Source: Granulosicoccus sp. (lineage in GTDB: Bacteria > Pseudomonadota > Gammaproteobacteria > Granulosicoccales > Granulosicoccaceae). From it: a stretch of 57,606 bases of DNA. How positions within the stretch are numbered: the first letter of the stretch is position 1; every line of letters starts with the position of its first letter. Positions 1 through 57,606 of this stretch are shown one piece after another. Made by a program: the position numbers and the translations under genes. The DNA lies in contig JAHDGK010000033.1 of assembly GCA_020627685.1 (NCBI GenBank), positions 1 through 57,606 on the forward strand, read 5' to 3'. The notes below the pieces were generated by a model that worked only from the letters and a program-made list of their open reading frames with translations, made no database searches and was not told the origin of the DNA.

Positions 1-911
1 CGCCTGAACCAGACCCAGTTACCATTCAGGTTTTACAGACCAATCGCGAGCATCCTGCCAATACCTGTGTTGGTACAACTGCCTCGTTAGCCCCCACGCG
101 AGATATTCACTTATCAGGGACTACCGTGGTTAATGACTCGGTGCTAACAGTGGGTAGTAATGAACAGTATGCCTACCTGTTGTTCAATCTAGTTGATGTA
201 CCTGCGACAACTGCAGACTATGCGCTTCAGATGTTTACTGAGCAGACCAACGATTCCACAGCTGTTTCAGCCTATCAGGGAAGTTCATCTGACTGGTCTG
301 AGTCATCGTCGTTTGAGCAACTGCCCTACCCGGCTGTTCGACTAGGCGAAGAAACACTGACCTTCAATACTCCTGGCTATCAGCTCATTCACCTGCAAAG
401 AGATATGTTGAGTCAAGGGCCGGAAACCATCATCGTGGCCGTTGCCAATAACAGCAGCAATGTGCTGTTGCGCTCAACCGAAACAGACTTTGAACCTCGG
501 TTAAAAATCTCTGGCACAGGTGATTTTTGCAATCAATATACGCAAAGCCGTGAAAGCCGATTGGCGGCTGAAGCAGCAGCACCTGAACCCAACCCAAGCG
601 ATACAACAGATTCAACTAATAGTAATGACGATGCGCCTTCTCAATCCGATGAGAATGCAACAAGTGATACTTCAGCCGACGACAACAACGCATCTAGTGA
701 TGATGCTCAAAGCCCGGAAGATGATGCGCCACCCGCTGATGACGACCCGAACACGAACAATCCTTTTGAGGTCACTGATCCTAATGCGGATTCATCCACC
801 AATGAGAGTACGTCAGGAGGTAGCTCTGGCGGTGCGCCGAACGTTTCTTTGTTGCTACTGATCGGTGTAGCCGCGTGGACAAGACGTCGGCTACTTCGTT
901 CGAGTTGCTAA
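1..911 (+). CDS. Secreted repeat/CBM-like protein with acidic linker and GlyGly-CTERM-like tail (5' partial)
   Basis: The reading frame is open from the window edge (codons begin at base 3), so the N-terminus lies outside; the GTG at 126 is only an internal codon. The visible first part (to about base 520) is a beta-rich segment with 'EQYAYLLFNL' and 'PRLKISG', which resembles DNRLRE/CBM-type surface modules. It is followed by a long low-complexity linker very rich in Asp, Asn, Ser and Thr (bases 570-800). The extreme C-terminus has Ser/Gly ('GGSSGG'), a hydrophobic stretch ('VSLLLLIGVAAW') and an Arg cluster ('TRRR'). That order matches GlyGly-CTERM-like sorting tails, which are cut by rhombosortase-type proteases. 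I infer an exported, surface-processed protein. Its 3' end overlaps the end of the convergent transporter gene by 21 bases. The function of the missing part is unknown. Confidence 0.75.
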   Translation, partial: PEPDPVTIQVLQTNREHPANTCVGTTASLAPTRDIHLSGTTVVNDSVLTVGSNEQYAYLLFNLVDVPATTADYALQMFTEQTNDSTAVSAYQGSSSDWSESSSFEQLPYPAVRLGEETLTFNTPGYQLIHLQRDMLSQGPETIIVAVANNSSNVLLRSTETDFEPRLKISGTGDFCNQYTQSRESRLAAEAAAPEPNPSDTTDSTNSNDDAPSQSDENATSDTSADDNNASSDDAQSPEDDAPPADDDPNTNNPFEVTDPNADSSTNESTSGGSSGGAPNVSLLLLIGVAAWTRRRLLRSSC

Positions 912-1754
912 CCAGACCCCCAAAGCTGCCACGGCCATACCTAGCCATGCCAAAGCCGTCATTTTCTCATCCATCATAATCCAAGCAATTAGTGCAGCAG
1001 TTGGGGGTACCAGAAAGAACAGCGCACTAACCCGTGTAGCTTCTCCGTTTCGGATCATCATTAATAGAAGACTGATAGCGAGAATGGAATTACCTAAGAC
1101 AAGGTAGGCTAACGCTGCGAGAAACGTAGGGGTAATTGTCACGTTCATTGGCTCGAATAAAAAAGCCAGTGGCAAGGTACACGCGAAACCAACGATGTAC
1201 TGAACCATGTTTGACGTCAACGGGTGATGAGATACGCCAAATCGTTTTTCCCACACAGTGGCCAACGTGAATGCTATTAACGCCGTTACCGAAAACAGTA
1301 GGACGGTGACGCTAATAGGTTGTATTCCCAAATTGCCATACAACACTAAAAAAGTGCCCGTCAAGCCCAGCACCAACCCTATCCATCGTTTCGCTGAGAC
1401 ACTTTCACGCGATACCAATGGCATAAGTAGCGCCACTAAGATAGGTTGTAGCGAGGTTATTAATGCAAGACTGCCCGCAGAGCTACCTTTTACAAACGCC
1501 ATCCAGCCTGTCGCAAAATAAACCACTTGTATAAGAAATCCTACGCAGGCCAAATTCGCCCATTCATAAAGCGACTTGGGCATAGCGGGTTTATAGATCA
1601 AACAAAATGGCAGTAACAAAATAACAACGCAGCCGTAACGTATAGCTAGCAGCGTAAGTGGATCAGCATAGTTAAGTCCGATCTTGGCAACGGTAAATCC
1701 GCCGGACCAAAGCAATAAAAAGAGTGCAGGCGCTAACGTGAGTAGCCTCAACAT
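891..1754 (-). CDS. EamA/DMT-family inner-membrane transporter
   Basis: This 287-residue protein is almost entirely hydrophobic, with about ten predicted membrane segments arranged as two EamA repeats. The first starts with 'LFLLLWSGGFTVAKIGL' and the second contains 'LVPPTAALIAWIMMDEK', the typical late-repeat signature of drug/metabolite transporter superfamily members. Such proteins export or import small metabolites such as amino acids or nucleosides, and the substrate cannot be read from the sequence. The ATG at 1754 has only a weak, distant GGGA upstream. It stands alone, convergent with the preceding gene. Confidence 0.9.
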   Translation of the reverse strand: MLRLLTLAPALFLLLWSGGFTVAKIGLNYADPLTLLAIRYGCVVILLLPFCLIYKPAMPKSLYEWANLACVGFLIQVVYFATGWMAFVKGSSAGSLALITSLQPILVALLMPLVSRESVSAKRWIGLVLGLTGTFLVLYGNLGIQPISVTVLLFSVTALIAFTLATVWEKRFGVSHHPLTSNMVQYIVGFACTLPLAFLFEPMNVTITPTFLAALAYLVLGNSILAISLLLMMIRNGEATRVSALFFLVPPTAALIAWIMMDEKMTALAWLGMAVAALGVWLATRTK

Positions 1755-1781
1755 TAAGTGTGTTTTTCCCTTTGCTATGTT

Positions 1782-2045
1782 TTAGCGTAGTTGGCTATCT
1801 TTGCTGCCGCGCCGATTGAATCCTGATGCCGCTGCCTTTTCGTCAGTTTCCTCTTGGCAAGACACACACAAACGCACACCGGGTATGGCCTGCTGACGTG
1901 CTTCAGGTATGGGTTTCTCACATTCCTCGCACTCAGCAAGACTCTCGCCTTTGGGGATTTGCTGTCGCGCTCGTTTCACAGCATCACCAACGCTTGCATC
2001 GATCTGATCCTGTACCGCACCATCTCTTGACCATCCACCTGCCAT
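1782..2045 (-). CDS. ybiI: DksA/TraR-type C4 zinc-finger protein, YbiI family
   Basis: With the start at 2045 this is an 87-residue protein that aligns along its whole length with E. coli YbiI as I remember it. It opens 'MAGGWSRDGAVQDQIDASV', contains the four-cysteine finger C-x2-C ('CEECEKPIPEAR') and C-x2-C ('LCVSCQEE'), and ends with the conserved 'RRGSKDSQLR'. The open frame extends upstream to 2120, but the family length and a GAGGGG ribosome site a few bases before 2045 favour the shorter form. DksA-like zinc-finger proteins may act through the secondary channel of RNA polymerase; the role of YbiI itself is poorly defined. It lies 22 bases downstream of the aldo/keto reductase and may be co-transcribed. 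Confidence 0.88.
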   Translation of the reverse strand: MAGGWSRDGAVQDQIDASVGDAVKRARQQIPKGESLAECEECEKPIPEARQQAIPGVRLCVSCQEETDEKAAASGFNRRGSKDSQLR

Positions 2046-2067
2046 TTTCAGCCCCTCAGCGCAATCG

Positions 2068-3093
2068 TTATTCGGAAGACTTAGCCCAGAGGTTGATATC
2101 TTCCTCCGAAGCACTGGCATCGATAGCCGCTAATTCATCGGCCGTGAATTCAAGATTGGTCACAGCCTGTGCACATTGAATAACCTGCTCAGGCTTCGAC
2201 GCACCAATAAGCGCACTCGTTATACCGTTGTTTCTCAGAACCCAGGCAATAGCCATCTGAGCCAGACTCTGCCCTCTTTTAGCAGCAACATCGTTCAACG
2301 CTTTGATGCTTTCTATTGCGCGCTCAGACACAAACGCAGGGTTCAAGGATTTACCTTGTGCAGCCCGGCTACTTTCTGGAATACCGTTCAGGTATTTGTC
2401 AGTAAGCATGCCCTGCGCTAACGGGGTAAACGCGATTGACCCCATACCCAGTTCGCTAAGCGTATCTTTTAATCCGTCACGCTCGACCCAACGATTGATA
2501 ATGTTATAGCTCGGTTGATGGATAACACAGGGAGTTCCCAGACTTTTTAGAATGGCTGAAGCCTCTCGTGTTTTCTCAGAATTGTAAGAAGATATTCCCG
2601 CGTAAAGTGCACGGCCAGAGCGCACTATGTGATCCAGGGCGCCCATGGTTTCTTCTAAGGGCGTATCGGGATCGAAGCGATGCGAATAAAAAATATCCAC
2701 GTAATCCAGACCCATACGTTTCAGGCTTTGATCGCAGGACGCTATTAGATATTTCCTGCTGCCCATCTCGCCATACGGACCCGGCCACATTCGATACCCG
2801 GCTTTGGAAGAGATAATAAGTTCATCACGATAGCCCGCAAAGTCTTCGCGCAGAATCTTGCCGAATACAGTTTCTGCAGAACCTGCAGGCGGTCCATAAT
2901 TATTGGCTAGGTCGAAGTGAGTTATACCGTGATCGAAAGCGGCGTGACAGATTTCGCGTTGCGTTTGGTAGTGAAAATCATGGCCGAAGTTATGCCACAG
3001 ACCCAATGACACAGCCGGCAACAGCAAGCCGGAGTTACCACATCGTCGATACACCATTTTGCTGTATCGATCTTCAGAAGGTCTGTAAAGCAT
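2068..3093 (-). CDS. gpr: Aldo/keto reductase, YghZ/Gpr-like (L-glyceraldehyde 3-phosphate reductase family)
   Basis: This 341-residue NADPH-dependent TIM-barrel reductase has the AKR tetrad visible: Asp61 and Tyr66 ('FDLANNYGPPAGSAE'), Lys97 ('ISSKAGY') and His138 ('YSHRFD'). The phrases 'SLGLWHNFG', 'KAGYRMWPGPYG', 'IHQPSYNIINRW' and 'AFTPLAQGMLTDKYLNG' are those of E. coli YghZ (AKR14), which reduces L-glyceraldehyde 3-phosphate and methylglyoxal-type aldehydes. The ATG has a good GGGAGA site upstream. It follows the comDE-dehydrogenase genes on the same strand after 58 bases. A role in reducing an aldehyde product of that module is possible but speculative. Confidence 0.88.
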   Translation of the reverse strand: MLYRPSEDRYSKMVYRRCGNSGLLLPAVSLGLWHNFGHDFHYQTQREICHAAFDHGITHFDLANNYGPPAGSAETVFGKILREDFAGYRDELIISSKAGYRMWPGPYGEMGSRKYLIASCDQSLKRMGLDYVDIFYSHRFDPDTPLEETMGALDHIVRSGRALYAGISSYNSEKTREASAILKSLGTPCVIHQPSYNIINRWVERDGLKDTLSELGMGSIAFTPLAQGMLTDKYLNGIPESSRAAQGKSLNPAFVSERAIESIKALNDVAAKRGQSLAQMAIAWVLRNNGITSALIGASKPEQVIQCAQAVTNLEFTADELAAIDASASEEDINLWAKSSE

Positions 3094-3151
3094 AGAGGTC
3101 TCCCGTTTACTGACTAAGTCCGAGAGTTATACTACTCGCATATCACAGGTT

Positions 3152-4264
3152 TCAGGAAGGGTGTAGCACCTGAGATCCGATGTCATCAATGCTGCACAAA
3201 CCCAATTGCGCCAAGGCTATGCTCGATTCAGCTGCTAATACCTCGCATAGCTGGACCAACCCCTGTTCACCCTCTGCCGCCATAGCAAACAGTAACGGTC
3301 TTGCCATGAAGGCAAAATCGGCACCGACTGCATAGGCTTTGACGATGTCTTCACCCGATCGTAGACCGCTGTCGAAAAACAACGGATAGTCATCACCCAC
3401 TGCGTCGCGGATTCGTTTCAAGCACTCTATGGGCGGAGGCGCACTCTCTAGTTGACGGCCGCCATGACTCGACACCTGCACGGCATCCACGCCCATCGTT
3501 TTCATTCGCACGGCATCTTCTGAACTCAGCACACCTTTGACGACAAGGTTGCCTTTCCAACTTTGTCGTATTTTGTCTAGCAAATTCCAATCAGCACCCG
3601 CTCTGCTGGCGGTACGTTCGAAGGCGCCGTATTTACCCCCAAAATTGGCTAGTTCCGGACGTCCGTGAAGTAAGGTATTGATGGACCAACGCGGGTGCAT
3701 CGCAAAATCAAAAATCTGTGCAGGCCCCATTTTGAAGGGCATTTTAAAACCGCGTCTAAGCTCGCGCGGCCTGCGCCCTACTTCAGGCACATCGACAGTC
3801 ATGACAAGCGTTTTATAGCCGGAATCTTCGGCGCGTTTAATCAAGGCCTGAGAAGAATCTTCGTTACCACTGAAATACAACTGAAACCACGCATAGCCTT
3901 CAGCCATCTCTATCATGTTTTCAAGAGAGGTTGAAGCAGCCGTTGAGACTCCAACTGGAATATGCTTATCTGCAGCAAGTTTAGCCAGCCATTTATCGGC
4001 ATGCGGACTCGATAGATTACACATGCCCATTGGACTAATGCCAAACGGAAGCGCCGCTGTGTCCCCAAAGAGCTCAACAGAGATACTTCGTTTCTCGACA
4101 TTATTGAGCACACGAGGCTGCAGCCTTAGTGACCGTAAACGCTCTCGATTAAGCCGTTCGCCAAAGCCATCTCCGGCCGCCCCGTCGATGTAGTCAAACA
4201 CCATCCAGGGCAACCGCTGTTTGGCCAAACGTCTGGCATCGCTACACGTGTGTATCGAAGACAT
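3152..4264 (-). CDS. FMN-dependent alpha-hydroxyacid dehydrogenase (L-lactate dehydrogenase/LldD-like)
   Basis: This 370-residue protein is of the (S)-2-hydroxyacid oxidase/dehydrogenase family. It has the N-terminal 'FDYIDGAAGDG' segment, the FMN-binding 'SPMGMCNLS', 'WFQLYFSG' and 'VVKGVLSSEDA' (Lys that contacts FMN), and the catalytic His267 in 'SSHGGRQLE', followed by 'FDSGLRSGEDIVKA'. Members oxidise (S)-2-hydroxyacids to 2-oxoacids and pass electrons to quinone, oxygen or cytochrome. It lies 21 bases after the sulfopyruvate decarboxylase beta gene on the same strand, which suggests it makes the 2-oxoacid that the decarboxylase uses, possibly 3-sulfopyruvate from (S)-sulfolactate. Ordinary L-lactate or mandelate-type substrates remain possible. 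No clear ribosome site precedes the ATG, which fits coupling to the upstream gene. Confidence 0.87.
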   Translation of the reverse strand: MSSIHTCSDARRLAKQRLPWMVFDYIDGAAGDGFGERLNRERLRSLRLQPRVLNNVEKRSISVELFGDTAALPFGISPMGMCNLSSPHADKWLAKLAADKHIPVGVSTAASTSLENMIEMAEGYAWFQLYFSGNEDSSQALIKRAEDSGYKTLVMTVDVPEVGRRPRELRRGFKMPFKMGPAQIFDFAMHPRWSINTLLHGRPELANFGGKYGAFERTASRAGADWNLLDKIRQSWKGNLVVKGVLSSEDAVRMKTMGVDAVQVSSHGGRQLESAPPPIECLKRIRDAVGDDYPLFFDSGLRSGEDIVKAYAVGADFAFMARPLLFAMAAEGEQGLVQLCEVLAAESSIALAQLGLCSIDDIGSQVLHPS

Positions 4265-4285
4265 CGGTTGGGATGTATTACTTTT

Positions 4286-4849
4286 CTAGCCGTTACGCGA
4301 TTGCAATTCACGCATGAAACGATCGCGAATAACAACGGGGTCCATCGTGATAACAGGTACTTTAACGTTTCCTGATTCGCATTTACTAACGATGATGGTC
4401 ATTTTGTCGCCGGCCAATGCATCTTTCATGACTTGGACAGTATCTTCTGCTGAACACTCAATAACGTTTTCACAACCGCAGGCTTTCGCAACGGCGGTTA
4501 GTGATGTTTTCTTACCCGCGTAAGTAGGCTGATCACCCGTTGAGCCATAGCTACCGTTGTCAATAATAAGCAAGATAAAGTTATCAGCAACATTGTTGGC
4601 TATTGTCGGCAAAGTGCCAAGATTGGTTAGTACAGAGCCATCACCATCAATTGAAATAACTTTTTGTTTTTGTGCAAGCGCTAAACCCAGACCAATTGAT
4701 GATGCCAGGCCCATCGTGCCGAGCATGTAAAAGTTGGTAGGTTGATCGTCGAGCAGGTGCATTTCCTGGCTAGGCAAGCCAATGTTGCACACAACAAATT
4801 GATCGGAGATTACAGGAATAAGCTGCTTTAAGACTTCTGAACGTATCAT
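4286..4849 (-). CDS. comE: Sulfopyruvate decarboxylase, beta subunit (ComE-like)
   Basis: This 187-residue, thiamine-diphosphate-binding half of a two-subunit decarboxylase carries the ThDP/Mg motif: Gly69-Asp70-Gly71 ('ISIDGDGSVLTNLG') through Asn98 ('LLIIDNGSYGSTGDQPTY'). The 'MGLASSIGLGLA' stretch is also typical. ComDE converts 3-sulfopyruvate to sulfoacetaldehyde; it is known from methanogen coenzyme M synthesis and from bacterial sulfolactate degradation. The closest alternative is the phosphonopyruvate decarboxylase family, where both halves are normally fused. The gene follows comD with a 2-base gap, so the two are surely co-translated. Confidence 0.87.
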   Translation of the reverse strand: MIRSEVLKQLIPVISDQFVVCNIGLPSQEMHLLDDQPTNFYMLGTMGLASSIGLGLALAQKQKVISIDGDGSVLTNLGTLPTIANNVADNFILLIIDNGSYGSTGDQPTYAGKKTSLTAVAKACGCENVIECSAEDTVQVMKDALAGDKMTIIVSKCESGNVKVPVITMDPVVIRDRFMRELQSRNG

Positions 4850-4851
4850 GA

Positions 4852-5349
4852 TTAGTACCCATTCCAGAATGAAGCATCAGTGAGAATGGCCACTGGCTTG
4901 TTGCACATGTAAGTGTGTTTTAGGATCGCGTCGAGTTCTTCCACATCTGATTCTTTGTGGAAGTGATAAGTCGGAATATTCAATTGTGCCAGTAACGCTT
5001 TAGTGTGAACCGCCATCTCTACTTGGCAGGCAACCGGCTCACCGAGTTCACCACGATAGCTGATGATCATGGGTAACGGCATGCGGTAATACTGAGTTAA
5101 GGTGACCAGCGTATTGATGGTGACACCGATAGCGGTGTTCTGCATGATGATGGCCGGGCGCTTGCCACCCATGAAGGCGCCAGCACACAGGCCCATGCCC
5201 TCGTCTTCTTTATTAGACGGAATATGGTAGATATCTTTGCTGGCTTCGATTTTATCGATAACGCCGGCTAACTGCTTACACGGAACCGTGGTTACAAACT
5301 CAACCTTGTTATTCACAAGGTCTTGAACAATCTTGTCGTCGACTGACAC
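4852..5349 (-). CDS. comD: Sulfopyruvate decarboxylase, alpha subunit (ComD-like)
   Basis: This 165-residue pyrimidine-binding half of the ThDP decarboxylase pair contains the activating glutamate region ('IPSNKEDEGMGLCAGAFMGG', Glu50 as the likely cofactor-activating residue), 'AIIMQNTAIGVTINTL' (family 'MQNSGLGN'-like) and 'YRGELGEP'. It starts with GTG at 5349, preceded by a strong GGGGAAG site. It heads a minus-strand set comD-comE-FMN dehydrogenase-AKR. Sulfoacetaldehyde, the expected product, is normally handled by Xsc or by a reductase or dehydrogenase; no xsc is present in the window. Confidence 0.87.
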   Translation of the reverse strand: MSVDDKIVQDLVNNKVEFVTTVPCKQLAGVIDKIEASKDIYHIPSNKEDEGMGLCAGAFMGGKRPAIIMQNTAIGVTINTLVTLTQYYRMPLPMIISYRGELGEPVACQVEMAVHTKALLAQLNIPTYHFHKESDVEELDAILKHTYMCNKPVAILTDASFWNGY

Positions 5350-5425
5350 GCTACTTCCCCAAAGTTGGTTAATGGGGGAATTTTGGACTAAAACTAAATT
5401 TAACTCAAATAAAAAATATTTAAGT

Positions 5426-5450
5426 CTAACTAAACAATTATTTTAGTTAG
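5426..5450 (-). terminator. Inverted repeat spanning the LysR stop codon
   Basis: A perfect 9-base inverted repeat, CTAACTAAA and TTTAGTTAG, separated by 7 bases, spans the stop codon of the LysR gene. It is followed on the minus strand by an AT-rich run with a T-tract near 5411-5420. It lies between the regulator and comD. It could be a weak intrinsic terminator for the regulator or an operator for the com genes. The stem is AT-rich, so terminator strength is doubtful. Confidence 0.4.
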
Positions 5451-6340
5451 CGAGAAGTCTTTCCAGTGGGTTTCTTGACGGTTTGCTGAAGTTGCTCAAT
5501 GAGCTTTTCGATAAGCCGCATCTTACTATTATCGGCCCTGGAGACCACGCCCAACACGCGGGATTGCCGGGGTTCGGGCAGTCGAATTTTTCGCAATGTC
5601 GCGAATATGGCATCGGGTACGCTGACATTGGGCACGATAGATACGCCTAAATTATGAGCCACCATACTCGTTAAGGATTCAATAGATTCCATTTCCATTG
5701 AAGCCCTCACGGATACGTCATGATCGGCTAACCACCGCTCGGCCAACATACCCACCGCTGCTCGTCTTGTATGTCGTATATAGGGCATCTGTTCTAGGAT
5801 TTTCATGGGATCCCTTTTTTTAACATCTGCAGCCGTTAGCAAAATGAGCTCTTCTTCGGCAAATGGTACCCAGTTTAGGTGTGGCCCCAGATTTCCAGGA
5901 TCACTCAATATGGCGCAATCGATAGCATTTCTCTCTACCTGTTCGAGCATATCGCTGGTGAGCCCGGGCACTACCCGTATGCGTAGTTGCGGGTAAATCT
6001 GTACTAATTCTCTAACCGAAAGCGGCACCAATGCGCGGATGGTAGATGGAACAGCACCCAGCGTCAGCTCGCCATTTAATTGACCTTCCCCGGTTAATTC
6101 ATCCAGCATGGTTTCATAGGAATGCACAACCTCTCGCGCTTTGGGAACAAGCGCTAGCGCCAGTGCATTCAACTGCGGTGCTTTTTGACTACGATTAAAT
6201 AAATCGACACCCAGGTTGCTCTCAAGGCGTTTCATTTGCTGCCCCACCGCCGCCTGCGTGATGTTGATAGCATCGGCAGCGCTACTGAAACTTCCATGAT
6301 CAGAAATGGCTATGAGCGTTTTGAGAAGTGCTATGGACAG
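5447..6340 (-). CDS. LysR-family transcriptional regulator of the hydroxyacid/sulfopyruvate module
   Basis: The first conventional start (GTG at 6247) would cut the winged helix-turn-helix in half. Translation upstream in the same frame is open to a TGA at 6374 and gives a complete LysR N-terminus: 'LSIALLKTLIAISDHGSFSS', 'AADAINITQAAVGQQMKRLE', 'SNLGVDLFNRS'. The coding region therefore probably begins near the CTG at 6340 (297 residues, a normal family length) or the ATT at 6343. The C-terminal part is an effector-binding domain ('ELTLGAVPSTIRALVP', 'SLTSMVAHNLGVSIVP'). It is transcribed away from the FAD/Fe-S dehydrogenase and towards comDE, so it probably controls both. The unusual start codon, or an assembly error hiding it, is the oddity. 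Confidence 0.85.
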   Translation of the reverse strand: MSIALLKTLIAISDHGSFSSAADAINITQAAVGQQMKRLESNLGVDLFNRSQKAPQLNALALALVPKAREVVHSYETMLDELTGEGQLNGELTLGAVPSTIRALVPLSVRELVQIYPQLRIRVVPGLTSDMLEQVERNAIDCAILSDPGNLGPHLNWVPFAEEELILLTAADVKKRDPMKILEQMPYIRHTRRAAVGMLAERWLADHDVSVRASMEMESIESLTSMVAHNLGVSIVPNVSVPDAIFATLRKIRLPEPRQSRVLGVVSRADNSKMRLIEKLIEQLQQTVKKPTGKTSR

Positions 6341-6387
6341 AATCGGGTACCGTGTTGAAAGCTGGACTTCGCATCAGCGTATTCCAT

Positions 6388-6423
6388 TTGAATCAATGCG
6401 ACAATGGGCACGTTGAATCAATG
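6388..6423. promoter_or_regulatory. Two direct TTGAATCAATG repeats in the LysR/dehydrogenase intergenic region
   Basis: The 11-mer TTGAATCAATG occurs at 6388-6398 and 6413-6423, 25 bases apart. Each contains the palindrome TTGA-A-TCAA. They sit between the LysR N-terminus and the ATG of the large dehydrogenase at 6441, the expected place for a LysR operator or for the promoter of either gene. Assignment to this regulator is inference from position. Confidence 0.5.
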
Positions 6424-6440
6424 TCTGACTTTTAGCTGCA

Positions 6441-9338
6441 ATGACGACAATCAAAACACACCACCCGGAATTAGCGTCTCTGCATGAAGAGCTACGCACC
6501 TCCTTACAAGGCGATTGCGACTTCTCCGCTGCCGGTGTGGCGTTGTACACCAGCGATGCATCCAACTACCGGCAGATACCGTTGGGTGTTGTGTTCCCAA
6601 AGAACAGCGACGACGTAAAGCTCACCACAGAGCTTTGCCGGAAACACAGCTTAGCCGTGCTGATGCGTGGCGGTGGAACATCGCAGAATGGGCAGTGTGT
6701 TAATGAAGCCGTCATTCTGGACTGCTCGCGCTATATGAATAACGTTTTGTCCATTGACACCGACGCACGCGAGGCAATCATTGAACCCGGCATCGTGTGC
6801 GATGCGCTAAAGGCATCAGCAGAACAATACGGCCTTACCTTCGGACCCGATCCTGCCACGCACAGTCGATGCACGCTGGGTGGCATGATCGGCAATAACT
6901 CCTGTGGGCCACATTCTATGCTTGCAGGCAAAACCGTTGAGAACGTCATTGAGTTGGAAGTGTTAACGGCAGCGGGTGATCAGTTTTGGGTAGGCCCAAC
7001 ATCCGATGTTGAGCTTGAGGAGATCATTTCAAATAATGATGGACGTGCAAAGATTTACCAACAGCTTAAAAGTATCCGGGATCAGTATGCGGATGACATC
7101 CGTTCTCGCTATCCAAATATTAAAAGACGCGTTTCCGGCTATAACCTAGACCAACTACTCCCTGAAAACGGATTCAACGTTGCGCGCGCGTTAGTCGGAT
7201 CTGAAGGCACGTTGGTATCCGTGCTACAGGCAAAGGTGTCTCTCATTGAAAACCCAAAGCATAAACAACTTGTTGTGTTGGGATTCGACGACATCTATAT
7301 CGCAGGTGACTGTGTCCCAGAGATAATGCCGTTTAAACCTATCGCAATGGAAGGCTTGGATTGGAGCATTATTGGAGGGCTCAACGATCGCAACCTTAAG
7401 CAGCGTGAAGTGGCCCTGTTGCCCGAGGGTAAAGCCTGGATACTAACCGAACTTGCTGCCAGTGATATTGCCGAGCTCAGTGATGTCTGCGACCGGTTCG
7501 AACGCGCTATGCGCGACTCCGCAAGAGTCCGATCGGTTAAACGTATCAGTGCCCCCTCTGAGGTTACCGATATATGGAGCATTCGCGAACAAGGTGCTTC
7601 TGCAACGGCGATGAATCTCGATCCAACCCAACCAGATCCCGTCGTCGGGTGGGAAGACACTGCAGTAGATCCAAATCAGCTGGGTGATTATCTACGTGCA
7701 TTTCAAGCTCTGGTTGATCGCTACGGCTACACAACCAGCCTTTACGGACATTTCGGCGACGGGTGTATTCATGCACGGATAACGTTTGACACCCGGACAA
7801 CCGAAGGCGTTAAGCATTGGAAAAACTTTAGCCGGGAGATAGCAGAACTCGTTGTTAAATTCGGTGGATCGTTAAGTGGTGAACATGGTGATGGTCAGGC
7901 GAAAGCGGAGTTCCTACCCATCATGTTCGGCGATAATTTGATGCGTGCGTTCCAGCAGTTTAAAGCGGCCTGGGACCCAGAGAAGCGTATGAACCCCGGC
8001 AAGCTGATAGACGCCTACAAGATGGATGAGAATTTGCGCTTCGGTCCTGAGTATCAACGCCCTGCACCTACCACGACGCTCGCCTTTGTTGAAGACCTTG
8101 AAGGATTTGGACGATCGTCTGAGCGATGTATCGGCATGGGAAAATGCCGTGCTCAATCGGGTGCCATGTGCCCAAGCTATCAGGCCAGCGGCGAAGAACG
8201 CTACTCTACCCGTGGGCGTGCGCATCTGCTGCACGAAATGCTGCGAGGAGACGTTATAAAGGATGGCTGGGATAACGACGAAATAGCAGACTCACTAGAG
8301 CATTGCTTATCATGCAAAGCCTGCAAACATGAATGCCCCACTCAAGTAGACATTGCATCGTATAAAGCGGAATTCATGTCCGCCCATTATCAACGAAAAT
8401 CACGCCCTATCAGTCATCATGTGTTCGGTAAAATTGGCTCAACACTTCCAAAGCTTGCACCATTTGCAGGCTTAACCAATCGATTGCAAAAAAGCGCCGC
8501 GGGTGGCGTGGTAAAAAAATGGCTGGGAATTAGTCAAGAGAAAAACCTACCCGAGCTTGCCAAGCTGAATTTTAAAGGCTGGACAACACAGCACGCACAG
8601 ACTCAAGACGCTCATTTTTACTGGTTTGGTGAGCAAAGCCATCCTCCGGTGGTTCTTTGGTCAGATTCCGTCAATACTCATTACAGACCAGACGTGTTGA
8701 TAAGCGCTATCAAGGTATTATCCCGCTGTGGATTCAGAGTTGCTGTATCAAGAGCTCATTTTTGTTGCGGCAGACCGCTTTATGAATACGGATTTTTAGC
8801 GCAAGCCAAACAACAACTACAAGACGTTTGCGAAAAACTTCAACCGAATCTTCCTGACGGTTCGAAATTAATCGTATTGGAACCTTCATGCCTGTCTGTG
8901 TTTAAAGATGAAATTCAGCGCACCCATTCTGATGACTCAAGAGCCCAGGACATCCGAGCGAGAACCTGCACCTTAACCGAGTTCCTTGACGCACACGGTA
9001 TAGAACCGAAAACGACCTTAAACAAGGCGGTGCTACACGTGCATTGCCATGAGAAGTCTTCGGGTGGTTCATTTGACCGCGCATGGATGAAGCGATGCTT
9101 TAATGTTATCGAAGAACCTGAGTCAAGCTGTTGCGGTATGGCTGGCACATTTGGAATGAAAGAGAAAACCCGACACCTAGGCTTAGCCCTCTTTACTCGG
9201 AAATTGAATCCTGCCTTACAACGTGCAGCTAAGGACACCATTGTGGTAACCAATGGATTTAGCTGCCATGAGCAGGTTAAAGATCATTCTGAATTGCAAC
9301 AGATGCATCCAGTGCAAGTGATTGAGAAGTGCTTATAG
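6441..9338 (+). CDS. FAD-binding and 4Fe-4S D-2-hydroxyacid dehydrogenase (YdiJ/D-lactate dehydrogenase-like fusion)
   Basis: This 965-residue fusion has an N-terminal PCMH-type FAD domain ('VLMRGGGTSQNGQ', 'LGGMIGNNSCGPHSM') and an FAD-oxidase C-terminal domain ending near 'HFGDGCIHARI' and 'SLSGEHGDGQAKAEFLP'. Next come a ferredoxin-like segment with cysteines from about residue 562 ('CIGMGKCR', 'CPSYQASGEERYSTRGR') and 621-632 ('CLSCKACKHECP'), and finally a CCG-type cysteine-rich domain ('HCHEKSSGG', 'SSCCGMAGTFG' near 897). E. coli YdiJ, of similar build, oxidises (R)-2-hydroxyglutarate; others oxidise D-lactate. Electrons probably go to the respiratory chain at the membrane. Its divergent pairing with LysR and closeness to comDE suggest it oxidises the (R)-enantiomer of the substrate whose 2-oxo form ComDE decarboxylates. 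That substrate assignment is inference. Confidence 0.9.
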   Translation: MTTIKTHHPELASLHEELRTSLQGDCDFSAAGVALYTSDASNYRQIPLGVVFPKNSDDVKLTTELCRKHSLAVLMRGGGTSQNGQCVNEAVILDCSRYMNNVLSIDTDAREAIIEPGIVCDALKASAEQYGLTFGPDPATHSRCTLGGMIGNNSCGPHSMLAGKTVENVIELEVLTAAGDQFWVGPTSDVELEEIISNNDGRAKIYQQLKSIRDQYADDIRSRYPNIKRRVSGYNLDQLLPENGFNVARALVGSEGTLVSVLQAKVSLIENPKHKQLVVLGFDDIYIAGDCVPEIMPFKPIAMEGLDWSIIGGLNDRNLKQREVALLPEGKAWILTELAASDIAELSDVCDRFERAMRDSARVRSVKRISAPSEVTDIWSIREQGASATAMNLDPTQPDPVVGWEDTAVDPNQLGDYLRAFQALVDRYGYTTSLYGHFGDGCIHARITFDTRTTEGVKHWKNFSREIAELVVKFGGSLSGEHGDGQAKAEFLPIMFGDNLMRAFQQFKAAWDPEKRMNPGKLIDAYKMDENLRFGPEYQRPAPTTTLAFVEDLEGFGRSSERCIGMGKCRAQSGAMCPSYQASGEERYSTRGRAHLLHEMLRGDVIKDGWDNDEIADSLEHCLSCKACKHECPTQVDIASYKAEFMSAHYQRKSRPISHHVFGKIGSTLPKLAPFAGLTNRLQKSAAGGVVKKWLGISQEKNLPELAKLNFKGWTTQHAQTQDAHFYWFGEQSHPPVVLWSDSVNTHYRPDVLISAIKVLSRCGFRVAVSRAHFCCGRPLYEYGFLAQAKQQLQDVCEKLQPNLPDGSKLIVLEPSCLSVFKDEIQRTHSDDSRAQDIRARTCTLTEFLDAHGIEPKTTLNKAVLHVHCHEKSSGGSFDRAWMKRCFNVIEEPESSCCGMAGTFGMKEKTRHLGLALFTRKLNPALQRAAKDTIVVTNGFSCHEQVKDHSELQQMHPVQVIEKCL

Positions 9339-9492
9339 CACGTCACCATTCCGCCTTAAAACACCTGAGTTTATACTGCGAAAATTCTACCAATGGCCTT
9401 ATTCAACTCCTCCATAAAAAACGGGTAAAGACATGCTTACCTAAATGGCGGGGTCGCTAGTATTGCTGTCCGGCATGAGCTATTGGCACTGT

Positions 9493-10491
9493 TTAGTCTC
9501 CAAAGTGTTTGAGCGCTTCGTCCTCAGAGTCCTGTAGTGTTTTGATAGCCACATCCAATTCGTTACGTGCTCGCTGCAATTGTTCTACTGTTGCGTCTGT
9601 ATCGGTGTAGTTCGGCGTATTAATACAGGCTTGTAAATGTTGGGCGCTGCGGTAAGCCATCTGGCGAGCGTACTCCGCATTAACAATTTCCGCAGGATCT
9701 GCCATGCGCAGCTGTTTTACAGCAGTAAAATCTTCAATGGCAGGATTGGTAAAGCTGTAGCCGTTGACAAAAGTTATTCGCTCACCTTCCGACTGTAAGC
9801 CGCACGCCTGATGAACGACATAGTTGCCTTGCATCAAGACGGCATAACCGGCACCCGGTATAGGCGGTGCAACAACTCTATCGGCTGGAATCTTTTTTCC
9901 AGCTTTGTGCAGTTCTGCCATCTCGTCACGGGTGCCCAGAAAATATTGAAACTCACCTCCGTCGACGGCGTTGGGATCGGTTACAAACATAACGTAATCC
10001 ACCTGCAGCGTATCGTAGTGCCATTTATCGACGTTTTCCCCTAGGGTCAACGGCTGGTAATTGAGATGTGCGAGTTGGTGACCCATGGCATGAGGTAGCA
10101 GCGGTGAATCTATCAACGCGCTAAGGTGCTCGGTGACCTCTGGTGACACGCTCAGGTCACGTATAAAACGCGAACGATACACACCACCACGGGTGTTGCG
10201 TGCAATTCGCGGGTTTGATGTTGTGTATGCCTCCAGTTGCTTACACACGTGATACAGCGCTGACACGCCCTCGTCACTGAGTACCTGAAAGCAATCAGTC
10301 GCTGCGACAGCCGATGGTGTTGGCTCAGTCAGTTGAGATGACTCGTACCCCAACTCAGCTAATGAATATCGACGCTCAGGCTGGCCCAGTGCTAAATGCA
10401 CCGCAGGGTTAAACACAGGGTCATCGTCTATGGGTTGGAAATCTGGAAATGTTTCCGGGAAGCGTTGCAGTATGAGGTCTTGTACAGGCAT
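9493..10491 (-). CDS. Fe(II)/2-oxoglutarate-dependent oxygenase-like protein
   Basis: This 332-residue protein has the 2-His-1-carboxylate triad readable as His158-x-Asp160 ('DKWHYDTLQVDYV') and His227 ('NYVVHQACGL'), with Arg238 ('GERITFVNGY') placed to bind 2-oxoglutarate. The HxD carboxylate is present, so hydroxylation rather than radical halogenation is expected. An N-terminal 150-residue region and a helical C-terminus (from about residue 250) flank the core. The substrate is unknown. It is encoded downstream of 4-hydroxyphenylpyruvate dioxygenase on the same strand after a 209-base gap, which may hint at aromatic or amino-acid catabolism. Confidence 0.72.
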   Translation of the reverse strand: MPVQDLILQRFPETFPDFQPIDDDPVFNPAVHLALGQPERRYSLAELGYESSQLTEPTPSAVAATDCFQVLSDEGVSALYHVCKQLEAYTTSNPRIARNTRGGVYRSRFIRDLSVSPEVTEHLSALIDSPLLPHAMGHQLAHLNYQPLTLGENVDKWHYDTLQVDYVMFVTDPNAVDGGEFQYFLGTRDEMAELHKAGKKIPADRVVAPPIPGAGYAVLMQGNYVVHQACGLQSEGERITFVNGYSFTNPAIEDFTAVKQLRMADPAEIVNAEYARQMAYRSAQHLQACINTPNYTDTDATVEQLQRARNELDVAIKTLQDSEDEALKHFGD

Positions 10492-10700
10492 GTTGATCTC
10501 GTCGTTTTCTTTATCCTGAGCTTTCTATCGCGAAGGCGTTAATACCGCTCCACTCAGATTCTCTATAAGTCTTCGACATTCTAATGCCAAAGACATCATG
10601 CTGCTGTCTTGAATAAAATCTCGACACCCACCTCGAAATCGCTACGTGTCCGCAACTATATGTCTTTGAGTATAAGCTCGCGGCCTGCACTGGCAAAGCG

Positions 10701-11837
10701 TTAACCAGTACCTAGCACACCTCGAGCAACTTGGTCAGCTTCTATCGATTCGAACAGCGCCTTGAAGTTGCCTTCTCCAAATCCTTCATCGCCTTTTCGT
10801 TGTATGAATTCGAAAAATATTGGGCCTATCACTGTTTTAGAAAACACCTGAAGCAATACCTTCGTCATGCTGCCTTCATCTTTATCGCGGGCCAACACGA
10901 CTTCGCCGTCGATTAACAAACCCAAATCACTTAACACGCTTACAGGTTCACCGTGTCCGGGTAGTCTGGCTTCAATCCTATCGTAATAACTTGGTGGAGG
11001 CGCAGGCATGAACTCCAAACCATTTGCACGCAGTGCATGGACACTGTCATAGATATCTCGACAACCACAGGCGATATGCTGTATTCCCTCTCCACGATAC
11101 TTAGCCAAGTATTCTTCAATCTGGCTTTTATCATCACGTGATTCGTTGATAGGAATACGTATTCGACCACAAGGGCTTGTTAATGCACGAGAGAACAACC
11201 CTGAATGCTTACCTTCAATATCAAAAAAGCGTATTTCTTTAAATCCAAACAGTTTTTCGTAGAACTCCGTCCAACGATCCATGTTGCCTCGTTGTACGTT
11301 ATGAGTCAGGTGGTCGATGTAGTAAAGACCTGCACCTGTTGGCTCGACCCCTTTATCCAACCAATCAAAATCGCGGTCGTAGATAGTCTGAGAATTTTCA
11401 CGACCGTCCCCCTCGAATTGGTCGACGAAATACAGATGAGATCCGCCGATCCCTTCAATACCCACAAGATCCAGTTCACTTGAATTTGACTCAGCTTGAA
11501 TGGGCTTTGCACCCAGCGATACTGCGTGAGCCAGCGCCTGTTTTGTATCAGCAACCCTCCAGGCCATTGCACAGGCGCAAGGACCATGCTCGTTTGCAAA
11601 TCTTGCAGCAAATGAGTTTGGCTCGGCATTGAGCAGATAGTTGACGCCACCCTGTCGATAGAGGGTGACATTTTTATGTCGATGCTTTGCGATGGCAAGG
11701 AAGCCCATGGTTTCAAACAATGCTGCAAGCTTTGCGGGCTCCTCATGAGCAAATTCTACGAACTCAAAACCCGCCGTACCTATCGGGTTGTTTGCGGTGA
11801 TTTCGGCTCTGACGGCTTTGTGCGGATAGGGACCCAT
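10701..11837 (-). CDS. hppD: 4-hydroxyphenylpyruvate dioxygenase
   Basis: This 378-residue, two-module vicinal-oxygen-chelate protein converts 4-hydroxyphenylpyruvate to homogentisate in tyrosine degradation. The iron ligands are visible: His176 ('YYIDHLTHNV'), His254 ('GIQHIACGC') and Glu343 ('FFEFIQRKG'). The C-terminal helix 'GFGEGNFKALFESIE' that closes the active site is intact. The N-terminal module lacks metal ligands, as in the family. Homogentisate dioxygenase and later enzymes are not nearby. The gene diverges from an Lrp/AsnC regulator across a 135-base region with repeated CATATT elements, so amino-acid-responsive control is likely. Confidence 0.95.
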   Translation of the reverse strand: MGPYPHKAVRAEITANNPIGTAGFEFVEFAHEEPAKLAALFETMGFLAIAKHRHKNVTLYRQGGVNYLLNAEPNSFAARFANEHGPCACAMAWRVADTKQALAHAVSLGAKPIQAESNSSELDLVGIEGIGGSHLYFVDQFEGDGRENSQTIYDRDFDWLDKGVEPTGAGLYYIDHLTHNVQRGNMDRWTEFYEKLFGFKEIRFFDIEGKHSGLFSRALTSPCGRIRIPINESRDDKSQIEEYLAKYRGEGIQHIACGCRDIYDSVHALRANGLEFMPAPPPSYYDRIEARLPGHGEPVSVLSDLGLLIDGEVVLARDKDEGSMTKVLLQVFSKTVIGPIFFEFIQRKGDEGFGEGNFKALFESIEADQVARGVLGTG

Positions 11838-11879
11838 GACACATCTCTATTGCTATAATTTCAACACAATAATAATGAC

Positions 11880-11905
11880 CATATTGCTCATATTTTGCGC
11901 ATATT
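11880..11905. promoter_or_regulatory. Triple CATATT repeat, candidate Lrp-type operator
   Basis: CATATT occurs at 11880, 11889 and 11900, that is every 9-11 bases or about one helical turn, in the AT-rich region between hppD and the divergent Lrp/AsnC gene. Lrp-family octamers bind arrays of AT-rich sites phased with the helix, so this is a reasonable operator for the adjacent regulator. Binding is inferred from position and phasing only. Confidence 0.45.
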
Positions 11906-11972
11906 CACATCTAAATCCATTCTGAATTACACATAATACGCACTCCAAACCAATAAAACGCACAATAAACGC

Positions 11973-12443
11973 ATGGACAAGTTCGATCAACAAATACTCA
12001 GCCTTTTGACCTCGGATGCCTCTTTAAGCAATACGGTTATCGGCGAGCAGGTTGGGCTTTCGGCCTCGCAGATCTCTCGACGCCGGGTAAAACTCGAATC
12101 TGACGGGCTTATCGTCGGCTACCGGGCAGAACTTAATCATGCAGCCCTAGGACTTGGCCTGAACGCGTTTATCAAAGTACGCCTGCACGGGCACAGCAAA
12201 AGTTCGTCCGCAAACTTTAAGAAACTGGTTCACGAGCTTCCTTCAGTATGTCTGGCTTGCTCCGTCACAGGAGACGCAGACTATCTACTCCACGTGCGCG
12301 TTAAAGACTTGCAATCCTTATCAACGCTAATTAGCGAAGAGTTGTTAGCCCATGCAGACGTAAGGGAGGTGCGTTCCGATGTGGTACTCGATATGATTAA
12401 GGATGAGAAGTCAGTCGACTATCAATCATTAACGCAACATTAA
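11973..12443 (+). CDS. Lrp/AsnC-family transcriptional regulator
   Basis: This 156-residue protein has an N-terminal winged helix-turn-helix ('DASLSNTVIGEQVGLSASQI', 'SRRRVKLESDGLIVGYRA') and a C-terminal RAM ligand-binding domain ('AFIKVRLHG', 'VTGDADYLLHVRVKDLQSL'). It is divergent from hppD and 14 bases upstream of a racemase gene. Close relatives next to hppD usually respond to tyrosine, phenylalanine or another amino acid, so it is a candidate local regulator of tyrosine breakdown; that link is inferred from context. Confidence 0.92.
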   Translation: MDKFDQQILSLLTSDASLSNTVIGEQVGLSASQISRRRVKLESDGLIVGYRAELNHAALGLGLNAFIKVRLHGHSKSSSANFKKLVHELPSVCLACSVTGDADYLLHVRVKDLQSLSTLISEELLAHADVREVRSDVVLDMIKDEKSVDYQSLTQH

Positions 12444-12457
12444 CGCGCGGTCTCGCT

Positions 12458-13180
12458 ATGTCATTCAGCCCAACGGGTAACCACAGCAGCCAATCAATAG
12501 GCATCATTGGCGGCATGAGCTGGGAGTCCACCCTGCTGTATTACCAGGCAATCAATGAAGGCATTAAACAAGCACTGGGTGGTTTGCACTCGGCGAGGAT
12601 CATCCTAAACAGCTTAGATTTCGCAGCGATCGAGACACTGCAACATGCAGGCGATTGGAAAGGCGCCGGTACATGCATGAATCAAGCGGCCAAATCCTTA
12701 GAACGCGCAGGTGCAGACTTCATCGTCATCGCGACCAACACGATGCACAAAGTAGCGAACGAGACGATGCAGGATATCAACTTGCCCCTACTGCATATTG
12801 TTGACCCCACCGCCGAGGCTTTATCGTTAGCTGGACACAAAAAAGTGGCACTTCTGGGTACAGGGTTCACTATGAGTGATCAGTTTTACAAGGGGCGAAT
12901 GCAGGCACACTATGACTTCGATGTCCTAGTCCCTAATGAAAACGATCAGGCAATTGTGCATAAAATAATTTACGAAGAGCTATGCCTCGGAAATATCCGA
13001 TCAGAATCTCGAAAAGCCTATTTAGACATTGTGAACACACTGGCAGAACAAGGAGCGGAAGCTGTCATTTTAGGCTGTACCGAAATTACCCTGCTTATTG
13101 ATCAGTCGCACACCGATATCCCACTGTTTGATACCACTGCCATCCACGCACAGGCAGCAGTAACAAAAGCCCTGAGTTAA
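12458..13180 (+). CDS. Aspartate/glutamate racemase family protein (YgeA-like)
   Basis: This 240-residue protein opens with the family's 'GIIGGMSWESTLLYYQAINE' segment. The first catalytic position reads 'IATNTMHKVA' (Thr in place of the usual Cys), and the second catalytic cysteine is in 'VILGCTEITLL'. This Thr/Cys pairing is also that of E. coli YgeA, which has broad low-level amino-acid racemase activity, so the protein is probably active. It follows the Lrp gene by 14 bases and precedes the acetoacetyl-CoA reductase by 34, so the three may form an operon. The preferred amino acid cannot be inferred. Confidence 0.88.
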   Translation: MSFSPTGNHSSQSIGIIGGMSWESTLLYYQAINEGIKQALGGLHSARIILNSLDFAAIETLQHAGDWKGAGTCMNQAAKSLERAGADFIVIATNTMHKVANETMQDINLPLLHIVDPTAEALSLAGHKKVALLGTGFTMSDQFYKGRMQAHYDFDVLVPNENDQAIVHKIIYEELCLGNIRSESRKAYLDIVNTLAEQGAEAVILGCTEITLLIDQSHTDIPLFDTTAIHAQAAVTKALS

Positions 13181-13214
13181 TTCCATTTAATTCGCCCAAC
13201 CGAGAAAATTAAAC

Positions 13215-13949
13215 ATGAGTCAGTCAGTGGCATTAGTAACCGGTGGAACAGGTGCGATCGGCACAGCAGTCTGCCAACTCTTTGCAGACGAGGGATATAC
13301 AGTTGTAGCGAATTGTCATCCGGCTGAAGCTACGCGAATTCAGAGCGAATTCAATGATGCCAACACAACGTTTGTGCTCGTGCCGTTTGACGTGACCGAT
13401 TCAGACGCATGCAATCAAGCGATACGTACCATCGAGGCTGACATAGGGCCTATCGCCGTCTTAGTTAACGCGGCGGGCATTACACGAGATGCGAAAATTT
13501 CAACGCTCACGGCACAGCAATGGTCGGATGTCATTCGCACTAATCTGGATAGCGTTTTTAACGTTAGTCAGCCGGTCGTCGCGCGCATGACAGAGCGAGG
13601 CTACGGAAGAATCATCAATGTATCTTCGGTCAATGGTCAACGCGGACAAATTGGACAAACCAATTACTCGGCGGCTAAGGCCGGTATGACAGGATTTACA
13701 CGAGCTCTCGCCCGTGAGGTGGCAAGAGACGGCATCACCGTTAACAGCGTGTCGCCGGGGTATGTTCAGTCTCCGATGATTGAAGCCGTGCCTGAGAAAG
13801 TAAGAAGCAAAATAATTCAGCAAATACCCGTTGGTCGATTCGCCGAACCCATTGAGATCGCGAAATCTATCGCCTTTCTTGCCAACAAGGATAGCGGCTA
13901 CATTACTGGCACCGATCTATCCGTTAACGGGGGCTTTCACATGGGTTAG
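13215..13949 (+). CDS. phbB: Acetoacetyl-CoA reductase (PhbB-like short-chain dehydrogenase)
   Basis: This 244-residue SDR has the NADP(H) glycine motif 'VTGGTGAIGTAV', 'NAAGITRD', catalytic Ser138 ('INVSSVNG'), Tyr151 and Lys155 ('YSAAKAG'), and the PhbB-type ending 'GSGYITGTDLSVNGGFHM' (here with 'KDSGYITG'). PhbB reduces acetoacetyl-CoA to (R)-3-hydroxybutyryl-CoA for polyhydroxyalkanoate synthesis; the closely related FabG is the main alternative. The 'GQRGQIGQTNYSAAKAG' stretch favours PhbB. No PHA synthase or thiolase gene is adjacent. Confidence 0.87.
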   Translation: MSQSVALVTGGTGAIGTAVCQLFADEGYTVVANCHPAEATRIQSEFNDANTTFVLVPFDVTDSDACNQAIRTIEADIGPIAVLVNAAGITRDAKISTLTAQQWSDVIRTNLDSVFNVSQPVVARMTERGYGRIINVSSVNGQRGQIGQTNYSAAKAGMTGFTRALAREVARDGITVNSVSPGYVQSPMIEAVPEKVRSKIIQQIPVGRFAEPIEIAKSIAFLANKDSGYITGTDLSVNGGFHMG

Positions 13950-14092
13950 TGGCGCTGCCGCGAATCGTTAAAACTACCGACCCTGAAGCGCTGGTGAACT
14001 ACACTCAAGACAGCCATTTAAGTTGTTTGCTGGCACGATTGACGTGAGCTGACAAGCAACAAAAACCTGTTTGCGTTTGAGATCAACCAGCT

Positions 14093-16573
14093 TTGTTTTT
14101 TACTTGTCGGGGTGACCGGCCACGCCAATCAAAAGCACCTGACCGTGTCAGCTCAATGGCAGCTTGTGTGCTGCTCGCTATAAGCTCAAATTTGCTGGCT
14201 CAAAGCAGCGGTTCGATGTCTATCAGCGATGAGGTACCCGCCGGTTTTGAATCTCTGATCGAGGCACAGACCATTGTCGTCGATATTCATTACAACGAGC
14301 GCAAGGTGGGCAATACGCTGGTAACAGCCGATGCCGAAACACTCACCTTTGAAGACCCGATAGCCGTCGTCGACATGCTGGAAGGCATTGAGGATCCTGC
14401 GCGTTTGACGGCTCTGCTGCAGGAAGTATTACCCACCAACGGTCACTTAGTTTGTTACGCAAGCGACGACCCACCAGGTTGCGGGCAAATCGATCCTGAC
14501 CCGCTTGCGATTATCTACGACGCTGATTTACTAAAACTGGACTTATATCTGGAGCAATCACTTCAGTCTGTTCAGTATGCCGAATCTGCTCGCTACTTGC
14601 CAGAGCCTGAAAATCGCAAGAGCTCAATCCTGTCATTAAATGCCTTGGCAACGAATACCAGTGATGGTCGAGAGGCTGTCGATCTGGCTGCGCGCGCATT
14701 CGCCAACTATGGGACAGGGACCATTTACGCCGAGTTTGACTACAACACACGGACGGAACGCACCCGATTAGAAACTGCCCGCCTGACCCATCTTTTCCGC
14801 AATCACTCCTTATCTTTCGGCTCTTATGCATTTGAGTCGGGCTCAGCTTTATCAAATGTGGATATTCTCGGCGCCAGTTTCGAAAGCTCGTTGCGCACCA
14901 GAATTGATTTAGATGATGCTTTTAGTTCGGAACTCGCGGTGTACCTGCCCCGGCGCTCACAGGTGCAGATGGTTGTCGATGATCGCGTCTACGTTGCCGA
15001 TACCTACCCGGCAGGCAATCAGGCTATTAATACCGTCTCACTGCCCAATGGAACCTACGAGGTCGAAATACGAATTTATGATCCGGTATCCGGCCTACGT
15101 AGTGAGTTTCGTTTGTTCACCAAGAGCACGAGCATACCGCCGCGAGGTGAAACTATCTTTGGCTTGACGTTTGGTATTCCAGTTGAGTTTACCGATCTGA
15201 ATATCATTCCCGAGCTCAGTGATATTTCATTGGGAGGGTTGAATTTCGCCAGAAGATTCACCGATCACTCTGCCTGGAAGCTCAGCCTTATTGGTGCAAA
15301 CACACTAGCTTTGGCTGAAGCTGAATATATTTTGCTTGGACCAAAACTCTCCTTGCAGTTTAATTTAAGCGGTGGTTCCGAACAACTTCGCGCCGGTACA
15401 CTTAGGTTGGGATACACAAATGCGCGTATGAGTTACAGCCTAAGCGGCAGTTGGTTTAGAGCCGGCGATAGCTTGACTGACGATCCCTTTTTGGAAAGTA
15501 TCATTCCCGGACCGTTCACCCAGTACAGCGCTTCCTGGACCAGAACATTTGGTAAGTCATCGTTAAACGCCAGGTACAACCAGCGAAAGGTTGGGAGATC
15601 TGCAGACAATCCTCGAACAACTTCTGACGTTAACGTCTCATTCAGGCATCTTCTTTTTAAATCCAGCACACTGCGGACAACCGTGAATTTTAACTATCAG
15701 CAAGACAACAGCGGACGCTCACTTAATTTGGGATTCACTGTCTCTGTTGATGAGCCGAGAGGCAGTACTGAATTAGGATTAGACCTGTCACGGAACGCGG
15801 ACAATGAAGACAGTGGGCTTGTCAGTCTCAGCCATAGTGTTCGCTCTGATGAAAAAAATCCAATTCAATGGGAGACTACCTTACGCTCAGAAATCAATGA
15901 GGAAAGCGAAGGCCTTGGCTTGAGTTCAAATATTGATCATGAGAGCTTCGCGCTAAAATTTAACGCAGACTGGAACACCAATGAGGAGGATGAAAGCACC
16001 AGAAACAGTTCGATTAGCCTTGGAACCAACATCGGAATTGATGGTCAGGGCTTCGCTTTTGGTGGTGTCGGCGTTGGCCAGTCAGGTGTCATCATCCAAA
16101 TTAAAGGGGTTGATGATGACACTGAATTTGATATCTATATCAATGGACTGAGATCTGGTGAAAGTCGCGCAGGAGAAACCCGATTTGTAGGATTGGAACC
16201 CTTACGCGAGTACGTCATAAAACTCATCCCCAGATCTGCACTCACCAGTACGCTTAGTGAGAACACATTTAGATTTACGGTGTATCCAGGTGTTGTTTAT
16301 CGCGTTAACGCGGAGTCCAGAGTACGGGTATTGCTCATAGCAACAATCATTGACGAAAAAGGTGAGATTGTTCGCGATGGCTTTGTCAATAGAGACCCTA
16401 ACCCGGTGCTGGTTGATTCCGAAGGATTTATACAAGCGGAAGTATCACCGGGTGAAATACTCACCGTCGTTAGAACAGGTCTTCCCAATTGCACCATGGT
16501 GGTACCTGACGCAAGTGGTGAGGAAGAGTTTTTAATACTGGATGACCCGCTAGTCTGCAAGGTCACTCAGTAA
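14093..16573 (+). CDS. Outer-membrane fimbrial usher, CS1/TcfC (alpha-clade)-like
   Basis: The frame encodes 826 residues from a TTG at 14093. An ATG at 14156 would start 21 residues later, directly before a signal peptide ('MAACVLLAISSNLLAQ'), and may be the real start. After a periplasmic N-terminal region ('IVVDIHYNERKVGNTLV') come a long amphipathic beta-barrel section and a plug-like insert ('AVYLPRRSQVQMVVDDRVYV', 'GTYEVEIRIYDPVSG'). The C-terminal domain ('EFDIYINGLRSGESRAGE', 'SEGFIQAEVSPGEIL') is like that of CooC/TcfC ushers. Ushers form the pore that polymerises and secretes pilins delivered by a chaperone. The chaperone lies immediately downstream but on the opposite strand, and three pilin-like genes follow. 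Confidence 0.82.
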   Translation: MFFTCRGDRPRQSKAPDRVSSMAACVLLAISSNLLAQSSGSMSISDEVPAGFESLIEAQTIVVDIHYNERKVGNTLVTADAETLTFEDPIAVVDMLEGIEDPARLTALLQEVLPTNGHLVCYASDDPPGCGQIDPDPLAIIYDADLLKLDLYLEQSLQSVQYAESARYLPEPENRKSSILSLNALATNTSDGREAVDLAARAFANYGTGTIYAEFDYNTRTERTRLETARLTHLFRNHSLSFGSYAFESGSALSNVDILGASFESSLRTRIDLDDAFSSELAVYLPRRSQVQMVVDDRVYVADTYPAGNQAINTVSLPNGTYEVEIRIYDPVSGLRSEFRLFTKSTSIPPRGETIFGLTFGIPVEFTDLNIIPELSDISLGGLNFARRFTDHSAWKLSLIGANTLALAEAEYILLGPKLSLQFNLSGGSEQLRAGTLRLGYTNARMSYSLSGSWFRAGDSLTDDPFLESIIPGPFTQYSASWTRTFGKSSLNARYNQRKVGRSADNPRTTSDVNVSFRHLLFKSSTLRTTVNFNYQQDNSGRSLNLGFTVSVDEPRGSTELGLDLSRNADNEDSGLVSLSHSVRSDEKNPIQWETTLRSEINEESEGLGLSSNIDHESFALKFNADWNTNEEDESTRNSSISLGTNIGIDGQGFAFGGVGVGQSGVIIQIKGVDDDTEFDIYINGLRSGESRAGETRFVGLEPLREYVIKLIPRSALTSTLSENTFRFTVYPGVVYRVNAESRVRVLLIATIIDEKGEIVRDGFVNRDPNPVLVDSEGFIQAEVSPGEILTVVRTGLPNCTMVVPDASGEEEFLILDDPLVCKVTQ

Positions 16574-16577
16574 ACGC

Positions 16578-17321
16578 CTAATAGGTCTTCTTAGAGTTCT
16601 TCAAGCCGATAGCCTGCCACACTTGTACCGGGTATTTCTTTGCACTGCCTTTTTTGGGCAGATCAACCTTATACAATTCTCCGGCATAAACTCTATTTGG
16701 AGTCAGGTCGACGCAATCGCGGCCATCTGCATTGCATTGGCGCATACGTCTTAGCAACACGTTCGTGTTCCCCATGTTCTTAAAATATAACTTGTCAGCG
16801 GTACGCTTCACAGCCAATTTTCCAACGGCATCTTTTGGACGTGCTAACAGCAAGATGTCATAGCCTAAGAGAATTTTAATAGCCGATGCTTTTGTATTAG
16901 CCGGTCGGTCAGTGTCGAGCTGAACATCCCCGGTAAACGGCTTAATCGCCAATCGATAAATGTTATCAACTTTCTTAGGTAGCTTTCGTAAGATGACCCG
17001 TACGCGTTTTCGCTGACCAGGTGGAATCAATAGCTGCTTAGGGCTGACTAATACCGGTGATGTTCGCGGATCTGTCAGCTCAACCCTTTCAGGATTCGCT
17101 GTGTGAGGGTTTCGAATTTGAGCAACAGTTAGGTTTAAGAATATTTTGAAGTCACCCGTGTTAGTGACATCTAGGTCTTGAATAAGATTGTCTTCATTAA
17201 ATTCCAATACCGATTTGCTAACCGAAATTTGTGCTTGCACCGTGCTCGTTGTAGCTAAGAATGCCAACAAAGCAAACAAGAAAAGAACAACACTATTAAT
17301 GGGTCGAAAGTGAAAGAACAT
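16578..17321 (-). CDS. Periplasmic fimbrial chaperone (PapD-like, CS1-type)
   Basis: This 247-residue exported protein has a signal peptide ending near 'TTSTVQA', then an Ig-like N-terminal domain with the chaperone signature 'PKQLLIPPGQRKRVRVILRK' followed by 'YRLAIKPFTGD'. A second Ig-like domain carries a cysteine pair ('CNADGRDC') and a basic C-terminus. Such chaperones cap pilins by donor-strand complementation and deliver them to the usher. It is convergent with the usher gene, with only 4 bases between the two stop codons. A CGGAG ribosome site precedes the ATG. Its promoter must lie in the 566-base region shared with the first pilin. Confidence 0.85.
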   Translation of the reverse strand: MFFHFRPINSVVLFLFALLAFLATTSTVQAQISVSKSVLEFNEDNLIQDLDVTNTGDFKIFLNLTVAQIRNPHTANPERVELTDPRTSPVLVSPKQLLIPPGQRKRVRVILRKLPKKVDNIYRLAIKPFTGDVQLDTDRPANTKASAIKILLGYDILLLARPKDAVGKLAVKRTADKLYFKNMGNTNVLLRRMRQCNADGRDCVDLTPNRVYAGELYKVDLPKKGSAKKYPVQVWQAIGLKNSKKTY

Positions 17322-17887
17322 AAAACTCCGTAGGCGTGAATTTAATGACCGTGCACGAGGTCATAGCAAGCACTATTCCGCACGCCAGAAGTACGTGGTT
17401 CACAGTAGTTACACGCGAAAAAGGAAGGCTGAAACGTGAATCAGTCTTCATAAATCTGTGATACATGGTGAATTACGCCAGTATTTCAGCACGTTTTACA
17501 TTTTTTCACCGGCCAAAAACCGCAAAAGCGTGAGTAACCCGGCCTCGATTCCTGTGACGGGAATCTCGATGTCTTCGCCAAATCCTTCACAAAAAACAAA
17601 ACAATGAAATATACAACAGGATTCTTCCGAGACTAAAGTCGCAATTCCACAAATATTCTGCAAGATTATGCACGGTGTATCCGTTAACAATTACATCGGA
17701 CATGCAGACAGCTTTCACCCTAAATGGTCGACATCAAGTTGGATGACTGCATTAACGATAACGCACAGCAACTCGTCACCGCAGAGATGATGTTGCTGGG
17801 AAGTTTTATGAAACAAGCAGATTTGTACAACTAGATACTTAGATAGATAACTAAATAAATACCACCACCTACAGGGTAAAAGAAATT
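17322..17887. other. 566-base divergent regulatory region between chaperone and first pilin
   Basis: This AT-rich region separates the minus-strand chaperone from the plus-strand major pilin, so it should contain both promoters. A short hairpin (GATTCC and GGAATC arms) lies at 17547-17565. TAGATA-like repeats (17833-17862) precede the pilin ribosome site CAGGGTAAAAG. I see no convincing coding sequence here; a 64-codon minus-strand frame at 17496-17690 lacks a ribosome site and protein-like composition. No clear -35/-10 pair can be assigned with confidence. Confidence 0.5.
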
Positions 17888-18400
17888 ATGAAACTATTTC
17901 GCATAGCAGCGCTCGCTACTCTCACCGCAATGTCTGGCTCTGCAATGGCAGCAACAGACGGTTTGCTTGGAGCAACGTCAACAGGTACGGCTATCATCAA
18001 CATCGCGAAAGGAAATGCGGTTCAAATTACTAACCTTGATGATATTAATTTAGGTGCGCAAGGCAACTTAACAGCTACTGCTACTCAATCAGATGATGTT
18101 TGCGTGTTCTCCTCTACAGGTGGCTACAACATCACTTTGACGTCAGCCAACGGCTCGTTTGAATTAACAGACGCAAGCACTACAACAAACATACCATATA
18201 CCGTTGATTGGATTGCCGGCACAACGACAACTGCTGTTTACAACACAGCTATCACGGGTCTTACTGGTGATTCAACAGCAGTAGATTGCAACGCAGGTAC
18301 TAACGCGACATTCGCAGTATCAGTGGCTGCACCTGACTTCAATGCTGCTGATCCAGGTAGTTACACAGACACGCTGACTATGCTTGTTCAGCCTGAGTAA
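17888..18400 (+). CDS. Pilin-like secreted subunit 1 (probable major fimbrial subunit)
   Basis: This 170-residue protein has a clear signal peptide ('MKLFRIAALATLTAMSGSAM' then A/A). The mature part is small, Thr/Ser/Asn-rich and beta-predicted, with two cysteines ('DDVCVFSSTG' and 'AVDCNAGTN') likely to form a disulphide. The C-terminus 'PGSYTDTLTMLVQPE' resembles the last strand of SCPU/CS1-type pilins. Its position beside an usher and chaperone supports a structural role. It is followed by two hairpins, which suggests it is expressed as a separate, abundant transcript. A paralogue follows about 500 bases downstream. Confidence 0.75.
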   Translation: MKLFRIAALATLTAMSGSAMAATDGLLGATSTGTAIINIAKGNAVQITNLDDINLGAQGNLTATATQSDDVCVFSSTGGYNITLTSANGSFELTDASTTTNIPYTVDWIAGTTTTAVYNTAITGLTGDSTAVDCNAGTNATFAVSVAAPDFNAADPGSYTDTLTMLVQPE

Positions 18401-18412
18401 ACTGTAGGTTAT

Positions 18413-18440
18413 ATGTCCACCGGTGCTTGCTGGTGGACAT
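18413..18440 (+). terminator. Hairpin just after pilin 1
   Basis: A perfect 9-base inverted repeat ATGTCCACC/GGTGGACAT with a 10-base loop lies 12 bases past the pilin stop codon. It has no T-run, so it may protect or process the mRNA 3' end rather than terminate. Confidence 0.5.
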
Positions 18441-18453
18441 GATCTAGCAAGAA

Positions 18454-18490
18454 GCCACGGCTCCCGTATCATTGGCAGCTGTGGCTTTTT
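18454..18490 (+). terminator. Probable intrinsic terminator after pilin 1
   Basis: The arms GCCACGGCT and AGCTGTGGC pair with one mismatch and are followed directly by TTTTT. This is the second stem after the pilin stop codon and the better terminator candidate, separating pilin 1 from pilin 2. Confidence 0.65.
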
Positions 18491-18905
18491 CAATTTTTTG
18501 GCGTCAAATTTTGTGTACGTGGTGTACTTCATATTGCGTTGAAGCCGCACGAATGCAAAAGTCTGACGTGAGAATGCTATCGGTTTACATTTGATTACAC
18601 CTTGGATCGCACTGCTGACCATGCGTACGCATTACGTTGCAGTGACAACTATAAATTTCCAAAGTAACCTCAACAGTCACTTCATTTTAAACGGTCTATA
18701 GCTAAGGCTTTTACCAATAACTGCAATGACTTAGCAAATACATACCCCAAGCATATTAAGCGTTAAAGGCTTTTAAACAAGCCGCCTGACATGTGATGCT
18801 AGTGCACACTTTCAGACATCAACACATCACTCACATGAGCCTTGCAGGAAATACGCAAAGCCTCATGGCATAGGAATTGATAGCTGTGCAACAGTTGATA
18901 TTTCT
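18491..18905. other. Intergenic region before pilin 2
   Basis: About 415 bases without a supported gene. A perfect 12-base palindrome ATGCGTACGCAT lies at 18621-18632. The region probably contains the promoter of the second and third pilin-like genes; I cannot assign promoter boxes reliably. Confidence 0.4.
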
Positions 18906-19466
18906 ATGGATACGCAGTGTATGCAATTTAAGACATGGGGGACAAGAACGCCACGTTGCCTGTTGAGCGCACTCAGCATTGCGTGCCTATCCCTAGTATC
19001 TTTGAATTCATTTGCAGCAACTGACGGTACACTGGGGGCAACTTCAGAAGGTACGGCCATCATATCCATCATCAAGGAAGATGCGGTTTTAATCACCGAT
19101 CTTGATGACTTGTTTCTCGGTACAAATGGCGTTCTGAATGCCAATAAAACCGATGCAGATGCAGTTTGTGTGTTCTCTTCTACCGGTTCATACAATATAT
19201 CTATTACTTCGGTAAACGGTTCGTTCGTTCTACAGTCGGACACAACCACGTCAGATATCGCCTACTCACTTGACTGGATTACTGACACCTCGTTCCCGGT
19301 TACCTACAACCAAACTATTCCTGATTTAATTGGAGACAGTGCCAGCACTAACTGCAGCGGGACGACCAACGCTATCTTTCAAGTGACCGTGACGCCAGAA
19401 GAATTCAATGCAGCAGAGCCCGGCACGTATCAGGATACGCTCACATTACTAGTACAACCTGAGTAG
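18906..19466 (+). CDS. Pilin-like secreted subunit 2 (paralogue of subunit 1)
   Basis: This 186-residue protein has the same layout as the preceding pilin. A signal peptide ends '...SLVSLNSFA'. The mature start 'ATDGTLGATSEGTAIISI' mirrors 'ATDGLLGATSTGTAIINI' of subunit 1. The cysteines are matched ('DAVCVFSSTGSYNI', 'STNCSGTTN'), and the ending 'PGTYQDTLTLLVQPE' is nearly the same. It is therefore a diverged tandem duplicate. An internal ATG at 18921 is an equally good start, since neither has a strong ribosome site. It may be a minor or alternative fimbrial subunit. The third pilin-like gene follows after 27 bases. Confidence 0.72.
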   Translation: MDTQCMQFKTWGTRTPRCLLSALSIACLSLVSLNSFAATDGTLGATSEGTAIISIIKEDAVLITDLDDLFLGTNGVLNANKTDADAVCVFSSTGSYNISITSVNGSFVLQSDTTTSDIAYSLDWITDTSFPVTYNQTIPDLIGDSASTNCSGTTNAIFQVTVTPEEFNAAEPGTYQDTLTLLVQPE

Positions 19467-19493
19467 TTGTAGGTTCTACAATAACTCGCGTTG

Positions 19494-19973
19494 ATGAAAA
19501 GCGTAAAGGCTGCCTCACTGGCTCTAATTGTCGTCTTAGGATTTGCTTATTCGTATAAGGGCGCTTTTGCTGGCGGCCTAGAATTTGTCAGAAACCTTCA
19601 TTTAGGCTCATGGTCTCCTTTTGCCGCTTACTGGGAGGGTCGTTCTCCTGTTTGTGCATGGACAGAAAGCGAGGAGATCGGTTTTAGGATCATCGCGCTT
19701 GACCAGAACAATTCCAACACATTTCGCCTTACCAATGACATCGGCGATCAAGTCCCCTTCAGTTTATTCTGGCAGGACTATAACAACCCTAACTCCGGCG
19801 AACAGCTAGTAGCTGGCAGACCATCACGTAATTTCTACTCGTTCAACTCAGGCAATGGTTGTGGCATCAGCCCTAACTATTTAACTCGTATGCGTGTCGA
19901 CAAAGCAGATTTCGATGGTGTCACACCAGGCGTTTATGAAAGTGCTGTTGTGTTGATGCTCTCGCCCATCTAA
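19494..19973 (+). CDS. Pilin-like secreted subunit 3 (candidate tip or minor subunit)
   Basis: Starting at the ATG at 19494 this is a 159-residue protein with a signal peptide ending 'YSYKGAFA'. It is much more diverged than subunits 1 and 2 and richer in aromatic residues. It keeps the two-cysteine pattern ('SPVCAWTESE' and 'NGCGISPNY') and a C-terminal 'GVTPGVYESAVVLMLSPI' like the last pilin strand. Its position after pilin 2 and its different surface suggest a tip adhesin or minor subunit; that role is inference. A strong terminator follows. Confidence 0.62.
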   Translation: MKSVKAASLALIVVLGFAYSYKGAFAGGLEFVRNLHLGSWSPFAAYWEGRSPVCAWTESEEIGFRIIALDQNNSNTFRLTNDIGDQVPFSLFWQDYNNPNSGEQLVAGRPSRNFYSFNSGNGCGISPNYLTRMRVDKADFDGVTPGVYESAVVLMLSPI

Positions 19974-19981
19974 AGCGACAG

Positions 19982-20003
19982 AGCTAGCGGCAATACGCTA
20001 GCT
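19982..20003 (+). terminator. Intrinsic terminator ending the pilin operon
   Basis: A perfect 8-base stem AGCTAGCG/CGCTAGCT with a 6-base loop is followed by TTTATT, 8 bases after the third pilin stop and just before the end of the convergent aldo/keto reductase gene. Confidence 0.75.
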
Positions 20004-20006
20004 TTA

Positions 20007-21008
20007 TTAATCAGGCACCAGAGCGCTCTCATCTAACAAGCCCTCGGACTTTAAGTCTGACCACATAGACGCTGGTATGTCTAAATCAAACCAATCGATT
20101 ATTTGTTTAACGTCTGATCGGGAGCGCGGTCCGGGTATAACGCTTGAAACCAGGGGAGAGCCTAACGGGAACTGCAAGGCTGCAGCCGGCAACGGAATGC
20201 CGTGTGACTGGCATACACGGGAAATAGCAGACACTTTGTCCACAACGGCCTGTGGTGCCTTCGCGTAATTCCACGTGTCTCCCCCTACTAGTATTCCGGA
20301 ATTAAAAGGCCCACCAAGTATGATGGACGTGCCGGCCTTTTCGCACGCAGGAAATAAGTCGTGCATAGGTTGCTGCTCTAGCAGGGTATATCTTCCCGCT
20401 AAAAGAAAAGCATCCCATTGACCGTGCTGCATAGCATCAAGACACACCTCGCGTTCATTCACCCCCAGTCCGATAGCTTTTATATCACCTGCTGAACGCA
20501 ATTCATCTAAGGCCTTGTAGCCCCCACTCATGGCATCGGCAAACAACGCTTTGTTTGCCGATTCGCCGTGCTGCATCACTCCGATATCGTGCAAGAGTAA
20601 AATATCGATGCTACTGACACCCATACGTTGAAGGCTATCTTCGTAGGAGCGCATCACACCATCGTAGCTGTAGTCATAAATTTGATGGAACGGAAAACTG
20701 CCCGGCCATTCCCCTGCACTGGAGTCTTGCGGGTATCCCGGTGCTAACAAGCGACCGGCTTTTGTTGAAAGTACGTAATCGTTATGGTGCCGGAGCCCGG
20801 CTCCCACAAAGTGTTCTGAGCGACCGAATCCGTAAAAAGGTGCCGTATCGACATAACGAATATGACTGAGGAGCGCCTCCTCTATTGCACCTGCAATGTC
20901 CTCGTCTGGAACCGGCCGATGATTACCGGCCATAGCAGCACAGCCCAATCCGAGCTCAGTGACTTCCAGAGTCGTGCTACCAATGTTTCTTGTGGAGTAA
21001 GTAGTCAT
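20007..21008 (-). CDS. Aldo/keto reductase, D-threo-aldose 1-dehydrogenase / L-fucose dehydrogenase-like
   Basis: This 333-residue AKR has 'IRYVDTAPFYGFGRSEHFVG' (Asp and Tyr), 'LSTKAGRLL' (Lys) and 'ILLLHDIG' (His) making the catalytic tetrad. The 'YDYSYDGVMRSYEDSLQRMG' segment and overall build match D-threo-aldose 1-dehydrogenase/pyridoxal 4-dehydrogenase relatives, which oxidise an aldose such as L-fucose, L-galactose or D-arabinose to its lactone. It is the last gene of the minus-strand sugar-acid set that includes DgoA and DgoK, so a sugar-oxidising first step fits. The exact sugar is not readable. Confidence 0.85.
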   Translation of the reverse strand: MTTYSTRNIGSTTLEVTELGLGCAAMAGNHRPVPDEDIAGAIEEALLSHIRYVDTAPFYGFGRSEHFVGAGLRHHNDYVLSTKAGRLLAPGYPQDSSAGEWPGSFPFHQIYDYSYDGVMRSYEDSLQRMGVSSIDILLLHDIGVMQHGESANKALFADAMSGGYKALDELRSAGDIKAIGLGVNEREVCLDAMQHGQWDAFLLAGRYTLLEQQPMHDLFPACEKAGTSIILGGPFNSGILVGGDTWNYAKAPQAVVDKVSAISRVCQSHGIPLPAAALQFPLGSPLVSSVIPGPRSRSDVKQIIDWFDLDIPASMWSDLKSEGLLDESALVPD

Positions 21009-21087
21009 GTTCTAGACCTTGAATAGGAAGCGCAATACGGGATCGCTCACTACAGTAGCAAATGTATCGGTATTCTGCGCAGGACGA

Positions 21088-21768
21088 TCAATCGTTGTCG
21101 CTTGTACCTGCTCCAGCACCTGACAATCTGGACTGCTCAGTTGCCGGTGCGTAGGTGCGGTGTGCAAACTGTCTCAGTGTTTGAACGACACTGACATCGC
21201 TACTGACACGCGGTGAGCTTTTCAAAGACCATGTCTTCCCGCTCTCTGTTATCGAACCCGAACAACTGATGGATAGTGTGATAGAAGTATGGTGAGATGA
21301 AAGCTCCTCACGCGCATGCTCAGAGCTTGTTATCGCCTCAGGCTTAGCAGCATCACACACGAGCCATTCGACTCCCCAGCGTACCTCCACACTCTTTTGT
21401 AGCTCTGAAGACACTTGCACTAAAAACGGCAGCAACACAGCTGCGCACACGACATGCTCAAGTACCAGCGTGCGCCCTGAGTCCAGAAGATCGGCAAAAT
21501 CATTGACTGCACAGCCAGTCAGAAGAGAACACAGTTGACCACTCTGCCCGCTCCAGTTATCACCTTCACAGCGAATACTTAAATCCGCTGCAGCATGGCC
21601 ATCGGACCAACTAAACAAAGCAGCAAAAAGCGACAGGCCATCGATTTCCTGGTTTGCAAACCAGCGCGACGCATACGCAGATTCTTCGGCCACGCCCCAC
21701 GGGTAACCAGCGCCACGAGCTGCGAGCTTTACCAACGATGCGGCTTCATTGCTGGAGAAATCAATCAT
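21088..21768 (-). CDS. DUF3726-like protein of unknown function
   Basis: This 226-residue protein begins 'MIDFSSNEAASLVKLAARGA', then 'GYPWGVAEESAYASRWFANQ'. That pattern of an 'ARGAGYPWGxAEE' helix is one I recognise from DUF3726 proteins of marine proteobacteria. No catalytic motif, signal peptide or membrane segment is evident. The C-terminal 30 residues are low in structure. It is encoded 27 bases downstream of the large uncharacterised gene, which makes the two a probable functional pair within the sugar-acid gene set. Confidence 0.65.
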   Translation of the reverse strand: MIDFSSNEAASLVKLAARGAGYPWGVAEESAYASRWFANQEIDGLSLFAALFSWSDGHAAADLSIRCEGDNWSGQSGQLCSLLTGCAVNDFADLLDSGRTLVLEHVVCAAVLLPFLVQVSSELQKSVEVRWGVEWLVCDAAKPEAITSSEHAREELSSHHTSITLSISCSGSITESGKTWSLKSSPRVSSDVSVVQTLRQFAHRTYAPATEQSRLSGAGAGTSDND

Positions 21769-21795
21769 GAATAACGATGCTTGAGTTAATGGGTT

Positions 21796-23541
21796 TTAGG
21801 TGACTGCGTAAAGCGTCGGGTATACCCAAGTGTCGGCATCTCCGTCTGCAAGCTCTTCGGGATACGGAGCATTTGCATACAGACATATTCTCAACCATCG
21901 ATCTGATCTTGGATCGAAATGCGTCGCGCCAAAGAAAGATAATTTACAACGCAACATATCGAAGGGAATGAGCTCTGAACTAATCGTGTTGTCTCGAATT
22001 TCTGCATAAGGGGCTTTGGCGCACAATTGAACCCGCCTCACAGCGTATCGATGCGCCGGTTGCTCCATCAGAAATTCAGCAGTCAATTTGTCTGCTTGAA
22101 CGTTCTTAATAGCCTCATATAACGCCGCTATGTCTCTTGCCGGTGCCAGTGGTTGTTCGTAGTCTGCAATGGGTTCCTCGAATCTCTCTCCTAGTCGTGG
22201 TTCAAGTTTCTCTTCTGAAACATACCAGGCTCGAGCGGCATTGCCCGGTTCACTCCAATCTATAGACAAAGCCCAGGAATAGTTTTCCTGAATCATGTCA
22301 GACAGAGCACCCACACTCATTGATCCGTCTATTCTGAAAATTCCTGAGTCAGGGGACGACATGCACAGATCAAGACCATCAACCAGATCTGCGTAAGGTT
22401 CAAGCATAAGCGATGCTAAACATTCCTGCGCCTCAGTACCGACATGATCAGTTGCCCATTCATACAAAGCATTCCATGGGTAGGCGTGAGTGAAATCCTG
22501 TGTGCGCGCCTGTTGTCGTAGAAGCCGAATATCGTTTTGCAACGCGGATATTTTTTCGGCTTGTAAAGGGTGCTCGCTATGCCACAAGTCAAACGACTGT
22601 ATGCTTCGATCCAGCAGATCTAAAAAACATTGTGATTGATCAGCAGTGGCAGACGGCTGATTTCGCACCCGCATAATCGCCTCTTCTCGCACAACGATCC
22701 AGTTATTAAAAAGCTGAGGATGATTAATTAAGAACGGAGCCATCCCCAATCCAGTTGAATTACCAATTCCTAAGCGTCGGGCAATCTCTGGCGACAGTGT
22801 AGCCGCCGCTGTGCCACCACGACAGTTCGCCATATGTTGAACGAGATCGCGCACAAAGGTTCGGATTAAATAGACGGTAAGCATCTCAGCTTGGAAAGGT
22901 GCATCAAATTCATCGCGTGATGAAATCTCGGCCCGATCCGATGCACCGAATTTCCCGGAACCGTATACCGCAGTGGTACGCATAAGGTAGCCAACAGAAT
23001 CGATTAGCTTAGTGTCCGGTTGCCGACCTGCAGCCAACTCGGAGACCACATGCTCCCACAGGCGCACAGAGCGATTAGCCCGTGACAAGGTCAGTTCAGT
23101 TGGGCTAACCCTGCCCGCTTCCTGAACAGGAACATTGTTTTGAAGTCGCTCGATATCTTGTTGTGTGGGTATTCCGTCAAACAGCGCAAAGGTTGCGTCC
23201 CACGCGGTCGCGATGACACGATCAGAACGAAGTTCATCAGGCAGATCATGAGCAAACGCAACTAGCGAATAGGTGCGATCCGGTCCTTGCATGCTGTACA
23301 CCGCGTAGCCGACGCCGGTACTGTCAATGGAAAACTCGCGATGACTCAGTTGCCATTTATCTCTCTGCATTCGTCGCGTGAGGATGCGCATGAAAGAGAG
23401 CCTGCATTGGTGAAATGAGCCTAAGCGGGAGAGCCGCATGACCTCATCTGCCGTTCGCCATTGCACGGGCCCCGAGGCGACGTCATCCCCTGCACTCTTG
23501 GGAGTGACACGATCGGGGGCAGATTCGGACTCTTTAGACAT
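21796..23541 (-). CDS. Large uncharacterised protein
   Basis: I do not recognise this protein. From the ATG at 23541 it has 581 residues; a GTG at 23586 would add 15. It is soluble-looking, with no signal peptide or membrane helix. The N-terminal half has 'RLSRLGSFHQCRLSFMRILT', 'YAVYSMQGPDRTYSLVAFAH' and 'DRVIATAWDATFALFDG', which suggests an alpha/beta fold. The middle is helical ('LLDRSIQSFDLWHSEHPL'). The C-terminus has 'DMIQENYSWALSIDWSEP' and ends 'ADTWVYPTLYAVT'. The downstream DUF3726 gene is 27 bases away. A length near 580 and good codon texture argue it is real. Function is unknown; a multi-subunit enzyme or regulatory complex with the DUF3726 protein is only a guess. Confidence 0.75.
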   Translation of the reverse strand: MSKESESAPDRVTPKSAGDDVASGPVQWRTADEVMRLSRLGSFHQCRLSFMRILTRRMQRDKWQLSHREFSIDSTGVGYAVYSMQGPDRTYSLVAFAHDLPDELRSDRVIATAWDATFALFDGIPTQQDIERLQNNVPVQEAGRVSPTELTLSRANRSVRLWEHVVSELAAGRQPDTKLIDSVGYLMRTTAVYGSGKFGASDRAEISSRDEFDAPFQAEMLTVYLIRTFVRDLVQHMANCRGGTAAATLSPEIARRLGIGNSTGLGMAPFLINHPQLFNNWIVVREEAIMRVRNQPSATADQSQCFLDLLDRSIQSFDLWHSEHPLQAEKISALQNDIRLLRQQARTQDFTHAYPWNALYEWATDHVGTEAQECLASLMLEPYADLVDGLDLCMSSPDSGIFRIDGSMSVGALSDMIQENYSWALSIDWSEPGNAARAWYVSEEKLEPRLGERFEEPIADYEQPLAPARDIAALYEAIKNVQADKLTAEFLMEQPAHRYAVRRVQLCAKAPYAEIRDNTISSELIPFDMLRCKLSFFGATHFDPRSDRWLRICLYANAPYPEELADGDADTWVYPTLYAVT

Positions 23542-23729
23542 CTTACACACCAGCTTGCCAGGAAAATAGGATTTAAAACCAGACACTTACTTGAATCAGC
23601 CGACACATTGAGTGCGCGATAGGTAGAGTGCCACGCTATCGTGCAACAAACCATCTAAAAGTGCCAGTTCGAAGGAATCTAAACGCGACATACAGCCGAT
23701 TACAGACGACGCAGCGAGCTGTCCAGCGA

Positions 23730-24248
23730 TTAGGACCTGGCAACAACCTGAAAGGGTAAATTGTGGCCAAAATGATCAACGTGCTCTGTCCCCAAGCGAT
23801 GAAAACCGTGCCGTTCATAGACTGCGACCAACCAGGGCCGATGAATGGACACATGAGCCACCAACGGCCCGGACACCGTGCAAAGTGATTCCAGCAATTG
23901 ATGACCCACACCCTTGCGCTGATACTCCGGGATGACCTCGTACAAGGTGACCAGGGAAATTTCCGGCAACTTACGAATAGCGGCAACGCCGACTGGTCTA
24001 CCACCGTCTCCGACGACAAGCGTACCGGCCGGATCATGTTCATAGACCTTCCCGTTACTGTGTAAATGCTCCACCAAGTCGGCTGCCTTATTTGCGCCTA
24101 AGTACTCGGCGTACTGACTGCACCACGATTGACGCAACAGAGATGTCAACACCGCATCTTGTGTCCAATCTATATCAATAAATGGATATGGCTGAGCTTC
24201 TACCTTTTCTAAAGAGAAATACGTGCCTTCACGACTTGAAGCGGGCAT
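23730..24248 (-). CDS. GNAT-family N-acetyltransferase
   Basis: This 172-residue protein shows the GNAT core: 'PVGVAAIRKLPEISLVTLYE' (strands 3-4), the acetyl-CoA pyrophosphate loop 'VIPEYQRKGVGHQLLESL' (R-x-x-G-x-G type), and 'YERHGFHRLG' late in the fold. It lies 6 bases after the crotonase gene on the same strand. The acceptor is unknown. A 188-base gap follows before the large unknown gene. Confidence 0.85.
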   Translation of the reverse strand: MPASSREGTYFSLEKVEAQPYPFIDIDWTQDAVLTSLLRQSWCSQYAEYLGANKAADLVEHLHSNGKVYEHDPAGTLVVGDGGRPVGVAAIRKLPEISLVTLYEVIPEYQRKGVGHQLLESLCTVSGPLVAHVSIHRPWLVAVYERHGFHRLGTEHVDHFGHNLPFQVVARS

Positions 24249-24254
24249 CTGTGT

Positions 24255-25121
24255 TCACTCTATTTGCGAAAGATCAGTATCTTCATGCGCAAGTGCTTTA
24301 GCCGGCAGCGCATTGTAGTTTGGCTCACGCTTCTCTTGTTTAGCTTTCATCGACTCCATTATTTCAGCCTTGTTAAAAAAGCTTGCATTCCAAATTCCCA
24401 CATAGTCCAGCGTGTCAGCCACTGTATGATCTTGCGAATACTGAATCATTTTCTTACAACCAAAGATGGTCATAGGCGCTTTTGCGGCAATGGCGTTAGC
24501 AATGTTCATAACGCCCTCAAGCATATCCTCGTGCGAATCATAAACAGAATTGACCAATCCCCAACGATGAGCTTCCTCCGCAGGCATGCTACGGCCGGTG
24601 TAGGCAAGCTCTCTCACAATGCCGTCTGGAATTAGCTCACCGAGCCTGGGAAATGTGCCGACATCTGCGGTCATCGCAATGTTTGTTTCTTGAATGGTGA
24701 AGAACGCATCTTTGCTTGCATATCGCATATCACACGCCGTTGCCAGATCTACACCGGCGCCGATACAACCACCTTGAACAGCCGCGAGTACAGGCACTCG
24801 TGCTTGCGCTAAACAAGAAAAGGTATTTTGCAATCGTTTAACGGTGTCATAAAACTTCGCCGCGCGAACCTGAAGGTTGCTTGCATTTACGGATTCCTCG
24901 GACGCTCCAGCGAAAACGGAGAGATCCATTCCAGCCGTAAAATGCGGACCGGTAGAGGACAGAACAATAACTCTTACGTCGCCAGAACTATCAAGCTTAT
25001 CAATCAGCCTGGGCAACTCATTCCAGAACTCCGGCGTCATGCTGTTACGCTTATCAGGCCTACAAAACTTTACGTGCGCAACGTAGGAGTTGATCTCCAC
25101 TTTAAAGCAGTGATAAGCCAT
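24255..25121 (-). CDS. Enoyl-CoA hydratase/isomerase family protein (dienoyl-CoA isomerase-like)
   Basis: This 288-residue crotonase-fold protein has oxyanion-hole segments 'HFTAGMDLSVF' and 'VQGGCIGAGVDLATACDMRY'. The stretch 'QETNIAMTADVGTFPRLGEL' carries the Glu and Asp that serve catalysis in delta(3,5)-delta(2,4)-dienoyl-CoA isomerase (ECH1), so isomerisation of a dienoyl-CoA is the best guess. The ending is lysine/glutamate-rich. Its place between DgoA and GNAT genes is unusual, because no other beta-oxidation gene is near. Confidence 0.87.
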   Translation of the reverse strand: MAYHCFKVEINSYVAHVKFCRPDKRNSMTPEFWNELPRLIDKLDSSGDVRVIVLSSTGPHFTAGMDLSVFAGASEESVNASNLQVRAAKFYDTVKRLQNTFSCLAQARVPVLAAVQGGCIGAGVDLATACDMRYASKDAFFTIQETNIAMTADVGTFPRLGELIPDGIVRELAYTGRSMPAEEAHRWGLVNSVYDSHEDMLEGVMNIANAIAAKAPMTIFGCKKMIQYSQDHTVADTLDYVGIWNASFFNKAEIMESMKAKQEKREPNYNALPAKALAHEDTDLSQIE

Positions 25122-25181
25122 GACACTCTCTTGTTTAAAAATTGGTAAGGTAATCGATTAACTATTGACGTAAAGCCCTAG

Positions 25182-25817
25182 CTACGTCTTCTGCATAGCA
25201 GCAACATATTCGTTGGCATCTGTTGTTATGTCTTGAATAGACTTACCGGGTTTATATAGCCCTGAACCCAGGCCGAAGCCGTTTGATCCGGCGCTCAAAT
25301 ATTCCTGCATATTGTCAGGTGAAATCCCACCCACGGGTAACACAATAGCGTCGGATGGGAGAACAGCTCGCATGGCTTTCACCACCGTTGGTGTAATGAG
25401 TTCAGCCGGAAACAGCTTGAGTGCCGACGCACCTAACTTAAGTGCTCTAAACGCTTCGCTAGGTGTCGCCACCCCGGGGCAATAAATACAACTGTGATGA
25501 CGACAAGCTAGTGCAACCTCTTCATCTAGGTTGGGTGATACGACAATTTGTCCACCGGCTGACAATGTGTCGGTGACAGCTTGCGCATTCAGCACAGTAC
25601 CAGCCCCAACCAACATACGGCTGCCAAATTCACGCGCTATGATTTCTATCGTCTTAAAGGCTTGTGGAGAATTCAAAGGAATTTCCAGACATTTGTATCC
25701 GCAACCGTGCAGAGCTTCAGCAACACTCAGTGCCTCCTCTGGTTGTATGCCCCTGAGAATTGCAATGAGCGGTAACTGAGTCAGGACTTCTTCCCATAAT
25801 GCTGAAGCACTAGACAT
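25182..25817 (-). CDS. dgoA: 2-dehydro-3-deoxy-6-phosphogalactonate aldolase
   Basis: This 211-residue class I (Schiff-base) KDPG/KDPGal aldolase has 'PLIAILRGIQPEEAL', the general-base Glu in 'CLEIPLNSPQAF', 'VGAGTVL', and the Schiff-base Lys in 'ASALKLFPAELITP'. The 'EIPLNSPQA' wording is typical of the galactonate form (DgoA) rather than Eda. It cleaves KDPGal to pyruvate and glyceraldehyde 3-phosphate. It follows dgoK by 4 bases and clearly acts with it. Confidence 0.92.
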   Translation of the reverse strand: MSSASALWEEVLTQLPLIAILRGIQPEEALSVAEALHGCGYKCLEIPLNSPQAFKTIEIIAREFGSRMLVGAGTVLNAQAVTDTLSAGGQIVVSPNLDEEVALACRHHSCIYCPGVATPSEAFRALKLGASALKLFPAELITPTVVKAMRAVLPSDAIVLPVGGISPDNMQEYLSAGSNGFGLGSGLYKPGKSIQDITTDANEYVAAMQKT

Positions 25818-25821
25818 TGAA

Positions 25822-26718
25822 TTAATCTTCCTTTAGCAAAGAGTTTGCGACTAATTGAAAACCCGATACTGCAGCTTCACCTTCAAACTGAGTGACCTTG
25901 GTTCCCAGAGTTTTAAAGGCAACCTTGTACAAATCACACAGCTTATCCGCACCCACCAAGATCACTGAGTCAGAATCGTCACCCATCAGCTGCTGCCCTT
26001 CTCTTATTTCCCGCCCTATTAGTAGCCCGGACAGTTTGGAATGCACCGAAGACGCCGTTAACTGCTCCAACAGCACAGAGGAACGCAAAGTGAATAACTC
26101 ACTGAGAACCGTGTCAGAACTGTAGCCTTGTTGCACACCCTTTATAAACTTATCTTCATTGTAGGTATCCGATGTTGCAATGGCACCAACCAGGGACTGA
26201 TGACGAATAAGCGCAAACAGCTCACCCGTCATAATCGTTCTGAATGCACTAAGCGTAGTACCGTTCATTTTCGCCCATTTAGAATGGGTTCCCGGCAACA
26301 CAACAGTGCTACGTCCAGTGCTATTACTTGCTCCGAGCAATTGCAATTCTTCACCGCGCATGACATCGGCAACGGGCTCAGTTTGTTTAATTCCGGGCAG
26401 GAAAAGAAGATGACACCCGTGGGTATCCATACTCGTTGCATGAGAAGCGAGTTCTGTCACGTCTTGAGGGCATGTCAGGTACTGCGTCTCAACCCAGCCC
26501 GCTTTACTGGTTATCATTCCAGATAGCAGGATACTGTCGCCTTCCGATAACCAGTGACCGATGTTATCGAACAAAACTGCTTCAAAGCGCGATATTGACT
26601 CACCGTGAATTTCGCGAAGTCCAGACGCATTGCTTATGCTATCGATTACAGAGCCTTGTTCATCAAAACGATAGGCCCGGAAAGAACTTGAGCCCCAATC
26701 TACGCCTGCTCTTATCAC
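25822..26718 (-). CDS. dgoK: 2-dehydro-3-deoxygalactonokinase
   Basis: This 298-residue sugar-acid kinase has the N-terminal phosphate loop 'GVDWGSSSFRAY', 'DVMRGEELQLLGA', 'VVLPGTHSKWAKM' and 'IMTGELFALIRHQ', all diagnostic of DgoK. It phosphorylates 2-keto-3-deoxygalactonate for DgoA. It starts with GTG, and that codon overlaps the stop of the upstream enolase-superfamily gene by 4 bases, so translation is coupled. Confidence 0.92.
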   Translation of the reverse strand: MIRAGVDWGSSSFRAYRFDEQGSVIDSISNASGLREIHGESISRFEAVLFDNIGHWLSEGDSILLSGMITSKAGWVETQYLTCPQDVTELASHATSMDTHGCHLLFLPGIKQTEPVADVMRGEELQLLGASNSTGRSTVVLPGTHSKWAKMNGTTLSAFRTIMTGELFALIRHQSLVGAIATSDTYNEDKFIKGVQQGYSSDTVLSELFTLRSSVLLEQLTASSVHSKLSGLLIGREIREGQQLMGDDSDSVILVGADKLCDLYKVAFKTLGTKVTQFEGEAAVSGFQLVANSLLKED

Positions 26719-27893
26719 GATGCGACAAAGCTTTCTGAGTGTGTTTTGTACCGCTCTATGGTGTCCATATTAATATCAATTCCCAAACCCGGCTTAGTCG
26801 GTATCGCCACACGGCCATTCACCATTTGCCAGGGCTCAGCAATAAGATCGAGCCGGAAGGGATGACTGGAGATGTCGTATTCCAGCAGAGGTTCTGCTGC
26901 AAACAATGAGTGATGCGCCACAGGGATTGCAGAAATAAACTGGAGCGAGGCTGCCTGTGCAATGGCTGTACCCCATACATGAGGGTTCACCATAACGCCG
27001 TTTGCCTGTGCCATGCCCAGTATATCTTTGGCGGCAGTAAAGCCACCACATGACCCCAGATCCGGTTGAGCCACGTCTAAAGCATCCGCTCGGAATAAGG
27101 CATTAAAACCATAACCACTGTGCTCGTTCTCGCCGCCGGCGATGGGTACGTCTAATCGTCGTCGAAGTTCTGCGTAGCCTTCTATATCTTCCGGTACCAC
27201 CGGTTCTTCATACCAACGCAAATCGAAATCTCGTAGAGCCTGCCCTAATCGGATGGCATCACGACGACCATAAGCGTGGTTAGCATCGACCATAATTTCT
27301 ATGGACGGATCGTCCAGAGCCTTAGCAATAGATTCCATAACCGCTATGTCATCTCGAACACCAAAACCCAGTTTAATCTTCATAGCGCGAAAACCGGATT
27401 CTTTATGCCCGATAGCTTCCTCAGCCAATCTGGATGATTCACCCTGCCCGTTCAATCGATAAAAACCTGTGGCATAAGGTTGAACGGATTGCCTGAACGC
27501 ACCGCCTAGCAAGGTGTTTATCGGCACACCATGGTGCTTGCCACAGATGTCCCACAGTGCAATATCAACGGCGCTTATAGCGGACATAACCGAGCCTTTA
27601 CGTCCGTGGTCGCGGGTCTGGTTGTACATGGAATGCCACAACACAGACGGGCTTAGCGCATCTTGACCCAGTATGCGTGGCACTAAGGCATGCGAAACCG
27701 CAGCCGCTGCTATTTCCGGCGGCTCTAGACCCTGGGCAAACGCTTCTCCCCAACCTTGGATACCGGATTTGGTGGTAATGCGTACCAACGTGGCGGCTCT
27801 TTGGTGCACCCACCCTTGCGAAAATGCAAAGGGGATATCCAATGGGGCTTTAACGACAAATACGTCGACACGTTCGATAGCTTGTGACGTCAT
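26715..27893 (-). CDS. Enolase-superfamily sugar-acid dehydratase or lactone cycloisomerase (Gci-like)
   Basis: This 392-residue protein has an N-terminal capping domain and a (beta/alpha)7-beta barrel. It shows the Lys-x-Lys base ('FRAMKIKLGFG'), metal ligands at Asp ('IMVDANHAYGR'), Glu ('WYEEPVVPED') and Glu ('IAGGENEHSGYG'), 'QPDLGSCGGF' and the His of 'NPHVWGTAIAQAASLQF'. These phrases resemble Agrobacterium D-galactarolactone cycloisomerase (Gci). Coupling to DgoK/DgoA instead predicts a product that is 2-keto-3-deoxygalactonate, hence a galactonate-type dehydratase. The two lines of evidence disagree, so the substrate is uncertain. It is the first gene of the set, after a 47-base gap from the methyltransferase gene. 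Confidence 0.82.
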   Translation of the reverse strand: MTSQAIERVDVFVVKAPLDIPFAFSQGWVHQRAATLVRITTKSGIQGWGEAFAQGLEPPEIAAAAVSHALVPRILGQDALSPSVLWHSMYNQTRDHGRKGSVMSAISAVDIALWDICGKHHGVPINTLLGGAFRQSVQPYATGFYRLNGQGESSRLAEEAIGHKESGFRAMKIKLGFGVRDDIAVMESIAKALDDPSIEIMVDANHAYGRRDAIRLGQALRDFDLRWYEEPVVPEDIEGYAELRRRLDVPIAGGENEHSGYGFNALFRADALDVAQPDLGSCGGFTAAKDILGMAQANGVMVNPHVWGTAIAQAASLQFISAIPVAHHSLFAAEPLLEYDISSHPFRLDLIAEPWQMVNGRVAIPTKPGLGIDINMDTIERYKTHSESFVAS

Positions 27894-27940
27894 TGCATAG
27901 TAATCCTAAGGCAAACGAAGGCGACTAACTCGTAGATCGA

Positions 27941-28657
27941 TTAAACCGGTGCGCCAAGCAGGCCACGCATTAACGTCACTTTCATAGGGCATTCAAACTT
28001 ATAGCCCAGAGGTTCGCCCACTTCGATAAATCGCTTTTTAACTGTCGGGTGTTTTACATCTTCCGCAGTATAGCTACCCGAATTGTAGGAGGAACCGATG
28101 TATTTCGCTTCGTAGTCTTCCCACGACGAATACTCAACGGCCTTTTTGTATTCGATAACAGAGGTTTGTTCAAAATGTGGGATTCCGTAAACATCTAACG
28201 CTTCCTGCGCCGCCTGCCTGACCTGTGCTTCTTCATGAAACAATCTCATGACTTCATTCAGTTCACCCGATGCCACAGGTTCCATGACGAACACAAAGCC
28301 ATCTGGTTTGAGTATACGCCGCAGTTCAGCAAAAACATCCGGGTAAAGATTTTGAGGTATGTGATGCAGGCTGTAAGAGAACAAAACTCCATCAACAGAG
28401 CCACTTTCAACGGGGATTTTATCCGCTCCCGTTTCTGCGAAGCCCACGTTCGCAATTGTGTCTGCCTCACGGTTTTTCTTTGCCTGCACAGGGTCAGGAT
28501 CGATGCCGAGCACGCGCGCACCACGCTCAGCCAAAGAGCGGCTTAAAGCCATGCTGCCGCAGCCGGCATCAATTAAAAAAAGCCCCTCTACATCGAGAAA
28601 TTGATCGACGACCCCGATATCTTTCGCAATGCCGAGATCCTGATAGTTGAGCGTCAT
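27941..28657 (-). CDS. Class I SAM-dependent methyltransferase
   Basis: This 238-residue protein has the SAM-binding motif 'FLIDAGCGSMALSRSLAERG', the acidic loop 'VLGIDPDP', and motif 'VDGVLFSYSLHHIPQNLYPD' followed by 'LRRILKPDGFVFVMEP'. These are Methyltransf_11-type features for small-molecule methylation. The acceptor is unknown. It is upstream of the sugar-acid operon and downstream of rhlE, all on the minus strand. Confidence 0.88.
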   Translation of the reverse strand: MTLNYQDLGIAKDIGVVDQFLDVEGLFLIDAGCGSMALSRSLAERGARVLGIDPDPVQAKKNREADTIANVGFAETGADKIPVESGSVDGVLFSYSLHHIPQNLYPDVFAELRRILKPDGFVFVMEPVASGELNEVMRLFHEEAQVRQAAQEALDVYGIPHFEQTSVIEYKKAVEYSSWEDYEAKYIGSSYNSGSYTAEDVKHPTVKKRFIEVGEPLGYKFECPMKVTLMRGLLGAPV

Positions 28658-28684
28658 AATGCAGCCTCTGTCCAGACATGTTGC

Positions 28685-28702
28685 GCTGGCGATAACGCCA
28701 GC
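28685..28702. other. Short perfect hairpin between rhlE and the methyltransferase
   Basis: GCTGGCG and CGCCAGC pair perfectly around a 4-base loop. There is no T-run on either strand, so it may be an mRNA-stabilising or rho-dependent end of rhlE, or a 5'-leader hairpin of the methyltransferase. Confidence 0.4.
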
Positions 28703-28783
28703 TCACTTTGGGACACTATACCTGCCTAACGGGCTGTTCGAAACAGAGCCGCGACGCTAAATCAGAGGTAAAAGACGGGGTTT

Positions 28784-30100
28784 TTACGCCCCTCTTCTAC
28801 GCCGACTCGCGCCTCGTGATGCAGAGGCTTGAGCACCCACCGGCGGCTTCTTTCCGGCGTTACGATCCCGGGACCTTCTTCCACGCCCTTGACCGGGGCC
28901 CGGAGTTGGCTTTGAAGTCTTACGAATAGGTTCAGCCTTAATGCTCGGGTCAACGTCAAAACCCTCAATATGAATGCGCGGAAGCTCGCGCCTAATAAGT
29001 TTTTCAATATCGCGGAGCAACTTTGCCTCGTCGACACACACCAGTGATACGGCTTTGCCCGACAGGCCTGCCCTGGCGGTTCTTCCGATCCGATGGACAT
29101 AATCTTCCGGGACATTAGGTAGTTCGAAATTCACGACATTAGGCAGCTGATCTATATCCAATCCTCGCGCCGCAATATCAGTTGCAACCAGTACCCTGAG
29201 TTTTCCCTCTTTAAAACCAGCAAGCGCACGAGTTCGCGCACCCTGGCTTTTGTTTCCATGAATGGCCGCTGCAGACAGTCCTTCCTTACTCAGCTGTTCA
29301 GCCAACCGGTTAGCGCCATGCTTTGTTCTGGTAAACACCAGCACCTGCCGCCAATCCTCGTCTCGAATCATGCGCGAAAGTAATTCCCGCTTTCGGCTTT
29401 TGTCCACCAGATGCACTTGCTGTTCGATGCGATCGGCTGTCGCGTTCTGAGGAGCAACCTCAACAAGTTGCGGATCATTCAGCATCCTGCCAGCCAATTG
29501 CTTTATGTCCTTGGAGAATGTTGCTGAGAACAACAGATTCTGCCTTTGTGCGGATTCAGGCAATAGCGCAAGAACACGCTTAACATCATGAATAAAACCC
29601 ATATCGAGCATGCGATCGGCTTCATCGAGCACCAGAATTTCGAGGCGTGATAAATCGACTGTGTTTTGACCGGCATGATCGAGCAATCTTCCCGGGGTAG
29701 CAATCAGGATATCGACGCCCTTGCGCAGCTGACTAATTTGCGGGTTAATGCTGACGCCACCAAACACGACTGCAGATCGTATCTGCAGATACTTGCCGTA
29801 CGTGGAAACGCTCTCTGCGATTTGCGCGGCCAGTTCACGTGTAGGCGTCAGTACCAGCGCACGCACGGGTGGAGGACCTTTTCTACCCCTGACCGGTCGC
29901 TCAGATAACGATAGCCGCTGCAACATTGGCAATGTAAAACCGGCTGTTTTACCGGTGCCTGTTTGCGCGCTTGCCATAACATCAACGCCGCTAAGCACAA
30001 GCGGAATGGCAGCTTGCTGAATAGGCGTAGGCGTGTCATAGCCTTCTTCAGTGACCGCCCTCAATACTTCAGATGATAATCCCAGAGCTTCAAATGACAT
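28784..30100 (-). CDS. rhlE: DEAD-box ATP-dependent RNA helicase RhlE
   Basis: This 438-residue helicase shows all core motifs: Q-motif ('[14 protein letters not shown]'), I ('[12 protein letters not shown]'), Ia ('[13 protein letters not shown]'), II ('[13 protein letters not shown]'), III ('LFSATFSK'), V ('[15 protein letters not shown]') and VI ('[12 protein letters not shown]'). A basic, Gly/Arg/Lys-rich tail follows residue 385, typical of RhlE in ribosome assembly and cold adaptation. The start is followed upstream by a very AT-rich leader. It is monocistronic by appearance. Confidence 0.95.
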
Positions 30101-30352
30101 AAATTTTTATTATTACTTTAGAGTCAACAAAGACACTCGTGCCATCAGCGATCCAAAATCGGAAAGCCTCTGAAACACAAACAGAAAAGATTTCGGTCAA
30201 AAACAGACGACTACAGATCAAGCTGATAGCGTCGAAAAAGAGAAGGTTATTGGCACCTAAGCATCGTGTTGGGCAACGACGTTTGGGGCCGATAACATTG
30301 TATCGATCTCCAACACAATACTGTCATACATTGTGCCATTCTGCGGATAGGT

Positions 30353-30827
30353 TCAATGACTTTCAATGGCGGTTTGCTTGACAGAAATACGTATCCAGAC
30401 GCGGCTGTTTGCCAGCATTCTGACCCGCAACAATACACCGGATACGAAGTCTGAAAGTGTAGACGCCATTGACAGTTTCGTAAGGTTTAATAACGGTGAA
30501 ATGCTGAGAATTCTGACAACCCAACGAACGGGAAGTTCAGCTATTACAGCCACATAAAGCTTCGAGATCAGCTGAGGGGTAAATGCAAAGGCTACCCGCA
30601 AGATCGCCACACGCAGCGATAAATCCGGGCCTGCAACGATAAATAACCCGCCAAGCTATCGCGACCAGACTGCTCATGTTTTTTCGTTCTAAATCTTGAG
30701 CTTTGACCAAACAGAACAATGCTATGGCCACGACGGCGAAACTGGTTGGCGCCAGTAGCATGACACGAGTACTGGGTAAAAGGTGCCAGTGTTTCAGGCC
30801 ACAATCATTACGGCTTTGTTGCGCGAG
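30353..30827 (-). pseudogene. Possible frameshifted remnant of a small membrane protein
   Basis: The 749-base gap between rhlE and the next gene has no intact gene I can support. On the minus strand, one frame reads 'MLLAPTSFAVVAIALFCLVK', 'AQDLERKNMSSLVAIA' up to about 30655. A second frame then continues 'LGGLFIVAGPDLSLRVAILR', 'VAFAFTPQLISKLYVAVIAE' to a stop at 30353. Removing a single base near 30655 joins them into one hydrophobic protein with several membrane segments and no stop. This looks like a decayed gene or a sequencing indel. I cannot name the family, and composition alone could mislead. Confidence 0.3.
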
Positions 30828-30849
30828 TTAGGGAACTAGTTTTGCGCAC

Positions 30850-31914
30850 TTAAGACTTCGGAACCCACCCCTGATATTCAGCACTTTCTCTGGCTATTGG
30901 CAATGAGACGGTGCTATCCGTTCTTGATGAGCGGTAAATACCGCTGATAATGTCTAATGACGATCTTGCATCGTTCAGCGTGACCGGCGTAATTCCATGA
31001 TGGGTAAAGGCCTCATACGCCAGTTCAAATTGACGGGCGAATCCTTCTTGGTGCGGTTCATGATTCATGACAACTTCGTCGATAACACTTTGCTTTGCAG
31101 TGTTTCGAGCCTTGAATGTCCACGGTTGTGCACCCGGGTTGTAAGGAGACAAGGAGCTTTGAGCCGTCATATCGCTAAAACATAATCGCAGCCTGGATTC
31201 ATCAGATGCACTTCCCAAGGTCACTGATGAGGTAACAAGCGCTCCACTTTTCATTTTAAATACAACCCCGGCACAGTCTTCTACTTCTATATCATTAACC
31301 CGGGTTGCCAACTGAGCCTGAATGCTGGCAACGGGACCCAGTAGCTGTACTAAGAGATCGTGTGCATGTATGGCATGTCCTACAATGGCTCCGCCTAATT
31401 CTGTTGACCACTTTCCACGCCATGGAACGGCATAGTAATTTTCATCTCTGTTCCAATGAGTTTCTATCGTTGCAACTAATGCAGGGCCGGTAACCCCTCT
31501 GTGCATTAACGTATTCAAAATGGATAGCCCGTTGCCAAATCGATACTGGAAGACAGGCATAACCTGGCACGAAGACAGTTTGCTCGCGGCAATAATTTCA
31601 TCGATATCTGCCAGTGAAGGCACGAGTGGCTTTTCACAGATGACATGCTTTTTGGCATCGAGCGCCTGCAATATCGCATCTTTGTGCATTTGAGGCGGCA
31701 AGCAAATATCGACCAGGTCGACATCCTCACACCCTAACGCGTCATTATACGAAGCTAGGTAATGGCAATTAGCCTGATTTACCAGAGCCGCAGCACGATC
31801 GGCATCCGGGTCTGCGATATAGCAAACACGATATAAATCCGGTAGCGCCAGATACGCTTGCAGGTGCTCAGCGCCAATGCCAGCACCGCATATGGCAACG
31901 TTAATAGGTTTCAT
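30850..31914 (-). CDS. Gfo/Idh/MocA-family oxidoreductase 1
   Basis: This 354-residue NAD(P)-dependent sugar or cyclitol dehydrogenase-like protein has a Rossmann motif ('VAICGAGIGAEHLQAYL'), the EKP motif with catalytic Lys ('HVICEKPLVPSL') and a C-terminal alpha/beta domain with 'GGAIVGHAIHAHDLLVQLLG' (catalytic His). The substrate is probably a sugar derivative. It is 5 bases downstream of a second, different family member, with which it is probably co-transcribed. Confidence 0.88.
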   Translation of the reverse strand: MKPINVAICGAGIGAEHLQAYLALPDLYRVCYIADPDADRAAALVNQANCHYLASYNDALGCEDVDLVDICLPPQMHKDAILQALDAKKHVICEKPLVPSLADIDEIIAASKLSSCQVMPVFQYRFGNGLSILNTLMHRGVTGPALVATIETHWNRDENYYAVPWRGKWSTELGGAIVGHAIHAHDLLVQLLGPVASIQAQLATRVNDIEVEDCAGVVFKMKSGALVTSSVTLGSASDESRLRLCFSDMTAQSSLSPYNPGAQPWTFKARNTAKQSVIDEVVMNHEPHQEGFARQFELAYEAFTHHGITPVTLNDARSSLDIISGIYRSSRTDSTVSLPIARESAEYQGWVPKS

Positions 31915-31919
31915 AGTTT

Positions 31920-33017
31920 TTAAAGCGAATGGTTTATGGTCACTTGAACCTTATGTTCGGCAGATTCTACCAATGCCTCGATCAATCGTTGCGCCTGCAA
32001 TGCATGTTCGATTGTGGCTAAAGGCTCTCGGCTTTCATCGATGGCATCTAAAAAATCAGTGATTAATCGTAAATGCCATTCGTGCGAGAACGCCATAGGA
32101 TCAGCTGAACCGCCACCACTGGAAGCTTCGCCGACAGCCTCTGATGTACCGTCTCGGTATTCAATGGCTAACTCACCACCAAGCAGGGACGCGCTGCCCA
32201 GAGAACCCGATAGTTTGATGCTCTCTAAATCGCCTGGAAACTGTGCAGTGGTTGCGTGCAGAGAGCCCATAGCACCGTTGGCGAAGCGTAACCCTGCGCC
32301 AACAAAATCTTCACTTTCCATGCTGTGTGCAGCTGTTGTTCCAGCAATTGCGGCAACTTCTGTCACCGGCCCGACCAGTTGCAGCATTAAGTCCAAGGTA
32401 TGGATTGCCTGACTGATCAACACGCCACCTCCGTCGCGGCTATAGGATCCACGCAAAGGTTCATCGTAGTAAGACTGCTCCCGCCACCAGGGGACGCACA
32501 CTTGTACTGTGTGTAATTCGCCCAACGCACCCTCGCGTATTCTTTGCCGGAGGCGCACGGCTCCATCACGGAAACGATTTTGGAAAACAACGCCGGTGGT
32601 TATACCTGCATTGCGACAGCTTTCAGTAATGACAGTCGCCTCACGGAGCGTTCTCTCTAACGGTTTTTCCATGAGTATGTGCTTCCCGCTTCTACATAGG
32701 TTTTGCACCCATTCCAACCGGGCATTCGGTGGCGTCAGTAGTAACACTGCACTGATAGCATCATCGTGAAGAATGTCAGATGGATCAGACACCGACGGGA
32801 ATCCATACTGTTCAGTAAATGCTTTTCGGGTATTTTCTGTCCTGCTATAGGCAGCTTTTACGGTTACGCGATGCTGTAATTCCTGCAAGCTTTTAGCATG
32901 AGGCGCAGCCGCCATTCCCAGTCCAATAACGGCTATCGATCTTTGGGGGGAATTTCCCGCTTTTGTCACTGTTAGGTCTCCGGTCAAGGGCTTGTACTTA
33001 GAGAATCTAAACGACAT
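31920..33017 (-). CDS. Gfo/Idh/MocA-family oxidoreductase 2
   Basis: With the ATG at 33017 ('MSFRFSKYKPLTG') this is a 365-residue protein; the open frame extends 13 codons further upstream. It has the Rossmann motif 'IAVIGLGMAAAPHAKSL', EKP motif 'HILMEKPLERTL' and 'GGGVLISQAIHTLDLMLQLVG' with the catalytic His. It differs clearly from the neighbouring family member, so the pair is not a recent duplication. Pairs of this kind often perform oxidation and reduction at different positions of one sugar; that is inference here. Confidence 0.87.
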   Translation of the reverse strand: MSFRFSKYKPLTGDLTVTKAGNSPQRSIAVIGLGMAAAPHAKSLQELQHRVTVKAAYSRTENTRKAFTEQYGFPSVSDPSDILHDDAISAVLLLTPPNARLEWVQNLCRSGKHILMEKPLERTLREATVITESCRNAGITTGVVFQNRFRDGAVRLRQRIREGALGELHTVQVCVPWWREQSYYDEPLRGSYSRDGGGVLISQAIHTLDLMLQLVGPVTEVAAIAGTTAAHSMESEDFVGAGLRFANGAMGSLHATTAQFPGDLESIKLSGSLGSASLLGGELAIEYRDGTSEAVGEASSGGGSADPMAFSHEWHLRLITDFLDAIDESREPLATIEHALQAQRLIEALVESAEHKVQVTINHSL

Positions 33018-33133
33018 CGTATCGCGTCTTGGGTTACTTATCAGACTAATCAGCACACTTATTGAACATTGCTCTGTTGGGCTAAAAATTTTTCCCTGCT
33101 ACTAAATCCTGATTTATCTTAAGGACACAGACA

Positions 33134-34765
33134 ATGCGATACATACCCTTGATGCTGGTATTTCTAGGCGTACCTATCGGTGCCTTTATAGGCGTAACCC
33201 ATGCATTTGCTGGGGGCCTACTGTTTGGCTGTGCCCTGCTCGCATCAACGATAGGCATCTATGATTTACTGCAGAACAAACGCTCGGTTCTGAAAAACTA
33301 CCCGCTTATCGCCCGGTTACGATTCGTTTTCGAACGAATTCGACCCGAAATACGGCAATATTTTTTAGAAAGTGATCATGATGAAGTTCCCTACTCCCGT
33401 GAACAACGAGCGCTTATTTATCGGCGCGCAAAAAATATTGAAGGGCTACGCCCGTTTGGCACACTGAAAAGTGTTCAGCAAGTCGGGCACGAGTGGATCA
33501 ATCATTCGATGGCTCCCAGCCATATCGAAAACGGGGACTTTCGCACGACCATAGGTGCTACAACCTGCAAGCACCCCTACGAGAGCTCCATACTTAACAT
33601 ATCCGGCATGTCCTTCGGAGCTTTGTCCTCCACCGCAATCGAGTCCCTTAATCGCGGCGCAAAGGAAGGCAAATTCGCCCACACCACGGGCGAAGGATCG
33701 ATCTCAAGGTTCCACGAAATTCATGGTGGAGACCTAATTTGGCAAATTGGTAGCGGTTACTTTGGTTGCAGAAACGAACACGGGCAATTCAGCGAAGAAA
33801 AGTTCGCAACTGTCGCGGCAAAACCGCAAGTACGCATGATCGAAATCAAGTTATCTCAAGGCGCTAAGCCGGGCCATGGAGGTATCCTACCCGGATCCAA
33901 AGTAACGCCTGAGATTGCTGAAGCCAGGGGTATTCCCGTTGGTGTTGAATGTGTCAGCCCTTCAACTCACAGTGCATTTTCAACACCGCTTGAGCTGATG
34001 GATTTTATCAGCAAGCTCAGAACACTTTCAGACGGCAAGCCGGTTGGAATAAAGCTCTGTGTGGGACATCCCTGGGAATTCTTTGCGATTGGAAAAGCTA
34101 TGATGGAGACAGGTATTTGGCCTGACTTTATAACCATAGATGGTTCCGAAGGTGGCACAGGAGCGGCACCGGTTGAGTTTGCCGACCACATAGGCGCTCC
34201 CCTTCGTGAAGGTCTCATGTTGGTTCACAACACCCTCATAGGCCTGGGTCTTCGTGACAAAGTAAAAATTATCGCATCCGGGAAATTGGTCAGTGCATTT
34301 GATATAGCACGGGTGCTATCTCTGGGTGCTGATGCCTGCAACATGGCAAGAGGGTTCATGTTTGCGATTGGCTGTATTCAAGCGCAAACCTGCCACACCG
34401 GCAAGTGCCCGACCGGTGTCACCTCACAAGATCCACGCAGGTCTAAAGCACTGGACGTCAACGATAAATATAAGCGCGTCGCCCAGTTCCATGCCAACAC
34501 GATAGAGGCGTTGAAACATACCACCGAAGCGTGCGGATTAACGCATCCAGAACAGTTCACTGCACATCACTTGATGATTCGAATTAACAGCCGAGAAGTT
34601 CGCTCTGCCGCCAGTCAATACGAGTGGCTTGGTGAGAACGATATTATTGACTCAAACACAGAGCATCCAGCATTTATTAAATTCTGGGATATGGCGCGCA
34701 CCGATAGTTTCTCGGCAATGCAACCCTCCAATGTTGTGCCATTGAAACGGGCTGCAAACGGATAG
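33134..34765 (+). CDS. Membrane-anchored FMN-binding glutamate synthase-like protein
   Basis: This 543-residue protein has two hydrophobic segments at the N-terminus ('YIPLMLVFLGVPIGAFIGV', 'FAGGLLFGCALLASTIGIYD'), then a GltS-type FMN barrel ('LNISGMSFGALSSTAIESLN', 'KLSQGAKPGHGGILPG', 'ITIDGSEGGTGAAPVEF'). A 3Fe-4S-type cysteine cluster follows ('CIQAQTCHTGKCPTGV'). It lacks the amidotransferase domain of true glutamate synthase, so the role of this widespread group is unclear; it may be a ferredoxin-linked oxidoreductase at the membrane. An AAGGACA ribosome site precedes the ATG. It is convergent with the aminotransferase gene. Confidence 0.88.
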   Translation: MRYIPLMLVFLGVPIGAFIGVTHAFAGGLLFGCALLASTIGIYDLLQNKRSVLKNYPLIARLRFVFERIRPEIRQYFLESDHDEVPYSREQRALIYRRAKNIEGLRPFGTLKSVQQVGHEWINHSMAPSHIENGDFRTTIGATTCKHPYESSILNISGMSFGALSSTAIESLNRGAKEGKFAHTTGEGSISRFHEIHGGDLIWQIGSGYFGCRNEHGQFSEEKFATVAAKPQVRMIEIKLSQGAKPGHGGILPGSKVTPEIAEARGIPVGVECVSPSTHSAFSTPLELMDFISKLRTLSDGKPVGIKLCVGHPWEFFAIGKAMMETGIWPDFITIDGSEGGTGAAPVEFADHIGAPLREGLMLVHNTLIGLGLRDKVKIIASGKLVSAFDIARVLSLGADACNMARGFMFAIGCIQAQTCHTGKCPTGVTSQDPRRSKALDVNDKYKRVAQFHANTIEALKHTTEACGLTHPEQFTAHHLMIRINSREVRSAASQYEWLGENDIIDSNTEHPAFIKFWDMARTDSFSAMQPSNVVPLKRAANG

Positions 34766-34781
34766 TTTCAGCTCTTTCGCC

Positions 34782-35717
34782 TTAGCTCATCTGCTTGACA
34801 TGCTCTTCGATGAGCTGTTTGTACAAAGCCTGAATTCGGGCGGTTACGGGTCTGTCGCCGTTTCCGATTTTTTTGCCATCAATTTCGGCGACCGGTGTTT
34901 GTGCACCAAACGTCCCTGTGAGAAATGCTTCGTCTGCTGACACGGCATCTACCAGCGAATAGTTTCGTTCAAACACCGGGATACCATCGGCTCTGCAGAC
35001 ATCTATAACCTTTTGTCGGGTGACGCCATTCATGCAATAGTCACCGGTGGATGTCCAAACCTGTCCTTTGCGAACGATAAAGAAATTGCACGCGTTGGTG
35101 GTATTCACAAAGCCATGCGGGTCAAGCATTAATCCTTCATCAGCGCCCGCCTGTTCAGCCTGTAAGCAAGCCAGAACGCAATTCAGTTTTGAATGAGAGT
35201 TGTACTTTGCATCCTGTGACATAGGTAGACCTCGTACCTGAGGCACGGTTGCCAATCGGATACCCTGCCCTTGCAGCCCGGGGGATGGCTTTGAGTGTTC
35301 CATAATGATGACGAAGGTCGGGCCGGTACGCGATAGTGCAGGATGCTGAAACGGTTTGGCTTTAAGACCCCGGGTAACCATTAGCCTGCAATGAACATCG
35401 GTGTGCATGTTGTTCGCTTCAGCTGTCTGCGCAAGTGCGCGGCGAACCCCCTCCCTGTCCATACCAATATCTAAGGACACGGACTTGCAGCTATTGAACA
35501 AACGATCCATGTGCTCCTCAAAAAACGCCCACACGCCGTCGTACAAACGCATGCCTTCCCACATGCCGTCCCCTAACATAAAGCCGCTGTCGTACACCGA
35601 TACCGTAGCCTGGCTTCTCGGCTTCAGCTCACCATTGATGTAGATCAGAATCGACTGATTTCTTTCATCGTCAAGCGCGTCGTGCGTGCTGATTTCCTGG
35701 GATTTTGCAGAAGACAT
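34782..35717 (-). CDS. Class IV aminotransferase (D-amino acid / branched-chain type)
   Basis: This 311-residue PLP enzyme of fold type IV has the PLP-binding Lys in 'KYNSHSKLNCVLACLQA', 'EGLMLDPHGFVNTTNACNFF' and 'GVTRQKVIDVC', plus 'DEAFLTGTFGAQTPVAEIDG' near the end. The wording lies between D-amino-acid transaminase and BCAT, so the substrate is undecided. N-terminal 20 residues are probably disordered. It is divergent from the aldo/keto reductase gene. Confidence 0.88.
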   Translation of the reverse strand: MSSAKSQEISTHDALDDERNQSILIYINGELKPRSQATVSVYDSGFMLGDGMWEGMRLYDGVWAFFEEHMDRLFNSCKSVSLDIGMDREGVRRALAQTAEANNMHTDVHCRLMVTRGLKAKPFQHPALSRTGPTFVIIMEHSKPSPGLQGQGIRLATVPQVRGLPMSQDAKYNSHSKLNCVLACLQAEQAGADEGLMLDPHGFVNTTNACNFFIVRKGQVWTSTGDYCMNGVTRQKVIDVCRADGIPVFERNYSLVDAVSADEAFLTGTFGAQTPVAEIDGKKIGNGDRPVTARIQALYKQLIEEHVKQMS

Positions 35718-35946
35718 AAGAGGTTGCCTGAATTAAGTGTCTATGTTGATGGCGCTTTTTCGTACCGCTGATTTCATTCTACCTAGGTCGTCACCACCCT
35801 GTGAAGCACATTCACACCGTTGCTCATTACTATTGTATTTAGAATCATGCTCTTATCGCTTATAGTAGGTGGTATCCGGGCGGGATAATCAGTGCGGCGT
35901 TCACCGGAAAATCGAGCCCGGCAATCCACAATACAGGACCCCATAC

Positions 35947-36759
35947 GTGTATTTTCAGCGAAAATTCGAACGCGGATTTGGCACCTTCCCACTGAAGGGC
36001 AACGAGCTTTGCCGTGCGTTGGAAACAGCATTGGAGGTTGGTTACAGAGCCATCGATACCGCTCAGTTTTACGACAATGAGCAGGACATAGGAAATACGA
36101 TTTCGAGTTGCAACATACCCAGAGACGAGCTTTTTCTAACCAGCAAAGTGCCGATAGATAAATTCTCCGCCGAGCTATTCCGCCCATCGGTTGAACAAAG
36201 TTTAGAAAAGCTGCAAGTCAATCAACTCGATGTGCTCTTACTGCATTGGCCCCCAGCCGACGGAAATATTGATGCAGCATTAGAACTCCTGCTAGAGGTA
36301 CAGCAAGCAGGCCTTTGTCGTCATATCGGCGTCAGCAATTTCACCGGCGCAATGCTTAAGCGCTGCAAAGCGCTTACAGATAGTCCCATCGTTACAAACC
36401 AGGTTGAATTTCACCCGTTGTTGAATCAGGACAACCTGTTAAAGGCCTCAGCTGAAACGGGTATTCCTCTGGCTTCCTATTGTTCTGTGGCTAGAGGGAA
36501 GGTGTTTGATATCCCCCTTTTGAAAAAGTTAGCGGCAGACTATGACGTTACCGTCGGGCAGATTGTATTACGGTGGATTCTACAAAAAGGCGTCAGTGTC
36601 AACGCGATGTCCACTAACCCTGAAAATATTCGTGCGAACTTCGATATTCTAAGCTTTACGCTATCCGCAGTTGACATCAGCAGAATAGATTCGTTAACAC
36701 ACCAAAACTATCGTATCGTCGATAAACAGTTAGTGCCATGGGCACCTGTCTGGGATTAA
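35947..36759 (+). CDS. Aldo/keto reductase, DkgB-like (2,5-diketo-D-gluconate reductase family)
   Basis: The frame is open from 35869, but alignment with E. coli DkgB places 'GFGTFPLKG' at residue 12, so the GTG at 35947, with an ACAGGA site upstream, is the likely start (270 residues; DkgB has 267). The tetrad is visible: Asp and Tyr in 'YRAIDTAQFYDNEQ', Lys in 'LTSKVP', His in 'LLLHWPP'. The C-terminal NADPH site 'SVNAMSTNPENIRANFD' deviates from the usual 'IPSSTKxxN'. The protein should reduce small ketones or aldehydes, or diketogluconate. It is followed after 2 bases by a lipoprotein gene. Confidence 0.87.
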   Translation: MYFQRKFERGFGTFPLKGNELCRALETALEVGYRAIDTAQFYDNEQDIGNTISSCNIPRDELFLTSKVPIDKFSAELFRPSVEQSLEKLQVNQLDVLLLHWPPADGNIDAALELLLEVQQAGLCRHIGVSNFTGAMLKRCKALTDSPIVTNQVEFHPLLNQDNLLKASAETGIPLASYCSVARGKVFDIPLLKKLAADYDVTVGQIVLRWILQKGVSVNAMSTNPENIRANFDILSFTLSAVDISRIDSLTHQNYRIVDKQLVPWAPVWD

Positions 36760-36761
36760 TT

Positions 36762-37793
36762 ATGTCGAACATTTACAACCGTATTAGGCACATCTTATCC
36801 GGTTCAATAATTTTGCTTGTCATTTCCGGTTGCGCCACGACACAGGACAAACCAACTATCGAGCAACTGGATGCCAAGTTAATATTGGATGAGAACGGCT
36901 GCTATGTCGGAGAGGGATACGATGAAATCGAAGACAGTTGCTATTTCGATTGCACCGAACTCAGTGATGAAGAATGCGACATTCAATACGATTCGTTTTA
37001 CTCAGGACTTGATTCATTCATTGCCGATGACTTCCATGGACACGATGACATCGATACTGATGAAATCGATAGCCGGGAGATTGCTAAGTACGCGGTGAAT
37101 AAGTCCCTCGAATTAAGCGCTATAAACAATCTGGAACCCGCCAACGAAGCAAACTATCGGGAGATCTGGTCGGTAGCCTTGAGCATCTTGCCCAGCGAGT
37201 TCTTAAGTAAGGAGGTCGTCGAATACCATGTAACGACAGACGGTGCAGACAACACCCTCGCCTTTGTCGTACTCAACGATGATGAAGTTGAAAAATGGAA
37301 TTTCGCGATAGACCCGGCCGACTACAGCGACAAAAATAATAAGGACTTCATACACACCATCATTCATGAATTCGCACACATCGCATTTTTAAACGCAACG
37401 CAGGTGGATTTAACCGAATATGAAAGCTGCGAAAACTACTGGATTACTGAAGGCTGTACCTACCCGGAGTCTTACATCAATCAATATTATGATGAATTCT
37501 GGGCTGATATTATTCAAGACAATCCATCAGCTCTAGCCGACGAAGATGCTGAGAACGAAGATGAAGTTTACGAGTTCTATGAAAAGTACCAATCTCACTT
37601 CGTCAGTGACTATGCAGCCACGAACCCCGTTGAAGATGCTGCAGAGGTTTTCGTGCATTTCGTTCTGCGCAGCAAACCGTTAACACCAAAAACGATATCA
37701 GATAAAAAAATTGCCTTTCTTCATCAATTTCCAGAGCTGTTGAAGTTCCGCAATATCATACGAATCAAACTTAAAAAAAGACAACCGCTCTAA
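36762..37793 (+). CDS. Putative HExxH zinc-metallopeptidase lipoprotein
   Basis: Starting at the ATG at 36762 this 343-residue protein has a lipoprotein signal ('IILLVISGC' lipobox) followed by a strongly acidic, cysteine-containing region ('GYDEIEDSCYFDCTELSDEE'). Further on is 'HTIIHEFAHIAFLNATQ', an HExxH zinc site, and 'NPVEDAAEVFVHFVL', whose Glu is a good third ligand as in zinc-binding peptidases with an E-D-x-A-E motif. It is probably an outer-membrane-anchored peptidase facing the periplasm or surface. The gene starts 2 bases after the AKR stop, though a functional link is not obvious. The acidity is unusual. Confidence 0.72.
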   Translation: MSNIYNRIRHILSGSIILLVISGCATTQDKPTIEQLDAKLILDENGCYVGEGYDEIEDSCYFDCTELSDEECDIQYDSFYSGLDSFIADDFHGHDDIDTDEIDSREIAKYAVNKSLELSAINNLEPANEANYREIWSVALSILPSEFLSKEVVEYHVTTDGADNTLAFVVLNDDEVEKWNFAIDPADYSDKNNKDFIHTIIHEFAHIAFLNATQVDLTEYESCENYWITEGCTYPESYINQYYDEFWADIIQDNPSALADEDAENEDEVYEFYEKYQSHFVSDYAATNPVEDAAEVFVHFVLRSKPLTPKTISDKKIAFLHQFPELLKFRNIIRIKLKKRQPL

Positions 37794-37859
37794 GTATTCT
37801 CTTGGCGGTTTGTACCCAGGCACACACCACTCATCTAAACACTTATCCCGACATCTACT

Positions 37860-38630
37860 ATGACTAAATTCTCAGCCAACTTAGGTTTTCTCTGGACAGA
37901 GCTCGATTTACCCAACGCTATTCTCGCTGCAAAATCAGCAGGCTTTCAAGCGGTGGAGTGTCATTTCCCTTATGAGGTAAACACGTCTGACGTTATCGAC
38001 GCGCTGAAAGAGACTGGTCTACCCATGGTTGGATTGAATACACAACGAGGGAATGTGGAAAAAGGAGATAACGGTCTTTCGGCGGTTATTGGCCGGGAGA
38101 ACGAAGCTAGAGAGTACATCGCTCAGGCCGTTGAATATGCGGCGGCTATCAATTGTCAGAATGTGCATGTTATGGCGGGTTTTACCGACCAGGGTGAGGC
38201 ATCTGAAAATACGTTTAGAGAGAATCTTGACTACGCCTGCTCTCTTGCTAAAAAGCACAATGTGCAGATTCTCATCGAACCGTTAAACCACTACGATGCA
38301 CCTAACTATCACTTGAACAACATTGAATCTGCCGTTCGCACCATCAATGCAGTAGACCACGACAATATTAAGGTCATGTTCGACTGCTATCACATTCAGA
38401 TCATGCAAGGTGATTTAGCCCGCCGACTCTCCGACAACCTCTCATCCGTAGGCCACATTCAATTTGCAGCTGTCCCGGACCGGGGTGAGCCGGATCTTGG
38501 CGAAGTTCATTTTCAAAACCTGTTCAAATCAATTGACGATATGGGCTGGAGTGGGTATCTGGGCGCCGAATACAAGCCCAGGAGCGGAGACACCAGCAAG
38601 GGCCTCACGTGGATGCAGGCCTATCGCTAA
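37860..38630 (+). CDS. hyi: Hydroxypyruvate isomerase family TIM-barrel protein
   Basis: This 256-residue xylose-isomerase-like barrel opens 'MTKFSANLGFLWTELDLPNA'. It has 'VHVMAGF', the metal-binding Glu in 'ILIEPLNHYDAPNYHL', His in 'FDCYHIQIMQGDL', 'GHIQFAAVPDRGEPDLGEV' and Glu in 'YLGAEYKPRSG'. This is the Hyi/OtnI family, which isomerises hydroxypyruvate or 2-oxotetronate. No other glyoxylate or tetronate genes are adjacent, so the exact substrate is open. Confidence 0.88.
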   Translation: MTKFSANLGFLWTELDLPNAILAAKSAGFQAVECHFPYEVNTSDVIDALKETGLPMVGLNTQRGNVEKGDNGLSAVIGRENEAREYIAQAVEYAAAINCQNVHVMAGFTDQGEASENTFRENLDYACSLAKKHNVQILIEPLNHYDAPNYHLNNIESAVRTINAVDHDNIKVMFDCYHIQIMQGDLARRLSDNLSSVGHIQFAAVPDRGEPDLGEVHFQNLFKSIDDMGWSGYLGAEYKPRSGDTSKGLTWMQAYR

Positions 38631-38822
38631 AGGAGTAGCTATCGTTAATCTCAAAAGCTCTGCCTCGCCACGTTTTTGACAGATGACTTCACTGAGCCTT
38701 TACGTTCTGTTACTCAATGAATTTTCGTACGATGCTAGCCTTATGGTTTAGTTGACACACACTAAGCTCGTAGTTGATTATGCAACTTCGTGCTCAATTC
38801 AACCAATAGGATACGTTCGTTG

Positions 38823-39323
38823 ATGAATAGAAAATTACCTCTTCTCCTGGTGCCATTACTCATGGCATCCTCAGGAGTCACCATGGCAGACAACGGGCCC
38901 GGCTGCGGCTTAGGTCAGCAAGTTTTCGCAGGGCAATCCGGCTTGGCAGCCCATGTATTGGCCGCCACAACAAACGGCTCATCCAGTAACCAACTATTCG
39001 GCTTGTCGTTTGACAGCCTGGGTTGTAATGGTGAGACCGTTGTAACCGCTGAATTCCAACGCAACGTTTTTGTTGCCACCAACTTCGACAACATCGCTCG
39101 AGATGCGGCTCAAGGTGGCGGCGACCATCTTCAGTCTCTCGCTGAGATAATGCAAATTCAGGAATCGGACACACAGCGATTTTATGACCTGGCTCAGGTT
39201 AACTACGACGAACTGTTCGGCGGTGCAACAACCGACCACCAGTCCTGGTTGGAAACTCTGGACAATACATTGTCTGCAGACCCCACCCTGTCGAAGTACA
39301 GCCTACAAACCAGTGGATCATAG
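38823..39323 (+). CDS. DUF3015 family exported protein, copy 1
   Basis: This 166-residue protein from the ATG at 38823 has a signal peptide ('MNRKLPLLLVPLLMASSGVT'), then 'GPGCGLGQQVF', a central 'SLGCNGETV' cysteine, and 'NIARDAAQGGGDHLQSLAEI', the conserved core of DUF3015. It is followed by a paralogue 13 bases after its stop. The family has no assigned role; it often neighbours DUF4105 genes, as here. Periplasmic location is inferred. Confidence 0.82.
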   Translation: MNRKLPLLLVPLLMASSGVTMADNGPGCGLGQQVFAGQSGLAAHVLAATTNGSSSNQLFGLSFDSLGCNGETVVTAEFQRNVFVATNFDNIARDAAQGGGDHLQSLAEIMQIQESDTQRFYDLAQVNYDELFGGATTDHQSWLETLDNTLSADPTLSKYSLQTSGS

Positions 39324-39336
39324 GGAGATTCGAAAT

Positions 39337-39828
39337 ATGAAGAAGCTAATCGCATGTAGTGCAATGCTACTGGTATCTGCCGCCCCACTCGTACAGGCTC
39401 AAGAAGACGGTGCTGGCTGTGGCCTCGGTGCTGTCGTGATGGAAGGTAAGGAAGGCAAAGGCGCCAACATCGCAGCGGCGCTTTTAAATGGCCTGGTGAT
39501 ACCCAACACGTTTTTTATGACAACTGGTGATGGCCTAATGGGCTGCGATCCAACGCAAACGGTTCAAAATGACGAAGCAACAGAAATTTTTGTTGCCCGC
39601 AATATGGACCAACTATCCTCAGAAGCTGCACAAGGTGGTGGAGACTACTTAAATGTCCTCGCAGACCTCATGGGAATAGCGGACGAAGACCGTGACGCAT
39701 TCAAAAAAGTGACTCAGGATAACTTCGACCAGTTGTTTTTAAATTCTGATGACGCGAAGGGTGTCATCGAAACCATAGAAATCGCTATGCTGAACGATTC
39801 TAGTCTGGCGAAATACGCTATCAACTAA
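39337..39828 (+). CDS. DUF3015 family exported protein, copy 2
   Basis: The ATG at 39337, preceded by an AGGGAG ribosome site, gives 163 residues with a signal peptide ('MKKLIACSAMLLVSAAPLVQ'). 'GAGCGLGAVVM', 'GLMGCDPTQTV' and 'LSSEAAQGGGDYLNVLADLM' match copy 1 block for block, so this is a diverged tandem duplicate. The open frame reaches upstream into copy 1, but that part is out of register with the family. A strong hairpin follows. It probably works with copy 1 and the DUF4105 protein. Confidence 0.84.
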   Translation: MKKLIACSAMLLVSAAPLVQAQEDGAGCGLGAVVMEGKEGKGANIAAALLNGLVIPNTFFMTTGDGLMGCDPTQTVQNDEATEIFVARNMDQLSSEAAQGGGDYLNVLADLMGIADEDRDAFKKVTQDNFDQLFLNSDDAKGVIETIEIAMLNDSSLAKYAIN

Positions 39829-39846
39829 GTCGTAAAGTAAACCGAC

Positions 39847-39878
39847 CGGACAGCCCTTCAATTTTGAAGGGCTGTCCG
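39847..39878 (+). terminator. Long perfect hairpin after the DUF3015 pair
   Basis: CGGACAGCCCTTC and GAAGGGCTGTCCG pair perfectly over 13 bases, with AATTTT between, 18 bases after the stop codon. There is no U-tract, but an A-rich stretch follows. It separates the DUF3015 genes from the DUF4105 gene and may cause partial termination or protect mRNA. Confidence 0.6.
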
Positions 39879-39970
39879 TGTGAAACAAAAAATCTGTACT
39901 CTATCCGTAAAAAGCAATGCACACGGCGGCAGCTTTCACTTAATAACTTAACTACAAAGCCGTCTAGAGC

Positions 39971-41998
39971 GTGTCGATAACAAAACTAGTGTTGCAAGCA
40001 AGCCAACGAGCTCTCCAATCACTGATTCTGATCGTTGCTGTTCACGCACCTACACTGAACGCCTCCACCGAGATAAACAAACCGGAGTTCGCTACCTGGC
40101 AGGCTGCAGTCGATGCCGGCATGTACGATGAGGCAGTAGAACTAAGCCTCCTAACGGAACAAGACCCGGCTCTACGCGCACTCATTAGTAAAGCAAGCCA
40201 ACTAAATCTAAGTGAGGAACCTCAATGGCGTGCGTTGCTGCACTACAAACCGGCGACGTCTGTTACTTGGCTTAGCCAGGTAGATTCTGCACACTTCTTT
40301 ATGTCAGACAAGGGCAAAGCTTCCCCAGAGGCTGAACTCAACGCCACCCTCGCCGCTCTCTTTTCGACACAGCCAAAACCGCCGCTTAGATTGACTGCTC
40401 ACTGCAGATTCATTGCTCGTAAAGTTTGGCTAAGTGAACAACTACCTGAATTTGATTTACTCGTGCCACAGCAGGACTGCCCTGAGTTCGAACGCTATGT
40501 TAATTATTTAGATGCTAGCGTTCTGACTTTGGTCTTTCCTACAGCACATCCGAATAGCCCGTCTTCCGCTTTCGGGCATACGCTGCTGCGAATTGATAAA
40601 AAAAACCAAAAGCCCGAATCCCGTCTACTGAACATGAGTCTTAACTTTGCTGCGGATGTCGCTCCGGATGTCCCTGCGTTTACTTACGCCGTAAAAGGTT
40701 TAAGTGGTGGTTTCGAGGGGCGATTCAGAATGCTCCCGTACCATATTAAGTTACGAGAATATGGTCAGATAGAAAACAGGGACACGTGGGAATACGAACT
40801 GGATCTTGATCAGGAATCAGTAGACTTGGTTTTACGGCATGCCTATGAAATGCTGATTAGTCATTTTGACTACTTCTTTTTCAGTGAAAACTGTTCCTAC
40901 CATCTTTTGTCTCTATTGGAAGTTGCCTATCCGGATAACCCGCTAACCGATGAATTTAACTGGTGGACAATTCCGGTAGATACGATTAGGGCATTGGAGC
41001 GAAAAAACTTAGCTAATGAGCCTCGGTTTGTACCGTCCGCTATTCGTACGCTTAGGGCACGGCAAGCAAACATGAGTGAAGACGATCTGCAGCTAGCGTT
41101 AACAGCGCTTAACGAGGATCTCTCCAGTATCGACTCACAACTCAACTCACGTTCGCTGGAAGAACAAGTTGCCATCCTCGATTTACTGTCTGACTATGAA
41201 CGCTACAATCGCTTGAAAACCGATCCCAGCGCACTGGGTAGCAGTACGCGGGAAAAAGCTATTTTATCGCGTCGCAGCAAGTTGGGAATAAAGTCAGTGC
41301 TCCCCGATATCGCAACACCTGATAGCACTCCGGTAGATGGACACGGCACCTCTCGCATTGGATTACGTTATCGATTTTCAGACAACAATACTGATATCGT
41401 GGAACTCAGTTTTAGACCTGCCTATCACGACTTTCGCGATCCAAGTGCAGGCTTTGATGATAAGGCTGCTATAGAGCTCGGTGGTATCAGCGTTGCTCAT
41501 GATAGGAGTAACGACGAGTTTTTCCTTAAACGGGTAACTCTGGCCAGTATCCAGTCGGTAGAGCCCATTGGTAGATTCTACAAACCGGTCTCTTGGCACA
41601 CCACCGTTGAGTGGGACAAACCTAATGCTGCTGCAAGCCACCAATTCACCTTTAACGTTGGTGCAGGCATAGCCTTACAACATCAACCAAAGTCCCCTAT
41701 CCTGTTCGCCTTTGGTGAATTTGATCTCATCAACAACAACGATTTATTGGACAGCACCCAAGTACGAATGGGTGCCAGCGCCGGCGCTCATTGGGAACCT
41801 TTAACCGGTTTCAGAACGGGTATAACTGCCAATGTCAGGCATCAAATCGGTGGCGATTTTTATATCGCAACCACTGACATCTGGGCAGGGCTTGCTATCG
41901 GCGAGCAATGGTCTGCCAATGTTGAACTGTCATCGGCGAAAACATCTGACACCAATACCGATACACAACTCAGCGTCGGTATTCGTTCTTATTTCTAG
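39971..41998 (+). CDS. DUF4105 / Lnb-type envelope protein with C-terminal beta-barrel-like domain
   Basis: This 675-residue exported protein (GTG start, N-terminal signal) contains the DUF4105 domain in its middle: 'FPTAHPNSPSSAFGHTLLRI' (His), 'VKGLSGGFEGRFRMLPYH' and 'SHFDYFFFSENCSYHLLSLL' (Cys). Related Lnb N-terminal domains use such Cys and His residues to transfer acyl chains between lipoprotein positions. From about residue 430 it becomes a series of alternating beta strands ('GLRYRFSDNNTDIVELSFRP' onwards) ending in 'LSVGIRSYF', with a C-terminal aromatic typical of outer-membrane barrels. The acyl-transfer role in this organism is inference. Confidence 0.83.
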   Translation: MSITKLVLQASQRALQSLILIVAVHAPTLNASTEINKPEFATWQAAVDAGMYDEAVELSLLTEQDPALRALISKASQLNLSEEPQWRALLHYKPATSVTWLSQVDSAHFFMSDKGKASPEAELNATLAALFSTQPKPPLRLTAHCRFIARKVWLSEQLPEFDLLVPQQDCPEFERYVNYLDASVLTLVFPTAHPNSPSSAFGHTLLRIDKKNQKPESRLLNMSLNFAADVAPDVPAFTYAVKGLSGGFEGRFRMLPYHIKLREYGQIENRDTWEYELDLDQESVDLVLRHAYEMLISHFDYFFFSENCSYHLLSLLEVAYPDNPLTDEFNWWTIPVDTIRALERKNLANEPRFVPSAIRTLRARQANMSEDDLQLALTALNEDLSSIDSQLNSRSLEEQVAILDLLSDYERYNRLKTDPSALGSSTREKAILSRRSKLGIKSVLPDIATPDSTPVDGHGTSRIGLRYRFSDNNTDIVELSFRPAYHDFRDPSAGFDDKAAIELGGISVAHDRSNDEFFLKRVTLASIQSVEPIGRFYKPVSWHTTVEWDKPNAAASHQFTFNVGAGIALQHQPKSPILFAFGEFDLINNNDLLDSTQVRMGASAGAHWEPLTGFRTGITANVRHQIGGDFYIATTDIWAGLAIGEQWSANVELSSAKTSDTNTDTQLSVGIRSYF

Positions 41999-42030
41999 TG
42001 CCTACGTTTTTTTGTCTGTAATATCGGCAC

Positions 42031-43779
42031 ATGCACATTGACACACCGACTACCCAGCTAGCGACTAACCCTAGCGGGCAACTACTTGTTAGCGATACCC
42101 CGATCAGTTTCTGGGGTGGGATAGACCCGGCTAATGGAGATGTCATCGACGAGCATCACCCACTCAGCGGAGAGAACGTCACTTCACGTTTACTGGCCAT
42201 CCCCGGCAGCAGAGGTTCGTGCTCCGGTAGTAGTGTTTTGCTTGAGCTACTGGATTGCGATAAATCACCCGCTGCTTTGATATTTTCCGAGGCAGAAGAA
42301 ATACTGGTTTTAGGTGCGCTTATCGCAAGCGTCATGTTCGATAAATCACTACCACTATTGCGCATTAAAAGTGAAGATTTCAAAACACTGGTCAACGGTG
42401 CAGATGCCCAAATTGATAATGATCTATTGAGAGTATCTACGCAAAACGGCGAGCAACTTATCGCAGGACAACGCATTCATATCGACGTATTCGATGATCA
42501 GTTTAACGATATAAATCTTAGCGATGAAGACAGGCGCCTGTTGTCCGGGGAGTATGGGAAAGCTGCAGAAGTCTCCATGCGTATAGTGCTGAGAATGGCT
42601 CAATTACAATCTGCCACTCATCTCATCGATATCACGCAGGCGCATATTGACGGTTGTGTTTACAACGGTTTGTCTAATTTAAAATTTGCTGAGCGCCTGG
42701 TTGAATGGGGAGCAACCGTTAGAGTACCCACCACGCTGAATGCTCTTTCCGTGGATCAGCAGCAGTGGCGAGGACAGGGTATTGATCCGGAATTTGGAGA
42801 ACCGGCCAGTGCGGTTGGCGATGCGTATGTCGCAATGGGTGCGCGCAATAGTTTTACCTGCGCCCCCTATCTTCTGAATTCTGCGCCTGAAACCGGTGAA
42901 CAAATTGTTTGGGCAGAATCTAACGCAGTTGCTTATGCCAATAGCGTGCTTGGAGCCAAGACTCAAAAGTACCCTGATTTCCTGGATATTTGTATCGCGC
43001 TGACAGGTAGAGCTCCAGCATCGGGCACCCACCTGGACCAAGGCCGCCTACCTACTTTATTTATTGACACTGAGTTTCCCGAACAGGCAGACGATTCCTA
43101 CTGGCCATTGCTTGGATACCATGTGGGTTTGTTGGCTGAGAATTCCATACCATTAGTACGCGGTTTGTCTTCCGCACAACCGAGTACTGACGATCTAAAA
43201 GCGTTTAGTGCGGCATTCGCCACCACCTCTTCTGTGCCCATGTTTCACATGGCAGGCGTGACGCCGGAAGCCGCGCACGTGTCACAGCAGCTGGCTTCAG
43301 ACGAGCACAGCACCCTCCCCGTTAAAACAATAACTATCGATGATTTACGCACCAGCTGGCACTCTTTGAATACGGCTCAAACGAACCAGGTAGATATGGT
43401 GTGTCTGGGCAATCCGCACTTTTCCCACACCGAGGTTAAAGCGTTAAAACGCCTATGCGACTCGCGTGCTAAATCACCGGACGTTGACATTGTCGTTACG
43501 CTGGGGCGAGATATCTATCAGCAATGCCTTGACGATGCCATCATAGGCTCACTGAAAGAGTTCGGCGTCCAGTTTGTTATGGACACTTGCTGGTGCATGC
43601 TGCAGGAGCCAGTGATTCCGAAAACAGGCTCTGTGCTGATGACAAATTCGGGTAAGTACGCTCACTACGGGCCCGGACTGGTTAAACGTCCCATTCACTT
43701 TGGTAGCTTGAAAGATTGCGTGGACGCAGCTTGTAACGGCAGCAGGATCCAGCAAACGCCGGCGTGGCTCACTTCCTAG
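42031..43779 (+). CDS. Aconitase X, fused DUF126-DUF521 type (possible cis-3-hydroxyproline dehydratase)
   Basis: In this 582-residue protein an N-terminal swivelling DUF126 domain ('SFWGGIDPANGDVIDEHHPL', Ser loop 'IPGSRGSCSGSSVLLELL') is fused to the catalytic DUF521/AcnX domain (from about residue 160). The latter has 'AHIDGCVYNGLSNLKFAERL', 'MGARNSFTCAPYLL', 'ESNAVAYANSVLGAKTQKYP' and 'VMDTCWCMLQEP', with cysteines expected to bind an Fe-S cluster. Bacterial AcnX proteins of this fused type are reported to dehydrate cis-3-hydroxy-L-proline. No proline-catabolism neighbour is visible, so substrate assignment rests on family. Confidence 0.85.
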   Translation: MHIDTPTTQLATNPSGQLLVSDTPISFWGGIDPANGDVIDEHHPLSGENVTSRLLAIPGSRGSCSGSSVLLELLDCDKSPAALIFSEAEEILVLGALIASVMFDKSLPLLRIKSEDFKTLVNGADAQIDNDLLRVSTQNGEQLIAGQRIHIDVFDDQFNDINLSDEDRRLLSGEYGKAAEVSMRIVLRMAQLQSATHLIDITQAHIDGCVYNGLSNLKFAERLVEWGATVRVPTTLNALSVDQQQWRGQGIDPEFGEPASAVGDAYVAMGARNSFTCAPYLLNSAPETGEQIVWAESNAVAYANSVLGAKTQKYPDFLDICIALTGRAPASGTHLDQGRLPTLFIDTEFPEQADDSYWPLLGYHVGLLAENSIPLVRGLSSAQPSTDDLKAFSAAFATTSSVPMFHMAGVTPEAAHVSQQLASDEHSTLPVKTITIDDLRTSWHSLNTAQTNQVDMVCLGNPHFSHTEVKALKRLCDSRAKSPDVDIVVTLGRDIYQQCLDDAIIGSLKEFGVQFVMDTCWCMLQEPVIPKTGSVLMTNSGKYAHYGPGLVKRPIHFGSLKDCVDAACNGSRIQQTPAWLTS

Positions 43780-43806
43780 CGCGCTCGGGCTTCGCTCGGG
43801 CTCTAT

Positions 43807-44799
43807 CTACTGCGCTGAGACGTCGCGCTCGCTGTCTGTCTGCAGCATACGATCAGCTGTATAGCGCGTACCGGTAACCGTCGACTCGTTGATCAGCGCA
43901 TCCAGTGCTGCCACGGTAGACTCGGATAGCGCAATGTTGGCAGACGCTGCGTTGTCTTTCATGTGCTGGATGTTGCGGGTACCCGGAATGGGCACCAAAG
44001 TTTCGTCTTCGATGGCGAGCAACCAGGCCAGGGCAAGCTGGGCCATGGTGCACTCGTTGTCTTTGGCTATTTCACCAAATTCAACCAGTAGCGCCTGATT
44101 TTTTGCGAAGGCGTCGGGTTCAAAACGCGGACGCGCAATGGTGCATCGCAGATCGTTATCCGCTAGTTCGTCCACTGATTTGGAAGAACCGGCTAAGAAG
44201 CCTCGCCCCAGCGGAGAAAATGGCACAAACGTTATATCCAACTTACGGCAAAGGTCCAGCACGCCACTTTCCGGTGTTCTTGACCAAAGCGAGTACTCAG
44301 ACTGAACGGCTGCTAGAGCGTATTCCGACTGTGCACGTTCAATGGTTGCGCAGCACACTTCCGACAGACCCAACTCACGGACTTTTCCTTCTTTCACCAG
44401 ATTTGCCATGGTGCCGACACTTTCTTCTATCGGAACCTCCGGGTCGACTCTATGCAGGTAGTACAAGTCGATAACATCGGTGTTTAAACGTTTTAAGCTA
44501 GTTTCGCATTGCTTACGAATGACATCGGGGCGTCCGCTGATTCCGTCTGGAGACAATCCACATTTTGTCGCCAGAACAAATTTGTCGCGGTGGCTGGAAA
44601 GCACCTTACCGAGAAACGTTTCATTGTGCCCGGCGCCATACATATGAGCGGTATCAAAAAACGTGATACCGACATTAAGAGCCTCCAGCAACAACTGCTC
44701 AGAGGCTTCCTCATCGGCAGGTCCATAGCCGAAAGAGATATTCATGGCGCCTAAACCTGTCGGAGACACCGACAGGGAACCAATTTTACGTTCTTGCAA
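43807..44799 (-). CDS. Aldo/keto reductase
   Basis: This 330-residue AKR has 'ITFFDTAHMYGAGHNETFLG' (Asp, Tyr), 'LATKCGL' (Lys) and 'LYYLHRVDP' (His), and the NADPH-binding 'LVPIPGTRNIQHMKDNAASA'. It resembles AKR13-type pyridoxal/aldehyde reductases. It starts 3 bases after the stop of the dimethylglycine-dehydrogenase-like gene, so it is the last gene of that operon and may deal with an aldehyde such as formaldehyde-derived or methylated-amine products; that is speculation. The catalytic residues are all present. Confidence 0.87.
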   Translation of the reverse strand: MQERKIGSLSVSPTGLGAMNISFGYGPADEEASEQLLLEALNVGITFFDTAHMYGAGHNETFLGKVLSSHRDKFVLATKCGLSPDGISGRPDVIRKQCETSLKRLNTDVIDLYYLHRVDPEVPIEESVGTMANLVKEGKVRELGLSEVCCATIERAQSEYALAAVQSEYSLWSRTPESGVLDLCRKLDITFVPFSPLGRGFLAGSSKSVDELADNDLRCTIARPRFEPDAFAKNQALLVEFGEIAKDNECTMAQLALAWLLAIEDETLVPIPGTRNIQHMKDNAASANIALSESTVAALDALINESTVTGTRYTADRMLQTDSERDVSAQ

Positions 44800-44802
44800 G
44801 GA

Positions 44803-47247
44803 CTAACTCCTTAGTGCTTCATTACTCGGATCGTAAGGCGACTCTGCGACGACTTTAGCGTTTCGCAGAACACCGAGGATCTGAACCTGAACTTCTGTTC
44901 CCGGCTCATTCAACTCGGGCTTAATATAACTCAACGCCACACTTTTCCCAATTCGATGTCCAAATCCGCCGGAAGTCGTGTATCCGACGTTTTCACCATT
45001 CTGGAAAACCGGGCATCCGTATAAGGCGTCAGTCTTGTTGACCGTGTCATCGTCACTGTATTCGTCCAGCACCAATGTAGCGAATATGTCTATCAAGGGT
45101 TTTTCCGACTCAGCTACGAGCGCATCTCTGCCTTTAAAAGCTGGCTTGGAGAGATCCACGAAGCGATTCAGACCGGAGCGCAATGGAGAATATTCATGAT
45201 CAAGCTCTGCCTTCCATGCGCGGTAGCTTTTCTCAAGCCGCATAGAATCCATGGCGTACATACCAAAGTCTTTCAAATCAAACGCTTCGCCAGCTTTCAT
45301 GAGCGCTTCGTACAAGGCCAGATGATCTTCCGTCTTCACGTGAAGCTCCCAACCTAACTCTCCCACGTAGTTCACTCGAAGTGCACGCACTGCAATACCA
45401 GAAAGCTGAATATCCTGATAAGTCAGCCAACGGAAAGACTCGTTAGAGACGTCGGTGTTGGTCAACTGTTGCATGACTTCACGGGAACGAGGACCGGCCA
45501 GTACCAGTGTTCCAATATCGTCAGTGATGTCGTTGATTTTTATGTCGCTGCCTTCAGGCAAGTGTTGCTCTAACCACTGATAGTCATGCCACTTAGCCGC
45601 ACCGGCTGTGATTAGCAAATAGTGTTCTTCAGCAAGACGAGTCAGGGTCATTTCAGACCAGACACCACCGTCGTCTGCGCAGAAGTAAGACAAGGACAAA
45701 CGCCCTACACGAGGCATTTTGCCGGCAATTAAGGAGTCCAGCCATTCAGTCGTACCCGCTCCCTGAACGTCGTACTTGGTGAAACCACCCATATCTAACA
45801 GTCCGACATTGTCACGAACATTCAAACATTCAGCTCGCACCGCATCAAACCATTCGCCTTGCTGATAGCTAGGGGCCGCACCTGTAGTATCACCGGATCG
45901 CGCAAACCAGGTAGCTCGCTCCCAGCCACCGCGGGCACCAAACTGCGCACCTTTGTTTTTGAGGGTGTCGTAGGCTGGAGTGACCTTTCGTGGTCTGCCT
46001 GCCGGACGCTCTTCATTGGGGAAATTTATCGCGTATTCGTGCTGGTACAGTTCAAGCGCTCTATCAACCACATAAGGTTGGTCCGCATAGTCGGTGTATC
46101 GACGTGGATCCAAACTCCAAAGGTCCCATTCTGGCTTTCCGTCAATGACCCACTCTGCGATGGACTTACCAGCACCACCGCCCTGACAAATACCGAAACT
46201 AAACCCGTTAATGTGGAAAAAGTTCGGCAGACCGAAAGCAGGCCCGACGTACGGCATGCCATCCGGTGAATATGGGATGGGGCCGTTGATAACGCGCTGC
46301 ACACCCACGCTGCCCAGTATAGGCATACGCTCGCAGGCTTTTTCTATGTACCACTCCAGTCGCTCTAGATCGTCCGGATACAATTCATAGGCGAACTTTT
46401 CCGGAATCTTGCCATCGGTCCAACGCGCAGCGGCATTCTCTTTTTCGTAAGGTCCGAGGATTAAGCCGGTTTTCTCTTGACGGAGATAGTAGGAATCATC
46501 AGGGTCTCGGACCAAAGGCATAAGACCATCCATGGCTTCCAGTTCAGGAATGGATTCAGTGACCAAGTATTGATGCTCTAAAGAGACCATCGGCAGGAAC
46601 TTGCCACCTAATTCGGTGACTTCAGCGCCACGGTAGCCACCCGCGTTGATGACGTATTCACACAGAACATCACCTTTGTCAGTTTGTACCTTCCACTCAC
46701 CTGCGTCCGTTCGGGAGACTCCAGTCACTTTAGTAAATCGGTGAATGGTAGCACCGGCTTTACGTGCGTGCGTGGCGAATGCCTGCGTAAGCTGACTCGG
46801 ATCGATATCACCATCATGCGGGTCCCACAATGCACCCAGAACATCATGATCTTCTAGGAACGGGTTGCGTGCTTTCATCTCTTTGTTATCGATGATTTCG
46901 TAACCCAGCCCCATAGCATTGGCCATGGCTGTTACGTGTTCAAATTCTTCCATGCGTTGTTTGTTCTGAGCAAGGCGAATAGAACCGGTCTGGTGATAGT
47001 TGATGGGATACTCTGGGTCTTTACAGAGCTTCGCATATAGCTCTGTACTGTAATGCTGCATTTTAATGATGTTGCGCGACCCGGAAAACGTTGGAATGTT
47101 TCCGGCTGCGTGCCATGTTGAACCGGATGTCAGTTCATCCATTTCCAACAGCATGCAGTCGGTCCAACCGCGCTCTGCTAAGTGGTAAAGCGCACTGGTT
47201 CCCGCAACGCCACCTCCAATGATGACAACTCTAGCGGTCGATTTCAT
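44803..47247 (-). CDS. Dimethylglycine/sarcosine dehydrogenase-like FAD-GcvT fusion
   Basis: This 814-residue protein has an N-terminal DAO-type FAD domain ('VVIIGGGVAGTSALYHLAER') with 'TSGSTWHAAGN', where the His is the covalent FAD site in dimethylglycine dehydrogenase. 'GVQRVINGPIPYSPDGMPYV' and 'FSFGICQGGGAGKSIAEWVI' follow, and the second half is a GcvT/folate-binding domain ('LAGPRSREVMQQLT', 'YVGELGWELHVKTED', 'GMYAMDSMRLEKSYRAW'). Such enzymes N-demethylate a secondary or tertiary methylamine and transfer the carbon to tetrahydrofolate. It overlaps the MttB-like gene by 4 bases, so the two are translationally coupled and probably act in one methylated-amine pathway. Confidence 0.9.
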   Translation of the reverse strand: MKSTARVVIIGGGVAGTSALYHLAERGWTDCMLLEMDELTSGSTWHAAGNIPTFSGSRNIIKMQHYSTELYAKLCKDPEYPINYHQTGSIRLAQNKQRMEEFEHVTAMANAMGLGYEIIDNKEMKARNPFLEDHDVLGALWDPHDGDIDPSQLTQAFATHARKAGATIHRFTKVTGVSRTDAGEWKVQTDKGDVLCEYVINAGGYRGAEVTELGGKFLPMVSLEHQYLVTESIPELEAMDGLMPLVRDPDDSYYLRQEKTGLILGPYEKENAAARWTDGKIPEKFAYELYPDDLERLEWYIEKACERMPILGSVGVQRVINGPIPYSPDGMPYVGPAFGLPNFFHINGFSFGICQGGGAGKSIAEWVIDGKPEWDLWSLDPRRYTDYADQPYVVDRALELYQHEYAINFPNEERPAGRPRKVTPAYDTLKNKGAQFGARGGWERATWFARSGDTTGAAPSYQQGEWFDAVRAECLNVRDNVGLLDMGGFTKYDVQGAGTTEWLDSLIAGKMPRVGRLSLSYFCADDGGVWSEMTLTRLAEEHYLLITAGAAKWHDYQWLEQHLPEGSDIKINDITDDIGTLVLAGPRSREVMQQLTNTDVSNESFRWLTYQDIQLSGIAVRALRVNYVGELGWELHVKTEDHLALYEALMKAGEAFDLKDFGMYAMDSMRLEKSYRAWKAELDHEYSPLRSGLNRFVDLSKPAFKGRDALVAESEKPLIDIFATLVLDEYSDDDTVNKTDALYGCPVFQNGENVGYTTSGGFGHRIGKSVALSYIKPELNEPGTEVQVQILGVLRNAKVVAESPYDPSNEALRS

Positions 47248-48815
47248 GATACTTCCTCAGTTCTATTCATTGCCTCGAGAGGTAACTCGACATTAAATTT
47301 AGCGCGTATAGCTGCATCAACCTCAGCTGGAATATGCGTTGGGTAATGAGACCCCAAGACTTCATCCACTTTGTTACGCGCCTGTTCGATCAACACCGGC
47401 TTGCCTTGTTCCGCCCACTCTTTCGGACTTGTACGATCACCGATGTTCGGATAGATGTATTCTTTTTGCATGAGGCTCAGTGTTTGTCCATGCCCGAGAA
47501 AATGGTTCGGACCATCGATGCAGACATCTCGCATTGCATCCAGCGAGAGAGTTTCATCATTAACTTCAATGCCTCTGACCGTTCGGTTTATGGCTCCTAG
47601 CATATCGTTATCAATCACCATGCTTTCGTAACAAACACCCAATAGTGATGCGTGCATACCGGCGGATTCATAGATAAGGTTTGCACCAGAGTGAGCTGCC
47701 AGCGTATTGGTGTAGGCTTTTTCATAACCGGACTGAGCATCGGGGAGCTTTGCGTCCGCCATACCTGCAGCAACACCCGTAGGCAATCCGTAGTAGCGAC
47801 CCATCTGACCACAGGCGGCCATCAGCACGGCTTGCTCGCCACTACCGCCACTCATTGATCCGGTTCGTAAGTCGGACACGAAAGGCCAAGTTCCAAAAAT
47901 GGCTGGATGACCCGGTACAAGTAAATTAACGTAGACGAGTCCTGCTAATACTTCGGCCACTTCTTGAACTACTGCACCTGCCAGTGCTGCCGGGCTTGTT
48001 GCACCAGCCTGACCGGCGGCAAGCAATAAAACAGGCATGCCACCTCGAACGGCGGTCTCCATGCAATGACAGGAATCTTCAGCAAATCGCAACGGTGGTA
48101 CAACAAAACAATTGGACATGCTAACGAAAGGACGTTCGCGCCATTTCTTTTCGCTACCCGCGATCATGTGAAGCATCTCTAGTGATTTCGTGACATGCTC
48201 AGGCTCTACCCAGCTACTACCCACATGCTTCGTAGTACCGCTAACCGCGGCGTAACACGTATTGAAATCCAGATCGACAGGTTCCACAACATCACGCGCT
48301 ACCAGACAGCGCTGGAAGTAATGGATATTGTCCATCTTGTCGACTAAACGCGCCATGTCGTACAGATCGTTCAAGGTCGAATCACGATACTCCCGACCTT
48401 CGATGTCTACGATGTGTACAGCCGCCCCAGCGGTGCCGAAATAAACACGAGAACCTGATACTTCTATGTCATGCTTAGGATCTTGCCCGTACAGAACCAG
48501 TTCTTTCGCACAATACCCGAGGACATCCTCGACAAGCGAACGCGGAAAAAGAAGCCTACCGTCTTTGTAAGTCCCCCCTGCTTTGGTCACCGCCTCCACA
48601 CAGGAAGGTATGGCTTGGGCTAGGCCGATGGTCGACAAGGCCGTCATCACTGCCTCGTTAATTTTGTCCATATCGGAATCTGTCAGCGGCTTATATCGGC
48701 CGCTAGTCATTCCTGGGCGAACCGCCTTGTCCTCCTCCGCTAATGGCGCAGCCCTTAAGGCTCTTTTAGCAGCACGCGCGTTGCGTCGGGAAGGCTTCTT
48801 GATTGGGTCGTTCAT
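47244..48815 (-). CDS. Trimethylamine methyltransferase (MttB) superfamily protein, non-pyrrolysine
   Basis: Starting at the ATG at 48815 the protein has 523 residues, like other MttB homologues. The open frame runs further upstream, but that segment is not family-like. The N-terminus is basic ('RRNARAAKRALRAAPLAEED'), followed by 'ALSTIGLAQAIPSCVEAVTK', 'VYFGTAGAAVHIVDIEGREY' and 'PGHPAIFGTWPFVSDLRTGS'. The reading frame has no amber codon, so it is the kind that uses no pyrrolysine, like glycine betaine methyltransferase MtgB. MttB proteins hand a methyl group to a corrinoid protein, yet no corrinoid-protein gene is in this window. It is coupled to the dimethylglycine dehydrogenase-like gene. 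Confidence 0.87.
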   Translation of the reverse strand: MNDPIKKPSRRNARAAKRALRAAPLAEEDKAVRPGMTSGRYKPLTDSDMDKINEAVMTALSTIGLAQAIPSCVEAVTKAGGTYKDGRLLFPRSLVEDVLGYCAKELVLYGQDPKHDIEVSGSRVYFGTAGAAVHIVDIEGREYRDSTLNDLYDMARLVDKMDNIHYFQRCLVARDVVEPVDLDFNTCYAAVSGTTKHVGSSWVEPEHVTKSLEMLHMIAGSEKKWRERPFVSMSNCFVVPPLRFAEDSCHCMETAVRGGMPVLLLAAGQAGATSPAALAGAVVQEVAEVLAGLVYVNLLVPGHPAIFGTWPFVSDLRTGSMSGGSGEQAVLMAACGQMGRYYGLPTGVAAGMADAKLPDAQSGYEKAYTNTLAAHSGANLIYESAGMHASLLGVCYESMVIDNDMLGAINRTVRGIEVNDETLSLDAMRDVCIDGPNHFLGHGQTLSLMQKEYIYPNIGDRTSPKEWAEQGKPVLIEQARNKVDEVLGSHYPTHIPAEVDAAIRAKFNVELPLEAMNRTEEVS

Positions 48816-48978
48816 AGCATGAGTACCATTCGCGGGAGGAACAATTAACCATTCAAGTATCAACCCGGAAGTGGTACCTAGGCCGCATCGCCACGACTCA
48901 TACACACACTGAAGCGACAGGCATGACGCTAATGTACGATATCTGTGGAGAAAGCCCAGCCTGCCCCCGCAAACAGGG

Positions 48979-50001
48979 TCAATTACGCTTTCTGGCCTCT
49001 GTCGGCGAGTAGCCGAATTGCACGCGGAAACGTCGCGAAAAATAGTCTGCTGATGTGAATCCAACGGCCGCCGCAATCTCTAGAACGCTCATTGCCGTCT
49101 GCCGTAGAAGCTCGTGACCCACCCGAAGGCGAACTCGCTGGTAATACAAGGTGGGCGTTGTTCGAAGATGCGCTCTGAACAGTCTCTCCAGCTGCCTCGA
49201 CGATATACCGACCATAGAGGCCAATTCGGCCGTACTAATCGGTTGCTCAAGATTGGATTCCATCAGCTCTATACAGCTAACCACACCCGGGTGATAGACC
49301 CCGGTTCTCTCAACGATGCTTCGCCTCTGAGGTGCCGACGAGTCTCGAGTATCGGTTGCGATGAACAAATCGGCCACCTGCGTTGCCAGAGCATTGCCGT
49401 GATCTTCACGCACAATTGCCAGCATCATGTCCAGAGCTGCCGTCCCACCAGCACAAGTAAAGAGACCGTCATCGACTTCAAACAACTCTGATGAGACTGT
49501 CAGCTGTGGGAAGGCTTCACGAAAACCCGGCAGGTTTTCCCAATGAATTGTGCAACGCCGACGTTTGATTAAATCGGCTTGCGCCAGTAGATAACTTCCT
49601 GAATCGAGGGAGCCTATTAAAGTGCCTCTGGAGGCATGCTGCCGCAATGCCCGAAGCGCTTTAGTGTCGTCAAAACGGTGTGGTTCATGAGGGCCACAGA
49701 CGATCAATCTATTCAGCTTACTCATATCGTGAATGCTGCCATCCACCGAGATTTGCATGGCATTGTTTGCACGGACTTGCTCAGTACCACTGCCTAATAA
49801 CACCCAGTCGTAGAGATCGCGTCCGCTAAAGCGATTCGCTGCCCGCAGCGGTTCAAGAGCAGATACGAATGGCAACATAGCAAACGTATCAGTTAGGTAG
49901 AATCCTATTTTTTGTTCAGCAGCGCCACGCACGACACCATAGCGATGAAGATCGAGTTTTGCATCCTGCTCACTATCATTGTGGTTATCAGAGGACGCCA
50001 T
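48979..50001 (-). CDS. GlxA-family AraC-type transcriptional regulator
   Basis: This 340-residue regulator has an N-terminal DJ-1/PfpI-like ligand domain ('FDDTKALRALRQHASRGTLI', 'LFTCAGGTAALDMMLAIV') and a C-terminal double helix-turn-helix of AraC type ('ISTAELASMVGISSRQLERL', 'AMSVLEIAAAVGFTSADYFS', 'RRFRVQFGYSPTEARKR'). The build is that of GbdR/CdhR, which activate glycine betaine and carnitine breakdown. It sits 163 bases upstream of the MttB-like gene and is its likely regulator. Its start lies 8 bases after the acyl-AMP ligase stop on the same strand. Confidence 0.9.
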   Translation of the reverse strand: MASSDNHNDSEQDAKLDLHRYGVVRGAAEQKIGFYLTDTFAMLPFVSALEPLRAANRFSGRDLYDWVLLGSGTEQVRANNAMQISVDGSIHDMSKLNRLIVCGPHEPHRFDDTKALRALRQHASRGTLIGSLDSGSYLLAQADLIKRRRCTIHWENLPGFREAFPQLTVSSELFEVDDGLFTCAGGTAALDMMLAIVREDHGNALATQVADLFIATDTRDSSAPQRRSIVERTGVYHPGVVSCIELMESNLEQPISTAELASMVGISSRQLERLFRAHLRTTPTLYYQRVRLRVGHELLRQTAMSVLEIAAAVGFTSADYFSRRFRVQFGYSPTEARKRN

Positions 50002-50009
50002 TCATGTTC

Positions 50010-51983
50010 TCAACCGGAAGCCTTGGCATCGAGAAAGTCTGCTAACTCTGAAACAGTCGGGTAATCAAACAGGTCGGTTATATCGACCTGATCCGGCCAT
50101 TGTTCTTCAATGGCTGCATGGATCGAGGCCAAGGTCAGCGAGCTAATTCCCAACTCAAATAAATTGTCGTCTGTGGCCACCGTCATACCCTCTACTTCCT
50201 TGTTACAGATCGCCAATAATAACGACGCCGTGTCATCTAAACTTTGACTCCCTTCACTGGCCTGCGCATCTTGTTCATCGCCTGCATCTGATTTAGCTTG
50301 CAAGAGCGTTGTGTATTCTCCATCTCCTAAGCCCTGAATCAGCAAATACCGCTGCACTTTACCACTCGTTGTTTTTGGTATTCGTGAGACAGGCACCAAG
50401 GCATGCACACTGACACCTGCTGCTTCTGATAGTGTTTTAGTCATCGCTTTTCCCATGTCAGTAAGCTCTTCGGGAGCGCCGCGATGAAGTACAAACACAT
50501 GCAACAGTTCATCATCTCGCCCCGCTTCACGATGACTGGCAATAGCCACTTTTCCGCGCTCAACGAGCCCGCGCTGAATGACTATTTCTTCTAAGTCGTG
50601 TGGGTATACGTTCTGACCGTTAACAAAAATGATGTCTTTGGCTCGGCCGGTGATATACAAACTACCGTCTTGAATAAATCCCAAGTCGCCTGTATTCAAC
50701 CAACCCGATTCTGTGATCGTCTCATTGTTGAGTTCAGGCTCTTGATAGTAGCCTGAGGTGACATTAGCACCGTGAATGCAGATGAGCCCGGTGACTCCCT
50801 CACTGTAGGTATCGCCACTCTCACTTCGAATCTCGACGCTTACGTCTTGCACAGGTTTACCCACTGCTACGAAATCTATACCCGCAGCTGCATCACTCTC
50901 TAAGGGGCTAATAGACTGACCCAAGCCAAGTTGGCCTCTGTCGATGGTGATTGATTTAAATCGCTCATCCATACGCGGAAACGTCACCGCAAGACTCGCT
51001 TCGGCAAGACCATACACAGGACACATAGCATCTGATGCTAAGTTGAACGGCGCAAGACTCTGCATAAAACGCTGACACAAATCGACGGATATCGGTTCGG
51101 CCCCGTTAAACACCAGGCGCACCGAGCTTAAATCTAATGCTTCATGCTTTTCTGGTTTAAAAGACTTAAGCAAATGCTGGTAGCCAAAGTTCGGAGAGCA
51201 AAGCATCGTCGCTTTCAGAGTGGCTGCCTCAGTTAACCACAGTGCAGGACGACGAACAAAAACTTCCGTGGGCATAAGCGCCTGATCGACATCGCACACC
51301 AGCGGCGTTAAGTGGAAACCAATGAGGCCCATATCATGCGTAAGAGGCATCCAACTAAATAGATGGTCGCTCTGTGTCATATCGCAACCGACGATGATGG
51401 ATCGCGTGTTTACCAGTAAATTTTTATGCGTCAGCACAACACCTTTTGGGGTGCTTGTTGATCCTGATGAGAATTGAATAAACGCAACATCGTCTTCGTT
51501 AGCCGTGACGATATTAGCGGAGCCTCCTTCGGGTGCTGCCTCTGTACAGTCAATCGTGCGCTGAGCCAAATCTGCATAGATTTCGACAAGCGCGTTGTCT
51601 TCTGCGAAATCTTTCAATCGCTTGCTGGTTTGAGAATCCGTATAGACACCGGGAGTATCGAGTTTCGCAGCTATTCGGAAAAACTTGTGTCTGTGTTCGT
51701 GACTATTGCCACCGGAAATAGGTACTGCAGTTATTCCACCCAAAAGACACGCCCAGAACGCCTCAAGAAACGCAGCATTGTCAGACGTCTGGATAATCAG
51801 TTGACTACCCCGTTCCAGCCCCAGTGTCTGAAACTGAGCAAGCCTGTTGTGCGCACGATCTAGCATCTGCCCATAGGCAATGCGCTCATGCTCACCTTGG
51901 CCTTTTACGATAGTGATACCGTGGAGGCTTGTTGCTCTATCTTGAAGAACATCAACTAAGGTTGTGTACTGTTTGGAATTCAT
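50010..51983 (-). CDS. Fatty-acyl-AMP ligase-like enzyme with C-terminal acyl-carrier domain
   Basis: This 657-residue adenylate-forming enzyme has 'FIQFSSGSTSTPKGVVLTHK' (P-loop), 'PVYGLAEASLAVTFP', 'SGWLNTGDLGFIQDGSLYIT' and 'GRAKDIIFVNGQNVYPHDLE'. These phrases are closer to fatty-acyl-AMP ligases than to acyl-CoA synthetases. The last 80 residues are a carrier domain with the phosphopantetheine Ser in 'ELGISSLTLASIHAAIEEQW'. It should activate an acyl chain and load it onto its own carrier. Its stop is close to the GlxA gene and its start overlaps the P450 stop by 4 bases. No condensing domain is nearby. Confidence 0.87.
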   Translation of the reverse strand: MNSKQYTTLVDVLQDRATSLHGITIVKGQGEHERIAYGQMLDRAHNRLAQFQTLGLERGSQLIIQTSDNAAFLEAFWACLLGGITAVPISGGNSHEHRHKFFRIAAKLDTPGVYTDSQTSKRLKDFAEDNALVEIYADLAQRTIDCTEAAPEGGSANIVTANEDDVAFIQFSSGSTSTPKGVVLTHKNLLVNTRSIIVGCDMTQSDHLFSWMPLTHDMGLIGFHLTPLVCDVDQALMPTEVFVRRPALWLTEAATLKATMLCSPNFGYQHLLKSFKPEKHEALDLSSVRLVFNGAEPISVDLCQRFMQSLAPFNLASDAMCPVYGLAEASLAVTFPRMDERFKSITIDRGQLGLGQSISPLESDAAAGIDFVAVGKPVQDVSVEIRSESGDTYSEGVTGLICIHGANVTSGYYQEPELNNETITESGWLNTGDLGFIQDGSLYITGRAKDIIFVNGQNVYPHDLEEIVIQRGLVERGKVAIASHREAGRDDELLHVFVLHRGAPEELTDMGKAMTKTLSEAAGVSVHALVPVSRIPKTTSGKVQRYLLIQGLGDGEYTTLLQAKSDAGDEQDAQASEGSQSLDDTASLLLAICNKEVEGMTVATDDNLFELGISSLTLASIHAAIEEQWPDQVDITDLFDYPTVSELADFLDAKASG

Positions 51984-53302
51984 GCGTTCCTGACTTCTGG
52001 CATCATGAAAATACTGTGGCGAGACCGCAGGTTGATATGGGGTTCGATATCAACCGGCTCTCCAGGCACATGACGCAATGAAAAATGACGAGCTAACAAG
52101 CCCAAATGCAGCTGCATATCGACCAGAGAAAAGAATTCTCCGATGCAACGTCTCGAGCCCAATGAAAAAGGATAGTAGACGTCTTTGTTACGTTCCTTTA
52201 TTTGTTCATCAGAAAAACGCTCCGGCAAGCATTGATCAGGATTGTCCCAGTAGCGAGGATCACGATGGAGAAGATACGGACACAAAAAGATATCGGCTCC
52301 AGCAGGAATTTTGACAACGCCATCGCCCTGTTTTAGCTCGTCGTGGTCAATGGCTTTTCTTGAAAACAACCAAACCGGTGGATAGAGGCGAAGCGTTTCG
52401 TCGATGAGCTGTTTTGTGTAACGCAGTTGCGGTATCTCGCCGAATTGAGGGGCCGCCTCTAGAGCGTCAACCTCCGCATGCAGAGCCGTTTCGATATCTT
52501 CATGCTGAGATAAAAGATACCAAGCCCAGTTGAGTGTCCCAGCAGTGGTTTCATGTCCGGCAACGATGATGGTCATGACCTCATCAATCAGCGCTTTGTC
52601 CGACATGGGCTCGTGCGTTTCTTTATCTTTAGTTTCCATCAGCAAGGACAGAAAATCGAGCTCGATTCGGGATTCCGCTCGCCGCTTGGCCATAATGTCC
52701 GCCACATGGCGTGTTAAGGCGCGAAAACGCATAGCCAGCTTTAAATCCCTGGTCACATCCTCGACCAACATGGCAAAAGGATTACTGCCGGTGGATTCAA
52801 TGAGCGCGTCCAGATCGTCGCTGAATAAAGCGCGGAGAACAACTTCCAGCGCAAGCTCGCTCATTTCTTCGGTTAAGTTGATGGCCTGTGAGTTTTCAGC
52901 CTTTAATTGCCAATCAGCACATTTACGCTCATTGCACTTAACCATCATCTGGGCAAGTGAGCCGATGATTTTTCGGTGAAACGCCGGTTGAATCATGCGT
53001 CTTTGGGAACGCCAGAAATCACCATCACTAACTATAATGCCGTTCCCGAGAAGCATCTTGACGCGCTCAAAACCAACACCCTTTGAATAATTTCGGTGGT
53101 TACCGATTAGGACATGGCGAACGTGCTCAGGATTATTAAGCACAAAGGCCGGGGATTTACGTTGCGCTGGCGTTAGCGCCACGATATCGCCGTACTCCTC
53201 GCGCCATACCGCTAGTTTGTCGAACGATTCGTCGTCGACGTTGATATCAAAAGGCTCCGCTGGGCCGCGAATGTCATTAGAAAAACTAGTTGATTGAGAC
53301 AC
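51980..53302 (-). CDS. Cytochrome P450
   Basis: This 440-residue P450 has the I-helix 'IIVAGHETTAGTLNWAWYLL', ExxR in 'LIDETLRLYPPVW', 'PERFSDEQ' and the heme-thiolate loop 'YPFSLGSRRCIGEFFSLVD'. 'WRSQRRMIQPAFHRK' is the C-helix. The overall wording is of the CYP4/CYP102-like fatty-acid-hydroxylating type. It is coupled by 4 bases to an acyl-AMP ligase with a carrier domain, so its substrate may be the carrier-bound acyl chain. It needs a ferredoxin or reductase partner from elsewhere. Confidence 0.93.
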   Translation of the reverse strand: MSQSTSFSNDIRGPAEPFDINVDDESFDKLAVWREEYGDIVALTPAQRKSPAFVLNNPEHVRHVLIGNHRNYSKGVGFERVKMLLGNGIIVSDGDFWRSQRRMIQPAFHRKIIGSLAQMMVKCNERKCADWQLKAENSQAINLTEEMSELALEVVLRALFSDDLDALIESTGSNPFAMLVEDVTRDLKLAMRFRALTRHVADIMAKRRAESRIELDFLSLLMETKDKETHEPMSDKALIDEVMTIIVAGHETTAGTLNWAWYLLSQHEDIETALHAEVDALEAAPQFGEIPQLRYTKQLIDETLRLYPPVWLFSRKAIDHDELKQGDGVVKIPAGADIFLCPYLLHRDPRYWDNPDQCLPERFSDEQIKERNKDVYYPFSLGSRRCIGEFFSLVDMQLHLGLLARHFSLRHVPGEPVDIEPHINLRSRHSIFMMPEVRNA

Positions 53303-53409
53303 GAAACAGGCCTGGATATGCGAGCGCTAAGATGAGTGATTTTTCTATTTAGATTACGACACAGTATATCATTGGGTCTTCCGGCATAGGTTTGCCTAAG
53401 CTTTGTCCT

Positions 53410-54135
53410 ATGGCACCTACTTATTCAGCCCGATTTGAGCCCTCGTCCATGAATTTCAAGCAAGCGCGTCGCCGTCTGGGCGCTAAGATTTTCCCACCCA
53501 TCGTGTGGGGAATCATTCGGCTGATCTGGAAAACCTGCCGAATCAAGACCGTCATCGGAAGTGAGCATTTGCAATCGGTGCTCGCTCAAGAAAAGCCGTG
53601 CATTCCGTGTTACTGGCACCAGCAACAAATCTTTTGTGTTCGTTATCTTTTGAACGTGGCGAACGATGACTCGCGACTCAAATTAGGCTACCTCATCAGC
53701 CCCTCATCGGATGGGGATATCGCAACCAATATGTTCGGCAATCAAGGCGTTCATATCATTCGTGGTTCTGCCACTCGGGGTGGTGCGCAGGCATTGCGAG
53801 AAATCTACATGAGAATTAAGAAAGATCAGCTATCTCCTATTGTAACGCCTGATGGACCAACCGGGCCTATTTACGAATGCAAACCGGGTGTTGCGATGCT
53901 GGCCCAGCTGAGCAAAGCACCCATGCTGCCGCTGGCCTATGCGGCATCCAGTTGCTGGCATCTGAAATCCTGGGATAGGTTTATGATTCCCCGCCCTTTT
54001 GCACATATTGTAATTGGAGTTGGCGAACCGCTTGAGGTAAAAAAGGAAGATGCTGCTGACGACTTCAAAACGGTGTGCAGCGAAATGAACTATCGCTTAA
54101 ATGCAGTTGCAGCAAATTGCAAGGACAGTCTTTGA
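53410..54135 (+). CDS. DUF374 lysophospholipid acyltransferase-like protein
   Basis: With the ATG at 53410 this 241-residue protein has an N-terminal basic/hydrophobic segment ('FPPIVWGIIRLIWKTCRIKT'), 'EKPCIPCYWHQQQ', 'SPSSDGDIATNMFGNQGVHI', 'IRGSATRGGAQALREI' and 'VTPDGPTGPIYECKPGVAML'. That is the DUF374 pattern related to lipid A and phospholipid acyltransferases. An ATG at 53449 is an alternative start. It is divergent from the P450 gene. The substrate is unknown; the neighbourhood suggests a lipid product, which is inference. Confidence 0.83.
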   Translation: MAPTYSARFEPSSMNFKQARRRLGAKIFPPIVWGIIRLIWKTCRIKTVIGSEHLQSVLAQEKPCIPCYWHQQQIFCVRYLLNVANDDSRLKLGYLISPSSDGDIATNMFGNQGVHIIRGSATRGGAQALREIYMRIKKDQLSPIVTPDGPTGPIYECKPGVAMLAQLSKAPMLPLAYAASSCWHLKSWDRFMIPRPFAHIVIGVGEPLEVKKEDAADDFKTVCSEMNYRLNAVAANCKDSL

Positions 54136-54245
54136 ATCGCCACATTTATAAAATCGTCACCGAATACAGAGTTTTTACGTATCTATTCCGTATCTGGTAG
54201 TCACGAATTCAAACACCTTTAAATAATTTCGTACAAACAATTTCA

Positions 54246-55259
54246 ATGATAAAAAATATTGTCGTCAGTGCCGCTCTTCTTTTTACCAGCTTGTCAGTAG
54301 CTGCCGAAGACACCAAAGTCCGATTCGTCAATGATTGGAAATGGGAGGGACAAGCAGCGCCACTACTGTTGGCACTCGATCAGAAATTTTTCGCCGAAGA
54401 ATCCCTTGATGTCACGCTGGAAATTGGTAAGGGGTCACTAGACGCCCTGCCTAAAGTGGCGTCAGGAGAGTTTGATATGGGCTCTGCCGATATCAACTCC
54501 CTAATTACTTGGCGTGACAAAAACCCCGATATCGACATGAAGGCGATTTATATTATTTATAACTCACCTCCATTCGCGATTTTAGGCAGGCCTTCACTCG
54601 GTGTTTTCGGCCCTCAGGATCTCGAGGGACATGTCCTGGGAGCGCCCGCCTTCGATGGAGCGTATGCGCAATGGCCGGCGTTTGTACAAGCAAACGGCAT
54701 ACTCGAAGATAAGGTCACGATAAAAGACGTTGGCTTCCCGGTTCGCGAGCCCATGCTGGCCTCCGGCGACGTTGACGCCATTACCGGTTTCTCGTTCACC
54801 TCCTACGTGGGCTTAGAGAAAAACGGTGTACCGGCCAGCGACATATCACTGATGCTCATGAGTGATTTTGGCTTAGACCTCTATGGCAATGCCATTATCG
54901 TAAACCCCGACTTCGCGACAAAAAATCCGGGGGCTGTTAAGGCGTTTTTAAGAGCGGCCGTCAAGGGCTACAAGGCCACAATCGCCAACCCGTCAGCAGC
55001 GGTTGAACACGTGTTGTCGCGCAATACGGAAAGTGACAGAGCAACCGAACTGAAGCGTTTGATTATGGCAATAGGTCATCATATCGTGACCGATGAAGTC
55101 CGAAGCAGTGGTTTGGGCGATGTGGTTGCTGCAAGGCTTGAGAAATCAATCGATCAACTTGCAACCATCCACGACTTCGCTGCAGTTCCTGCGGCGTCAG
55201 ATATCTTCGATAATAGTTACCTACCCGCTATGGCAACTCGACGCCTGGACACACAATAA
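54246..55259 (+). CDS. NMT1/THI5-like periplasmic substrate-binding protein
   Basis: This 337-residue exported protein has a signal peptide ('MIKNIVVSAALLFTSLSVAA'), then 'VRFVNDWKWEGQAAPLLLAL', 'FFAEESLDVTLEIGKGSLDA' and 'GEFDMGSADINSLITWRDKN'. This is the NMT1/THI5 (SsuA/TauA-like) ABC-transporter binding-protein fold that takes up pyrimidines, sulfonates or similar ligands. No permease or ATPase gene follows in the window, so it is an orphan here. The next gene is ureidoglycolate lyase on the other strand. Confidence 0.88.
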   Translation: MIKNIVVSAALLFTSLSVAAEDTKVRFVNDWKWEGQAAPLLLALDQKFFAEESLDVTLEIGKGSLDALPKVASGEFDMGSADINSLITWRDKNPDIDMKAIYIIYNSPPFAILGRPSLGVFGPQDLEGHVLGAPAFDGAYAQWPAFVQANGILEDKVTIKDVGFPVREPMLASGDVDAITGFSFTSYVGLEKNGVPASDISLMLMSDFGLDLYGNAIIVNPDFATKNPGAVKAFLRAAVKGYKATIANPSAAVEHVLSRNTESDRATELKRLIMAIGHHIVTDEVRSSGLGDVVAARLEKSIDQLATIHDFAAVPAASDIFDNSYLPAMATRRLDTQ

Positions 55260-55281
55260 GCACGTCAGGGTTCAAACAATC

Positions 55282-55770
55282 TCAAACCTCGATGGAATAA
55301 GGGTGATCAAACCAGTGCTCCTCGAGGTTCTTGCCCGCACCTATGCGATCAACAACCGCAAATAATCCGTGTCCATGCAAAGGCGTTAATACACCGTGCC
55401 ACGTGTTGCGATGATAGTTCACGCCCTGACGACCATTCGTTAGAAACGCACAAGGCTCAGCAGGTCGACCGTTATCGTCCTCAGCAACGATCACCAGGAA
55501 GGGGTCGTCAGATAATGGGACAAACGCCTGACTACCCTCAGGGTGCCGCTCGACCATCGCTAACGTTAATGGAGACGCATAAGGCTTCGCGTGAAAGATG
55601 CTGATACCGGCCCGACCATCGGCAAAATCCAGCGTTGCCAAATCACTGTAGCGCGCACAGTTGCCTTGATTAATCATGACCGTGGGCTGATCTTGGACTT
55701 CCAGGATATCTCCAAACGCAGAAAAAGCATCAGAGCTCAAGGGGCGTACGCGTAAATTCGTCGTATTCAT
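55282..55770 (-). CDS. allA: Ureidoglycolate lyase
   Basis: This 162-residue cupin-type protein has 'FSAFGDILEV', 'MINQGNCARYSDLATLDFA', 'ISIFHAKPYASPL', 'MVERHPEGSQAFVPLSDDPF', 'GVNYHRNTWHGVLTPLHGHG' and 'VVDRIGAG', all diagnostic of AllA. It converts ureidoglycolate to glyoxylate and urea in allantoin breakdown. No other purine-catabolism gene is in view. It is convergent with the binding-protein gene. Confidence 0.93.
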   Translation of the reverse strand: MNTTNLRVRPLSSDAFSAFGDILEVQDQPTVMINQGNCARYSDLATLDFADGRAGISIFHAKPYASPLTLAMVERHPEGSQAFVPLSDDPFLVIVAEDDNGRPAEPCAFLTNGRQGVNYHRNTWHGVLTPLHGHGLFAVVDRIGAGKNLEEHWFDHPYSIEV

Positions 55771-55954
55771 GTAGTTTAATTCTGTTTTAAAAATGCCTGT
55801 GATTCCAAAGTCTTATTCCCAAAAGCAAACGTAACCTATCAGAAGCACATTGTTATTACAAAATACGCCAAACTATCCATTCAGGTAATTGACCACCGAT
55901 TCGTTGTGCGTAAAGGTATGAATTCGTGAGAATTTATCAATTATGGAGAATTTG

Positions 55955-56626
55955 ATGGACATTCTGTTGGTAGAAGACCACCGACTCGTTGCAGATGCGA
56001 TGCAGGTTATGCTTAAAGAGATAAGCCCTGCCTCAACAATCACTGCGTGTTATTCCACCCAACACGCCTTGTCCATCGTCGACTCAGGTAGAAAATTCCA
56101 TCTTGTACTGACCGACTTACTTATGCCGGGTATCGATGGCTTGGGTTTACTCATCGGCCTTAAAAACCGGGATAAGTCCGTACCCGTTGTCATCATAAGC
56201 GGCTCGGATGACGATAATCACGTTCGCTCCGCTATCGAAAATGGTGCTGCTGGCTTTATACCCAAAACACTACCGGCAGCCGAAGTCATTGCCGGTCTGA
56301 AAACCATCGTTAGTGGCGGCACGTTTTTTCCCGAGCGTTTTATTAATTCGACCGGGGTTTCCCAGCGTTTCGAAAAGAAAGATGCGTCGAATTTATCCAA
56401 TTCCAATATTAAATTGGGTAGGAAGCAAGGGACTGTGCTTCAGCTCATGGCCGATGGCAATTCGAATAAACAAATTTCACAAATCATCGGCATCACTGAA
56501 GCAACCGTCAAATACCACACATCCCAGTTGTTCAAATTGTTGGATGTGAAAAACCGCACCTCATGTGTCAGGGAAGCCCAACAGCGCGGTTTAATCAATA
56601 AGTTTGAGAGCCAATCAAATTCCTAG
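55955..56626 (+). CDS. NarL/FixJ-type response regulator
   Basis: This two-domain protein has a receiver with phospho-acceptor Asp in 'HLVLTDLLMPGIDGLGL', conserved 'VVIISGSDD' and Lys in 'AGFIPKTLPAAEV'. A LuxR-type HTH follows ('LQLMADGNSNKQISQIIGIT', 'EATVKYHTSQLFKLLDV'). Two in-frame ATGs exist; the second at 55955 has a GGAG site 6 bases upstream and is preferred (223 residues). The partner histidine kinase is not adjacent. It is convergent with the YhhQ-like transporter gene. Confidence 0.9.
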   Translation: MDILLVEDHRLVADAMQVMLKEISPASTITACYSTQHALSIVDSGRKFHLVLTDLLMPGIDGLGLLIGLKNRDKSVPVVIISGSDDDNHVRSAIENGAAGFIPKTLPAAEVIAGLKTIVSGGTFFPERFINSTGVSQRFEKKDASNLSNSNIKLGRKQGTVLQLMADGNSNKQISQIIGITEATVKYHTSQLFKLLDVKNRTSCVREAQQRGLINKFESQSNS

Positions 56627-56633
56627 GGCTCTC

Positions 56634-57176
56634 TTACGCCATCTGCGGATCATCAATGTTTCTGGCGAAATGCTTAGACAGTAAACGGTAAACAAATAAA
56701 GCACCGACGGCGACTGCCCATTTGACACCCAGATCGCCTGTTGCCCATTGCATCCACGGTAATCCTGTGCCCGCAAAGGCAATTCCGAAGAAAAGTACGG
56801 TATCGACGACTGAACTAATAGCCGAAGATACGCTGGGCGCGATCCACCACTTACCTACCCTTAGACGATCGAAGATGGAAACATCCAGTAATTGGGCGAT
56901 GAGAAAAGCGGTGCCTGACGCCAACGCAATACGCGTTTCTATCGACTCAACTGATAGAGATAGAGCCACGCCAACAGCGAAGCCAACGTAGACCACTTTG
57001 CGTGCGTGGGCGGCACCATAAAATCTATTGACTAAATCGTTGACCAAAAAGGCTAGCGGATAAGTTAAGGCGCCCCATACCAGCCAATCATTGATGGGAA
57101 TAGCGACAAGGTAATTAGACGCACCAACCACCACAGCCATTGCTACTACAGCCCACCAGGGAAAACTCTTGCTCAC
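56634..57176 (-). CDS. yhhQ: Queuosine-precursor-type VUT-family transporter (YhhQ-like)
   Basis: The GTG at 57176 with a GGAGAG site a few bases upstream is the likely start (180 residues); the frame is open 9 codons further to a TTG. The protein has about six membrane segments, with 'LTYPLAFLVNDLVNRFYGAA', 'ARKVVYVGFAVGVALSLSV' and 'APSVSSAISSVVDTVLFFGI', the VUT/YhhQ pattern. YhhQ imports queuosine precursors preQ0 and preQ1. The family may also carry other vitamins. The gene lies 57 bases downstream of the TonB-like gene. Confidence 0.87.
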   Translation of the reverse strand: MSKSFPWWAVVAMAVVVGASNYLVAIPINDWLVWGALTYPLAFLVNDLVNRFYGAAHARKVVYVGFAVGVALSLSVESIETRIALASGTAFLIAQLLDVSIFDRLRVGKWWIAPSVSSAISSVVDTVLFFGIAFAGTGLPWMQWATGDLGVKWAVAVGALFVYRLLSKHFARNIDDPQMA

Positions 57177-57233
57177 GGATCTCTCCTGAAGTAAAACCCG
57201 CAATTGTAACTCAAGAACCCTCAGTAAAAGGGG

Positions 57234-57606
57234 CTATTGGTTCATTTTGAAAGAAAGTGGAACGGGGAACGTCCTCGCCGACGTGCCTTCAGGTGGAGCC
57301 GGCATGGGGGAGGCTTTCTTCAATGTCGACAGCGCTGCCTTATCCAGTATCGATTCCCCTGAGGATTCGACGACACGGGTATTAACAACTTTGCCTGAGT
57401 CGTCGATCGTGAATTCAGCGATGGTCACGCCGGTTAATTTGCGTCTGAGCGCCCTTGCCGGGTACGTGTGATGACCCAAAATCCAAGCCTGTAATGCTGA
57501 TTTGTAGTCCTCCAAACCCTGACTGGCCTGCACCTCCGCCTGCTGGACGCTGTCAGATGTCCCTGTTGGTGTCTCGGCTGGCTTCGAATCCGCGGTATCC
57601 ACCACC
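57234..57606 (-). CDS. TonB-family energy-transduction protein, C-terminal domain (5' partial)
   Basis: The frame runs off the window edge. The visible part has a Glu/Thr/Gln-rich stretch, then the TonB C-terminal domain: 'YPARALRRKLTGVTIAEFTI', 'DSGKVVNTRVVESSGESILD', 'KAALSTLKKASPMPAPPEGT', ending 'VPLSFKMNQ'. TonB proteins transmit inner-membrane proton-motive force to outer-membrane receptors. The N-terminal membrane anchor should lie beyond the window. The organism's TonB partner genes are not visible. Confidence 0.85.
   Translation of the reverse strand, partial: VVDTADSKPAETPTGTSDSVQQAEVQASQGLEDYKSALQAWILGHHTYPARALRRKLTGVTIAEFTIDDSGKVVNTRVVESSGESILDKAALSTLKKASPMPAPPEGTSARTFPVPLSFKMNQ

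Follow-up and report, generated by a model that had tools for sequence, protein, structure and literature searches.

We identified a conserved gene set in Granulosicoccus in which a fatty acyl-AMP ligase with a C-terminal acyl carrier protein (FAAL-ACP) and a cytochrome P450 accompany an acyltransferase of the DUF374 (LpxJ) family, and in the genomes assessed this cassette stands in exchange for the lipid A acyltransferase LpxM. We regard as evenly balanced the proposal that the three genes constitute a dedicated supply line, in which a free fatty acid would be activated, oxidised on its carrier and delivered to lipid A in replacement of LpxM.

The window, that is, the whole stretch of DNA analysed, comprises positions 1-57,606 of contig JAHDGK010000033.1 from Granulosicoccus sp. 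(GCA_020627685.1), and the features of the cassette are listed in Table 1. As originally predicted, the ligase-carrier gene overlaps that of the P450 by four bases, and a DUF374 gene (PF04028, 59.9 bits against a curated cut-off of 26.8; E 2e-16) lies divergently next door, on the forward strand opposite the reverse-strand pair. The open reading frame listed for the acyltransferase (53392-54135, +) opens with a TTG and spans 247 aa, but translation probably starts at the ATG at 53449, the start used here for alignment and structure prediction. The divergent intergenic region probably holds the promoters of both directions. The predicted lack of a ketosynthase or NRPS module also held among the seven window proteins in and around the cassette that were scanned with Pfam.

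Table 1. Positions of the cassette genes and of their key domains and residues in the window.
Feature	Position	Strand	Details and basis
FAAL-ACP (fatty acyl-AMP ligase with C-terminal acyl carrier protein)	50010..51983	-	657 aa, ATG start; Pfam, NCBIfam, nearest structures
Adenylating (AMP-binding) domain, residues 21-413 of FAAL-ACP	50745..51923	-	Pfam
Lys542 of SGK motif, beyond the AMP-binding domain	50358-50360	-	invariant in 29 aligned sequences (alignment A3)
Carrier domain, residues 598-651 of FAAL-ACP	50031..50192	-	Pfam PP-binding
Ser615, probable phosphopantetheine serine	codon 50139-50141	-	invariant in 29 aligned sequences (alignment A3)
Cytochrome P450	51980..53302	-	440 aa, GTG start; Pfam p450
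Cys386, haem ligand of P450	codon 52145-52147	-	invariant in 32 aligned sequences (alignment A2)
Overlap of P450 stop and FAAL-ACP start, ATGA	51980..51983	-	ORF coordinates
DUF374 / LpxJ-family acyltransferase	53449..54135	+	228 aa from the likelier ATG; Pfam, alignment (A1, 51 sequences), AlphaFold
Divergent intergenic region, putative site of both promoters	53303..53448		position only

FAAL-ACP orthologues are present in 14/27 genomes of the genus versus 0/21 in other genera of the family, with the P450 directly upstream in all 14 cases and DUF374 confined to the same 14 genomes. Across a 276-genome sample of the class, FAAL-ACP (E ≤ 1e-100) was detected in 20 genomes and the P450 (E ≤ 1e-90) in 14, each time beside FAAL-ACP (14/14), and 17 of these 20 genomes have an adjacent late acyltransferase (DUF374 in 15, PF03279 in G062 and G185). 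The same association was seen in 80 related loci picked by FAAL similarity alone. Among the 54 loci with enough flanking sequence, the P450 occurs upstream of the ligase in 46, DUF374 in 47, PF03279 in seven and either acyltransferase in 49, and all 46 P450-bearing loci also encode a late acyltransferase (46/54 overall); five carry neither P450 nor acyltransferase, and 14 contain a phosphopantetheinyl-transferase-like gene. Members of PF03279 (the LpxL/LpxM family) lie close behind the ligase in 17/80 loci, and in some loci an LpxL-family gene occurs instead of or besides DUF374. The class-sample co-occurrence and the counts over 54 loci lead us to reject a chance neighbourhood of the three genes. 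The joint conservation of these genes runs counter to the refuting condition originally set and gives good support to the proposed functional set with an acyltransferase as its last member, with the qualification that the P450 is not obligatory: some loci combine ligase-carrier and acyltransferase without it (L063, L092 and L100 among the 54 loci; G195, G221 and G310). Frames of part of the loci were called by a simple longest-ORF rule, which errs in G+C-rich genomes.

The gene set is found in many mostly uncultivated bacteria, and quinolinate phosphoribosyltransferase is a common neighbour (26 loci). Another common neighbour (25 loci) has about 890 residues; PolA was considered and rejected for it, the single representative scanned being a PAS-GGDEF-EAL protein. 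A functional link to neighbouring choline/betaine-type genes (GbdR-like regulator, MTTB, DMGDH-like) was likewise rejected, these genes being near the cassette only in some members of the genus.

FAAL-ACP matches the Pfam AMP-binding (E 4e-51) and PP-binding (E 5e-10) families, and its best NCBIfam match is 'fatty acyl-AMP ligase' (PRK09192), at 371 bits, below the 600-bit cut-off of that model. The lysine that is catalytic in the AMP-binding superfamily is conserved as Lys542. The nearest solved structures are 6ulw, 3pbk and 4r0m, and the protein is closer to FAALs than to acyl-CoA ligases: its 18 best solved relatives, all of which we take to be of the FAAL type and which include entries named fatty acyl-adenylate ligase, FadD32, FadD23, FadD28, McyG and loading modules, score from 129-265 bits down to 125.6 bits, followed by an oxalate-CoA ligase at 104.5. 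FAAL-ACP is predicted from its sequence to be a fatty acyl-AMP ligase, forming acyl-AMP and loading a carrier rather than CoA. Its ligase-plus-carrier architecture is shared with the loading units of lipopeptide and polyketide synthases, which are among its nearest sequences (4r0m, McyG; bacillomycin BamA), and the ligase-carrier is about 29-42% identical to bacillomycin-type and other NRPS/PKS loading units (among the matches listed, 20 of 104 plasmid records). Together with a few loci in which the ligase-carrier is paired with a radical SAM protein instead (L049, L062, L098 and L106; Pfam-checked in L049 and L098), this might point to a stand-alone pathway for a lipopeptide-like small molecule or a hydroxy-fatty acid, with the acyltransferase a mere neighbour. 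Unlike such loading units, however, the cassette in the window is not followed by a ketosynthase or NRPS module and is partnered with a lipid-A-type acyltransferase; the unfailing presence of a late acyltransferase beside P450-bearing flanked cassettes, and the grouping of the sampled cassette DUF374 proteins in one clade (SH-aLRT 99), largely refute this reading, which we consider very improbable.

According to passages in PMC6148475, DUF374 corresponds to the LpxJ family of lipid A late acyltransferases, and Rickettsia LpxJ, which has no HX4D/E motif, requires W60, H61, D86, D132, W172 and D173 for activity, whereas H84 is dispensable. In the 51 aligned cassette sequences W56, H57, D135, W175 and D176 are invariant and D88 nearly so, corresponding, by motif and spacing rather than by alignment with a characterised LpxJ, to the six critical residues; S86 replaces the dispensable histidine, and the residue five positions after H57 is F62, not D or E. 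The AlphaFold model (pLDDT 92.0) has a fold of the PlsC/PatA/GPAT/LpxM type, among which PlsC scores highest and which the fold comparison does not separate, so that it fails to single out lipid A acyltransferases. The sole PDB sequence-profile match is a weak one, to PlsC, and NCBIfam returned no match for any of the three DUF374 proteins tried. In the DUF374 tree, the 29 cassette proteins (22 of the 51 aligned cassette sequences and seven others) are set apart from 18 of 20 other DUF374 proteins of the class, the exceptions (G122 and G289) falling inside the cassette clade. From family and residues, we infer an LpxJ-type late acyltransferase that would transfer an acyl chain to lipid A.

The distribution of PF03279 proteins was compared with that of the cassette. 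In a tree of the genus from which five of 69 matches (22-42 bits) were left out, the E. coli LpxM clade contains members from 11/13 cassette-less genomes and 0/14 cassette genomes (G000 and 13 others), several genomes being incomplete drafts; the exchange within the genus may be a single event, which would inflate its p value. Cassette genomes of the genus may indeed form one clade in an rpoB tree, a family found in only 15/27 genus genomes, and the exchange may reflect one or two evolutionary events. In a larger set, the LpxM clade is present in 0/49 genomes with the cassette or DUF374 versus 17/53 without (Fisher p 3e-6). Outside the genus the corresponding figures are 0/35 and 6/40 (p 0.019), a weak test given the rarity of LpxM-clade proteins among the 40 hand-picked control genomes of the class sample. 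None of the 31 cassette genomes in the trees yielded a protein of the LpxM clade. The contrast recurs in a second genus, in which an LpxM-type gene is present in G127, where no cassette was found, and the tree contains none from G236, which has the cassette. PF03279 genes, counted by hand at 80 bits or more, are also fewer per genome with DUF374 (means 1.06 and 1.0 versus 1.85).

The larger set excluded PF03279 matches below 80 bits and three of 82-91 bits (G078, G089 and G101, all controls). Eight of its 118 extracted proteins were left out of the tree, as weak (G310_q308, G103_q309, G221_q310, G232_q311, G309_q312, G062_q287 and G058_q382) or short (G113_q370), and G103, G221, G232 and G309 were counted as lacking LpxM with no protein in this tree. 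Genomes with DUF374 only were represented by 18 of the 23 class genomes in which DUF374 is not beside FAAL-ACP; of the remaining five, one (G062) joined the cassette genomes and four (G073, G146, G171 and G202) were not used. G146, which has a long PKS/NRPS-like frame, was also kept out of the cassette group.

We place lipid A as the probable target because DUF374 is the LpxJ family, because some loci carry an LpxL-family gene and because the LpxM clade is absent from the cassette genomes in the trees. The same supply line might instead serve another envelope lipid (a phospholipid, aminolipid, sugar-nucleotide or glycolipid anchor), the loss of LpxM being a coincidence of lineage. The related acyltransferases VexE and PatA serve other glycolipids, and the LPLAT-fold VexE, the Vi antigen hydroxyacyltransferase, takes a hydroxyacyl chain from ACP and, unlike the reading favoured here, uses UDP-GlcNAc as acceptor, with no dedicated ligase-carrier mentioned in the passages concerned (PMC9597891). 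The DUF374 model resembles PlsC, PatA and GPAT no less than LpxM. Four loci have a PMT_2-type glycosyltransferase gene close to the cassette that could act on another glycolipid, and a single exchange event in the genus would suit coincidence. We nevertheless consider a different acceptor unlikely, if far from negligible: the ligase is accompanied by proteins of the LpxJ or the LpxL family, each with known members in lipid A synthesis; the second genus shows the same contrast in LpxM; and the glycosyltransferase gene directly behind DUF374 on the same strand in 5/80 loci (Glyco_transf_9) belongs to the heptosyltransferase family, known from LPS core.

The P450 (Pfam p450, E 3e-73; AlphaFold pLDDT 91.7) retains the hallmarks of its superfamily, with the haem-thiolate loop (C386), ExxR (E302/R305) and the I-helix AGxET (A248-G249-E251-T252) invariant in the aligned sequences. 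The original label 'CYP4/CYP102-like' was loose: the nearest solved sequences are CYP97 proteins (6l8i, 6j94, 6l8h), a Streptomyces P450 (7wzl/7wzm; 3dbg) and CYP3A4/3A7, with CYP102 and CYP4B1 entries ranking lower, and by fold the model is nearest to CYP184A1 and also to CYP97. Entry 7wzm of CYP184A1, on which our literature search found no paper, contains free oleic acid according to its title, and P450 and ligase are separate chains. Lipid A might thus be the acceptor of a chain that the P450 had oxidised as free fatty acid (or epoxidised, desaturated or otherwise modified) before loading, a reading equally compatible with the genes but in our judgement quite improbable. P450s acting on carrier-bound substrates exist (P450 BioI, NikQ, OxyD), and in 34/61 related loci with both frames called the P450 gene shares 1 or 4 bases with that of FAAL-ACP, which suggests coupled translation and perhaps a complex.

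In the proposed pathway, the FAAL domain would convert a free fatty acid to acyl-AMP and pass it to its own C-terminal carrier. Conversion of the carrier to its holo form would depend on a phosphopantetheinyl transferase whose gene lies elsewhere in this genome, or inside the cassette in some relatives; this family does not separate cassette from cassette-less genomes of the genus. The translationally coupled P450 would oxidise, most simply hydroxylate, the carrier-bound chain, which the LpxJ-type acyltransferase would move onto lipid A, standing in for the absent LpxM, probably at the 3'-linked secondary position. We infer the chain length, the oxidation site, the order of steps, a free fatty acid as the starting point and lipid A as the acceptor. 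The original idea of a compact hydroxy-acyl lipid system is partly supported and here narrowed to lipid A, its hydroxylation step on the carrier staying conjectural.

The cassette resembles the rhizobial AcpXL/LpxXL system in pairing a dedicated carrier protein with a dedicated acyltransferase, which there furnish lipid A with an uncommon hydroxylated chain (C26:25OH) (PMC5613085, in the passages concerned). That chain is built by dedicated FabZ and FabF, whereas the ligase-carrier fusion is expected to load a preformed acid, and the cassette includes a P450; no FabZ/FabF elongation genes or ketosynthase occur among the cassette genes and scanned window neighbours. LpxJ enzymes share family, critical residues and the genomic absence of LpxM with the cassette protein, but are described without such partners in the relevant passages of PMC6148475. 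As proposed for the cassette, LpxN of Vibrio cholerae attaches a secondary, hydroxylated chain at the 3' position of lipid A, but it is an LpxM homologue using 3-hydroxylaurate, and the passages on it in PMC3178793 mention no dedicated ligase, carrier or P450. Among the records listed by the literature searches, none describes a gene set of FAAL, P450 and lipid A acyltransferase.

Both the permeability of the outer membrane and immune recognition depend on the acyl chains of lipid A. Acylation of lipid A from a private carrier is, to our knowledge, known from the very-long-chain system of rhizobia. LpxL and LpxM draw on acyl-ACP (PMC9597891, in part), and a private ligase-carrier with a P450 ahead of a late acyltransferase would give lipid A both a supply route and a chemistry of a new kind. 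With slightly less than even confidence, we suggest that the cassette represents a widespread branch of lipid A biosynthesis, apparently undescribed, in Gamma- and Betaproteobacteria: an activated free fatty acid would be taken onto a private carrier, oxidised by a P450 and installed by an LpxJ- or LpxL-type enzyme, replacing LpxM at least in Granulosicoccus and perhaps in one other genus. If true, cells of these lineages, known mainly from metagenomes, could incorporate scavenged fatty acids into their outer membrane after oxidising them.

The original prediction of a stand-alone ligase-carrier gene overlapping a P450 gene by four bases, with a DUF374 acyltransferase gene diverging from the pair, was borne out by the open reading frames and their Pfam domains.

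Coordinates of the cassette genes and of the genes just downstream
Feature	Positions	Strand	Pfam
FAAL-ACP	50010-51983	-	AMP-binding + PP-binding
P450	51980-53302	-	p450
DUF374	53392-54135	+	DUF374
GbdR-like regulator, MTTB-family methyltransferase, DMGDH-like oxidoreductase	44803-50001	-	

The ATG at 53449 is the more likely start of the DUF374 protein. The sequences nearest to the ligase are fatty acyl-AMP ligases and NRPS/PKS loading domains, and active-site residues are invariant or nearly so in the alignments of DUF374 (A1, n = 51), P450 (A2, n = 32) and FAAL-ACP (A3, n = 29). The downstream regulator frame starts eight bases past the ligase stop, a synteny seen in genus mates only. The window's genome has three phosphopantetheinyl-transferase-family genes (G000:C70, C56 and C62), with frames of 266, 248 and 130 aa; all three lie outside the cassette.

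FAAL-ACP orthologs were detected in 14 of the 27 genomes of the genus (the window's own plus 13 others, at 49-72% identity) and in none of the 21 genomes of the family outside it. In all 14, the P450 lies directly upstream of FAAL-ACP and, by coordinates, DUF374 lies beyond the P450 on the opposite strand. In a class-wide sample of 276 genomes, each at least 90% complete, FAAL-ACP (E ≤ 1e-100) was found in 20 and the P450 (E ≤ 1e-90) in 14, adjoining a FAAL-ACP every time, with the next match reaching only 1.7e-74. DUF374 is adjacent in 15 of the 20 FAAL-ACP genomes and a PF03279 (LpxL/LpxM family) gene in two (G062, G185). The contig begins within the ligase gene in G229 and stops 270 bases past the ligase in G282, DUF374 being found nowhere in either genome, and in G146 the match falls within a 2523-residue frame of a different kind. 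DUF374 itself occurs in 38 class genomes (37 over the cut-off), and, since 23 of these have no adjacent FAAL-ACP, it also exists apart from the cassette. Paired, mutually adjacent DUF374 genes sit beside the ligase-carrier in G199:C8 and G292:C10.

To extend this survey we took, from 582 relatives in genome_contigs, the best 80, picked by ligase similarity alone and labelled Gamma-, Beta- or unspecified Proteobacteria. In profile searches limited by contig edges, 54 of these 80 loci had enough flanking sequence (≥2.9 kb on the upstream side, ≥1 kb on the downstream side); among them were found P450 (46), DUF374 (47), PF03279 (7), either acyltransferase (49), both (5), a phosphopantetheinyl-transferase-like gene (14) and a radical SAM protein (3). 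The joint conservation that the original prediction set as its test held in this set, all 46 P450 loci carrying a late acyltransferase (DUF374 or PF03279); three loci had an acyltransferase without P450, and five had neither. Across all 80, contig ends ignored, the counts were 65 for P450, 56 for DUF374, 17 for PF03279, 65 for either acyltransferase, 22 for phosphopantetheinyl transferase, 4 for radical SAM and 10 for neither P450 nor acyltransferase. Pfam scans of a sample supported PF03279 (2/2), radical SAM/SPASM (2/2) and phosphopantetheinyl transferase in four of five proteins (one of the four under the cut-off), the putative transferase of L083 giving no match. With starts chosen by rule, 34 of 61 loci show an overlap of 1 or 4 bases between the P450 gene and the ligase gene. 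The P450 is absent in G195, G221, G310, L063, L092 and L100, and the minimal unit seems to be the ligase-carrier plus a late acyltransferase, with the P450 as a common addition.

Two variants were observed among the same 80 loci. In L049, L062, L098 and L106 a radical SAM protein (Pfam-confirmed in L049 and L098) occupies the P450's place upstream of the ligase-carrier; a late acyltransferase was seen in none of the three with enough flank, and these loci perhaps tailor the carrier-bound acid differently. In L056 (Pfam-confirmed), L073, L078, L080, L093 and L102, all titled Betaproteobacteria, an LpxL-family gene lies convergent after the ligase-carrier, followed by a phosphopantetheinyl transferase gene.

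The AlphaFold model of DUF374 (pLDDT 92.0) matches PlsC (Z 13.4), PatA (13.0), GPAT (12.0) and LpxM (11.7) about equally. The sampled cassette DUF374 proteins form one clade (SH-aLRT 99), which also includes two others, from G122 and G289. The P450 model (pLDDT 91.7) is nearest in fold to CYP184A1, one entry of which contains bound oleic acid, a hint, no more, at a fatty substrate.

According to excerpts of PMC6148475, DUF374 is the LpxJ family, which substitutes for LpxM in bacteria without it, and the critical LpxJ residues are kept in the cassette proteins. Within the genus, DUF374 occurs in exactly the 14 cassette genomes. On a tree of 64 PF03279 proteins from the 27 genomes, E. coli LpxL and LpxM (the latter a long branch) and six cassette-side proteins, 11 proteins group with E. 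coli LpxM (98/97), coming from 11 of the 13 cassette-less genomes and none of the 14 with the cassette; the two cassette-less exceptions are 81% and 87% complete. The set was then enlarged by 17 genomes from other families that carry the cassette, 18 that have DUF374 alone and 40, picked by hand, that have neither. In the resulting 181-row FastTree, a wider LpxM clade comprises 18 rows (support 98, or 82 for the portion containing E. coli LpxM) and is represented in 0 of 49 genomes with cassette or DUF374 versus 17 of 53 without (Fisher P = 3e-6; 0.019 outside the genus; related genomes treated as independent). The contrast recurs within another genus, between G127 (no cassette found, LpxM-type gene) and G236 (cassette, no such gene in the tree). 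PF03279 genes average 1.06 per genome in the 18 DUF374-only and 1.0 in 13 cassette genomes with DUF374, versus 1.85 in the 40 with neither (one-sided Mann-Whitney P = 1.2e-4, the DUF374 groups pooled and related genomes treated as independent). On rpoB (15 genomes), the cassette carriers of the genus could form a single clade, so LpxM may have been exchanged for the cassette only once there. In G103, G221, G232 and G309, cassette genomes of other families, PF03279 matches are only weak (<35 bits), so that a canonical LpxL goes unrecognised; the cassette might do more of the late acylation of lipid A there.

Among the best 80 of 582 loci, a Glyco_transf_9 (heptosyltransferase-family) gene directly follows DUF374 on the same strand in five (L052, L059, L070, L104, L105), which fits an LPS setting, and in four others the cassette has a PMT_2-family glycosyltransferase nearby. 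The commonest other neighbors scanned, PAS-GGDEF-EAL (25 loci), quinolinate phosphoribosyltransferase (26 loci), aminopeptidase, FUR and exonuclease, look unrelated to the cassette. The PAS-GGDEF-EAL (cyclic-di-GMP) protein (e.g. L076:2889-5585), identified from one scanned representative, is the commonest DUF374-side neighbor in distant loci.

No description of the FAAL/P450/late acyltransferase set appeared among the matches listed in the open-access literature, a scope outside which most subscription journals lie. Judging from excerpts of the respective papers, AcpXL/LpxXL (PMC5613085) is the best functional analog, LpxN (PMC3178793) provides a case of a hydroxylated secondary chain, and VexE (PMC9597891) shows that the range of related enzymes can extend to other glycolipids. 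The gene set, the kept active-site residues and the LpxM exchange are observed; beyond them we infer a route in which a free fatty acid would be converted to acyl-AMP and then, in cis, to acyl-ACP, the acyl-ACP would be oxidised by the P450, and the LpxJ-type enzyme would move the oxidised chain to lipid A, at the position otherwise acylated by LpxM.
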